This document shows positions 1 to 41,316 of a stretch of 41,316 nucleotides of DNA, piece by piece. The stretch comes from an uncultured Lachnospiraceae bacterium (GTDB lineage Bacteria; Bacillota; Clostridia; Lachnospirales; Lachnospiraceae). Numbering within the stretch: position 1 is the stretch's first letter; the number at the start of each line of letters is the position of its first letter. The notes beneath the pieces were generated by a model. That model made no database searches. It worked only from the letters and a program-made list of their open reading frames with translations, and was not told the DNA's origin. The stretch covers positions 1 to 41,316 of the forward strand of contig CAMWFQ010000034.1 of assembly GCA_947173495.1 (NCBI GenBank), read 5' to 3'. Made by a program: the position numbers and the translations under genes.

Positions 1-983
1 AGTTTACAGGAGAACGCCATATATTTCACTACACGTTCTTATTTGACGCTTACGAGAAATAAGGAGGCAACTGACAATGGCAAAAAAGCAACGCAAATAC
101 GATATGGAATATAAAATCCAGGCCGTAAAACTGGCAAAGGAAATCGGCGGCGCAAAAGCGGCCGCTGAATTAGAATCCCTGAAAACACCATATATGCATG
201 GACGAAAACCCCAAGGGAGGGGCGGCTGGACATTGGCCCCGGCACACACACCACAGACGGCCATGAATCTGGCAGAGGAACTGGCATCCCTGCGCAGGCA
301 GGCCAAGGAGCAGGAAAAAGAGATCCGCCGACTAAAAGAGGAAAATGAATTTCTTGAGGAAGCAAGCGCTTTTTTCACCGCCAGCCGTCGGAAGCCTGTA
401 AAAAGCAGAGAATGATGTTTCCCGCAATAAAAACCCAAGACGGCGTGATAAAGGGAAAGATTTCTTTTTACTGCCGGATGCTGAAAGTGACGCGGCAGGG
501 ATTTTATAAATATCCGGCAAACAAAGACCGTCCATGGAAATATCAGGATTTAGCCGATGCCATGCGGACGATCGCATCAGAAGACAAATGCAACGACACC
601 TATGGACGGATCCGCATGTATCAGGCGCTTCTATTGAAACAGCCGGAAGACATCCACATTCCTGGCGATAGGACGGTTTACCGCATCATGGAGAAGATCG
701 GACTCAGCCGCCGCCCGAAACGCAGACTAAACGGACTCACCAAAGCTGACCGTGAGGCACGGAAATCCGATGATCTGCTGAAACGGGATTTCACATCCGC
801 AGAGCCATTAAAAAAATGTGTTAGGGACATAACCGAAATCAAGGCAAAAGGCAGAAAGCTCTATGTATCCGCCATATTTGACTGCTTTGATGCCGCTGTC
901 CTCGGACTGGCAATGGACACAAACATGAAAGCATCCTTATGCGAACAGACGCTTGAGAAGGCTGTCTGTTCCTATCCGGCGCT
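1..983 (+). mobile_element. Partial IS3-family insertion sequence
   Basis: Two overlapping frames encode the OrfA (helix-turn-helix plus coiled coil) and OrfB (DDE transposase) proteins typical of IS3-family elements. The left end may lie before or at the window start, so no terminal inverted repeat can be confirmed. The right part is missing: orfB loses its catalytic C-terminal half near position 980, where the sequence passes directly into a tyrosine recombinase remnant. The element is therefore truncated and very probably immobile on its own. The exact junction (about 978-984) is estimated from where the two protein similarities meet. Confidence 0.8.
77..415 (+). CDS. IS3-family transposase OrfA with an internally frameshifted HTH segment
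   Basis: An open frame of 112 codons starts at an ATG behind AAGGAGG. Residues 1-32 match the usual first helices of an IS3 OrfA (start MAKKQRKYDMEYK, then GGAKAAAELE). Residues about 60-112 match its leucine/lysine-rich coiled coil (LRRQAKEQEKEIRRLKEE). Between them, residues about 33-57 look foreign. The +1 frame over 175-245 instead reads IPENTIYAWTKTPREGRLD followed by IGPGTH, which is the expected second HTH helix and linker. A one-base loss near 173 and a two-base loss in the CA-rich run near 241-250 would explain this and keep the frame open. The DNA-binding function is probably lost although the frame is intact. It overlaps orfB by 4 bases (ATGA). Confidence 0.8.
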   Translation: MAKKQRKYDMEYKIQAVKLAKEIGGAKAAAELESLKTPYMHGRKPQGRGGWTLAPAHTPQTAMNLAEELASLRRQAKEQEKEIRRLKEENEFLEEASAFFTASRRKPVKSRE

Positions 984-993
984 CATAAGATAA
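412..993 (+). pseudogene. IS3-family transposase OrfB, 3'-truncated
   Basis: The frame opens at ATG 412 inside the orfA stop (ATGA overlap) and closes at 993 after 193 codons; intact OrfB proteins are usually about 270-300 residues. The N-terminal HTH_21-like region is present (CRMLKVTRQGFYKY, TYGRIRMYQAL, GDRTVYRIMEKIGLSRRPKR). The first catalytic aspartate of the rve/DDE domain is also present (DITEIKAKGRKLYVSAIFD). The block that should follow, with the second Asp and the Glu, is absent: after SYPAL the frame runs into unrelated DNA and stops within two codons. This is a deletion or junction product, so the transposase should be inactive. Confidence 0.85.
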
Positions 994-1166
994 GGAAAGC
1001 GTATGGTACTATTTTGCTAGACAATCATCTGGATAATAAGCTGATTATAGGTCAAATGGGGCATAGTGACATTTTATGTACTGAAAATCATTATCACAGG
1101 AACAGAAAAAGTGTCGACCAGAAGAGTCAGATTATCAGCGCCATTCCAGAATTTAAAGTCAATTGA
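984..1166 (+). pseudogene. Tyrosine recombinase (integrase) C-terminal remnant
   Basis: This stretch has no start codon of its own, but it reads open for 60 codons to TGA at 1164-1166. It begins HKIRKAYGTILLDNHLD and continues LIIGQMGHSDILCTENHYH, then RNRKS and IPEFKVN. That carries the last three landmarks of the phage-integrase fold: H-x-x-R (HKIR), the G-H of QMGHSD, and the Tyr nucleophile in ENHYHR. The remnant starts where the IS3 orfB similarity ends, so the 5' three quarters of the integrase gene have been removed. It lies about 80 bases from a tRNA 3'-end fragment, the normal place for an integrase gene next to its attachment site. Confidence 0.8.
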
Positions 1167-1243
1167 TTACCAGGTGATCAAAAGTAATTAAATTGAATGT
1201 CAAAACCCTTGATTTTACTGGATTTTTATCATTTTGATAATGC

Positions 1244-1265
1244 GTTCGATTCCCGTCATCTGCTC
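1244..1265 (+). other. tRNA-Gly 3'-end fragment, probable att site
   Basis: GTTCGATTCCCGTCATCTGC followed by TC has the T-loop, 3' T-stem, acceptor strand and U73 discriminator expected for the 3' end of a bacterial tRNA-Gly beginning GCAGATG. It is followed by a run of seven T. The sequence upstream does not form the rest of a tRNA: the 5' T-stem strand is mismatched and there is no anticodon arm. It is therefore a fragment, as left on one side of an element integrated into a tRNA gene. Read antisense, it gives the RADDGNRTH peptide string familiar from spurious frames over tRNA 3' ends. The adjacent integrase remnant supports an att role. The tRNA-Gly assignment rests on pattern recognition. 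Confidence 0.6.
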
Positions 1266-1273
1266 TTTTTTTG

Positions 1274-1434
1274 TGCACACGGGCACCCAGAGGAAAAATG
1301 TCAGCAGGAGCTGACGGGTGCCCGGTGCGCGAGTAGGGAGAAAAAGCCTTCCCTACTCGATTGCGAAGGCCCACAAAGGAAGTTTGCTGCAGAAGCAGCA
1401 TGTGGGCCGCATACGGGCAGGGGGAAAACTTCCC
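1274..1434. repeat. Cluster of four tandem hairpins, two of them nested
   Basis: Four inverted repeats follow one another almost without spacing. First, CGGGCACCC pairs with GGGTGCCCG and encloses an inner hairpin GTCAGC-AGGA-GCTGAC. Second, GAGTAGGGA pairs with TCCCTACTC. Third, GGCCCACA pairs with TGTGGGCC and encloses GCTGC-AGAA-GCAGC. Fourth, GGGAA-AAC-TTCCC. No protein similarity is visible in either strand. The cluster lies between the tRNA-Gly fragment and the 3' end of the minus-strand ABC permease gene, so it may act as that operon's terminator region, but only short T runs are present. Similar compound hairpins recur at 8135-8262 and 9340-9427. Confidence 0.75.
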
Positions 1435-1447
1435 TGATTCAGAAATC

Positions 1448-2164
1448 TTATTTTGATTTTTGTTTCTTCAAAAGGATTCCACATATAATGACTGCCATAC
1501 AAAAAGTAAGGATCAGGTACCATAGATTTTCAAAGTGAAATCCATGATCCAGCATTAGCCGGTATCCCCGGAAAGCCGGGAAAATGTGTCCTGCCGTTTC
1601 AAGAAAACCAGGCAGCAAGTCAATGGGAAACATGATTCCCGAAAGCATAATCGAGGGCAGAAATACCAGCTGCGCCATCATTGTCAGTTTTGCCTGATTT
1701 TTAACAGTCAGTCCTAAGATGCTTCCGATGCTGAGCGATACCATAATGTATATGGCGAGCGCAAGAAAGAAAAGGGGAAGATGCGCTGGCAGGGCCGCGT
1801 CAAACAGTATGGGAGCAAGCAGCAATATAACGATACAGGTGATCATTAAATGAACAAATGAGGAAAGAAACATCGTAACGAGACCGAAGCAGACGGGTAC
1901 TCCGTTTGCTTTATATACATTTTTCACATCGCCTCCGTAAGTTTCAATCAATGTTGGCGGCAGTCCGACAAACGCACCCATTGAAACGCTCATAACAATC
2001 ATAGACTGTATAAGTGTATTTCTCATTTCAGGCATAACAGAGGTAAAAATACCGCTCATAAGAAGAAAGAAGAGGAGCGGGACGAGATAGCAGGTGACGA
2101 ACAGGGATTTACTTCGTATATCCAATTTACACTGTAATGCCACACCATATAAAAAACCATTCAT
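1448..2164 (-). CDS. ABC-2 type transporter permease
   Basis: This 238-residue protein has about six hydrophobic segments (for example PLLFFLLMSGIF, MIVMSVSMGAFVGLP, LMITCIVILLLAPIL, LPLFFLALAIYIMVSL, MAQLVFLPSIMLSGIMFP and YLILTFCMAVIICGILL). The LPSIMLSGIMFPIDLLP stretch before the last helix is the typical ABC-2/NodJ-like permease signature. It would form the membrane channel for the ATPase encoded just upstream. Its ATG overlaps the ATPase stop (ATGA), implying translational coupling. The gene set (MerR regulator, one ATPase, one ABC-2 permease) resembles drug or peptide-antibiotic exporters, but the substrate cannot be read from sequence. Confidence 0.88.
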   Translation of the reverse strand: MNGFLYGVALQCKLDIRSKSLFVTCYLVPLLFFLLMSGIFTSVMPEMRNTLIQSMIVMSVSMGAFVGLPPTLIETYGGDVKNVYKANGVPVCFGLVTMFLSSFVHLMITCIVILLLAPILFDAALPAHLPLFFLALAIYIMVSLSIGSILGLTVKNQAKLTMMAQLVFLPSIMLSGIMFPIDLLPGFLETAGHIFPAFRGYRLMLDHGFHFENLWYLILTFCMAVIICGILLKKQKSK

Positions 2165-2976
2165 TCTGCTTCCCTCCCTGCCATCTCGATAAAATGCTGC
2201 TCTAATGTGCCGCGATCAACTTTAATGTCTGATACATGAATCTTTTTCTGTTTTAACTCGCATAGCAATGAAATTAAAGTATCTTCAATGTTGTCCGTTT
2301 CAAAAGTGCAGTCTTCCTGCTGCGTTTTGATATGGATAAAGTATTTTTTCCCAACCTTGTCGGTCAGTTCTGAAGCTGTGCCGCAAAAGACAATATTTCC
2401 GTTATTCAAAATGGCAATCCGGCTGCATAAGGTTTCTACTTCCGCCATATCGTGGCTTGCCAGAACAACCGTTTTTCCCTGTGCTTTGAGCGTTCGGATT
2501 TGCTCGTGAAACGAGAGTCTGCCTTCCACATCAAGCCCCGCAGTCGGCTCGTCAAGAAAAATAATATCCGGATTGCTGATAAGCGCAAGGGCGAGCTGCA
2601 ACCGTCTTTTTTGCCCTGTGGATAGTTGAAGATACTGTTTTTTTTCGATTTCTTTTATACCAAGGGCATTAAGCATAGTATAATCAATCTTTGCGCTGTT
2701 CCATTTTGCGAACAGTTTTATTGCCTCCATTGGTTTGATATGTGCGGGTAAAGATGATAATTGTAACTGAATTCCCATTTTCCCGTTTACAGTAATCGTA
2801 CCGCTGTCATATTTTCTCAGGCCCTCCATACATTCAAGAGCAGTCGTTTTCCCTGCCCCGTTTACGCCGAGCAGGGCGAAAATCTCTCCTTTTTCAATTT
2901 GAAGATCAAGTCCTTTGAGAACCATATGGCTGCCATAGCTTTTTCTTAATTCACGAACCTGTATTGCACTGCTCAT
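2161..2976 (-). CDS. ABC transporter ATP-binding protein
   Basis: This is a 271-residue nucleotide-binding subunit. Visible motifs are Walker A GVNGAGKTT (about residues 37-45), signature LSTGQKRRLQ (118-127), Walker B IIFLDEPTAGLD (138-149) and the switch histidine in VLASHDM (175). A longer open frame extends to 3165. The start at 2976 (MSSAIQVRELRKSYG) is preferred because it overlaps the MerR stop as ATGA and matches family N-termini. The C-terminal 60 residues (SDIKVDRGTLEQHFIEMAG) are the usual tail of ABC-2 export ATPases. It pairs with the permease encoded next and powers export from the cytoplasmic side. Confidence 0.93.
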   Translation of the reverse strand: MSSAIQVRELRKSYGSHMVLKGLDLQIEKGEIFALLGVNGAGKTTALECMEGLRKYDSGTITVNGKMGIQLQLSSLPAHIKPMEAIKLFAKWNSAKIDYTMLNALGIKEIEKKQYLQLSTGQKRRLQLALALISNPDIIFLDEPTAGLDVEGRLSFHEQIRTLKAQGKTVVLASHDMAEVETLCSRIAILNNGNIVFCGTASELTDKVGKKYFIHIKTQQEDCTFETDNIEDTLISLLCELKQKKIHVSDIKVDRGTLEQHFIEMAGREAE

Positions 2977-3779
2977 TGATCTGCCTCCCCAAATGGATTT
3001 ATTCCGAGCCTTGAGAAATAAACTTGCAAAGCCGGCTCTAAATAATCGTTTATGATTTTTTGTCTTTCTTCCCATGCAGTTGTTGCGATATCGATGCTGC
3101 CAATTTTCATCAGCTTTGGCAGCATATTTATATCGCCATTCGTAAATTCCATAATCAGACTCCAATATTCTGTTATGACCTGTTGGCAGGTTTCGCTTTC
3201 ATATGGCACACAATCCTTTTGAAGCTGCACAATTTTGTCACTCAAACGGTCAAATCTGTCTATAAAATTCAGGCCGCTTTCTCGATCAAACTGATTGCGG
3301 ATATGGTCAAGCATATCGTCGTCGAAACGCTTGATGAGATAGTAAGAATCATTCTTCATCTGCAGATTGACGATAATATCTGCATACTTTTTAAAGCTGA
3401 CGGTCTGCATTTGTAAAACTTCAGCTTTTAACTGTTCAATTGCCGTCAAAGAAGCCGTCAGATGCTCTATTTTTTTTCGTATATCATCTGCCTGTTCGGT
3501 AAGCGCGTTTGCAACTTCATTCGGGGTCTCTAAAGAAATGAAACGCTGCCTGATATCGTCCAGAGAAAAACCCAATGACTTCAGGGATATAATCTGATGA
3601 AGGGCGATTAAGTCTTTGTCTGTATAGAGCCTGCGTCCGCCTTCGCTCACTGCTGATGGAGACAGCAGTCCCTCTTTATCATAGTATTGCAGGGTACGGA
3701 CGGTAACGCCTATTTTTTTTGCAGCCTCTCCAACAGTCATATAACCTTGCGGTATTGATCTTTGTTTTGCCATAATCAT
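2973..3779 (-). CDS. MerR-family transcriptional regulator of the ABC operon
   Basis: This 268-residue protein has a winged-helix MerR domain at the N-terminus: MTVGEAAKKIGVTVRTLQYY (about 14-33), then EGLLSPS and GGRRLYTDKDL. A helical dimerisation coiled coil follows (about 75-125). The C-terminal half looks like a TipAS/antibiotic-binding helical domain (ITEYWSLIMEFTNGD), which suggests sensing of a small molecule or peptide. It is the first gene of the three-gene operon, and its own promoter has the long spacer that MerR activators act on, so autoregulation of the exporter is likely. Either of two ATGs (3779 or 3773) could be the start; AGGAGG at 3784-3789 fits both. The ligand is unknown. 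Confidence 0.88.
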   Translation of the reverse strand: MIMAKQRSIPQGYMTVGEAAKKIGVTVRTLQYYDKEGLLSPSAVSEGGRRLYTDKDLIALHQIISLKSLGFSLDDIRQRFISLETPNEVANALTEQADDIRKKIEHLTASLTAIEQLKAEVLQMQTVSFKKYADIIVNLQMKNDSYYLIKRFDDDMLDHIRNQFDRESGLNFIDRFDRLSDKIVQLQKDCVPYESETCQQVITEYWSLIMEFTNGDINMLPKLMKIGSIDIATTAWEERQKIINDYLEPALQVYFSRLGINPFGEADQ

Positions 3780-3796
3780 TTTACCTCCTGAGATGT

Positions 3797-3827
3797 ATCA
3801 TAAATCATTACGCCGCGTCATAAGCAA
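3797..3827 (-). promoter_or_regulatory. MerR-type promoter/operator with 19-bp spacer
   Basis: On the minus strand TTGCTT (3827-3822) and TATGAT (3802-3797) are separated by exactly 19 bases. That spacing is longer than the 16-18 optimum and is the hallmark of promoters activated by MerR-family proteins. The spacer contains an imperfect dyad, ATGACGC-G-GCGTAAT (6 of 7 pairs). The predicted start lies about 10 bases before the merR-like ATG, right at its ribosome site, giving a very short leader. The regulator gene immediately downstream makes autoregulation the natural reading. Confidence 0.75.
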
Positions 3828-3871
3828 GACTTTTTTGAAAAAGAAAAGGTTTTGTAAAAAAGATTCAAAAG

Positions 3872-3905
3872 AAAACAGACAGAAGAATTTTCCTTCTGTC
3901 TGTTT
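3872..3905 (-). terminator. Terminator of the SPFH/YbjQ operon
   Basis: A 13-bp perfect stem, AAACAGACAGAAG / CTTCTGTCTGTTT, surrounds a 7-nt AT-rich loop. On the minus strand it is followed by TTTTCTTTTG. It lies 19 bases past the stop of the ybjQ-like gene and separates that operon from the MerR promoter. Confidence 0.85.
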
Positions 3906-3923
3906 CAGAAGCCACATGGCTTT

Positions 3924-4235
3924 CTACTTAAACTTCACCGCAGTGCCATAGGCCATAACCTCGGCAGCGCCCTGCATAACGGCAGCGGATGCATAGCGGA
4001 TATTCACTACGGCGTCTGCGCCCATTTGTTCGGCTTCCGCCACCATTCGTTTGGTGGCAAGAGCTCTGGCCTCGTTCATCATTTCCGTGTAGGCTTTCAG
4101 TTCGCCGCCTACCAGGGTCTTAAAGCTCTGGGTCAGATCCTTTCCGAAATTTTTGGACTGGATGGTGCTTCCTTTCACCATTCCGAGCATTTCCAGTTCT
4201 TTTCCGCTGATGTAGTCAGTATTGACTAAGATCAT
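3924..4235 (-). CDS. YbjQ/UPF0145 family protein
   Basis: This 103-residue protein matches the YbjQ (DUF74, putative heavy-metal-binding) family along its full length: ILVNTDYISGKELEMLGMVKG at the start, then EARALATKRMVAEAEQMGADAVVNIRY and a final YGTAVKF strand. Members form ring-shaped pentamers; a biochemical role is not established. It is the last gene of a four-gene minus-strand operon with an SPFH protein. Its start overlaps the preceding membrane-protein gene by 20 bases. The AAGGAGGG ribosome site lies inside the upstream gene. Confidence 0.88.
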   Translation of the reverse strand: MILVNTDYISGKELEMLGMVKGSTIQSKNFGKDLTQSFKTLVGGELKAYTEMMNEARALATKRMVAEAEQMGADAVVNIRYASAAVMQGAAEVMAYGTAVKFK

Positions 4236-4443
4236 CTTCTTCTCCCTCCTTGATTTCCTTGATTCTGCTTATCAGAACACCGATCATGACAGCCGATAAA
4301 ATCAGGGGTATTACAGTCATAAGGATCCTTATCATGACAGGAAAGTTTCTTAATTTCATAAAAAGGACTGCGATACCAATATAATAGAATAGAATGATAA
4401 CGGTGATTATGACCGGTGCTGCTAACTTTTTCCAGTGTTTCAT
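4216..4443 (-). CDS. Small membrane protein of unknown function
   Basis: This 75-residue protein has two hydrophobic helices, about residues 8-30 (LAAPVIITVIILFYYIGIAV) and 38-59 (MIRILMTVIPLILSAVMIGV). They are joined by a basic loop and followed by a charged tail (KEIKEGEEDDLSQY). I recognise no family. It lies between a ribbon-helix-helix gene and a YbjQ-like gene in an operon headed by an SPFH protein, so a membrane partner of that scaffold is a reasonable guess. A competing frame over 4232-4486 has no hydrophobic segments and looks spurious. Confidence 0.72.
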   Translation of the reverse strand: MKHWKKLAAPVIITVIILFYYIGIAVLFMKLRNFPVMIRILMTVIPLILSAVMIGVLISRIKEIKEGEEDDLSQY

Positions 4444-4482
4444 AAACGTTCCTCGCTGTGATTGTATATCCTCCGGGTGCTT

Positions 4483-4686
4483 TCATTCAATGTCCAGTTC
4501 GGGCGGCAGGTCGATCTCATCAGAAACATATTTTCCGTTCTTTTTGCGCTGACGGACGCATTCGGTCAGCAGGTATTCGATCTGCCCGTTGACGGAGCGG
4601 AAGTCGTCTTCCGCCCAGGCGGCAATGGCATTATATAATTTGGGGGAAAGCCGCAGGGGAATCTGCTTTTTTCCGGTATCCGCCAT
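4483..4686 (-). CDS. Arc-like ribbon-helix-helix protein
   Basis: This 67-residue protein has one ribbon-helix-helix unit: strand [20 protein letters not shown], then helix [20 protein letters not shown]. This is the Arc/MetJ-type pattern (strand, then helix A, then the N-G-Q-I-E-x-L-L helix B). It should dimerise and bind DNA, though close relatives sit beside SPFH proteins with no toxin gene. Its ATG is one base past the SPFH stop, implying co-translation. The acidic tail ([12 protein letters not shown]) is typical of small RHH proteins. There is no toxin partner here, so a toxin-antitoxin role is not supported. Confidence 0.82.
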
Positions 4687-4687
4687 A

Positions 4688-5683
4688 TCAGTAGAGACTG
4701 CCGGAATTTACCACCGGCTGGGCATCATGATTTCCACACAGAACCACCAGGAGATTGGAAACCATTGCCGCCTTGCGTTCTTCGTCCAATTCCACAGTAT
4801 GATTCTCATTTAAGCGTTCCAGCGCCATTTCTACCATACCGACAGCCCCGTCGACGATCATTTTTCTTGCGTCGATGATGGCGGATGCCTGCTGACGCTG
4901 CAGCATCGCGGCTGCGATTTCTGTAGCGTAGGCCAGATAAGTGATTCTTGCCTCGACGATCTCCATACCGGCCTGCGCCACACGCTTCTGGATCTCATCG
5001 CGGATCCTTGCAGCAACCACCTCGCTGGAACCCCGCAGACTTCCTTCGTCTGCAACGCCGTCTCCGGTAGTGTCCACATTGGGAGCTACATCATAGGGGT
5101 AAATACGGACAATATCTCTTAAGGCGCTGTCGCACTGGAGAGAAAGATATTCTTTGTAATTATCTACATTGAATACCGCTTTGGCCGTATCTACTACGCG
5201 CCATGTCACGGCAATTCCGATGTCTACCGGGGTACCCAGGCAATCGTTGATTTTCTGACGGCTGTTGTTTAAGGTCATGATTTTCAGAGAGATTTTTTTG
5301 GAACCACTGGTATCTCCTGAATTTCCGGCAGCCGGGACTGGCAGACTTTTGATATCTCCACTCTGACTCAGTTTGGTTTTGGACGCCGGATTTAAACTGG
5401 TACAAAAGGGATTTACAAAGTAGAAGCCCTCTCCCTTGAGCGTCCCCGTATAGCGTCCGAACAGTGTAAGTACCAGAGCTTCCTGGGGCTTTAATACCTT
5501 CAGGCCCGGCAGGAGAAGAGTCGCTGCACAACACAAAACGATGCAGGATAGAATAAGAAAGGGATGTTCGTTGCCGGTGGAGGCGCTGAATACGATAATA
5601 GCAACTGCAAGCAGGTAGAGCAGAAGAATGCCCATCAGAGCCTGCATTCCATGTTTTTTTCCGGTGATTACTTTTTCTTCCAT
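4688..5683 (-). CDS. SPFH (band 7/prohibitin-like) membrane protein
   Basis: This 331-residue protein has two N-terminal transmembrane helices (about 13-34 and 41-60). An SPFH domain follows: [20 protein letters not shown] then GFYFVNPF, with [20 protein letters not shown] in the core. A long helical region follows ([39 protein letters not shown]). This is the flotillin/stomatin-like arrangement that forms membrane-bound oligomeric scaffolds. It is the first gene of an operon with an RHH protein, a small membrane protein and a YbjQ-like protein. AGGAGG precedes the ATG. Family membership is secure; the specific role is not. Confidence 0.9.
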
Positions 5684-5750
5684 AACATTTCCTCCTTTGA
5701 AAAGATACGGCAGGATTCAGATTAACATCTGATCTCTTATTGATATTAAA

Positions 5751-5779
5751 ATGATATCATATAGAAATTGTTTTGTAAA
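5751..5779 (-). promoter_or_regulatory. Promoter of the SPFH operon
   Basis: On the minus strand TTTACA (5779-5774) and TATCAT (5756-5751) are separated by 17 bases, a good sigma-A match. It lies about 70 bases upstream of the SPFH start codon. Confidence 0.6.
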
Positions 5780-5955
5780 GAATAAATTTTTTATTCATAA
5801 AATTTTCTGCGCTGTTCTTTAATAAAAATAAAAGCAGCAACAGCTCATAAAAACCGTTACCGCTTTTCCCCTTTTACACTTCCAGTATACCTGCAGCTTT
5901 GCGGGATGTAAAGGGTCAGGCATCGCGGAATAATCACGTGAAATACAAGAGGTAT

Positions 5956-5984
5956 TTGTCAGACTTTTGAGAATATGATAAACT
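5956..5984 (+). promoter_or_regulatory. Promoter of the 460-aa gene
   Basis: TTGTCA and TAAACT are separated by 17 bases. A TGA just before the -10 gives an extended -10 (TG-n) element. The TTG start of the downstream gene is about 50 bases further on. Confidence 0.6.
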
Positions 5985-6034
5985 CTATTTATGAAACGAG
6001 CTAATCAGACTGGATATTGGAGGAGGAATAAAGA

Positions 6035-7417
6035 TTGGATAATGTAAAGATAGGAGAGAATCTTACCGGCTCTCTGGAAAAAATTTTGAAATTTGCGGGT
6101 TGTGAGGAGGAACTGGCCAGTTCTTTCAGGGACAGTGTTGCCGCCTATAAAAGGCTTTCTGACAAAAATGCTGATGATCCATCTGCGATGCAGCTTCGGC
6201 GTAAAATAGCGGACTTGTTTTATAAAGTTTATGAAGCGGCGCTTCGGGTCAGCGTCAGGTCGGGCAGCCTTCCGCCCGTCATTCGTATGTTTTTTGAATT
6301 TGGTTATGTGGATGAAGAGATTGCGGGGATGGAAAATGCAGTTTATCTGTATGGATTAACGCAGAATATGCCAACCTGCCCGGAAAAGGGAGTTTACTCC
6401 ATATATGAATGGCTGCTGGCCATTTATCAGGGGAAAAAGGAGCCAAGCCGGAATGAAATGGACATGGACTACCGGGATTATATTCTGGAACAGAAAAAGA
6501 TGGGACGGCTGACGCAGGAGCAGGAAGCGGCGCTGATGCAGAATAATGGCTCCAAGGTGATTTTTGAACTGACCAATATGTTTCCTGTTATCAACCGGCT
6601 TACATTCGGACAGCTCAGTATTTTCTGTCCTTTATTTTCCTCGCACAACCTCTTTAAGTCGCCGGAGACGGCGCTTGTTACGGCGGACAAAGTGCTGGCT
6701 GAAATCGAAAATATCAGGAATAAGGATTTTAAGGCATTTTACAGGGAAACACATTATTATAATCCGGAAAGAGGAATTAACGAGCAGATTGAGGTGGAGA
6801 TTCTTCCGGATATCATTCTGATGCCCAATATCGGCAGCAGAAGTATTATGTGGCAGGAGATAGAAGGGAAAAAGCGTACCACACCTTCCCGCATGATGCT
6901 TTCAATTTTCCATGTGGAGGATTTGACTCAGAGCATGATACGCCTGACAGGCGAGTTCCGGTGGGAAATGTGCAAGCGCGCCCAGGGAGCCAGATGGAAC
7001 GATATAACGGAGCCCTCTCTCACCAGTGAATACTGTGATTATGTGCAGTTTTACCGAAACAACAAGGAACTGTCACCGGATGCGAAAGAAAAAATCAAGC
7101 GTCAGCTTTTGCGTGCAAGAAACAATTACAGAACCATGTTTGTGCTGGATTATATCGCCTGGATGCTTTATGAAAGCACCGGCGCCCTGAGATTAAACAA
7201 AGTTGCCAGAGGCATTTTGTTCACGTACTGTCCCTTTAGAAAAGAGGTCAGGGAAAAAATCAGTGCGAATCCGATCTATAAGCAGGCGATGGAAAAATAT
7301 ACTTTCAGGAATTCAAAGATCCTGCACAGGATTACGCTTCAGTACCGGAAGCTGGAAAACACGCCGGACGGCGTCCCGGAAGAAATCAGGGAATATAAAA
7401 ATTATCTGGAATTATAA
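6035..7417 (+). CDS. Conserved hypothetical protein, 460 aa
   Basis: I do not recognise a named domain. The protein starts at a TTG (6035) behind GGAGGAGGA; no in-frame ATG lies close. It has no signal peptide or transmembrane helix, so it should be cytoplasmic. The N-terminal 110 residues are helical (SFRDSVAAYKRLSDKNADDP, IADLFYKVYEAALRVSV). The middle has a hydrophobic block (FELTNMFPVINRLTFGQLSIFCPLF). The C-terminal third is rich in Arg, Tyr and Trp (EFRWEMCKRAQGARWNDITE, RNNYRTMFVLDYIAWMLYES), suggesting a globular enzyme or nucleic-acid-related fold. It has its own promoter and precedes RNase H by 84 bases. Coding quality is high throughout, so it is a real gene. Confidence 0.8.
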   Translation: MDNVKIGENLTGSLEKILKFAGCEEELASSFRDSVAAYKRLSDKNADDPSAMQLRRKIADLFYKVYEAALRVSVRSGSLPPVIRMFFEFGYVDEEIAGMENAVYLYGLTQNMPTCPEKGVYSIYEWLLAIYQGKKEPSRNEMDMDYRDYILEQKKMGRLTQEQEAALMQNNGSKVIFELTNMFPVINRLTFGQLSIFCPLFSSHNLFKSPETALVTADKVLAEIENIRNKDFKAFYRETHYYNPERGINEQIEVEILPDIILMPNIGSRSIMWQEIEGKKRTTPSRMMLSIFHVEDLTQSMIRLTGEFRWEMCKRAQGARWNDITEPSLTSEYCDYVQFYRNNKELSPDAKEKIKRQLLRARNNYRTMFVLDYIAWMLYESTGALRLNKVARGILFTYCPFRKEVREKISANPIYKQAMEKYTFRNSKILHRITLQYRKLENTPDGVPEEIREYKNYLEL

Positions 7418-7501
7418 TAGAAATGGAGATTTCAGGAGAGTCTGGTATAATTGGCTGGGTACAATAAGGGAAAGCAGACCGGGCAGGAATGGAGGATTAG
7501 C

Positions 7502-8173
7502 ATGGCGGAAAAATATTATGCGGTCAGGGCCGGGAAGCGCACAGGGATATTCACGACCTGGGAGGAATGCAGAGAGTGTGTGCACGGCTATTCGGGCGCC
7601 CTGTACAAAAGCTTTAAAACCCGGGAGGAAGCCTGTGTTTATCTGGGTGAAGAGCAGAGTCCAAAGGAGCATTTTGCGGAAAAGGATGTTTCAGAAGAGC
7701 CGGAACGTGTTAAAATATATGTGGATGGGAGCTATCACAGTCTCACAGGAGAGTTCTCCTACGGCATGGTGGTGCTGAGGGGAAAGGATGAAGAAAAGTA
7801 CTGCCGCAAATTTGCAGATGAAGAACTGTCGGCCATGCGCAATGTGGCAGGAGAGATCAAAGGCGCCGAGGCGGCCATGCAGTATGCGCTGGATCATCAG
7901 ATCGGGGCCATCGATATTTATCATGACTATGAGGGGATTGCCAGATGGTGTCTTGGGCAGTGGAGGACAAACCGGGAAGGAACCAGAGCCTACAAAGCAT
8001 TTTTTGACAGGGCGGCACAGAAGACAGATATCCGGTTTGTGAAGGTGACCGGGCATTCCAATGACAAATACAATGATATGGCGGATACTCTGGCAAAGAA
8101 AGCCCTGGGAATCGATGTGGAAACTATTCAGCCAGGACTTTGCACTTGCTGCAAAGTCCGTGAGAATGTGTAA
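7502..8173 (+). CDS. rnhA: Ribonuclease H1 with N-terminal hybrid-binding domain
   Basis: This 223-residue protein has an N-terminal viroplasmin/RNase HI hybrid-binding domain: MAEKYYAVRAGKRTGIFTTW, then YSGALYKSFKTREEACVYL (about 1-49). A catalytic RNase H fold follows a short linker (about 70-203). The active-site residues read as D75 (VDGSY), E118 (GEIKGAEAA), D142 (IYHDYEG) and an Asp in YNDMADTLAKK (D192/D195). It would cleave RNA in RNA-DNA hybrids. The start at 7502 is chosen for its GGAGG at 7491-7495; an upstream in-frame ATG at 7451 lacks one. The last 12 residues (GLCTCCKVRENV) are encoded by inserted hairpin DNA and are not part of the fold. Confidence 0.9.
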   Translation: MAEKYYAVRAGKRTGIFTTWEECRECVHGYSGALYKSFKTREEACVYLGEEQSPKEHFAEKDVSEEPERVKIYVDGSYHSLTGEFSYGMVVLRGKDEEKYCRKFADEELSAMRNVAGEIKGAEAAMQYALDHQIGAIDIYHDYEGIARWCLGQWRTNREGTRAYKAFFDRAAQKTDIRFVKVTGHSNDKYNDMADTLAKKALGIDVETIQPGLCTCCKVRENV

Positions 8174-8285
8174 ATTGAGCCAGGAGTGAATCCGGCTCTT
8201 CGCCGAAGGCGAACTTTAATAGCCGGATTCAGTAACTGTGAAGCCGAAGGCTGAATAGTTACTCGATGTGGAAACTATCCAGCCA
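8112..8285. repeat. Three-hairpin element flanked by 23-bp direct repeats
   Basis: The 23 bases at 8112-8134 (TCGATGTGGAAACTATTCAG plus CCA) recur at 8263-8285 with one mismatch. The 128 bases between them consist essentially of three hairpins. The first is GGACTTTGCA/TGCAAAGTCC (8135-8144/8150-8159). The second is TGAATCCGGCT/AGCCGGATTCA (8187-8197/8221-8231), enclosing TTCGCC-GAA-GGCGAA. The third is AGTAACT/AGTTACT (8231-8237/8257-8263), enclosing AGCC-GAA-GGCT. The outer hairpins abut the direct repeats, the look of a small inserted element with target duplication. It supplies the last codons and stop of the RNase H gene. Deleting one repeat plus insert would not give a nearby stop, so a simple insertion is not the whole history. 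Confidence 0.75.
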
Positions 8286-8340
8286 ACGGATGGGGAAAAG
8301 ACACGCCGGAGAGGATTAGGAGAAACGGGAGGAAGGAAAA

Positions 8341-9303
8341 GTGATTCACTTTATATTGAAGGAAAACCATGCGGTGGCGGCAGCGCTGGGACTGCTTCTG
8401 GCATTTGCAGGGACCTGTATTCTGACGGCCAAGCTGGGGCAGTTTCTGCCCAGGGATGGAGGCCGGGAATTTGCCCATGATGGAAAGCTTTCCGCAGGAA
8501 AACCCAGAGGGGCCGGGATTATATTTATTCTGGTCTTTGTTGCGGCAACATTTCTGTTCGCGCCGGTTAATGTGGAGATTATCATTTATCTGGTACTGGT
8601 GAGTGCGGAAATGCTCACCGGATATATGGATGACGCCTCAGAGCGTCCCTGGGGAGAATACAAAAAGGGACTGCTGGATCTTGTGATTGCAGTGGTGGTG
8701 GCAGTAACCTATCTGAATTTTAATTCCAGCACCATAAGACTTGCCATTCTGGGAGAAAGTCTGACAATTCCGCCGGTTTTATTCGGCCTTCTGACCGTAA
8801 TCCTTGTGTGGGGATCCATCAATGTAACCAACTGCTCCGACGGAGTGGACGGGCTTTCGGGAACCCTGGCGATCATCACCCTGGCAACCTTTTATGTCAT
8901 CGACAATATCGTGGGCAATCAGGATGAATTTACCTTTCAGATTCTTATTTTTATTATCTGTGTGCTGGGATATCTATGGTATAATGCAACCCCGAGCCGT
9001 CTGATGATGGGAGATGCGGGAAGCCGCGCCATGGGAATCTTCATCAGCATCACTGCCCTGAAGAGCGGGTGCCCGCTGATGTATCTTCCGGTGGCCATTG
9101 TCTTTATTCTGGATGGAGGGCTGGGTCTTTTAAAAGTCGCGCTGATCCGGGGATTCAAAATTCATATTTTAAAAAATGTAAGGACCCCCCTGCATGACCA
9201 TGTAAGAAAGACCATGGGCTGGTCCAACACCCAGACAGTCGTACGCTTCGCCATCATACAGATCGTAGTATCGGTGGCAGTGGTATACCTGCTCATCTTA
9301 TAA
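8341..9303 (+). CDS. mraY: MraY-type phospho-sugar transferase
   Basis: This 320-residue polytopic membrane protein has about ten hydrophobic helices. It carries the polyprenyl-phosphate sugar-1-phosphate transferase landmarks: KLSAGKPRGAG (like KPTMGG), GYMDD with the paired Asp (97-98), NCSDGVDGL (about 163-171), MMGDAGSRAMG (about 222-232) and PLHDHVRK (about 283-290, the HHH-like motif of MraY). MraY transfers phospho-MurNAc-pentapeptide to undecaprenyl phosphate to make lipid I. It stands outside a cell-wall cluster, so an alternative undecaprenyl-phosphate sugar transferase role cannot be excluded. It begins at GTG 8341 behind GGGAGGAAGG. Confidence 0.82.
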   Translation: MIHFILKENHAVAAALGLLLAFAGTCILTAKLGQFLPRDGGREFAHDGKLSAGKPRGAGIIFILVFVAATFLFAPVNVEIIIYLVLVSAEMLTGYMDDASERPWGEYKKGLLDLVIAVVVAVTYLNFNSSTIRLAILGESLTIPPVLFGLLTVILVWGSINVTNCSDGVDGLSGTLAIITLATFYVIDNIVGNQDEFTFQILIFIICVLGYLWYNATPSRLMMGDAGSRAMGIFISITALKSGCPLMYLPVAIVFILDGGLGLLKVALIRGFKIHILKNVRTPLHDHVRKTMGWSNTQTVVRFAIIQIVVSVAVVYLLIL

Positions 9304-9339
9304 AAAACAGGAAAATACTTTCAACTGGAAATAAAAACA

Positions 9340-9427
9340 GCAAATATCCAAAGGCCCACGGCATGATTTTCGGACACGGAAGTGTCAGAAAATTATGCCA
9401 GATCCCGGTGGGCCGCTGGATATTTGC
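9340..9427. repeat. 88-nt nested near-perfect hairpin
   Basis: Four stems nest inside each other. GCAAATATCCA (9340-9350) pairs with TGGATATTTGC (9417-9427). GGCCCAC (9353-9359) pairs with GTGGGCC (9408-9414). GGCATGATTTTC (9360-9371) pairs with GAAAATTATGCC (9388-9399) with one mismatch. GACAC (9373-9377) pairs with GTGTC (9382-9386) around a GGAA (GNRA) loop. The base of the structure lies 11 bases before the ribosome site of the dCMP deaminase gene. It has no trailing T run, so it is not a standard terminator. It could be a folded RNA element or a decayed palindromic mobile repeat. Confidence 0.8.
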
Positions 9428-9448
9428 GGAACTGGAATAGGAGGACAA

Positions 9449-9940
9449 ATGAGAGAGCGGCGTGACAAGATCAATTATTATCTGGATCTGGCGGAAACCG
9501 TTTCCAAGCGAAGCACCTGTCTGCGCAGGTGGTACGGCGCGGTGATCGTCAAAAATGACGAGGTTATCTCCACCGGTTATGTGGGAGCGCCCAGAGGCAG
9601 AAAGAATTGTACCGATACAGGCAAATGTATCCGTCAGGAGATGAAGATTCCGAGAGGGGAGCGCTATGAACTGTGCAGGAGCGTTCATGCGGAGATGAAT
9701 GCCATTATCAGCGCATCAAGGGATAAGATGATTGGAAGTGCGATGTATCTGGCCGGAGTGGATGCGCTGACAGGAGAATATATCCCCGATTCCAACAGCT
9801 GTTCTCTGTGCAAGCGGGTAATCATCAATGCCGGAATTGAAAGGGTCTATGTGAGGGACAGCCGGGACGAATACAGGGAAATCAGGGTTCGGGACTGGAT
9901 CGATCATGACGAATCCTTAAACGGCGTTATGGGATATTAG
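9449..9940 (+). CDS. dCMP/cytidine deaminase family protein
   Basis: This 163-residue zinc deaminase has zinc and catalytic residues at H80 and E82 (RSVHAEMNA) and C118/C121 (SNSCSLCKR). The N-terminal LAETVSKRSTCLRRWYGAVI is typical of deoxycytidylate deaminases (ComEB-like), which convert dCMP to dUMP for thymidylate synthesis. The start at 9449 has AGGAGG at 9438-9443; a longer in-frame extension to 9395 would run through the palindrome and is rejected. It lies directly before the VWA-like gene with almost no gap, so it is probably co-transcribed with it. Confidence 0.87.
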   Translation: MRERRDKINYYLDLAETVSKRSTCLRRWYGAVIVKNDEVISTGYVGAPRGRKNCTDTGKCIRQEMKIPRGERYELCRSVHAEMNAIISASRDKMIGSAMYLAGVDALTGEYIPDSNSCSLCKRVIINAGIERVYVRDSRDEYREIRVRDWIDHDESLNGVMGY

Positions 9941-9949
9941 GTGGGGAGT

Positions 9950-11281
9950 ATGAACAGTTTGAATCAAAACAACCCTGTCACGGAAAGACCGGCGAAGAGG
10001 CAGGCATCAAAGGCAGTTTCTCTGGGGAAAAGGGTGATGAACTATGCCAGAGACAGTATTCTGGTGAATATGCGTTTCCTGGATGTTGCGATTTCCGCTC
10101 TGGAGCTGCAGGCCATAGAAGGAACAGGAGGATTTGCTTCGAATGGCGCTAAAATCTATTTTGATCCGGTTTTTCTTTTAAAAAAATATAAAGAAGAACC
10201 GGCTTTTGCAGTGCGGATGTATCTTCATATTCTTTTTCATATGATTTTTTACCACAGCTTTCGTTTTGATAAGGTGGACAGCGAGGCTTTCGGACTGGCG
10301 GCGGATATGGCGGCGGAAGCGGCGGTTCTGGAACTGGAGATGCCCGGGATGGCGCTTTTAAGGGACGAGCAGGCAAAGACAAAGCTGGATGCCATCCGGC
10401 AGGAAATCGGTGCTCTCACAGCGGACAAAATCTACAGATACCTGAAAAATTTTAATGTGGGCGCGGAAGAACGAAAGGAGCTTTCTGTCCTGTTTTTTAT
10501 GGATTCCCATGAAATGTGGAAACGTGGGGAGGAACTGACGATCTCTCTGGAGCAGTGGAAGAAGTTAAGCGAACGGGTGCAGGCGGACCTGAAGTCCTTT
10601 TCTTCAGGAAAAACGAAATCGGAGAGTCTGGAAAAAAGCCTTCTGGAGGCGGTGAAGGACAGATATCCTTACAGAGAGCTTTTACGCAAATTTATGGTGA
10701 TGAACGAGGACCTGCAGGTTAATGATGACGAATTTGACTATATTTATTATACGTACGGACTTTCCAGATATGGGAACATGCCGTTGGTGGAACCTCTGGA
10801 ATATAAGGACAGCCGCAAGATCCGGGAGTTTGTAATTGCCATTGATACCTCGGCTTCCTGCCGGGGGGAGCTGGTGAAATCCTTTTTGCAGAAAACTTAT
10901 GCGCTGCTCAGCGGGGAAGATACCTTTTTCCGGAAGATGAATGTGCATATTATTCAGTGCGACCATCAGGTGCAGCGGGATACGAAGATCACATCCGGAG
11001 AGGATCTGGATTTCTTTTTGAGCCATGAGAAGCTGACAGGCTTCGGCTCCACGGATTTCAGGCCGGTGTTTGCCTATGTGGATGAGCTTTTGAAAAAAGG
11101 AGAGTTTGAGAACCTGAAAGGGCTCCTCTATTTTACGGACGGTTACGGTGTTTATCCCGGCGCAATGCCGCCTTATGAAGTGATGTTTGTGTTTCCTGAT
11201 CAGGGAGACGAGGGGCCGGAAGTGCCGCCCTGGGCTGTGAAAGTTTTGCTGGATGATGAGGAGATGGAAGGAGAGGGATAA
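9950..11281 (+). CDS. VWA-like protein with N-terminal metallopeptidase-like domain (DUF2201 type)
   Basis: This protein of about 443 residues has an N-terminal helical domain of the DUF2201 putative-metallopeptidase kind (VRMYLHILFHMIFYH, about 89-102; AFGLAADMAAEAAV). Its C-terminal domain is VWA-like, with the MIDAS pattern DTSAS (299-303), a Thr in GFGSTDF (about 368) and Asp in LLYFTDGYG (397). The metallopeptidase-like site reads H-I-L-F-H, without the Glu of HExxH, so that site looks catalytically dead. VWA proteins pair with MoxR AAA+ ATPases in metal insertion or complex assembly, and such an ATPase is encoded immediately downstream. GTG 9941 is an alternative start three codons earlier; ATG 9950 is closer to GGTGGGG. 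Confidence 0.82.
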   Translation: MNSLNQNNPVTERPAKRQASKAVSLGKRVMNYARDSILVNMRFLDVAISALELQAIEGTGGFASNGAKIYFDPVFLLKKYKEEPAFAVRMYLHILFHMIFYHSFRFDKVDSEAFGLAADMAAEAAVLELEMPGMALLRDEQAKTKLDAIRQEIGALTADKIYRYLKNFNVGAEERKELSVLFFMDSHEMWKRGEELTISLEQWKKLSERVQADLKSFSSGKTKSESLEKSLLEAVKDRYPYRELLRKFMVMNEDLQVNDDEFDYIYYTYGLSRYGNMPLVEPLEYKDSRKIREFVIAIDTSASCRGELVKSFLQKTYALLSGEDTFFRKMNVHIIQCDHQVQRDTKITSGEDLDFFLSHEKLTGFGSTDFRPVFAYVDELLKKGEFENLKGLLYFTDGYGVYPGAMPPYEVMFVFPDQGDEGPEVPPWAVKVLLDDEEMEGEG

Positions 11282-11289
11282 AAGAGATC

Positions 11290-12876
11290 ATGTCGCAGAG
11301 GATGAATATAAAGCAGGCAAAGAAATATATTGAAGATACGATTCGTCTGTATCTGAAAAAAGATGAATTCGGACAGTACAGGATTCCGGTGGTCCGTCAG
11401 AGGCCGGTGTTTCTGCTGGGGGCGCCGGGGATTGGCAAAACCGCTATTATGGAGCAGATCGCCCAGGAACTCCAGATTGCGCTGGTATCCTATTCCATGA
11501 CCCATCATACAAGACAGTCGGCACTGGGGCTGCCTTATATTTCACACAGGACCTATCAGGGAATGGAGTATGATGTGTCAGAATATACCATGAGCGAGAT
11601 CATTGCTTCTGTCTATGAGGTGATGGAGAAAAGCGGGGTACGGGAGGGAATTCTGTTTCTGGACGAGATTAACTGTGTGTCAGAGACGCTGGCGCCTTCC
11701 ATGCTGCAGTTTTTGCAGTATAAGGTTTTCGGGCGGCACAGCGTTCCGGAAGGGTGGGTGATTGTGACGGCAGGCAATCCGCCGGAATTCAACAAGTCGG
11801 TGAGAGAATTTGATGTGGTCACCATGGACCGCTTAAAAGTGCTGGAGGTGGAAGCGGATTATAAAGCGTGGAAAGAATATGCCCGGCAAAAGGGACTTCA
11901 CGGAGCGATTCTGAACTTCCTGGAGCTGAAAAAGGAGTATTTTTACCGGATAGAAACTACGGTAAACGGAAGGAGCTATGTGACGGCCAGAGGCTGGGAG
12001 GACCTGTCGCAGATCCTCTTTTTATATGAAGAGGAAGGTCTGGGGGCGGATGAGACTCTGGTGGAGCAATACATCCGCAACGAGCGGGCAGCCAGAGAAT
12101 TCGCGGCTTACTATGACCTTTTCAATAAATATAAAAAAGATTATCACACCGGAGAGATCCTGGAGGGCGGAGCGAAAGCCCAAATGGCGGAACGGGCGCG
12201 GGTAGCGCCTTTTGACGAGAGGCTATCTCTTCTTGGCATGCTTCTGGATCAGATCACCGGGGAAATCCGGGAGGATATGGAGAGAAGCGATTATCTCACA
12301 GAGCTTGTGAAAAATCTGAAGGCAATAAAGGCTGCGGTGGAGAAAATGGATGGAGAAAAGGAGGCGCTGACAGCACAAAATCCCACAGGAGAGCCAAAGA
12401 AACTTTCGGTTTCTCAAATGCTGGAGAATCAGATCCAGGGGCGCAAAAATCAGATGGAAAAGGGAAGAATGGCGGGAAGCCTTTCAGAACGGGAACAGCG
12501 CGGAGGCAGACGCCTTATAAGATTTCTGGAAGAAGAACGAAAGCGGCTCCTTCTTGAAAGTCTGTCCGGGGAGAAGGAAGCCTTTGGCTTGTTGAAGAAA
12601 TCCTTTGACACACAGACGGAAGAATTCCGGCGGAGGGTGCAGCTGACACGGCAGCGCCTTTCCAATCTCTTTGCCTTTGTGGAGGATGCGTTTGCTGAAG
12701 GAAATGAGATGCTGATCCTTGTGACGGAACTCACGGTAAACAATGACAGCGCCCGCTTTATCGGACAGTTCGGGTGTGATGCCTATGAGAAACATAATCA
12801 GGAACTGATGCTCTCTGAGCGGGGCGGAAGCCTTATGGAGGAGGCAGCATCTTTGAATCTAGAGGAAATCAACTGA
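11290..12876 (+). CDS. MoxR-like AAA+ ATPase
   Basis: This 528-residue protein has an N-terminal AAA+ module: Walker A GAPGIGKT (44-51), Walker B ILFLDE (121-126), sensor-1 Asn in VTAGNPPEFN (about 163) and the MoxR-type DRLKVLEVE stretch after it. The rest (about 250-528) is a charged, partly coiled helical region unlike the short lid of ordinary MoxR proteins (EKGRMAGSLSEREQRGGRRL, FLEEERKRLLLESL). It follows the VWA-like gene by 8 bases. The two probably act as an ATPase-effector pair in remodelling a client complex. The client is unknown. Confidence 0.85.
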   Translation: MSQRMNIKQAKKYIEDTIRLYLKKDEFGQYRIPVVRQRPVFLLGAPGIGKTAIMEQIAQELQIALVSYSMTHHTRQSALGLPYISHRTYQGMEYDVSEYTMSEIIASVYEVMEKSGVREGILFLDEINCVSETLAPSMLQFLQYKVFGRHSVPEGWVIVTAGNPPEFNKSVREFDVVTMDRLKVLEVEADYKAWKEYARQKGLHGAILNFLELKKEYFYRIETTVNGRSYVTARGWEDLSQILFLYEEEGLGADETLVEQYIRNERAAREFAAYYDLFNKYKKDYHTGEILEGGAKAQMAERARVAPFDERLSLLGMLLDQITGEIREDMERSDYLTELVKNLKAIKAAVEKMDGEKEALTAQNPTGEPKKLSVSQMLENQIQGRKNQMEKGRMAGSLSEREQRGGRRLIRFLEEERKRLLLESLSGEKEAFGLLKKSFDTQTEEFRRRVQLTRQRLSNLFAFVEDAFAEGNEMLILVTELTVNNDSARFIGQFGCDAYEKHNQELMLSERGGSLMEEAASLNLEEIN

Positions 12877-12920
12877 AAAGAAAGCGGAATGCAGGATAAG
12901 AAACAGGGAGATGTTTGTAA

Positions 12921-13823
12921 ATGAGCCTGGTAAATGAGTGGAAAGCAGAAGGAGCTGTGCTTGAATATGAGGAGAGCGGGGCGGAGATTGTGATATTGTC
13001 TGCCAGAGTAAACGGCAGCAGAGTAAAGATTCCTGACAGAATAGAAGACCGGCCGGTAACAAAAATCGGAAAAAAAGCTTTTTTGAGTTGTAAGCTTTTA
13101 AAAGAGGTCTTTCTGCCCGAATCACTTGTGGAGATAGGGGACTGGGCTTTTGCCTATTGCAGCGGGCTGGAGACCATTTGGATTCCGGAGAAAAATTTCT
13201 CTATGGGGAAAGGAATTTTGAAAGAATGTGAGCGGCTTTCCAGGATTTGCCGTCTGAATCGGGACAAAGCAACAGAGGAACAGGTGGGAAGGCTCATGGG
13301 AGCCGTGCCTGTTAAGCTGGAAGCAGATTATCTGTTTCTGCCGCAGGAGGCAGGGGGAGAAAACTGGCTGCGCCGTTTTGATGAGAGACTCCGGGAATTT
13401 CTTGCCCGGCCCGACGAGGATGGATTTGTTAAAATGGTTTACTGCGGAGAAGAAGATATTGTGGCCAACGTGGAGTATTACCTGGCGGAGCGCAGGCGGG
13501 AAAAGGCAAGACTGTGCTTTTTAAGACTGATCAATTCCCCGGGACTTTCTGATACATTCAGAGAGAAGCTGCAGAATTACCTTTGCACACATACCCGGGG
13601 CTGTGCGTCGGAGGCGGCCTGGGAGGTCGTGTTTTATGAGCATGGAAGCGAAAAAGAGTACTATGAGGCCTTTGCCGAAGCCGGGTGTCTGACGGAAGGA
13701 AACTATGACGCTGTTCTGATGCAGATGGGAGATCAGTATCCGGAAATGAAAGCTTTTGTGATGCGCTGCCGGGCCCGGAACAGAAAAGAGAATGATTTGT
13801 TTGATTTCCTGTCTCTGGATTGA
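12921..13823 (+). CDS. LRR_5 (BspA-like) repeat protein with unknown C-terminus
   Basis: This 300-residue cytoplasmic protein has no signal peptide or transmembrane segment. The N-terminal half has two to three BspA-like leucine-rich repeats (VKIPDRIEDRPVTKIGKKAF, LKEVFLPESLVEIGDWAFAY, LETIWIPE). Residues about 140-300 are helical and acidic (FLARPDEDGFVKMVYCGEED, EYYLAERRREKARL, GSEKEYYEAFAEAGCL) and may be ankyrin-like. BspA repeats usually belong to surface proteins, so an intracellular one after a VWA-like/MoxR pair suggests an adaptor or client for that pair. This is inference from gene order. The start at 12921 is behind GGGAG. Confidence 0.75.
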   Translation: MSLVNEWKAEGAVLEYEESGAEIVILSARVNGSRVKIPDRIEDRPVTKIGKKAFLSCKLLKEVFLPESLVEIGDWAFAYCSGLETIWIPEKNFSMGKGILKECERLSRICRLNRDKATEEQVGRLMGAVPVKLEADYLFLPQEAGGENWLRRFDERLREFLARPDEDGFVKMVYCGEEDIVANVEYYLAERRREKARLCFLRLINSPGLSDTFREKLQNYLCTHTRGCASEAAWEVVFYEHGSEKEYYEAFAEAGCLTEGNYDAVLMQMGDQYPEMKAFVMRCRARNRKENDLFDFLSLD

Positions 13824-13892
13824 TGCCGCAGGACACAATCCGGGTATAGGATGCATATAATAAAGTAATTATGCTGTTTTTGGAGGAAAAGC

Positions 13893-14540
13893 TTGAAAAG
13901 GATATTGATTGCCGGGGAGAAGGGGAAATTCTCCAATTATGAAAAGGCTCTGAACAGTCAGGGGTTTATGCCGGATACTTCTCTGCATGTGCCGGATACT
14001 TCGCTTTATGCCGGTCTGGTTTTACCGGGAGGGGAGGATATTGATCCGAAACTATTCGGACAGCTCCCAGAGGGCACCCGACTTTTTGATCCTGTGCTGG
14101 ACCGATTACAGATGAGCATTCTGAATGCCTTTGTCTCCGAAAAAAAACCTGTTTTGGGTATCTGCAAGGGAATGCAGCTGATCAATATTTATTTTGGCGG
14201 GGATATGATTCAGCACCTTCCTTCAGCGCCGGAACACGAATATCGGGAGGAGGACCAGTTCCATGAAACAAGAGCAGTCAAAGGATGCTTCCTGGAGAAG
14301 CTCTACGGAGAGACCTTTGTGGTAAACAGCGCTCATCATCAGGGAGTGAACTGCCCGGGACGGGGAATCGAATATGTACAGTTTGCCGGGGACGGGGTGA
14401 TAGAAGGAATGAAACATGGAAGCCTGCCGGTCTTTGGCGTGCAATGGCATCCGGAGAGATTATGCGGTGCATATAAACGGGAGGGAACGGCGGATGGGGG
14501 GCGGGTATTCCGGGAGATCTTCCTGACCGGAAAAGGATAA
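13893..14540 (+). CDS. Class I glutamine amidotransferase-like hydrolase (peptidase C26)
   Basis: This 215-residue protein is of the gamma-glutamyl-GABA hydrolase/PuuD type. It has an LPGGEDIDPKLFG segment, nucleophile C91 in GICKGMQ, and the His-Glu pair in WHPE (186 and 188). Such enzymes release glutamate from gamma-glutamyl compounds; the substrate here is not evident. The start is TTG 13893 behind GGAGG, and TATAAT at 13856-13861 may be its own -10. Residues 27-39 contain a duplicated peptide (PDTSLH-V-PDTSLY) encoded by a tandem near-repeat. The protein is slightly shorter than typical PuuD (about 250). Confidence 0.85.
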   Translation: MKRILIAGEKGKFSNYEKALNSQGFMPDTSLHVPDTSLYAGLVLPGGEDIDPKLFGQLPEGTRLFDPVLDRLQMSILNAFVSEKKPVLGICKGMQLINIYFGGDMIQHLPSAPEHEYREEDQFHETRAVKGCFLEKLYGETFVVNSAHHQGVNCPGRGIEYVQFAGDGVIEGMKHGSLPVFGVQWHPERLCGAYKREGTADGGRVFREIFLTGKG

Positions 14541-14604
14541 AATACTCCGGTCCCGATGCAGAAGTTCAGCAGAAAATTTAGGGTGGAAAATTTTGAAAAA
14601 AATC

Positions 14605-14633
14605 TTGACAAGAATTTTGTGAGATAGTATACT
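14605..14633 (+). promoter_or_regulatory. Promoter of the tRNA cluster
   Basis: A perfect -35 TTGACA (14605-14610) and TATACT (14628-14633) have 17-base spacing. tRNA-Val begins about 45 bases after the predicted start. The near-consensus strength suits stable RNA genes. Confidence 0.8.
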
Positions 14634-14684
14634 TGCTAAGTGGTCAGGCAAACGGTTCGGACAGGCAGTTTTGAACGACCATAT

Positions 14685-14757
14685 GGGATCTTAGCTCAGC
14701 TGGGAGAGCATCTGCCTTACAAGCAGAGGGTCACAGGTTCGAGCCCTGTAGGTCCCA
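14685..14757 (+). tRNA. tRNA-Val (anticodon UAC)
   Basis: The full cloverleaf is visible. The acceptor strands are GGGATCT and AGGTCCC followed by A73, and the D arm is GCTCAGCTGGGAGAGC. The anticodon stem TCTGC/GCAGA encloses CTTACAA, giving anticodon TAC, and the T arm contains GGTTCGAGCC. CCA is not encoded. Confidence 0.95.
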
Positions 14758-14809
14758 TTTCAGAAACAGTATGAAAGCTGATTTCTGAGATTCATGCATT
14801 ATTTTATAT

Positions 14810-14883
14810 GGCGAGATAGCTCAGTTGGCTAGAGCACACGGTTCATACCCGTGGTGTCGAGGGTTCAAATCCCCCTCTCGCTA
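14810..14883 (+). tRNA. tRNA-Met (anticodon CAU), elongator type
   Basis: The acceptor is GGCGAGA/TCTCGCT with A73, and the D arm is GCTCAGTTGGCTAGAGC. The anticodon stem CACGG/CCGTG encloses TTCATAC, giving anticodon CAT, and the T arm is GGGTTCAAATCCC. The GGTTCATACCC anticodon region fits elongator Met rather than initiator Met or lysidine-modified Ile. CCA is not encoded. Confidence 0.9.
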
Positions 14884-14885
14884 TC

Positions 14886-14910
14886 AAACGCCCCGCATAC
14901 CGGGGCGTTT
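14886..14910 (+). terminator. Hairpin between tRNA-Met and tRNA-Pro
   Basis: A perfect 10-bp stem, AAACGCCCCG / CGGGGCGTTT, encloses loop CATAC. It lies 2 bases after tRNA-Met and immediately before tRNA-Pro. The T tract is only three bases and is part of the stem, so it could be a weak terminator or a processing signal. Confidence 0.6.
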
Positions 14911-14983
14911 CGGGGTGTGGCTCAGGTGGTAGAGCGCTACTTTAGGGAAGTAGAGGCCGCAAGTTCAAGTCTTGTCACTCCGA
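14911..14983 (+). tRNA. tRNA-Pro (anticodon AGG)
   Basis: The acceptor is CGGGGTG/CACTCCG with A73 (one G-U pair), and C1-G72 is characteristic of tRNA-Pro. The D arm is GCTCAGGTGGTAGAGC. The anticodon stem CTACT/AGTAG encloses TTAGGGA, so positions 34-36 are AGG, and the T arm is GCAAGTTCAAGTCTTGT. An unmodified or inosine A34 is rare in bacterial tRNAs other than Arg(ACG), so this anticodon deserves note. CCA is not encoded. Confidence 0.88.
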
Positions 14984-14994
14984 GGGAAGATAAG

Positions 14995-15038
14995 GAGTTT
15001 TATGATCATTGATTGAATGATTATAAAACTCTTTTTTT
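14995..15038 (+). terminator. Terminator of the tRNA cluster
   Basis: GAGTTTTATGATCATT pairs with AATGATTATAAAACTC (one small mismatch) around loop GATTG. Seven T follow at 15032-15038. It is a strong intrinsic terminator 12 bases after tRNA-Pro. Confidence 0.9.
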
Positions 15039-15050
15039 ATATCATAGGAA

Positions 15051-15124
15051 AGTGCGTCCTGTGATACAAAAAACGCTCCGCGAGGATCGCACTGCGGGAT
15101 TCTTACTTATGCGCAGGCGTGCGA
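15051..15124. repeat. Hairpin with two alternative pairings upstream of the fab promoter
   Basis: AGTGCG-TCCT (15051-15060) pairs with AGGA-T-CGCACT (15083-15093). The same CGCAC also fits GTGCGA at 15119-15124, so two mutually exclusive stems are possible. The element lies between the tRNA terminator and the acpP promoter and contains no gene. It resembles the other compound hairpins in the window. Confidence 0.55.
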
Positions 15125-15148
15125 AAGGAAAATTTTTCAAATTTTGCG

Positions 15149-15177
15149 TTGACAAACAATAGGAATTGATATATACT
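15149..15177 (+). promoter_or_regulatory. Promoter of the fab operon
   Basis: TTGACA (15149-15154) and TATACT (15172-15177) are separated by 17 bases, a near-consensus sigma-A promoter. The predicted start near 15184 lies inside the first of the TTTG-N5-CAAA sites, so a protein bound there should block initiation. Confidence 0.85.
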
Positions 15178-15237
15178 TTGCCTGTCAAATAGTTTGATTA
15201 TCAAAATGTTTGACAGGCAAATATTTGGAATATCAAA
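15177..15237 (+). promoter_or_regulatory. Phased operator array, probable FabT binding region
   Basis: Three TTTG-N5-CAAA sites have centres exactly 16 bases apart: TTTGCCTGTCAAA (15177-15189), TTTGATTATCAAA (15193-15205) and TTTGACAGGCAAA (15209-15221). A fourth with a six-base gap, TTTGGAATATCAAA (15224-15237), follows. The first three also form one 45-bp palindrome centred on 15199. The central site matches the TTTGATTATCAAA-type motif known for FabT, the MarR-family repressor of fatty acid synthesis genes in lactic bacteria. A FabT-like gene closes this operon. Binding is inferred, not shown. Confidence 0.8.
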
Positions 15238-15276
15238 TAAGTTTAAAAAGATTTTACACAAAAAAGGAGAAAAATC

Positions 15277-15510
15277 ATGTTTGAGAAAGTGGCAGCAATT
15301 ATCAGAGAACAGCTTAACTTAAAGGATGTAGAAATCAGACCGGAATCTTCTTTTGCAGAAGATCTGGAAGTGGATTCGCTGGATTTATTTGAACTGGTCA
15401 TGGCGCTTGAGGAGGAATATGATATTGAGATCCCTTCTGAAGATCTGGAATGCCTGACTACCGTAGGAGCAGTGATAGAATATCTGAAGGGCAAAGGGGT
15501 GGAAGATTGA
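15277..15510 (+). CDS. acpP: Acyl carrier protein
   Basis: This 77-residue acidic four-helix protein has the phosphopantetheine serine at S34 in [10 protein letters not shown]. After 4'-phosphopantetheinylation it carries growing acyl chains between the Fab enzymes encoded downstream. A strong AAGGAG precedes the ATG. It is the first gene of the fab operon, directly behind the FabT-type operator, and its stop codon lies inside an 11-bp perfect inverted repeat. Confidence 0.96.
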
Positions 15511-15588
15511 AAATTAAAATTTTCAATCGCGAGATTTGTGTTTGCGCGTTGCTTGCCACAAACTCGATATGTGCAACAAAGCAGCGCA
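15505..15588 (+). other. Structured spacer between acpP and fabK
   Basis: GATTGAAAATT (15505-15515) and AATTTTCAATC (15518-15528) form a perfect inverted repeat across the acpP stop codon. Next, CGAG-A-TTTGTG (15530-15540) pairs with CACAAACTCG (15557-15566). The loop of that hairpin, TGCGCGTTGC (15543-15552), can instead pair with GCAAC (15573-15577) plus GCGCA (15584-15588) with a bulge. The two folds exclude each other. The region ends just before the fabK ribosome site, so it may set relative expression of acpP and fabK. Confidence 0.6.
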
Positions 15589-15603
15589 GAAATGGAGTAA
15601 AGA

Positions 15604-16536
15604 ATGAAAACCAGAGTGACAGCGCTTTTGGGGATTGAGAAGCCCGTGATACAGGGCGGTATGGCCTGGGTGGCGGAGCATCATCTTGCTGCCGCAGTAT
15701 CTGAAGCGGGAGGGCTTGGAGTGATAGCCGCTGCCAGCGCGCCGCCCGAGGTGGTGAGAAGTGAGATCAGAAAGGCCAGGGAGCTGACAGATAAGCCTGT
15801 GGGAGTAAACATTATGCTGATGAACCCCAATGCAGACGAGGTCGCAAAGGTGGTACTGGAAGAGGGCATAAAGGTAGTAACCACAGGAGCAGGCAATCCT
15901 GCCAGATTTATGAAGGAGTTCAAGAAGGCGGGGGTAAAGGTGATTCCGGTTGTGGCGAGCACAGCTATGGCCAGGCTGATGGAACGCAGCGGAGCCGATG
16001 CGGTGATTGCGGAAGGGATGGAGGCCGGAGGCCACATTGGCTCTATTACGACCATGTGTCTGGTGCCCCAGGTAAAAGACGCGGTAAAAATTCCGGTGAT
16101 CGCAGCAGGAGGAATCGGCGATGGAAGAGGATTTGCAGCTGCCTTTATGCTGGGAGCCGAGGCAGTGCAGATGGGCACAGGGTTTCTGGTGGCAAAAGAG
16201 TCTGTGATCCATGAAAATTATAAGGAAAAAGTAATAAAAGCCAAGGATATTGATTCGGAGATTACGGGCACAAGCACCGGACATCCGATTCGTCAGATTC
16301 GCAATCAGATGTCGAGAAAGTACCTGAGCCTGGAGAAGGAAGGGGCAGGGCTTGAGGAGCTGGAACAGCTCACACTGGGATCTCTTCGCAGAGCAGTGGT
16401 GGAGGGAGATGTGGTAACCGGAACGCTTATGGCCGGTCAGATAGCGGGACTGATTAAAAAAGAACAGACCTGTCGTGAGATCATGGATGAGGTCCTTGCA
16501 CAGGCACAGGAACTTCTGAGCAGAAAGGAAGCATAA
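15604..16536 (+). CDS. fabK: Enoyl-ACP reductase II (FMN-dependent)
   Basis: This 310-residue TIM-barrel flavoprotein is of the nitronate monooxygenase/FabK family. Landmarks are PVIQGGMAWVAEHHLAAAVS at the start, GVNIMLMNP, EGMEAGGHIG, and the phosphate-binding VIAAGGIGDGRG with GAEAVQMGTGFL. It reduces the trans-2 double bond of enoyl-ACP in the last step of each elongation cycle. The long-chain position in a fab operon separates it from nitronate monooxygenases. FabK-type reductases are known to be insensitive to triclosan, and no fabI is present here. It has a GGAG ribosome site. Confidence 0.94.
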   Translation: MKTRVTALLGIEKPVIQGGMAWVAEHHLAAAVSEAGGLGVIAAASAPPEVVRSEIRKARELTDKPVGVNIMLMNPNADEVAKVVLEEGIKVVTTGAGNPARFMKEFKKAGVKVIPVVASTAMARLMERSGADAVIAEGMEAGGHIGSITTMCLVPQVKDAVKIPVIAAGGIGDGRGFAAAFMLGAEAVQMGTGFLVAKESVIHENYKEKVIKAKDIDSEITGTSTGHPIRQIRNQMSRKYLSLEKEGAGLEELEQLTLGSLRRAVVEGDVVTGTLMAGQIAGLIKKEQTCREIMDEVLAQAQELLSRKEA

Positions 16537-16540
16537 AAGT

Positions 16541-17467
16541 ATGGGTAGAACGGCATTTATTTTCCCGGGGCAGGGGGCGCAGTACCCGGGAATGGGAAAA
16601 GATTTTTACGAGAACGAAGCAGTTTCCAGGGAAGTATTCGATAAGGCCGGTCTGATTACGGGACTGGATCTTACCAGGATCTGTTTTGAAGAGAATGAGA
16701 AGCTGAATATTACAGAATATACGCAGATCGCTATGCTGGCTACAGAAATCGCGATCCTGAAGGTCCTGGAAGAGCGAGGAATCCGTGCCGATGTGACGGC
16801 AGGACTGAGTCTGGGCGAGTACGGAGCCGTTGTGGCGGCAGGTGTCATGCGGGCGGAGGATGCTTTTGCCGTAGTGAGAAGGAGAGGTATTTATATGCAG
16901 GAGGCGGTGCCGGAAGGAGGAGCCATGTCTGCAGTACTGGGAATGGAAAGCACTGTGGTGGAGGAAGTGTGCAGCAGGACCCCGGGTCTGGTGACGGTTG
17001 CCAATTATAATTGCCCCGGACAGATCGTGATTACAGGAGAAAAGGATGCGGTTGACAGGGCGGGGGAAACGCTGAAGGAAAGAGGGGCAAAACGGATCAT
17101 TCCCTTAAATGTCAGTGGACCCTTTCATTCACAGATGCTTATTTCTGCGGGAGAGCGCCTTTTGAAAGATCTGGAAAGAGTGCGGATCCAGGATCCGAAA
17201 ATACCCTATGTCGCGAATCTCACAGCAGATTATGTGAATGCAAAGGAGGAAGTCAGGTACCTTTTGAAGCAGCAGATATCGTCTCCCGTGAAATGGCAGC
17301 AGTCTGTGGAGAGAATGATTGGGGATGGCGTTACAGCCTTTGTGGAAATCGGTCCCGGAAAAACTCTGAGCGGATTTGTGAAAAAGATTGACCGGAAGAT
17401 GACGGTTATCAATGTGGATCATTATGAGGATCTGTTAGCGTGTATGGAGGTGTTGGCAAATGCTTGA
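16541..17467 (+). CDS. fabD: Malonyl-CoA:ACP transacylase
   Basis: This 308-residue acyltransferase has [12 protein letters not shown] at the N-terminus, nucleophile S90 in [10 protein letters not shown], and partner histidine H196 in GPFHSQM. It moves malonyl from CoA to ACP to make the elongation substrate. It starts 4 bases after fabK and overlaps fabG by 8 bases, consistent with coupled translation. Length and motifs are normal for the family. Confidence 0.96.
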
Positions 17468-18200
17468 AAGAGAAGTGGCTCTGGTTACCGGAGGCAGCAG
17501 GGGGATCGGCAGGCAGATCGCGCTGGCACTTGCAAGGAAGGGATTTTTTGTGATTGTGAATTATAACGGCTCCAGGGAGAAGGCCGTGGAAACCGTGGAG
17601 ATGGTCAAAGCTGCCGGAGGGCAGGCACAGGCTGTTCCCTGCAATGTGGCGGATTATGGAGACTGTGAAGAAATGATCAGGCAGCTGATTGGAGAATATG
17701 GACATATAGATGTTCTGGTAAATAATGCCGGGATTACCAGGGATAATCTTCTGGCCCGAATGAGCAGCGAGGAGTTTGACCAGGTGATCAGCGTAAATCT
17801 GAAGGGATGTTTTAACACCATGCGACATCTGAGCAGACAGTTCCTGAAGCAGAAAAAGGGCAGGATTATCAATGTCTCCTCGGTGACGGGAATAACAGGA
17901 AATGCAGGGCAGGCCAATTACTGTGCATCCAAGGCAGGTGTGATCGGATTGACCAAAAGTGCGGCCAGAGAGCTGGGGAGCAGAGGAATTACCGTAAATG
18001 CAGTGGCCCCCGGCCTGATAGAGACAGAAATGACCGAAAAGCTTCCCGACGCAGTAAAGGAGGCCATGAAAGAACAGATTTTGTTAAAAAGAGCCGGAAC
18101 TGCCGAAGAAGTGGCGGAGGTGGTCGCTTTTCTTGCCTCGCCGGAGGCATCCTATATCACAGGGCAGGTGATATCCGTAGATGGCGGAATGGCGCTTTAA
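17460..18200 (+). CDS. fabG: 3-oxoacyl-ACP reductase
   Basis: This 246-residue short-chain dehydrogenase has NADP-binding [12 protein letters not shown] (10-21), NNAGITRDN (88-96), and the Ser-Tyr-Lys triad with SSVTG near 140, Y154 and K158 in NYCASKAG. The C-terminal [10 protein letters not shown] is typical of FabG. It reduces beta-ketoacyl-ACP to the 3-hydroxy form. Its start lies inside fabD, with GGAGG at 17444-17448. Confidence 0.96.
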
Positions 18201-18211
18201 GGAGGAGAGAG

Positions 18212-19447
18212 ATGAGCAGACGAGTAGTAGTGACCGGACTGGGAGCCATAACTCCCATAGGGCTTAATGTGGAGGAATTTTTCGCATCCATCAGAAAAGG
18301 GAAGCATGGGTTTGGAGTAATCAGCGGATTTGATCATGGAAATTATAAATGTCATGTGGCGGCACAGATCAGCGGATTTGATCCCAAAAGCAGTATGGAC
18401 GCCAGAGCGGCGCGGCGTATGGAGCCATTCAGCCAGTATGCGGTGGCAGCGGCCGGGGAGGCACTTGCAGATGCCGGAATTTGTATGGAAAACGAGGATC
18501 CGTACAGAACAGGGTGTGCAGTGGGATCGGGAATCGGAAGCCTTGCAGCAATGGAAAGAGAGTATGACAAGTTAAAGGAAAAGGGACCGTCAAGAGTAAA
18601 TCCGATTTTTATCCCACTGATGATTTCCAATATGGCAGCAGGAAATGTATCCATACAATTTGGGTTGAAGGGAAAAAGCCTTAACGTGGTCACAGCCTGT
18701 GCCACAGGAACCAACTGTATCGGGGAGGCTTTCCGCAGCATTCAGTACGGAGAAGCGGATGTGATGGTGGCAGGCGGCACAGAAAGCGCGGTGACGCCTC
18801 TGGGGATTGCAGGCTTCAGCTCCCTGACGGCGCTCTCCACGGTGGAGGACCCGGATCAATGCTGTCTTCCCTTTGACAAAAACCGCAGTGGGTTCGTTAT
18901 GGGAGAGGGAGCCGGGATCGTAGTCTTAGAGGAGCTGGAGCATGCGCGGAAACGAAATGCCCGTATTTATGCAGAGGTGCTGGGATATGGATGTACCAGC
19001 GATGCCTATCACATTACGTCTCCGGCGGAGGATGGAGAGGGAGCAGCCAGAGCGATGCTGAGCGCTCTGCAGGACGGTAATGTAAAGCCGGAAGAACTCA
19101 CCTATATCAACGCCCACGGAACAGGCACACATCATAATGATCTTTTTGAAACCAGAGCCATCAAGAAAGCGTTTGGAGACCACGCCGCAAATATTCGCAT
19201 TAATTCCACAAAGTCTATGGTGGGACATCTTTTAGGGGCGGCGGGAGCGGTTGAATTTGTGACCTGCATAAAAGAAATGGAAACGGGATTCATTCATAAA
19301 ACAGTGGGGTATAAGACACCGGATGAGGAGATGGATCTTGATTACTGCAGAGAGGCTTACGTTGAGGAGATTCCCTATGCTCTGAGCAACTCTCTTGGAT
19401 TCGGCGGACATAATACGAGTATTTTAATAGGTAGTTTCAGAGAATAA
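18212..19447 (+). CDS. fabF: Beta-ketoacyl-ACP synthase II
   Basis: This 411-residue condensing enzyme has the Cys-His-His triad at C163 (VTACATGTNCIG), H302 (NAHGTGTHHND) and H339 (SMVGHLLGAAGA). It condenses malonyl-ACP with the growing acyl chain. FabF is the only elongating synthase seen here; fabB is absent, as usual in Gram-positive bacteria. A GGAGGAGAG ribosome site precedes the ATG 11 bases after fabG. Confidence 0.96.
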   Translation: MSRRVVVTGLGAITPIGLNVEEFFASIRKGKHGFGVISGFDHGNYKCHVAAQISGFDPKSSMDARAARRMEPFSQYAVAAAGEALADAGICMENEDPYRTGCAVGSGIGSLAAMEREYDKLKEKGPSRVNPIFIPLMISNMAAGNVSIQFGLKGKSLNVVTACATGTNCIGEAFRSIQYGEADVMVAGGTESAVTPLGIAGFSSLTALSTVEDPDQCCLPFDKNRSGFVMGEGAGIVVLEELEHARKRNARIYAEVLGYGCTSDAYHITSPAEDGEGAARAMLSALQDGNVKPEELTYINAHGTGTHHNDLFETRAIKKAFGDHAANIRINSTKSMVGHLLGAAGAVEFVTCIKEMETGFIHKTVGYKTPDEEMDLDYCREAYVEEIPYALSNSLGFGGHNTSILIGSFRE

Positions 19448-19474
19448 GGGATCAGATGTAAGAGGTGAGAAAGA

Positions 19475-19924
19475 ATGTCGTTATTGTCAACAAAGGAAAT
19501 TATGGATATTATCCCTCACAGGCAGCCCTTCCTGCTGATCGATACGGTGGAAGAGCTGATTCCGGGTGTGAAAGCAGTTGCAAAAAAATGTGTTTCCTAC
19601 AATGAACCTTTTTTTCAGGGACATTTTCCCGGTGAGCCTGTGATGCCCGGTGTCCTGATCATTGAGGCGCTGGCCCAGGCGGGAGCTGTGGCAATTTTAA
19701 GTCTGGAAGAAAATAAAGGGAAAACAGCATATTTTGGCGGGATTCAGTCCGCAAAGTTTAAGAAAAAAGTCGTTCCCGGAGATGTGCTGATTCTGGAAAC
19801 CGAGATCATAAAGCAAAAAGGACCTGTGGGAATGGGCAGAGCAGTGGCAAGCGTGGAGGGGCAGGTGGCTGCCCAGGCGGAGCTGACGTTTGTGGTATCA
19901 AAACAGAGCCGGGAGGAATCGTAA
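19475..19924 (+). CDS. fabZ: 3-hydroxyacyl-ACP dehydratase
   Basis: This 149-residue hot-dog fold protein has [14 protein letters not shown] at the N-terminus, catalytic H50 in [14 protein letters not shown] and E64 in IIEALAQAG. It removes water from 3-hydroxyacyl-ACP to form trans-2-enoyl-ACP, the FabK substrate. In related operons accB is often placed between fabF and fabZ; here it is absent. Its stop is 1 base before the accDA ATG. Confidence 0.96.
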
Positions 19925-19925
19925 A

Positions 19926-21629
19926 ATGGGGATTAAGGAAAGACTGGCAGAAAGAAGAAAACAGAGAGAGGAAGAGAAGCAGCTTCAGAAAGAAAAGGAT
20001 ATGATTCTCTGCCCTGTCTGTAAAAAGGAGTCGGAGCGGGAGCAGGTGATAGCCGGTTTTTATGTCTGTCCCTGTTGCGGGAATTATTTCCGTGTCAGAA
20101 CCAAAAACAGAATCCGCATGGTTTGTGACAGAGGCTCCTTTCAGCCCTGGTTTGAGGAACTGGAATCCGGCAATCCGCTGAATTTTCCCGGATATGAGGA
20201 AAAGATAAATGAGGTAAAGGAAAAGACAGGACTCAGGGAAGGAGTGACGGTAGGCGAGGGGAAGATTTTTGGTGAAAAGGCGTGTATCGGCGTGTGCGAT
20301 TCCCGTTTCCTCATGGGCAGTATGGGACATGTGGTAGGAGAAAAGATTACCCTTGCGGTTGAAAGAGCAACTGAGAAGAAGCTTCCGGTTATTTTGTTCT
20401 GCTGTTCCGGAGGCGCAAGAATGCAGGAGGGTATTCTGTCTCTGATGCAGATGGCAAAAACTTCGGCAGCACTCAAAAAGCATTCGGATGCAGGGCTTTT
20501 GTATGTGCCGGTGCTGACAGACCCTACCACCGGCGGTGTGACGGCAAGCTTTGCCATGCTGGGGGATATTATTCTGGCAGAGCCGGGTGCACTGATCGGA
20601 TTTGCCGGCCCCAGAGTGATTGAACAGACCATAGGGAAAAAGCTTCCCGAAGGGTTTCAGAGCGCGGAATTCCAGCTGGAACACGGGTTCGTGGACAGGA
20701 TCGTAAAGAGAGAGGAGCTGAAGGAAGTACTCTTCAAAATCCTGAAATTACACAGAAATCCGGGCGGAGGATATGCCAATTTCACCCGGGAAATCGAAAA
20801 ATTTTATCCTACGGAGCCGGACAGAGAGAAGCAGGCAAAAACGCCTGACAGAACGCCATGGCAGAAGGTGAAGGAATCCAGAAGCATGAAGCGCCCCAGC
20901 TCTCACACTTATATTGATTTGATGTTTGATGAATTTATGGAATTCTACGGAGACAGATGCTTTGGGGATGACAAGGCGATTACAGGCGGTATCGCATCTC
21001 TTTACGGACAGCCGCTGACAGTGATCGGCGTTCAGAAGGGGAATGATGCCAGGGAATGCGCGCTTCGCAACTATGGCATGACGTCGCCGGGGGGCTACCG
21101 AAAGGCTTTGAGACTGATGAAGCAGGCGGAAAAGTTCGGGCGTCCGATTATATGCCTGATCAATACGTCCGGCGCTTATCCAGGAATGGAAGCGGAAGAG
21201 CGGGGACAGGGAGAAGCCATTGCCCGGAATCTGTTTGAAATGTCGGGGATTCATGTGCCGATCCTTTCTATTCTGATTGGTGAAGGAGGAAGCGGAGGCG
21301 CGCTGGGGCTTGCCGTGGGAAATGAAGTGTGGATGCTGGAAAATTCCACTTATTCTATTTTATCACCGGAAGGCTTTGCTTCTATTTTGTGGAAGGATGG
21401 AAAGCGTGCGAAGGAAGCGGCAGGTGTTATGGGGATCACGGCGGATGATTTAAAGCGTCTTCAGGTTATTGAAAAGATTATACCGGAATATGGCGGAGCC
21501 GACAGTTCTACCGTAAAAGATATTGCAGGGTATATAAAAATAAACATAGCGGATTTCCTTCAGAAGTTTGATGGGATGGATCAGGAGGAAATCGTCAGGA
21601 AGCGATATGAAAGATTTCGAAAGTTTTAG
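19926..21629 (+). CDS. accDA: Fused acetyl-CoA carboxylase carboxyltransferase (beta-alpha)
   Basis: This single 567-residue protein joins AccD and AccA. The N-terminal part has the AccD zinc ribbon with C29, C32, C48 and C51 ([19 protein letters not shown]) and a crotonase-like core ([28 protein letters not shown]). From about residue 300 it becomes AccA ([54 protein letters not shown]). It transfers the carboxyl group from biotin to acetyl-CoA, giving malonyl-CoA. The two halves are separate genes in most bacteria. accB and accC are not in this cluster. The start at 19926 has GGAGG at 19912; a longer frame upstream overlaps fabZ and is rejected. Confidence 0.94.
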
Positions 21630-21645
21630 ACAGGAGGAAACGGGT

Positions 21646-22617
21646 ATGTCAGCAGGAATAGTCGGAACCGGAAGCGCTCTGCCGGCAAGGGTGGTCAGCA
21701 ACCAGGAACTTGAAAGGCTGGTGGATACTACGGATGAGTGGATCAGAAGCAGGACCGGAATCGAAAGCCGGCATATAGCGGTGGAGGAGACAACAACTTC
21801 CATGGCTGTGGAGGCGGCTGAAAAAGCAATGAAAAATGCAGGTGTTACGGCGGATGAGATTGATCTGATCATCGTTGGCACTGTATCCGGAGATATGCAC
21901 TTCCCCTCGACGGCCTGCCAGGTCCAGAAAGAAATATCGGCCGGAAATGCAACTGCATTTGATATCAATGCAGCCTGCGCGGGATTCCTGTTCGGTCTGG
22001 CGATTGCCGATGCCTATATCAGATCAGGGATGGCACGGACAGCGCTTATCATCGGGGCAGAAACGCTTTCCAAGCTGACAGACTGGAGCGACAGAGGAAC
22101 CTGTGTGCTTTTCGGAGATGGGGCAGGGGCCGCAGTGGTACAGAAAAAAGAAGAGGGTATTTTGAGCATTGCCCAGGGCTCGGATGGAGCGGGAGGAGGA
22201 GCGCTCACCTGCCGGGACAGAGAGAACAGCAATCCCTTTATGACGCAGGCCATGATGAATACAGACCCGGACCACACCCATATGAACGGCCAGGAGGTCT
22301 ACCGATTCGCTGTAAAAACAGTACCGGTGATTATTGAAAAGGCTCTGGAAAAAGCGCAGCTCGGGCCGGAGGATATTAAATTTTTCCTTCTACATCAGGC
22401 CAATATCAGGATTATCGAGGCTGTTGCCAGAAAGCTGGGGCAGCCGGCCGAAAAATTTCCCACAAACCTGCAGAAATGTGGTAATATTTCAGCGGGGAGT
22501 ATTCCGGTATTGCTGGACTATGTCCATCAGGAGGGAATGCTTCAAAAAGGAGATAAAATCGTGCTGGCAGGTTTTGGAGGCGGCCTTACATTCGGAGCGG
22601 CGGTTCTGATATGGTAG
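21646..22617 (+). CDS. fabH: Beta-ketoacyl-ACP synthase III
   Basis: This 323-residue thiolase-fold enzyme has the Cys-His-Asn triad at C111 (INAACAGF), H250 (LLHQANIRI) and N280 (KCGNISAGS). It starts chains by condensing acetyl- or branched acyl-CoA with malonyl-ACP. The start at 21646 has AGGAGG at 21632-21637; two earlier in-frame ATGs (21568, 21607) overlap accDA and lack a site at proper distance. It is placed near the end of the operon, whereas fabH is commonly first in related operons. Confidence 0.94.
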   Translation: MSAGIVGTGSALPARVVSNQELERLVDTTDEWIRSRTGIESRHIAVEETTTSMAVEAAEKAMKNAGVTADEIDLIIVGTVSGDMHFPSTACQVQKEISAGNATAFDINAACAGFLFGLAIADAYIRSGMARTALIIGAETLSKLTDWSDRGTCVLFGDGAGAAVVQKKEEGILSIAQGSDGAGGGALTCRDRENSNPFMTQAMMNTDPDHTHMNGQEVYRFAVKTVPVIIEKALEKAQLGPEDIKFFLLHQANIRIIEAVARKLGQPAEKFPTNLQKCGNISAGSIPVLLDYVHQEGMLQKGDKIVLAGFGGGLTFGAAVLIW

Positions 22618-22649
22618 CGGCATCTTTCAAAACGGTAAATGGAGTGGAT

Positions 22650-23093
22650 ATGGAATTGAATCAGACGCTGAATACCTTATTGGTCACCTTATTTCAGGAT
22701 ATCATGGATATCGAGCAGAAGGCGCTTATCACGGGAGAATTTACGGATATTACAATAAATGATATGCATGTGATAGAGGCGATAGGCAAAGGGGAGCCCA
22801 GTCCAAGTTCAGCAGTGGCCAAACGACTTTCCGTTACCATGGGAACGCTTACCAAGGCAGTAGACCGGCTTGTAAGAAATCACTACGTGCTGCGGGAAAG
22901 AAGCGAGGAGGATAAACGGCTGGTACTGCTGTCTCTTTTGGAAAAAGGAGAGAGGGCCTATGCCCACCATGAAAACTTTCATAAGGAAATGGTCAGGGCG
23001 GCGGTGGCGGAGCTTGATGAAAAAGAAGTAAAAATTCTGGCAAATTCTCTGAGCGATCTTGTGGATTATTTCAGAAAGCAGAATGATAACTGA
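22650..23093 (+). CDS. fabT: MarR-family regulator, FabT-like
   Basis: This protein of about 147 residues has a MarR winged helix: ITINDMHVIEAIGKGEPSPS, then VAKRLSVTMGTLTKAVDRLV (recognition helix) and the wing VLRERSEEDKRLVLLSLLEKG. FabT represses fatty acid synthesis genes when bound to long-chain acyl-ACP and recognises TTTGATTATCAAA-type palindromes. Such a site sits at the operon promoter. Being the last gene of the operon, it should be autoregulated. ATG 22650 behind GGAG is chosen; ATG 22611 overlaps fabH and would add 13 residues. The assignment to FabT rests on context plus operator. Confidence 0.85.
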   Translation: MELNQTLNTLLVTLFQDIMDIEQKALITGEFTDITINDMHVIEAIGKGEPSPSSAVAKRLSVTMGTLTKAVDRLVRNHYVLRERSEEDKRLVLLSLLEKGERAYAHHENFHKEMVRAAVAELDEKEVKILANSLSDLVDYFRKQNDN

Positions 23094-23112
23094 GCGGAAA
23101 ATGGGCGGAGAG

Positions 23113-23403
23113 ATGATTGATAAGGAAAAATTCCATGTTTTGAATTATGTAAAAAAGGAAGAATATACCGCCAGCATGGATGGAATGCGGTATATGCTGA
23201 AAAAGAAGGAGACAGAAGAGGGGGCGCAGCTTGAAGCGGTGGTGTGGCCTGAACCGTACTGCTATGCCAAAACCGGAGAGGAACAGAAAACGCGCAGAGT
23301 ATTCCCCCTCTCTGATGAAGGTGTTTCTCAGGCGGCGGACTGGCTGAACGAACAGTATGTGTCCCGAAAGCAGTACTGGGAGCAGACCAAAGCGGTTTAT
23401 TAA
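23113..23403 (+). CDS. Conserved hypothetical protein, about 96 aa
   Basis: This small soluble protein (KEKFHVLNYVKKEEYTASMD, then VVWPEPYCYAKTGEEQKTRR and DWLNEQYVSRKQYWEQTK) has no domain I recognise. It is acidic-basic mixed, lacks a signal peptide and is rich in aromatic residues. It sits 20 bases after fabT and may be co-transcribed with the fab operon, so a link to lipid metabolism is possible but unproved. The start is uncertain: ATG 23113 has GGAG only two bases away, and ATG 23101 is an alternative. Confidence 0.65.
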   Translation: MIDKEKFHVLNYVKKEEYTASMDGMRYMLKKKETEEGAQLEAVVWPEPYCYAKTGEEQKTRRVFPLSDEGVSQAADWLNEQYVSRKQYWEQTKAVY

Positions 23404-23490
23404 TTCATCTGCAAATTTATATTGAAAACCCGGTGCGTCATGAATTATAATGAAAGAAGCTAACAGGACAGAGGATGGGGAGATGACGAT

Positions 23491-23766
23491 ATGGCTTCAT
23501 TGATTTTTGACGATCAGATTTTTAACCGGGAGGTAACTTTTTGTAAGATATACAGTCTGGAGAGCAAGGAAAAGCTGGAAAAGATTTTCCTGCGCAACCG
23601 TATATCTTATTTTATTGACTGGCAGGAGCGTTCATTTTTTGCAAGACTCATGGGAGGCGAAAAGCAAAAAGGGAAGGACGTGTTTACAGTCCGTATTAAT
23701 GAGGCTGATGTGGAGCGGGCCAGTGAACTGGTGAAAGGGCTTGATGTGCATCAGCTGCGGACGTGA
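23491..23766 (+). CDS. Small protein, possibly DUF2007-like
   Basis: This 91-residue protein has GGGGAG 8 bases before its ATG. The pattern of a beta strand, a helix with LEKIFLRNRISYFI, and a late VFTVRINEADVERASELVKG strand-helix resembles small DUF2007/putative signal-transducing folds. The resemblance is weak. It has no membrane segment. A short intergenic region with no clear terminator precedes it. The function is unknown. Confidence 0.6.
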   Translation: MASLIFDDQIFNREVTFCKIYSLESKEKLEKIFLRNRISYFIDWQERSFFARLMGGEKQKGKDVFTVRINEADVERASELVKGLDVHQLRT

Positions 23767-23825
23767 AACATACGGTGCCCGGTTCAATAAGAATCGGAAA
23801 GAAATACTTCTGTTTTCAAAGAGTT

Positions 23826-23840
23826 TATGCTATACTATTA
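23826..23840 (+). promoter_or_regulatory. Extended -10 promoter of the transglutaminase-like gene
   Basis: TATACT at 23831-23836 is preceded by TGC (an extended -10 element). The -35 region 17 bases upstream (TTCTGT) is poor, as is common with extended -10 promoters. The start codon is about 35 bases downstream, behind AAGGAGGTG. Confidence 0.55.
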
Positions 23841-23870
23841 CAACAGTTGTACTTTAAGGAGGTGTAATGT

Positions 23871-24707
23871 ATGAATCTTTGGAGATGGGTTGCCGCTCCG
23901 CTTCTGGCGCTTCTTCTGCCGGTAGCTTCAGGCACCACGGTAAACCAGAATGAAAGTGCTGTGATTGACTATTCCAATACAAAGGATGGTTATGTAATGG
24001 TCAATTATACAGCCGCCACCAGCGCAAGGCTGAAGGTGCAGGTAACCGGACCCACCACCACCTATACTTATAATCTGCCGGCAGGCGCGTGGACCACATT
24101 CCCGCTGTCGGATGGAAACGGAGGATACAAGGTGACCGTATATCAGAATGTGTCCGGCACCAAATATGCCACCGTGCTTTCCACATCATTCAAGGTGGCT
24201 TTAAGCGATGAATTCGCACCGTTTCTGAGGCCTAATCAGTATGTAGATTATGCAGCGGCTCCTAACACGGTTGCCAAAGCCGAGGAGCTTGCCAAGGGAA
24301 TTACCGATCCGCTGCAAAAGGTGGAAAAAGTGTATGATTTTGTGATAAGCAGCCTTACCTATGATACGAAGAAGGCGGAGAGTGTCCAGAGCGGATATCT
24401 TCCGGTGCTGGATAACGTTTTGTCGTCCAAGACAGGCATTTGTTTTGATTATGCCGCGCTTATGACAGGAATGCTGCGCAGTCAGGGGGTTCCCTGTAAA
24501 CTTGTGGTCGGTTATGCCGGCACTGCCTATCATGCATGGATCAGCGTGTGGACGAAAGAGTCGGGCTGGATCGATAATGCGATTTATTTTGATGGAAAGA
24601 CCTGGCATCGGATGGATCCGACTTTTGCTTCTTCCAGCAACAGCAGTGACGCTATCATGAAATATATTGGCGATGGAAGCAATTATACAACCAAATATCT
24701 GTATTAA
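23871..24707 (+). CDS. Secreted transglutaminase-like protein
   Basis: This 278-residue protein has a signal-peptide-like N-terminus (WRWVAAPLLALLLPVASG). A beta-rich domain with a repeated Thr/Tyr pattern spans about 30-110, followed by a transglutaminase-like cysteine-protease core. The likely triad is C191 (KTGICFDYAAL), H221 (TAYHAWISVW) and D249 (RMDPTFA). No LPxTG motif or C-terminal anchor is visible, so it is probably secreted or wall-associated. Bacterial members can be proteases, cross-linkers or peptide hydrolases; the substrate is unknown. It has its own promoter and a perfect AAGGAGGTG site, and precedes the pilus operon. Confidence 0.85.
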   Translation: MNLWRWVAAPLLALLLPVASGTTVNQNESAVIDYSNTKDGYVMVNYTAATSARLKVQVTGPTTTYTYNLPAGAWTTFPLSDGNGGYKVTVYQNVSGTKYATVLSTSFKVALSDEFAPFLRPNQYVDYAAAPNTVAKAEELAKGITDPLQKVEKVYDFVISSLTYDTKKAESVQSGYLPVLDNVLSSKTGICFDYAALMTGMLRSQGVPCKLVVGYAGTAYHAWISVWTKESGWIDNAIYFDGKTWHRMDPTFASSSNSSDAIMKYIGDGSNYTTKYLY

Positions 24708-24720
24708 TCTCACAGGATCA

Positions 24721-24735
24721 GAGGGCGGCGCCCTC
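24721..24735 (+). other. Short GC-rich hairpin after the transglutaminase gene
   Basis: GAGGGC-GGC-GCCCTC is a perfect 6-bp stem 14 bases after the stop codon. No T run follows, so it is at best a weak or partial terminator before the pilus genes. Confidence 0.45.
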
Positions 24736-24785
24736 AGGGAAAGTTACAGAGTAATAATTTTATTATGATAAGATTGGAGTTAGAA

Positions 24786-25826
24786 ATGAAAAAGGCTATT
24801 TCACATGAAGATATTTCATCCCTGTGTCTGAAGCTGTCTCTTCTTCTTCATGCCGGCGTAGGGGTGGGTGATGCGCTTACGCTTCTGTTAGAAGAGAGCG
24901 ATGCTTCTTACCAGGAATTGCTTTCCGGTATGGCTCAGCAGGTAGACGATGGAGCGTCCCTTTCTGCCGCCATGAAACAGACGGAGAGTTTTCCGGCATA
25001 TGTCAGCGGACTGGTGGAGGTAGGGGAGCAGGCAGGCCGTACGGAAGAAGCGCTTTCGGCTCTTTCAAGATATTATGAGGACAGAGCCCGCCTGGAAAGA
25101 CGCGTGCGGAACGCGCTATTGTATCCGGCTGTCATGCTGGTTCTGATGCTCCTTGTGATTGCAGTGCTGCTGGTCAGAGTACTGCCTATTTTTGATGATG
25201 TTTATGCCTCTCTGGGGGCGAGGCTTACAGGTGTGGCGGGAGGACTTCTCAGCGTGGGGCGCTGGCTGGACCGGATCATGCCGGTACTGTGGGTCCTTTT
25301 GGTTCTGGTAGTAGTGTTGCTGGGAGTGTTTGCGGTCTCCGAGTCTTTCCGCAGTAAGGTCATGACATTCTGGAGAAATACCCGGGGAGATAAGGGCGTA
25401 TCCCGGCGGATGAATACAGCGCGGCTGGCGCAGGCGCTTTCCATGGGGATGGCAAGCGGGCTTTCTCTGGAGGAATCCGTCACACTGGCGGCAGGGCTTA
25501 TGGAGGATGTTCCCGCAGCAAAAGAACGTTGTATGGACTGCCGGAACAGACTTGATAAGGGTGAGAGCCAGAAGGATGCGTTGAAGAACAGTGGTCTTCT
25601 GCCTTCGGCGTCCTGCCGTCTGCTGGAGCTTGGGCAGCGCAGCGGCGCAGGGGATGTTTCCATGGAAAAAATCGCCCGGGATCTTTCAGAGGAGAGCGAA
25701 GCAGCGCTGGAGGAGATTGTAAGCCGGGTTGAGCCGGCACTGGTGCTGGTGTGCTCGGTTCTGGTGGGACTGATCCTGCTGTCTGTTATGCTTCCGCTTA
25801 TGCATATCATGTCTGCCATCGGATAA
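24786..25826 (+). CDS. pilC: PilC/GspF-type inner membrane assembly protein
   Basis: This 346-residue protein is made of two GspF repeats. The first is LCLKLSLLLHAGVGVGDALT, then GEQAGRTEEALSAL. The second is ARLAQALSMGMASGLSLEES, then LLELGQRSGAGD. Three hydrophobic segments are visible (about 110-133, 160-185, and the C-terminal VLVCSVLVGLILLSVMLPLM). It is the platform protein of type IV pilus or type II secretion machines, transmitting force from a hexameric ATPase. ATG 24786 with TTGGAG is preferred over ATG 24765. It heads an operon with four pilin-like proteins and PilT. Confidence 0.88.
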   Translation: MKKAISHEDISSLCLKLSLLLHAGVGVGDALTLLLEESDASYQELLSGMAQQVDDGASLSAAMKQTESFPAYVSGLVEVGEQAGRTEEALSALSRYYEDRARLERRVRNALLYPAVMLVLMLLVIAVLLVRVLPIFDDVYASLGARLTGVAGGLLSVGRWLDRIMPVLWVLLVLVVVLLGVFAVSESFRSKVMTFWRNTRGDKGVSRRMNTARLAQALSMGMASGLSLEESVTLAAGLMEDVPAAKERCMDCRNRLDKGESQKDALKNSGLLPSASCRLLELGQRSGAGDVSMEKIARDLSEESEAALEEIVSRVEPALVLVCSVLVGLILLSVMLPLMHIMSAIG

Positions 25827-25851
25827 TACGGACAGGAGTGGAGAGAGCGTT

Positions 25852-26172
25852 ATGAAGAAAAGAAAATCGGTTTTTGCCTTATTGCAGGGACTGTTGCTCC
25901 CCTGTGTAGCAGCTGTAGTACTGCTTGGCTTTGTCTCCGCGGTCAATGATCTGGACAATGGACGCGAGCAGGAAGATCTGCAGAGGCTGGAGGGAGCCCT
26001 GCGCAGAGGCTGTGTGGCCTGTTATGCCGCCGAAGGAGTTTATCCTCCTGATCTTGATTATATAAAGGAACATTACGGCGTACAGGTGGATGAGTCGAAA
26101 TATATCGTATATTATGATATTTTTGCGGAGAATCTGATGCCGGATATTACGGTTCTGGAGAATATGCAATGA
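25852..26172 (+). CDS. Pilin-like protein, type II secretion/type IV pilus class
   Basis: This 106-residue protein has a basic N-terminus (MKKRKSVFALLQG), one hydrophobic helix (LLLPCVAAVVLLGFVSAV), then an amphipathic helix and a small C-terminal head with CVACYAAEGVYPPDLDYIKE. The A-x-E-G-x-Y-P region is reminiscent of type IV pilin heads. The canonical G/A cleavage followed by F-x-x-x-E is not evident, so prepilin processing is uncertain. It may be the major subunit of this operon because its head is the most pilin-like. Confidence 0.65.
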   Translation: MKKRKSVFALLQGLLLPCVAAVVLLGFVSAVNDLDNGREQEDLQRLEGALRRGCVACYAAEGVYPPDLDYIKEHYGVQVDESKYIVYYDIFAENLMPDITVLENMQ

Positions 26173-26651
26173 AAAAGAGATTAGTGAAACATCATTTGGA
26201 TGGACTGATTGCGCTGCTTTTGTTTGGCGTGTTTGCGGTATGTGTGCTTGTGGTACTTCTGACCGGTGCAGACGCCTACCGCCGTCTTACGCAGCGGGAT
26301 GAGGCGGCCTATGACCGCCGCGTCTGCGCGCAGTATATGGCTACCCGTCTACGCCAGGCGGACAGTTTTGAAGGTGTGGCAATAGAAGACTTCCAGGGTA
26401 CAGATGCGCTGGTGCTTGCAGCCGGGGATGGCTATGTCACACGGATTTATTATCATGAAGGATATATTATGGAGCTTTATTCTGAAGAAGAGCCGGATCT
26501 GGGGCCTGAGGCTGGCGAGAAGATTATGAAGGCGCAGGGGCTTGAAATGGCTTTGGAAGATGGAATGCTTAAGCTGACCGCAACGGACGAGGAGGGGAAA
26601 AGCAGCCAGCTGCTGTTGTCCCTGCGAAGCAAAGAGGAGGTGTCGGCATGA
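26169..26651 (+). CDS. Pilin-like membrane-anchored protein (DUF4860 type)
   Basis: This 160-residue protein has a short basic N-terminus, one hydrophobic helix (LIALLLFGVFAVCVLVVLL) and a beta-rich outer part (YDRRVCAQYMATRLRQADSF, GYVTRIYYHEGYIMELY). It overlaps the previous gene by 4 bases (ATGA). It resembles the DUF4860 proteins that accompany PilT/GspF genes in Clostridia. A minor pseudopilin role is inferred from gene order. Confidence 0.65.
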   Translation: MKKRLVKHHLDGLIALLLFGVFAVCVLVVLLTGADAYRRLTQRDEAAYDRRVCAQYMATRLRQADSFEGVAIEDFQGTDALVLAAGDGYVTRIYYHEGYIMELYSEEEPDLGPEAGEKIMKAQGLEMALEDGMLKLTATDEEGKSSQLLLSLRSKEEVSA

Positions 26652-27106
26652 GAAGTAAGGCGCCGCTTGCATTGATGGAACAGATGGTGATGCTGCTTGT
26701 ATTTGCGCTGGCAGCAGCGCTGTGCCTTCAGGCTTTCGTAAAATCAGATGCTATTTCCGCCAAAAGCGAGGCCAGGGATCATGCTGCTCTTGCAGCGCAG
26801 AATGCTGCCGAGCTGATCCGTAGCGGAAGTGGCGATATGGCAGAGACACTCTCCGATGCGGCACAACAGTTAGGCGGGTCCTATGAACAGGGAATATTGT
26901 GGATTGATTATGATGAGAACTGGAATGTACTGCACCAGGAGCCAGGGGGAAACAGCGCGCGTTACCGTCTGACGGCCCAGGGCGTTCCTGATGATACGCC
27001 CGGACTGCTTAAGTCCTCTATTTGTGTAGTGGACGGAGATGCAGAGGAGACAGAGGTTTTGTTTGAACTGGAAGTGGCATGGCAGGGGGTGATGATAAGT
27101 GGCTGA
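26648..27106 (+). CDS. Pilin-like protein
   Basis: This 152-residue protein has an N-terminal hydrophobic helix (ALMEQMVMLLVFALAAALCL) followed by an alpha-helical stalk (SDAISAKSEARDHAALAAQN) and a small beta head. The Glu in ALMEQ may stand for the pilin E5, but the processing site is not canonical. It overlaps its neighbour by 4 bases (ATGA). Its role as a minor pilin is inferred from the operon. Confidence 0.65.
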   Translation: MRSKAPLALMEQMVMLLVFALAAALCLQAFVKSDAISAKSEARDHAALAAQNAAELIRSGSGDMAETLSDAAQQLGGSYEQGILWIDYDENWNVLHQEPGGNSARYRLTAQGVPDDTPGLLKSSICVVDGDAEETEVLFELEVAWQGVMISG

Positions 27107-27503
27107 AAAAGAAAGATTTTCTCCGCCTGCATTGGGAGGAATTTCGCTGCTTGTGGTATTTGCAGTTTTGTGCCTGACGGTATTTGCGCTTTTGACGCTG
27201 ACGACCGTGCAGGCGGACAGCCGTCTGGGAGATTCTTCTCTTCAGGCTGTGACGGATTATTATGCGGCTGATTGCAAAGCACAGAAAATACTGGCTCTTC
27301 TGCGGGCAGGAGAGATGCCGGAAGGGGTAACAAAAGAAGGAGATTATTACCAGTATACCTGTCCTGTTTCTGAAAATCAGAATCTGGAGGTGTCGGTGAG
27401 CCTTGAGGGAGACACTTACGAAATTCTGTACTGGAGAGCCGTCCCGGTAGAAAAGGAGCAGGCGGAGGAAAGCCTGAATGTGTGGGACGGAATAACGTTT
27501 TGA
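27099..27503 (+). CDS. Pilin-like protein
   Basis: This 134-residue protein has a 13-residue cytoplasmic tail, one hydrophobic helix (LLVVFAVLCLTVFALLTLTT) and a C-terminal domain of short strands (YYQYTCPVSENQNLEVSVSL). It overlaps the previous gene by 8 bases. The helix followed by VQADSRLGDSSLQAVTDYYA resembles a pilin stalk. There is no recognisable prepilin cleavage site. Confidence 0.62.
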   Translation: MAEKERFSPPALGGISLLVVFAVLCLTVFALLTLTTVQADSRLGDSSLQAVTDYYAADCKAQKILALLRAGEMPEGVTKEGDYYQYTCPVSENQNLEVSVSLEGDTYEILYWRAVPVEKEQAEESLNVWDGITF

Positions 27504-27560
27504 AGCATAATCTGGAAATACCATATGCAGTGAAGGAAGATGAAGGAGGTAGTAGGATTC

Positions 27561-28619
27561 ATGGCCGGATTAACAGATTATTTAGAGCGGGCGGTAAAGG
27601 ATAAAGCGTCTGATCTGTTTATTGTGGCAGGCGGCAAGATCTGTGAAAAAGTAGAGAAGCATTTGATCCCCATCAGCGATGACATCGTATTTCCGCAGGA
27701 GACGAATGAGCTGATCACTGAGCTTTATGCACGGGCAGGCCGTTCCATGGAAGAATATGATGCACGGGGAGATGACGATTTTTCACTCTCTCTGCCGGGA
27801 CTGGCGAGGTTCAGAGTAAATGCCTATCATCAGAGAGGCTCCATGGCGGCGGTGGTGAGAATCGTAGTCTTTGAGATCCCTGACTGGAAGGATCGTCATA
27901 TCCCATCTCAGATTATGGATCTTGCAGAGCTGGACCATGGCATGATTCTGGTTACGGGAACAGCAGGCAGCGGGAAATCCACGACACAGGCCTGTATCAT
28001 TGATCAGATCAATCAGACACGGGACGCTCATATCATTACGCTGGAGGATCCGATTGAGTTTCTTCACAGGAATAAAAAGAGTATTGTCAGTCAGAGAGAG
28101 ATTGCCATCGACACACAGGATTATCTTTCCGCTTTGCGTTCCTGCCTGAGACAGGCGCCGGATGTAATCCTGCTGGGAGAGATGCGCGACCACGAGACCA
28201 TCCGCACAGCTATGACAGCGGCGGAGACAGGGCATCTTTTGATCGCAACCCTTCATACCAAGGGGACAGTAAATACAATAGACCGTATTGTGGACGCTTT
28301 TCCAAGTGAACAGCAGGCGCAGGTGCGCGTTCAGCTGAGTATGGTACTGCGCACGGTAGTATCACAGCAGCTTTTGCCGGGGAGCAGGGGCGATCTGGTT
28401 CCGGCATTTGAGATCATGCATATGACCAATGCGATTCGCAGCCTGATCCGGGAGAGCAAGAGTCACCAGATTGATAATGCCATTGCGGCCGGAGGAAGCG
28501 AAGGAATGATCGCCATGGATCAGTCGATTCTGGGATTATATCAACAGGGACTGATCAGCAGAGATACAGCTTTGGAATATTGCGATCATCCGGAACAGCT
28601 TCAGCGCCGTCTGGGATAG
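27561..28619 (+). CDS. pilT: Type IV pilus retraction ATPase
   Basis: This 352-residue secretion ATPase has Walker A GTAGSGKST (133-141), the Asp box ITLEDPIEF (about 159-167), Walker B VILLGEMRD (202-210) and the His box ATLHT (229-233). AIRSLIRE (291-298) is the PilT hallmark AIRNLIRE with one change. PilT depolymerises pili and powers twitching or DNA uptake. The start at 27561 has AAGGAGGT at 27543-27550; ATG 27540 is a weaker alternative. No PilB-type extension ATPase is in the window. Confidence 0.93.
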   Translation: MAGLTDYLERAVKDKASDLFIVAGGKICEKVEKHLIPISDDIVFPQETNELITELYARAGRSMEEYDARGDDDFSLSLPGLARFRVNAYHQRGSMAAVVRIVVFEIPDWKDRHIPSQIMDLAELDHGMILVTGTAGSGKSTTQACIIDQINQTRDAHIITLEDPIEFLHRNKKSIVSQREIAIDTQDYLSALRSCLRQAPDVILLGEMRDHETIRTAMTAAETGHLLIATLHTKGTVNTIDRIVDAFPSEQQAQVRVQLSMVLRTVVSQQLLPGSRGDLVPAFEIMHMTNAIRSLIRESKSHQIDNAIAAGGSEGMIAMDQSILGLYQQGLISRDTALEYCDHPEQLQRRLG

Positions 28620-28647
28620 CGGTTTTGACAGCAGGAAGAAATTCAGG

Positions 28648-28676
28648 AACAGGAGATTCCGTTGGAATCTCCTGTT
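28648..28676 (+). terminator. Terminator of the pilus operon
   Basis: AACAGGAGATTCC and GGAATCTCCTGTT form a perfect 13-bp stem around GTT, followed by AGTTTC. It lies 29 bases after the pilT stop. The T tract is short, but the stem is strong. Confidence 0.8.
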
Positions 28677-28802
28677 AGTTTCATATGCAGAGGCGCACAG
28701 ATGAAATTGTTGTTTATGTAACACGGCCCCGCGCGCGCAGGTGAAAAAGTATTCTCTGCACGATTGAGAGACGACGGCAGACTGCAAAGGAGAAGCAGAC
28801 TT

Positions 28803-30119
28803 ATGAATTATATTTTATTGTCCGGCGGTTCAGGAAAACGCCTGTGGCCTCTTTCCAATGACGTTCGATCCAAACAGTTTATCAAGATATTCAGGAATGC
28901 AGAGGGGGAGTACGAGTCCATGGTGCAGCGGGTGTACCGCCAGATCCGGACAGCAGATAAAGAGGCGGATATCACCATAGCTACCTCCAGAGCACAGATC
29001 TCGTCTGTTCACAATCAGCTTCCGGATGACGTCGGAATCTGTGTGGAACCCTGCAGAAGAGATACGTTTCCGGCGATTGTGCTGGCGGCGGCTTATCTGC
29101 GGGATGTGAAAGGAATTTCTGAACAGAAGGCTGTTGTTGTATGTCCGGTAGACCCTTATGTGGACGATGATTATTTCGAAGCGGTCAGAGAAATGGGAAG
29201 GATTGCTGCAGGAGACGGGGAGCATCTGGTGCTTATGGGAATCGAGCCTGCCTACCCAAGTGAAAAATATGGCTATGTGATTCCGGAGGGTGCTGAGAAA
29301 ATCAGCAGAGTGTCAACTTTTAAAGAAAAACCGGACGCAGCTGCCGCAGCGACATATATTCGTCAGGGAGCCCTGTGGAACGGAGGCGTATTTGCGTTCA
29401 AACTGGGATATGTGCTTGGGAAGGCGCGGGAAACAGTTGCATTTAAAAATTATGAAGAATTCCTTGCAAGATATGAACAGCTGGATAAAATCAGTTTTGA
29501 CTATGCAGTGGCCGAAAAAGAAAACGAGCTTAAGGTTATGCGCTTTAAGGGAAAGTGGAAAGATCTGGGAACCTGGAATACACTGACAGAAGCCATGGAG
29601 GAGTCCTGTATCGGAGAAGGGATCATGAATGAAACGTGTGAGAATGTCCATATTGTGAATGAGCTGGATGTTCCGATCCTTTGTATGGGGCTTAAGGATA
29701 TGGTGGTCAGCGCGAGCCCGGAAGGAATTCTGGTGTCGGATAAGGCGCAGTCCAGTTACATGAAACCCTTCGTGGAAGAGATTGATCAGCAGATCATGTT
29801 TGCTGAAAAATCCTGGGGGAGCTTCCGGGTTCTGGATGCGGCCGGGGAAAGTCTGACGATTAAGGTGACACTGAATCCGGGAAACAGAATGAATTATCAC
29901 AGCCATGAGAGAAGAGATGAAGTCTGGAATGTAATCTCCGGAGAAGGAGTGTGTATCATTGACGAAGTCAGAAGACCGGTGAAGGCAGGGGATATGATAC
30001 AGATGAAGGCGGGATGCAGGCATACTGTGATTGCCGGGACGGAGCTGAAGATCATAGAGATACAGTCCGGCAGGGAGATCAGTGTTCATGATAAGCATAA
30101 GTATGAAATGCCGGAGTGA
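28803..30119 (+). CDS. manC: Mannose-1-phosphate guanylyltransferase/cupin protein
   Basis: This 438-residue protein has an N-terminal nucleotidyltransferase with LLSGGSGKRLWPLSN (4-18) and SRVSTFKEKPDA (the sugar-binding FxEKP). Its C-terminal cupin of the mannose-6-phosphate isomerase type contains NPGNRMNYHSHERRDEVWNV and GDMIQMKAGCRHTV. It makes GDP-mannose for surface polysaccharides. The Thr of GGSGTRLWP is replaced by Lys here. The start at 28803 has AGGAG at 28788-28792. No manB is nearby. Confidence 0.9.
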   Translation: MNYILLSGGSGKRLWPLSNDVRSKQFIKIFRNAEGEYESMVQRVYRQIRTADKEADITIATSRAQISSVHNQLPDDVGICVEPCRRDTFPAIVLAAAYLRDVKGISEQKAVVVCPVDPYVDDDYFEAVREMGRIAAGDGEHLVLMGIEPAYPSEKYGYVIPEGAEKISRVSTFKEKPDAAAAATYIRQGALWNGGVFAFKLGYVLGKARETVAFKNYEEFLARYEQLDKISFDYAVAEKENELKVMRFKGKWKDLGTWNTLTEAMEESCIGEGIMNETCENVHIVNELDVPILCMGLKDMVVSASPEGILVSDKAQSSYMKPFVEEIDQQIMFAEKSWGSFRVLDAAGESLTIKVTLNPGNRMNYHSHERRDEVWNVISGEGVCIIDEVRRPVKAGDMIQMKAGCRHTVIAGTELKIIEIQSGREISVHDKHKYEMPE

Positions 30120-30199
30120 ATAGTTCCTTTCAGGTTCTATGACGGCAGACAGCCGCAGATCAGAGAATGCGCAAAAAAGGCGCGGAAAAGAGGTTGAGT

Positions 30200-31222
30200 A
30201 TGGAAGAAGCAAAGAACGGTAAAAAAACGGCTCCGACAGATGGAGAAGAAAAAAAGCAGAATTTAAAGCAGATTATCATCTTTCTGCTGATTACTTTTAT
30301 TCTCACATATGGAGTTGAGATCTTTATGATCATGCCCATGAGAGGAAGTACAGACATTAATGAAGCTTATGCCGCTCAGAGTCTGATAGCGGGAGTGATG
30401 TTTGTTCCGGCACTGAGCGCACTGTTTACCCGGATGATTACAAAAGAGAGGCTGGGGCCGAATAATCTGATGATAACCATAAATCTGAAGGGCAATCTGA
30501 AATATTACGGCCTGGTATGGCCGGGATTTGCACTGCTGATTCTCCTGGGAACCGTTTTGTATTTTCTTTTGTTTCCCGCCCACTTTGATCCGGAGCTGGG
30601 ATATTTAAATGCGGTCATGGAAGCCCAGGCCCAGATGCAGGAGAGCGCGCCTGCCATTACGCCGGAAAATGTAAAGCGGACACTGATTATGCAGATTTTA
30701 ATGGCAGCTGTGATTTCTCCCTTTGTAAACCTCATCAATTGCTTTGGAGAGGAATGGGGCTGGCGGGGATTTCTGCTCCCCAAGATGATGAAACAGATGA
30801 AAATCGTTCCGGCTCTTCTGGTAAACGGAGTGATCTGGGGACTGTGGCATGTGCCTCTGACTATTATGGGGCATAATTACGGGATGGGATACAGAGGCTA
30901 TCCTGTGACAGGGATACTGGCCATGTGTGTATTCTGTACGGTTATGGGCATCATTCTCTCTTACGTCACCATTAAAACCAGAAGCTGCATTCCGGCTGTT
31001 TTGGGACATGGAATGCTGAACGGGTTTTCTGCAGTGGGAATTTATTTCACTTCCCTGGAAAATCCCTACAACATCTTCCTTGGCCCCACAAGTGTGGGAC
31101 TGATTGGAGGTCTGGGCTTTATTTTCCTTGCAGCATACCTTCTTTATCTGCTTTATAAGGAAGAAAAGCAAAAAAGCCTATTGCAATTTGCCGGGCAGGG
31201 TGCTACAATACAGAAGAATTAA
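30200..31222 (+). CDS. CPBP-family intramembrane metalloprotease
   Basis: This 340-residue polytopic membrane protein has the CPBP/Abi motifs EEWGWRGFLLP (E184, E185 and R189), WGLWHVPLTI (H217) and a C-terminal HGMLNGFSA. Related proteins are CAAX-prenyl or bacteriocin-immunity type proteases; the substrate is unknown. ATG 30200 behind AAAGAGG is chosen over an upstream in-frame ATG at 30167. Its 3' end contains the promoter of the rimP-nusA operon. Confidence 0.85.
   Translation: MEEAKNGKKTAPTDGEEKKQNLKQIIIFLLITFILTYGVEIFMIMPMRGSTDINEAYAAQSLIAGVMFVPALSALFTRMITKERLGPNNLMITINLKGNLKYYGLVWPGFALLILLGTVLYFLLFPAHFDPELGYLNAVMEAQAQMQESAPAITPENVKRTLIMQILMAAVISPFVNLINCFGEEWGWRGFLLPKMMKQMKIVPALLVNGVIWGLWHVPLTIMGHNYGMGYRGYPVTGILAMCVFCTVMGIILSYVTIKTRSCIPAVLGHGMLNGFSAVGIYFTSLENPYNIFLGPTSVGLIGGLGFIFLAAYLLYLLYKEEKQKSLLQFAGQGATIQKN
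31181..31209 (+). promoter_or_regulatory. Promoter of the rimP-nusA-infB operon
   Basis: TTGCAA (31181-31186) and TACAAT (31204-31209) are separated by 17 bases. A TGC before the -10 gives an extended element. It lies within the last codons of the CPBP gene. The predicted start near 31216 is upstream of an intrinsic terminator, so transcripts from it must pass that terminator to reach rimP. Confidence 0.7.
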
Positions 31223-31238
31223 ATGAAATTGTTAATTT

Positions 31239-31267
31239 AGAGTGGACTTCGCGGTCCACTCTTTTTT
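31239..31267 (+). terminator. Leader terminator upstream of rimP
   Basis: AGAGTGGAC and GTCCACTCT form a 9-bp stem around TTCGCG, followed by five more T. It ends the CPBP transcript. Because the best promoter for rimP lies before it, it may also act as an attenuator of the nusA operon. Confidence 0.9.
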
Positions 31268-31317
31268 GGGAAAAAGGAAATAAGACAGGATTCAGACGAT
31301 GAGACAGAGGTGAGCGG

Positions 31318-31794
31318 ATGTCAAAGAAAGAAAGTTATGAGGCACAGACGGAGGAGCTGCTTAAGCCGATTGCAGAGCAGAATCATGTGGAGATCTATGA
31401 TGTGGAATTTGTGAAGGAGGGATCGGAACAGTACCTCCGGTGCTATATTGATAAGGAGGAAGGGGTCAGCATTAACGACTGCGAGGCGGTAAGCAGGGCG
31501 CTTTCAGATGAACTTGACAGAGTGGATTTTATTCCGGAGGCTTACATTCTGGAGGTGAGTTCTCCAGGCCTTGGCAGACAGCTTAAAAAAGATAAGCATT
31601 TAGCGGGCAGCCTTTTGCAGGAGGTGGATGTGAAAACCTACAGGCCCGTGGAAGGGCAGAAGGAATTTACCGGGATCTTAAAGGCATTCGATGAAAATAC
31701 CGTTACACTTGGTGTGACAGAGGATAATCATACAAAAGAAATTATATTGAACAGGAAAGAAATTGCAGTGATCAAGCTGACGCTGGATTTTTAG
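31318..31794 (+). CDS. rimP: Ribosome maturation factor
   Basis: This 158-residue protein has the RimP two-domain layout: an N-terminal alpha-beta domain (VEIYDVEFVKEGSEQYLRCY, INDCEAVSRALSDELD, YILEVSSPGLGRQLK) and a C-terminal SH3-like barrel (FTGILKAFDENTVTLGV). RimP helps assemble the 30S subunit. It starts the long operon that also encodes NusA, IF-2 and RbfA. A GAGGTGAG ribosome site lies 5 bases upstream. Confidence 0.94.
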   Translation: MSKKESYEAQTEELLKPIAEQNHVEIYDVEFVKEGSEQYLRCYIDKEEGVSINDCEAVSRALSDELDRVDFIPEAYILEVSSPGLGRQLKKDKHLAGSLLQEVDVKTYRPVEGQKEFTGILKAFDENTVTLGVTEDNHTKEIILNRKEIAVIKLTLDF

Positions 31795-31830
31795 TCCGGG
31801 AAAGAGACGGACAGAAAGGGATAAGGTAAA

Positions 31831-33039
31831 ATGAACAAAGAATTAATGGAAGCATTGGATATTTTGGAGAAGGAGAAAGAGATCAGCAAAGAAACTCTTT
31901 TTGAGGCCATCGAAAATTCTCTGATCACAGCCTGCAAAAATCATTTTGGCAAGTCTGACAATATCAGGGTTGAAATTGACAGGGAGACCTGCGATTTCCT
32001 CTGTTATGCGGAAAAGGAAGTTGTAGACGAGGTGGAGGACGAATGCCTTCAGATCACTTATGAAGACGCGCTGAAGATTAAGGCTGATGCGGAAGTGGGC
32101 GATATTATCCATGTGGAGATTAAATCAAAAGAATTCGGACGTATTGCAACGCAGAATGCCAAAAATGTGATCCTGCAGAAAATCCGTGAGGAAGAGCGCA
32201 GCGTTATTTATAATCAGTATTTTGAGAAGGAGAAGGATATTGTCACAGGAATCGTGCAGCGTTATATTGGCAGAAATATCAGCATTAACCTGGGAAAAGC
32301 AGATGGAATACTGAATGAAAGCGAACAGGTAAAAGGAGAAATCTTCAGTCCTACCGAGAGGATTAAAGTATATATTCTGGAGGTTAAAAATACCCCCAGA
32401 GGGCCCAGGATTCTGGTCAGCCGTACACACCCTGAGCTGGTAAAGCGTCTCTTTGAGGCGGAAGTAACGGAAATCAAGGATGGCACGGTGGAGATCATGA
32501 GCATTGCCAGGGAAGCGGGAAGCAGAACCAAGATGGCGGTCAAATCCAACAATCCTAACGTGGATGCAGTGGGAGCGTGCGTCGGACTTAACGGCGCCAG
32601 AGTGAATTCCATTGTGGATGAGCTCAGAGGTGAAAAGATTGATATCATTAACTGGGATGAAAACCCGGGAAATCTGATTCAAAATGCTCTTTCTCCTGCA
32701 AAGATCGTCGCAGTTTTTGCAGACCCGGACGAGAGGACAGCCAAAGTGGTGGTTCCGGATTATCAGCTTTCTCTTGCCATTGGCAAGGAAGGGCAGAATG
32801 CCAGGCTGGCGGCAAGACTCACCGGATACAAGATTGATATCAAAAGTGAAACTCAGGCCAAGGACGCTCCCGGATTCCGATATGAAGATTATATGGATGA
32901 GTATGAAGAATATGATGATTATGAGGAGGAATACGGGGAGGATGTTCAGGAAGAATATGATGAGGAGAGCGGCGAAGCGGCATACGAATATGAAGACGAA
33001 CTGCCTGTCGGAGAAGAGGCTGACGGCGGAGAAGTATAA
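31831..33039 (+). CDS. nusA: Transcription elongation/termination factor NusA
   Basis: This 402-residue protein has the NusA N-terminal domain, an S1 domain (GIVQRYIGRNISINLGKADG), and two KH domains (GACVGLNGARVNSIVDELRG; LAIGKEGQNARLAARLTG). The C-terminal 55 residues are almost only Asp, Glu and Tyr (DEYEEYDDYEEEYGEDVQEE) and have no AR repeats of the E. coli type. NusA binds RNA polymerase and stimulates pausing and intrinsic termination. In Bacillus it autoregulates its operon through a leader terminator, and such a terminator precedes rimP here. Confidence 0.95.
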   Translation: MNKELMEALDILEKEKEISKETLFEAIENSLITACKNHFGKSDNIRVEIDRETCDFLCYAEKEVVDEVEDECLQITYEDALKIKADAEVGDIIHVEIKSKEFGRIATQNAKNVILQKIREEERSVIYNQYFEKEKDIVTGIVQRYIGRNISINLGKADGILNESEQVKGEIFSPTERIKVYILEVKNTPRGPRILVSRTHPELVKRLFEAEVTEIKDGTVEIMSIAREAGSRTKMAVKSNNPNVDAVGACVGLNGARVNSIVDELRGEKIDIINWDENPGNLIQNALSPAKIVAVFADPDERTAKVVVPDYQLSLAIGKEGQNARLAARLTGYKIDIKSETQAKDAPGFRYEDYMDEYEEYDDYEEEYGEDVQEEYDEESGEAAYEYEDELPVGEEADGGEV

Positions 33040-33051
33040 GGAGGAATTTTG

Positions 33052-33321
33052 ATGGCAAAAAAAATTCCCCTTCGGCAATGTATCGGATGTGGAGAACAAA
33101 AGAGTAAAAAAGAAATGATGCGTGTTTTAAAGACTCCGGAAAATGAGATCATACTGGATCTGACAGGAAAGAAAAACGGAAGAGGTGCGTATCTCTGTAA
33201 AGAAAAAGAGTGTCTTTTGAAAGCGCAGAAGAGCAAAGGATTGGAGCGGTCTTTTAAAATGAGTATTCCAGGTGAGATATATGAGAATCTGAAAAAGGAG
33301 TTTGATGCTTTTCATGAATGA
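33052..33321 (+). CDS. rnpM: RNase P modulator RnpM (YlxR)
   Basis: This 89-residue basic protein is of the YlxR/DUF448 family: RQCIGCGEQKSKKEMMRV near the N-terminus and KKNGRGAYLCKEKECLL in the middle. The family has been linked to RNase P modulation in Bacillus. It starts at ATG 33052 with GGAGG at 33040-33044; a TTG one codon upstream is less likely. It overlaps the L7Ae-like gene by 17 bases. Confidence 0.9.
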   Translation: MAKKIPLRQCIGCGEQKSKKEMMRVLKTPENEIILDLTGKKNGRGAYLCKEKECLLKAQKSKGLERSFKMSIPGEIYENLKKEFDAFHE

Positions 33322-33619
33322 TAAAATTTTATCCCTTTTGGGTCTGGCCGCCAGAGGAAGAAATCTGGTGAGCGGCGAGTTTTCAACAGAGAAGGCAGTT
33401 AAGGGAGGAAAGGCGGCGCTGGTGGTCGTCGGAGGGGATGCTTCTGATAATACCAAAAAGATGTTCACCAATATGTGCAGCTTTTATAAAACGCCTGTTT
33501 ACTTTTATGCGGATAAGGAAAGCCTGGGAAAGGCAATCGGTAAAGAAATGCGGGCCTCTGTGGCGGTTACGGATCAGGGGATGGCAGCAAACATCATCAG
33601 ACATTTGGAAGAATCATAG
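33305..33619 (+). CDS. L7Ae/L30e-family RNA-binding protein (YlxQ)
   Basis: This protein of about 104 residues (MLFMNDKILSLLGLAARGRN then LVSGEFSTEKAVKGGKAALV) has the L7Ae/L30e/S12e/Gadd45 fold typical of YlxQ. The KILSLLGLAARG and KAVKGGKAALVVVG strands are characteristic. YlxQ proteins bind kink-turn RNAs and sit between rnpM and infB in many Gram-positives. The start is uncertain between ATG 33305 (AAGGAG 4 bases away) and ATG 33314. Confidence 0.88.
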   Translation: MLFMNDKILSLLGLAARGRNLVSGEFSTEKAVKGGKAALVVVGGDASDNTKKMFTNMCSFYKTPVYFYADKESLGKAIGKEMRASVAVTDQGMAANIIRHLEES

Positions 33620-33641
33620 GGAATAAGACGGAGGTAATGGA

Positions 33642-36600
33642 ATGGCCAAAATAAAAGTGCATGAAATAGCGAAAGAACTGGAAAAGCAAAGTAAAGAGAT
33701 TATTGCTTTTCTGCAGGATAAAGGAATTGAAGTGAAGGCGGCGCAAAGCTCTCTTGAGGATGATGTTGCAGATATGGTAAGAAGAAACCTGGGCGGAAAC
33801 AGAAACGCGGGAGTGCCGAAACCGGATTCGCAGGAAAAAAGTGCAGCAGGAAAAGACGGTATGGCAGGGAAAGAGAGCGGTCAGCCGAAAGTCGGAGAAA
33901 AGCCCATAGCACAGGAGGAAGGCATATCTGAAAAGCCCAGGAGCGCCCAGGGCAATCCTCAGGGAAACGGCCAGAAGGCTGCAGCCGGAGAGGAAGGAAC
34001 ACCCAAAAAGAAAAAGAAGATTATTTTTGTGAGTAATCCTCATAACAGTAACATACCCGGTCAGCGTCCTCCCAGGGAAAAAAGGCCGAATCCTCAAAAT
34101 CGTCCCGGGGGAAATTATTCTTCCCAGCAGGGAAGAGGCGGTCAGGGGGGAAGAGGCGGCCAGCAGAGCGGCAGCCAGCATGGTAATGGCAGGCAGAATA
34201 CCGCAGGAGGGTACTCTCAGGCAGGAGCTTCCAGAGGGAGCTTCAGGCAGGAAGTGCCTCATAAGATTATCCGTCCTTTGACGGCGCCCTCCATGCCTGA
34301 GAGCACGCAGTCAGATTTCAGACAGACTGCCAGAAGAATGGAAAGTGAAAGACAGGCGAGAAATGCGCAGGCGGCCGCAGCTGCCAGAGCTGCGCAGGCG
34401 GAACAGGAAGCACGCGCAGCAGCAGAGGCACAGGCGCAGGCGGCCGCAGCTGCCAGAGAAGCCCAGGCAGCTTCTGTCCGGGAACAGAGCGTTTCAGAAA
34501 ATACGCAGCGGCCCAGACCGGCCCAGCAGACAAGAGAGAATAACAGCCAGCAAAGACCGGGGCAGAGGGAGGAAAGGCGTCAGAGAAATGAAAGAACGCA
34601 GCAGAATGCCGGAGGCGGGCAGGGTGAAAGAAGCGCGCGGGGTGACGTACGCAGACCTGAAAATTCTAATCGCTCTGGTTATCAAAACAGCAGGAATGAT
34701 TTCAGAGGGAATGGTTCTGAAAGGAATAATAACAGACCTGGCGGTAATAATAACCGCAATGAGAGAGGCGCTCAGGGGCAGGACAATCGATTTAAGCGGC
34801 CTGAGAAGCCGGGGAAGAACTTTGTCTCGGAGGCTCCGGTTAAGGAAGATAAGCGCAGAGAAGAGGATAAGCGCAGGATCTCTCAGGAGAGAGATAAGAA
34901 ATCCAAAAAGGATTTCATCTATGAAGATGACGAGGCAGCCGTAAAGAGCAAAAACAAAGCGGGCAGATTCATTAAGCCTGAGAAGAAGGCCGCGGAGGAG
35001 AAAGAGGAACAGATCAAGGTGATCACCATTCCGGAGTCTCTGACCATCAGAGAGCTGGCGGATAAGATGAAGCAGCAGCCCTCCGCCATTATCAAAAAGC
35101 TTTTCCTTAAGGGGCAGATTGTGACGGTGAATTCCGAGATTTCTTTTGAGGATGCGGAGAATATTGCCATTGATTATGAAATCATCTGTGAAAAAGAAGA
35201 AAAGGTGGATGTGATCGAGGAGCTTCTCAAAGAGGGAGAAGAGGAGGAAGCGTCCCTGAAGCAGCGTCCTCCCGTTATATGCGTTATGGGGCACGTTGAC
35301 CATGGTAAAACCTCTCTTCTGGATGCTATCCGAAAAACAAATGTGACGGATAAAGAGGCGGGAGGTATTACTCAGCATATCGGTGCGTATACTGTAAATG
35401 TTAACGGCCAGTCCATCACCTTCCTTGATACGCCGGGACACGAGGCTTTCACAGCCATGCGTATGCGCGGCGCCAATTCCACAGATATTGCCATTCTGGT
35501 AGTGGCGGCGGACGACGGTGTTATGCCTCAGACCATAGAAGCGATCAACCATGCCAAAGCGGCGGGGATCGAGATTATAGTAGCGGTAAACAAGATCGAT
35601 AAGCCTGGAGCCAATATAGACAGAGTAAAGCAGGAGATGACAGAGCATGAGCTGATTCCGGTGGACTGGGGCGGAACCACTGAGTTTGTTCCCGTTTCAG
35701 CCAAGTCCGGAGAAGGACTTGAAGATTTGCTTGAAACGATCCTGCTGACGGCAGAGATTCTGGAGCTGAAAGCCAATCCTGACAGACGGGCCAGAGGTCT
35801 GGTCATTGAAGCGGAGCTGGACAAAGGGCGCGGGCCAGTTGCCACAGTATTGGTACAGAAGGGAACGCTCCACGTGGGAGATTTCATTTCGGCAGGCGCG
35901 AGCCACGGCAAGGTGAGAGCCATGATTGACGACAAGGGAAGAAGAGTAAAGGAAGCGCTTCCTTCCACGCCTGTTGAGATCCTGGGCCTTTCTGATGTGC
36001 CCAGTGCGGGAGAAGTGTTTATTGCCCATGAGAACGACAAGACGGCTAAGTCCTATGCGGAAACCTATCTGGCCCAGAATAAAGAGAAGATGCTGGAAGA
36101 GACGAAATCCAAGATGTCTCTGGACGATCTCTTTACCCAGATCCAGGCAGGAAACTTAAAAGAACTGAACATCATTGTCAAGGCGGACGTACAGGGCAGC
36201 GTGGAAGCTGTGAAGCAGAGTATTATGAAGCTCTCCAACGAGGAAGTGGTGGTGAAGTGTATCCACGGAGGGGTAGGAGCGATCAACGAATCCGATGTTT
36301 CTTTAGCATCCGCATCTTCCGCTATCATTATCGGCTTTAATGTCCGTCCGGATGCCATGGCAAAAACCATAGCAGAGAGAGAGGGCGTGGATATCCGGCT
36401 TTACAGAGTGATCTATCAGGCCATTGAGGATATCGAGGCGGCCATGAAGGGCATGCTGGATCCTGTCTTTGAGGAAAAGGTGATCGGACACTGTGAAGTA
36501 AGACAGATTTTCCGGGCGTCTGCGGTAGGAAACATTGCCGGCTCCTATGTTCTTGACGGTGTGTTCCAGAGAGACTGTAAAATACGAATCACCAGAGAAG

Positions 36601-36764
36601 GCGAGCAGATCTACGAAGGAAAGCTTGCGTCCTTAAAGAGATTCAAGGACGATGTGAAAGAGGTACGCGCAGGGTTCGAGTGCGGCCTTGTATTCGAAGG
36701 TTTTGATGGAATGCAGGAGCTGGATATCGTGGAAGCATATATTATGGTGGAGGTTCCAAGGTGA
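33642..36764 (+). CDS. infB: Translation initiation factor IF-2
   Basis: This is a 1040-residue IF-2. The N-terminal domain begins [20 protein letters not shown]. It is followed by a long disordered segment (about 55-440) rich in Arg, Gln, Gly, Asn and Ala, including a duplicated Ala-rich piece. A second N-terminal fold ([20 protein letters not shown]) precedes the GTPase: G1 GHVDHGKTS (about 550-558), G3 DTPGHE, G4 NKID and G5 SAKSGEG. Domains II, III and C-terminal fMet-tRNA binding follow. It recruits initiator tRNA to the 30S subunit. GGAGG precedes the ATG. It overlaps rbfA by 4 bases (GTGA). Confidence 0.97.
34365..34458 (+). repeat. In-frame 25-bp direct repeat in infB
   Basis: GCGCAGGCGGCCGCAGCTGC followed by CAGAG occurs at 34365-34389 and again, identical, at 34434-34458. 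The offset is 69 bases, i.e. 23 codons, so the repeat stays in frame. It encodes duplicated Ala/Gln/Arg segments in the disordered part of IF-2. Such repeats are prone to length change between strains. Confidence 0.85.
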
Positions 36765-37132
36765 GAAAAAACAGTATGAAAAACACCCGCATTAACGGGG
36801 AAGTACAGAGAGTTCTGGCGGAGATTATAAGAGGCGGTCTGAAAGATCCGAGGATCAGTCCTCTTACCTCTGTCGTCTCCGTTGAGGTTGCTCCGGATTT
36901 AAAAACCTGCAAGGCCTGGATCAGTGTCTATGGAGATGATAAGGCTGAGAAGGATACGCTGGAAGGTTTAAAAAGTGCGGAAGGATATATCAGAAGAGAG
37001 CTTGCCGAAAAGATTAATCTCCGCAATACCCCGGAGATCCGTTTTATAGTGGATCAGTCGATTGCTTATGGGGTCAGGATGTCTCAATTGATAGATGAAG
37101 TGAACAAACAACAGGGCGATATGCAGAAATAG
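36761..37132 (+). CDS. rbfA: Ribosome-binding factor A
   Basis: This 123-residue KH-like protein begins [20 protein letters not shown] and continues [20 protein letters not shown], the classic RbfA signature, then [20 protein letters not shown]. It acts in late 30S maturation. The start is GTG 36761, overlapping the infB stop as GTGA; the family N-terminus MRKNS supports it over ATG 36776. It is followed by nrnA after 9 bases. Confidence 0.94.
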
Positions 37133-37141
37133 GGAGAAAGA

Positions 37142-38098
37142 ATGAATATATATAACGAAGTAAAAGGGGCCGCTTCCATTGGGATCAGCGGCCACGAAAG
37201 ACCCGACGGAGACTGCGTCGGATCGGTTATGGGGCTTTATCTTTATTTAAAAAAGGCATGCCCCGAAGCCAGAGTGCAGGTGCTGCTTGAAAAGCCGGCG
37301 GATATCTTCTCCTGCATTCAGGGAATAGAAGAAATACATACCAATTGTACAGGGGACGAGGTCTTCGATGTGTTTATAGCGCTGGATGCCGCAAAGGACA
37401 GACTGGGACAGGCGAAAGAGTGCTTTGACAAAGCGGCAAAAACCATCAATATCGATCATCATGTTACCAACAGCGGCTGCGGGGATGTAAATTATATTGT
37501 GCCCGGTGCAAGCTCCACAAGCGAGCTGATCTATGATGTGATCGAAGACAAAACGCTTCTGGATCAGGAGATTGCGAAAGCGCTTTATATTGGAATCATT
37601 CATGACACGGGGGTGTTTCAGTATTCCAACACAGCACCTTCCACATTAAGGACGGCAGCAGAACTGATCTCCTATGGCTTTGATTTTACGGAATTGATAG
37701 AGAAAACTTTTTATGAAAAAACTTACATCCAGAATCAGATCCTGGGAAGGGCGCTGTTGGAGAGTATTCTGTTTATGGAAGGAAAATGCGTGGTCAGCAT
37801 GGTGGACAAAAAGACCATGAATTTCTATCGGGCACAGCCCCATGATCTGGATGGCATTGTGAGTCAGCTGCGGGTGACCAAAGGCGTGGAGTGCGCTATT
37901 TTCATGTACCAGACCAATACGCTGGAGTATAAGGTGAGCCTGCGTTCCGGCGGCAGCGTGGATGTGGCGAAAGTAGCGGAATTCTTCGGAGGCGGCGGCC
38001 ATACAAGAGCCGCAGGAGCTACTATGAGAGGAACCTTTCACGATATAGTCAATAATCTTTCAGACAGAATCGCCGAGCAGATGAGGGAAAAACAGTAA
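37142..38098 (+). CDS. nrnA: NrnA-like bifunctional oligoribonuclease/pAp phosphatase (DHH family)
   Basis: This 318-residue DHH-DHHA1 protein has metal-binding motifs SGHERPDGDCVGS, ALDAAKD and INIDHHVTN, and the C-terminal GGGGHTRAAGATM of DHHA1. NrnA degrades short RNA oligomers and dephosphorylates pAp. It lies between rbfA and truB as in many Firmicutes. Its stop codon overlaps the truB ATG by one base (TAATG). Confidence 0.92.
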   Translation: MNIYNEVKGAASIGISGHERPDGDCVGSVMGLYLYLKKACPEARVQVLLEKPADIFSCIQGIEEIHTNCTGDEVFDVFIALDAAKDRLGQAKECFDKAAKTINIDHHVTNSGCGDVNYIVPGASSTSELIYDVIEDKTLLDQEIAKALYIGIIHDTGVFQYSNTAPSTLRTAAELISYGFDFTELIEKTFYEKTYIQNQILGRALLESILFMEGKCVVSMVDKKTMNFYRAQPHDLDGIVSQLRVTKGVECAIFMYQTNTLEYKVSLRSGGSVDVAKVAEFFGGGGHTRAAGATMRGTFHDIVNNLSDRIAEQMREKQ

Positions 38099-39063
38099 TG
38101 TATCACGGAGTGATTAACGTATATAAGGAGAGCGGCTATACCTCTCACGATGTGGTTGCCAGACTCCGCGGTATCTGCAAACAGAAAAAGATTGGACACA
38201 CAGGAACCCTTGACCCGGATGCGGTGGGGGTTCTTCCTGTCTGTCTCGGAAACGGCACCAGACTTTTTGACATGCTGATGGACCAGAAAAAGGAGTATGT
38301 GGCTGTATTTCGCCTGGGAATTGTGACAGATACCCAGGATCTTTCAGGGAAAATTCTGGAGGAAAAGCCGGCGGACGTCTCTCCGGAAGAGGTGAAAAAA
38401 GCGGCCATGGGTCTGGTGGGGAAATCCATGCAGATACCGCCCATGTATTCGGCGCTTAAGGTGAATGGAAAGAAGCTGTGCGATCTTGCCAGGCAGGGAA
38501 AAGAGATAGAGAGAACGCCCCGGCCGGTCACCATCCATTCTCTGGCAGTTTTAAAGGAAGATCATCCGGAGTATACCATCAAAGTCGTATGCTCCAAAGG
38601 GACTTATATCAGAACGCTTTGCCATGATATCGGGCAGATTCTGGGCTGCGGAGCAGCTATGGCGGATCTGAAAAGAACCAGAGTGGGAGAACTGCAGATA
38701 GAGAATGCCAGTACACTTAAGGAGCTGGAAGAACTGGAGCAGAGAGGAGAGCTTGCGAAGGCGCTGATTCCGGTGGAGAGGATGTTTGCTTCCATGCCGC
38801 CGCTGCAGGTAACAGAGGAGGCGTTCAAAGCGCTTAGAAACGGTAACCAGCTGAGAGGGGAAGAGGTGCGCCGGCTGATAGAAGAGGAAACCGGGAAAAA
38901 ACCTGCAGATGAGGAGGAAGATGCTGGTCGTGTTGCCGGTCATGTCTTCCGGGACGGGGAAACCTTCAGAATGTTCGGCCCTCAAAAGGTTTTTTATGGA
39001 GTATACCGCTATGAGAAAACGAGAGAGCTGCTTTTGCCGGTGAAGATGTTTCTGCCGGAATAG
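38098..39063 (+). CDS. truB: tRNA pseudouridine(55) synthase
   Basis: This 321-residue pseudouridine synthase has catalytic D39 in HTGTLDPDAVGVLPVCLG, followed by YVAVFRLGIVTDTQD, PPMYSALKVNGKKL and KGTYIRTLCHDIG, all standard TruB motifs. It converts U55 in the T loop of tRNAs. The C-terminal RVAGHVFRDGETFRMF stretch is PUA-like. It is co-translated with nrnA by overlap and followed by ribF after 14 bases. Confidence 0.96.
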   Translation: MYHGVINVYKESGYTSHDVVARLRGICKQKKIGHTGTLDPDAVGVLPVCLGNGTRLFDMLMDQKKEYVAVFRLGIVTDTQDLSGKILEEKPADVSPEEVKKAAMGLVGKSMQIPPMYSALKVNGKKLCDLARQGKEIERTPRPVTIHSLAVLKEDHPEYTIKVVCSKGTYIRTLCHDIGQILGCGAAMADLKRTRVGELQIENASTLKELEELEQRGELAKALIPVERMFASMPPLQVTEEAFKALRNGNQLRGEEVRRLIEEETGKKPADEEEDAGRVAGHVFRDGETFRMFGPQKVFYGVYRYEKTRELLLPVKMFLPE

Positions 39064-39077
39064 GAAAGAGGAAAGTT

Positions 39078-40007
39078 ATGGAAATCATTCATCAGAGGGA
39101 AGAATTTCATATCGGACATCAAACGGCTGTTGCAATCGGAAAGTTTGACGGTGTCCACAGAGGACATCAACGGCTTCTTGCCAATATTCTGCGGCAGAAA
39201 GAAAAGGGATTAAAAGCAGTGGTCTTTACATTTCATCCTTCGGCATCTGTTTTCTTTGGAGCTTCCGCATCTGAAGAGATTACCACACGGGAGGAAAAGA
39301 GGAAACTGTTTGAGAGAATGGGAATTGATATTCTGATCGAATTTCCTTTAAATCATGAAACAGCTTCCATATCTCCGGAAAAATTTGTGGAGCAGTTCCT
39401 GGCCGGTCAGATGAATGCCGCTTATATTGCGGCAGGGGAGGACGTATCCTTTGGCTGGCGGGGAAAGGGGGATAAAAAACTTCTTTTACAGATGTCAGGA
39501 CAATACGGATACCAGGTCAGGATCATTGATAAAATCTATCACGGAGATCGTGAGATCAGCTCCACTTATGTGAGAGAAGCGGTGGAAAAAGGAGATATGG
39601 AAACGGCAAAGCATCTCCTGGGGAGACATTACAGTTTTGAGGGACAGGTGAAGGAGGGCAGTCATCTGGGAAGGAAGCTGGGAATGCCGACCTTGAATCT
39701 GTATCCGGATAAAGAAAAGCTTTTGCCGCCCAGAGGAGTCTATTATTCGGGGGTCCGGATCGGGGAGCGCTTTTATCCCGGAATCACTAATATCGGACGG
39801 AAGCCTACGGTAAATGATTCCGATGGAATCAGCGTGGAAACCTATCTGTATGATTTTAATCAGGATATCTATGGCAGGGAGATTGTGACGGAATTATTAC
39901 AATTCCGGCGTCCTGAGAAAAAATTTGAGGATATCGGAGCGCTGAAAGCACAAATGGAAAGAGATCTGGACCAGGGGAGAGTGTTTCATGGTATCATAAA
40001 GAAGTGA
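39078..40007 (+). CDS. ribF: Bifunctional riboflavin kinase/FAD synthetase
   Basis: This 309-residue protein has an N-terminal FMN adenylyltransferase (AIGKFDGVHRGHQRLL, then EISSTYVREAVEKGDME). Its C-terminal riboflavin kinase part contains GSHLGRKLGMPTLNLYP and FYPGITNIGRKPTV. It makes FMN and FAD, needed for example by FabK. It is the last gene of the rimP operon; no FMN riboswitch precedes it. The next gene has its own promoter. Confidence 0.96.
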   Translation: MEIIHQREEFHIGHQTAVAIGKFDGVHRGHQRLLANILRQKEKGLKAVVFTFHPSASVFFGASASEEITTREEKRKLFERMGIDILIEFPLNHETASISPEKFVEQFLAGQMNAAYIAAGEDVSFGWRGKGDKKLLLQMSGQYGYQVRIIDKIYHGDREISSTYVREAVEKGDMETAKHLLGRHYSFEGQVKEGSHLGRKLGMPTLNLYPDKEKLLPPRGVYYSGVRIGERFYPGITNIGRKPTVNDSDGISVETYLYDFNQDIYGREIVTELLQFRRPEKKFEDIGALKAQMERDLDQGRVFHGIIKK

Positions 40008-40016
40008 AAATTGAAT

Positions 40017-40045
40017 TTGACAACCAAAGAATTACTTGCTATAAT
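40017..40045 (+). promoter_or_regulatory. Consensus promoter of the NlpC/P60 gene
   Basis: TTGACA (40017-40022) and TATAAT (40040-40045) are both perfect and separated by 17 bases. The predicted start is near 40052. This is the best sigma-A match in the window. Confidence 0.9.
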
Positions 40046-40059
40046 GACCATGTTGGTTT

Positions 40060-40086
40060 TGTAACAATTTCGTAATAACTTGTAAT
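40060..40086 (+). promoter_or_regulatory. WalR-like repeats in the NlpC/P60 leader
   Basis: TGTAAC (40060-40065), CGTAAT (40071-40076) and TGTAAT (40081-40086) are spaced by 5 and 4 bases, and GTAATAACTT is repeated directly. This fits the WalR (YycF) pattern TGTWAH-N5-TGTWAH with one deviation. WalR controls cell-wall hydrolases, and the gene encodes one. The sites lie downstream of the promoter, a position more usual for repression. Regulation is inferred. Confidence 0.5.
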
Positions 40087-40103
40087 AACTTTGGAGGTTT
40101 AAA

Positions 40104-41165
40104 TTGAAAAGACAGTTGATAGTCAGCGCCTGCTTTCTTTCATCCCTGCTTCTTCTGGGAGAGCCCATGGGAATACAGGCAGCAGAAATGAATGACGTTT
40201 TTGATCATAATCAGGAAGAAGACTCCCAGGATATTCTGACAGCGGGCATCGGCGACTTGTTTATCTCGCCTCTGACGAAGGTGGAATATCTGGAAATTGC
40301 GAAAAAGGCTGAGGGCGCATTGTGGGGATACACCCATTTGGGCATCTGCAATGTGGAGGAAAATAACCTTAATATCCGTCAGGAACCTGACGAGTCAGGC
40401 AAGCTGGTGGGTAAGCTCCCCAAAAATGCAGCGTGCGAGATCGTAAGCAGCGAGAACGGGTGGGCATACATTACATCCGGTAAGGTGAGCGGATATGTAA
40501 AAGAAGAATATCTTCTGACCGGATTTGACGCAAAGAGGAAGGGAGAAGAGCTTGCTTCCGCTATGGCGGTGTCCGTTGCGGATGGACTGAATATCCGGGA
40601 GGAGCCTAATACGGATGCGGAGATCGTAACGCAGGTGGCATCCGGGGAGATTCTTGACATTCTGGAAATTCAGGATGACGGTTGGATCCGTGTTTACCTG
40701 GATGACGAGGAAGTGTTTGTATCTGCAGATTATGTGGAAGTGAAATCTGATTTAAATACAGCCATCACCATGACAGAACTTATGTATGGACAGGGTGTCT
40801 CCGATGTGAGAGTGGATTTGTGTCAGTATGCGAAGCAGTTTTTGGGTAATCCCTATGTATGGGGAGGTACCAGCCTGACAAACGGAGCAGACTGTTCGGG
40901 ATTCGTACTGAGTGTATTTGCAAAATACGGCGTTTCTCTGCCGCACTCATCCAGAGCGCAGGCCAATATGGGGACAACCATTAACGCGTCGCAGCTTCAG
41001 CCCGGGGATCTGGTATTCTATGCAAAAGGCGGGACCATTAATCATGTGGCTCTTTATATTGGCGGCGGACAGGTTATTCATGCCAGCAGTCCGAAGACGG
41101 GAATTAAGATTTCGGGATATAATTACAGAACTCCCAGTAAGATGGTGAGAATTCTTCAGGATTAG
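40104..41165 (+). CDS. Secreted NlpC/P60 endopeptidase with SH3 domains
   Basis: This 353-residue protein starts at TTG 40104 behind GGAGG. It has a signal peptide (SACFLSSLLLLGEPMGIQAA, about 8-27). Two bacterial SH3 domains follow (about 80-137, NNLNIRQEPDESGKLVGKLP; about 155-212, DGLNIREEPNTDAEIVTQVA). The C-terminal NlpC/P60 domain has catalytic C264 (NGADCSGFVLSVF), H314 (TINHVALYIG) and a third polar residue at H326. It would cut peptidoglycan stem peptides (D-Glu-meso-DAP type), with SH3 targeting the wall. Its own promoter and WalR-like sites set it apart from the upstream operon. Confidence 0.93.
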   Translation: MKRQLIVSACFLSSLLLLGEPMGIQAAEMNDVFDHNQEEDSQDILTAGIGDLFISPLTKVEYLEIAKKAEGALWGYTHLGICNVEENNLNIRQEPDESGKLVGKLPKNAACEIVSSENGWAYITSGKVSGYVKEEYLLTGFDAKRKGEELASAMAVSVADGLNIREEPNTDAEIVTQVASGEILDILEIQDDGWIRVYLDDEEVFVSADYVEVKSDLNTAITMTELMYGQGVSDVRVDLCQYAKQFLGNPYVWGGTSLTNGADCSGFVLSVFAKYGVSLPHSSRAQANMGTTINASQLQPGDLVFYAKGGTINHVALYIGGGQVIHASSPKTGIKISGYNYRTPSKMVRILQD

Positions 41166-41213
41166 TACTTCGCACTTGAAGTGACGGTGCAAAATAAATC
41201 AGCTAAAATAATC

Positions 41214-41242
41214 AGGAGCCGGTCCCCCCGGTTCCTTTTTAT
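41214..41242 (+). terminator. Terminator of the NlpC/P60 gene
   Basis: GGAGCCGG and CCGGTTCC pair (one G-U) around TCCCC, followed by five T and ATT. It lies about 50 bases after the stop codon. Confidence 0.9.
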
Positions 41243-41316
41243 TCAATAAGCTGGCTCGCGTAGCGTGACAGCGTTTGATATGGGCTTTAGCCTGTTGAGT
41301 ATGACGTAGTTTTTCG
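41243..41316. other. Terminal non-coding stretch
   Basis: No gene is visible in the last 74 bases. A short hairpin, GGC-TTTA-GCC, lies near 41283-41292. The stretch may be the start of another hairpin cluster cut by the window end. Confidence 0.4.

Follow-up and report, generated by a model that had tools for sequence, protein, structure and literature searches.

The promoter of the fatty-acid synthesis operon of an uncultured Lachnospiraceae bacterium carries a row of four 13-bp boxes set 16 bp apart which, as judged from its sequence and its recurrence in relatives, is a conserved FabT-type operator. In several Firmicutes, FabT is known to hold back fatty-acid synthesis at the level of transcription. 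We consider it likely (probability about 0.75) that the four boxes form one phased multi-dimer FabT operator, repressing the operon at its start site.

The row of boxes at the acpP promoter

The window (the whole stretch of DNA analysed, 41,316 nucleotides) belongs to a genome of 4.58 Mb (G000), whose fabK has named relatives that point to Lachnospiraceae, and holds a gene cluster in the order acpP-fabK-fabD-fabG-fabF-fabZ-accDA-fabH-fabT. The features of the promoter and the cluster are as follows.

14684-14984: cluster of tRNA-Val, tRNA-Met and tRNA-Pro, upstream of the acpP promoter
15149-15177, forward strand: predicted sigma-70-type promoter TTGACA-N17-TATACT, 11 of 12 consensus positions
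15177-15189, forward strand: box 1, TTTGCCTGTCAAA, exact match, in phase in relatives
15193-15205, forward strand: box 2, TTTGATTATCAAA, exact match, consensus-like FabT box
15209-15221, forward strand: box 3, TTTGACAGGCAAA, exact match, the reverse complement of box 1
15177-15221, no strand: imperfect 45-bp palindrome formed by boxes 1-3, two 22-nt arms, 91% complementary, with 1 nt between them
15225-15237, forward strand: box 4, TTGGAATATCAAA, one mismatch, in the 16-bp phase, with an exact box at this place in several close relatives
15277-15510, forward strand: acpP (acyl carrier protein), which opens the operon
15604-22617, forward strand: fabK, fabD, fabG, fabF, fabZ, accD-accA (one reading frame) and fabH
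22650-23093, forward strand: fabT, FabT-like repressor of the MarR family (NCBIfam FabT, fold match 6jbx), last gene of the fab cluster and likely binder of the array

The first-pass annotation had described three 13-bp sites with centres at 15183, 15199 and 15215, nested in a 45-bp palindrome. The sites are indeed exact matches to TTTG-N5-CAAA (TTTGNNNNNCAAA) in two steps of 16 bp, and the palindrome is there as described. A fourth site had been read with an N6 spacer (at 15224); we dropped that reading, which is unnecessary because an N5 box follows exactly 16 bp after box 3. Across the genus the nested palindrome is a trait of only some members, the general trait being the phased array. By eye, box 2 and its flanks agree with 15 of the 16 specified positions of ANTTTGATTATCAAATT, given in a passage of PMC10138225 as the FabT consensus. 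The central site, already taken as FabT-like, is to that extent a palindrome of the FabT type at a fab promoter. It is not a single palindrome per promoter, as there are four in-phase boxes here and phased boxes in relatives.

Box 1 and the predicted -10 hexamer share one base, the first of the box and the last of the hexamer, and the array extends into the predicted 5' UTR of the acpP operon. The sites had been placed over the acpP start site, which is right for the transcription start at 15184, predicted from the promoter, and not for the acpP ATG itself, which lies at 15277. Of the 26 genus arrays compared, 21 likewise have a -10 element whose final base opens box 1, and the promoter spacer is 17 bp in all 21 (G222, with one base upstream, is left out of this count). 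Four promoters among the loci compared below (L033, L043, L046 and L048) have a one-mismatch box, CTTGACAATCAAA, that overlaps the -35 element and does not keep the 16-bp phase of the boxes downstream. A long AT-rich terminator-like hairpin (14992-15034, 19 pairs) separates the tRNA cluster of the window from the acpP promoter.

Taken over the whole window, the count of sites hardly stands out (five, against a shuffle mean of 1.40, with at least five in 4 of 100 shuffles). When the 161 bp from 15116 to 15276 were subjected to 200,000 dinucleotide shuffles, a 16-phased pair arose twice, three or more sites once, and a phased triple never, the last of which rules out a chance origin of the array. 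TTTGANNNTCAAA occurs at eight places in the window's genome, against four for the control; outside the array, six of its seven occurrences fall within reading frames picked mechanically, and the remaining one (L136) lies between genes. A search of this genome for a second array with up to two mismatches found none, and gave, beyond the known places, two poor matches against one for the control.

Conservation of the 16-bp phase

Eighty loci were picked by fabK similarity alone, and the 72 with an exact anchor box near the operon start were compared (eight were left out). Within 70 bp of the anchor, 59 further exact boxes lie at multiples of 16 bp and three at all 126 other offsets together; with one mismatch allowed, the figures are 91 and 10. 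The 55 anchored loci outside L003-L020 still have +16 as their top offset (z 6.5). Longer runs of boxes go with the presence of fabT in the operon (27 loci with and 40 without; 4 loci that lack a box and 13 of the 80 whose downstream sequence is too short were left out; P 7e-7, or 0.008 excluding L003-L020), with related genomes treated as separate here and in all our genome counts.

Within the genus, an exact phased pair is present in 26 of 37 genomes and the reversed pattern in none. All 27 genomes that carry fabK at E ≤ 1e-80 have a phased run before it, with two boxes in 3, three in 9, four in 13, five in 1 and six in 1, where a box may have no more than one core mismatch, except for one bridging box with two in G227; only one box is exact in 2 of the 27 runs. 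The ten genomes without fabK at that threshold are G203, G204, G207, G209, G213, G218, G219, G221, G224 and G229; in G221, acpP lies behind a phased array although fabK is missing at this level. The promoters of G227 and G205 are nearly identical and have six and three boxes, respectively, indicating that array length has changed by whole 16-bp units. Among the 24 runs of at least three boxes, TTTGATNATCAAA stands at box 2 in 13, at box 1 in 2 and at box 3 in 2 (recounted by script); a hand count over 22 arrays gave 13 for box 2 against 1 and 1 for boxes 1 and 3 (Fisher 2e-4).

Scanning whole genomes for the bare two-box pattern, blind to genes, detected it in 24 of 200 family genomes, against 0 of 200 for the reversed control. 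Besides the window's own, 21 of the 23 family array loci lie before acpP or fabH-acpP, the exceptions being L086 and L094, and 23 of the 25 genus pair loci are at fab genes, L108 and L112 not being at this fab operon. Two family genomes (G140 and G196) have a second phased pair with no fab gene adjoining in the listed frames. The pair at L086:1501-1529 (G045) adjoins a carboxyl-transferase gene of the acyl-CoA carboxylase type. Across the phylum the pair is rare, occurring in seven of 398 genomes, the window's included (reversed control, 1 of 398); three of the six others are fused to TATAC and stand before fabT-fabH (L142), fabH-acpP-fabK (L145) and a FabK-like enzyme (L144), while L143, L146 and L147 have no fab gene near. 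FabK-like enzymes of the nitronate-monooxygenase family are found behind a phased two-box operator in two distant genomes, at L108:359-1417 (G201) and L144:1564-2634 (G593); they match Pfam NMO and lie far below the cut-off of the FabK model, and this type of enzyme is a candidate for a further FabT target.

FabT genes are present in 51 of the 398 phylum genomes. With FabT as bait, 29 loci were obtained from the 50 FabT-bearing genomes other than the window's, and the 19 with a good box, all outside the family, were compared (10 without one were left out). Nine second boxes (at least 7 of 8 core letters) lie at +16 or -16, and seven at the 114 other offsets together. At L180, L183 and L184 the boxes begin on TATAC. 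Single boxes are common among FabT loci (L181, L182, L185 and L186 are examples), and since each locus spans about 1.5 kb on either side of the gene, operators elsewhere are missed. Two loci have a 14-bp step: L187 and L188 (G240 and G287) carry two exact boxes 14 bp apart before fabT, the first fused to TATAC, and L188 has a third box at +16.

Non-conserved outer sites had been named beforehand as evidence against the array. They are conserved, together with their 16-bp phase, in other acpP and fab promoters of the family, which strongly supports the original suggestion that the operator goes beyond the single-site FabT model, as a multi-box operator. The boxes could nevertheless be independent FabT sites, holding dimers without contact or mutual help, where extra boxes raise the local occupancy and 16 bp is simply the closest packing free of clashes. 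Contact and close packing give the same picture in all the computed data, and passages of PMC5526998 describe the dimers of another MarR protein, Rv2887, as sitting independently on DNA. However, the exact phase over up to six boxes and the change in length by whole units between G227 and G205 suggest a selected geometry, and mere extra sites would be free in their distance, yet only three exact boxes are out of phase. We therefore regard independent sites as unlikely, though as the most serious of the alternatives. To judge by the layout of the boxes, the suspicion that more than one dimer is involved appears well founded, and the same spacing, kept with two to six copies in close relatives, suggests that the repressor acts as a row of neighbours on the DNA. 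Cooperativity or multimer formation we infer solely from this spacing.

FabT as the candidate binder

The operon had been said to encode a FabT-like protein, and it does; translation probably starts at 22650 rather than 22611, as suggested by the GGAG just upstream. The AlphaFold model of the protein (pLDDT 93.5) has a MarR fold, and its best PDB match is 6jbx, the pneumococcal FabT-DNA complex (TM 0.89, 35% identity), with the ST1710-DNA complex 3gfi ranking fifth; 6jbx is also the best phmmer match (1.8e-25). The protein is, accordingly, a MarR winged-helix protein closest to FabT, encoded by the last gene of the fab cluster. Its NCBIfam FabT score is 131.9 bits, below the curated cut-off of 200. 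That cut-off is passed in only 2 of 398 phylum genomes, and the Lactococcus lactis control also falls below it, so it works as a limit for annotation and does not define what a FabT is. We label the protein FabT-like.

FabT matches at E ≤ 1e-20 occur in 109 of 200 family genomes; the authors of a 2015 study of rumen butyrivibrios state, in passages of PMC4478896, that they could not verify the presence of FabT. The match is found in 22 of the 24 array genomes and in 87 of the 176 others (Fisher 5e-5, related genomes counted separately). Forty fabK loci have no fabT within 9.3 kb downstream, and 38 of their genomes have FabT elsewhere. The two array genomes without a FabT match are G018, which is 78% complete, and G104, where a phased pair fused to a TATAC -10 element (L211:4855-4883) precedes fabH and the rest of the fab operon and FabT is absent at E 1e-6. 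The box consensus, the operon position, the co-occurrence and the fold support FabT as the binder.

A regulator other than FabT seems improbable as the binder of these boxes, because box 2 fits the FabT consensus; fabT also lies in the same gene cluster and co-occurs with the array. Of the two fabK genomes without FabT, that of L017 is also without a good box, and that of L025 retains one. In favour of another regulator are the array genomes G018 and G104, the phased pairs away from fab genes (L086, L094, L108, L112, G140 and G196) and the score of the protein below the curated cut-off.

We give still less weight to the palindrome acting as a hairpin at the 5' end of the mRNA, in stability or translation, and not as a row of protein-binding sites. 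If all of it were transcribed, 15178-15237 would fold with -23.6 kcal/mol (z -6.05), and less strongly from the predicted start at 15184 (z -2.80), but good folding is to be expected of any palindromes set in a row. Box 1 shares sequence with the -10 element and lies partly upstream of the predicted start, the number of boxes varies from 1 to 6 among relatives, and Rfam has no family at gathering score over the array (between 14600 and 15700 only the three tRNAs reach it). The inner letters of boxes 1 and 3 do match better within than between genomes, both in 22 arrays (P 0.0001) and in the 10 core arrays (P 0.008), yet this is not seen in the other 12 arrays (P 0.25) or in the spacers (P 0.27 overall). 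This test covered 22 of the 27 genus arrays (G230, G201 and G222 have fewer than three boxes, G208 and G210 contain N letters) and took the degenerate box fused to the -10 element of G200 as box 1. An RNA hairpin is weakened by these results and is possible for those members of the genus that have the full palindrome.

A proposed mechanism and its place among known operators

For the FabT operator, then, we propose that each 13-bp box is the site of one FabT dimer and that the four boxes make up one operator, which would cover the edge of the -10 element, the predicted transcription start and the 5' UTR of the fatty-acid operon. As long-chain acyl-ACP builds up, FabT dimers would line up next to one another on the DNA, one every 16 bp; that the signal is acyl-ACP is inferred by analogy with lactic acid bacteria, where it is the co-repressor of FabT according to passages of PMC9083066. 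Box 2, nearest the consensus, would probably be filled first and its neighbours then, an order suggested by TTTGATNATCAAA being commonest at box 2. By calculation, a 16-bp step is 1.52 turns, or 188.6 degrees at 10.5 bp per turn, and 32 bp leave 17 degrees; because the step is about 1.5 helical turns, adjacent dimers would sit on nearly opposite faces of the DNA, alternating along the row, with every second dimer on the same face. The bound row would block RNA polymerase and lower the production of AcpP, the Fab enzymes and FabT. Because fabT closes the cluster, the regulator would itself be under the control of the row.

The FabT operators of Streptococcus, Lactococcus and Enterococcus (passages of PMC10138225 and PMC9083066) share the 13-bp core, the fab operon as target and the regulator family with the one described here, but the passages that treat them describe a specific palindrome per promoter, whereas here there are four boxes in 16-bp phase, and up to six in relatives. 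In the DNA complex of Rv2887, described in passages of PMC5526998 that name QacR and ST1710 as similar, a pair of dimers occupies nearly opposite faces of the DNA and each dimer covers about 15 bp, a length close to the 16-bp step of the present row. Such complexes, however, stop at two dimers, and their ligands and targets are different. QacR itself belongs outside the MarR family. ZitR and MepR, as described in passages of PMC6372160 and PMC8698293, belong to the MarR family too and repress from a pair of operator palindromes at a single promoter, which differ from the present boxes in number, sequence and signal; the ZitR sites overlap the -35 and -10 elements, upstream on the promoter, while the row here runs downstream from the -10. 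IdeR/DtxR, in passages of PMC8464063, likewise place two dimers on opposite faces and do so cooperatively, but these are unrelated metal regulators, their two dimers using interleaved half-sites in a 19-bp target. The passages found in the open-access literature searched, which cite Jerga and Rock 2009 and Zuo et al. 2019 as primary FabT papers, mention neither phased or multiple FabT boxes in one promoter nor FabT operators of Lachnospiraceae. Within that literature the phased FabT array appears to be new, two-dimer arrangements being already known for other MarR proteins.

More tentatively, and as a real possibility that we hold with reservation, Lachnospiraceae FabT may be a short polymer that nucleates on the consensus box and spreads along a 16-bp ladder on alternating faces. 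Array length (two to six boxes, in whole units) would then set the steepness of the response to acyl-ACP, the ladder would carry more of the specificity than any single box, and a two-step ladder fused to the -10 element would be a common FabT operator of Bacillota, overlooked, if this is true, because single palindromes were annotated. How FabT recognizes DNA is disputed, as passages of PMC9083066 and PMC12408189 hold that the only crystal structure of FabT on DNA has too few contacts with bases to account for specific binding. The phased ladder offers a testable answer to this dispute, in which specificity and a switch-like response would come from neighbouring dimers, and the natural arrays, with two, three, four, five or six boxes, provide material for relating operator number to feedback.
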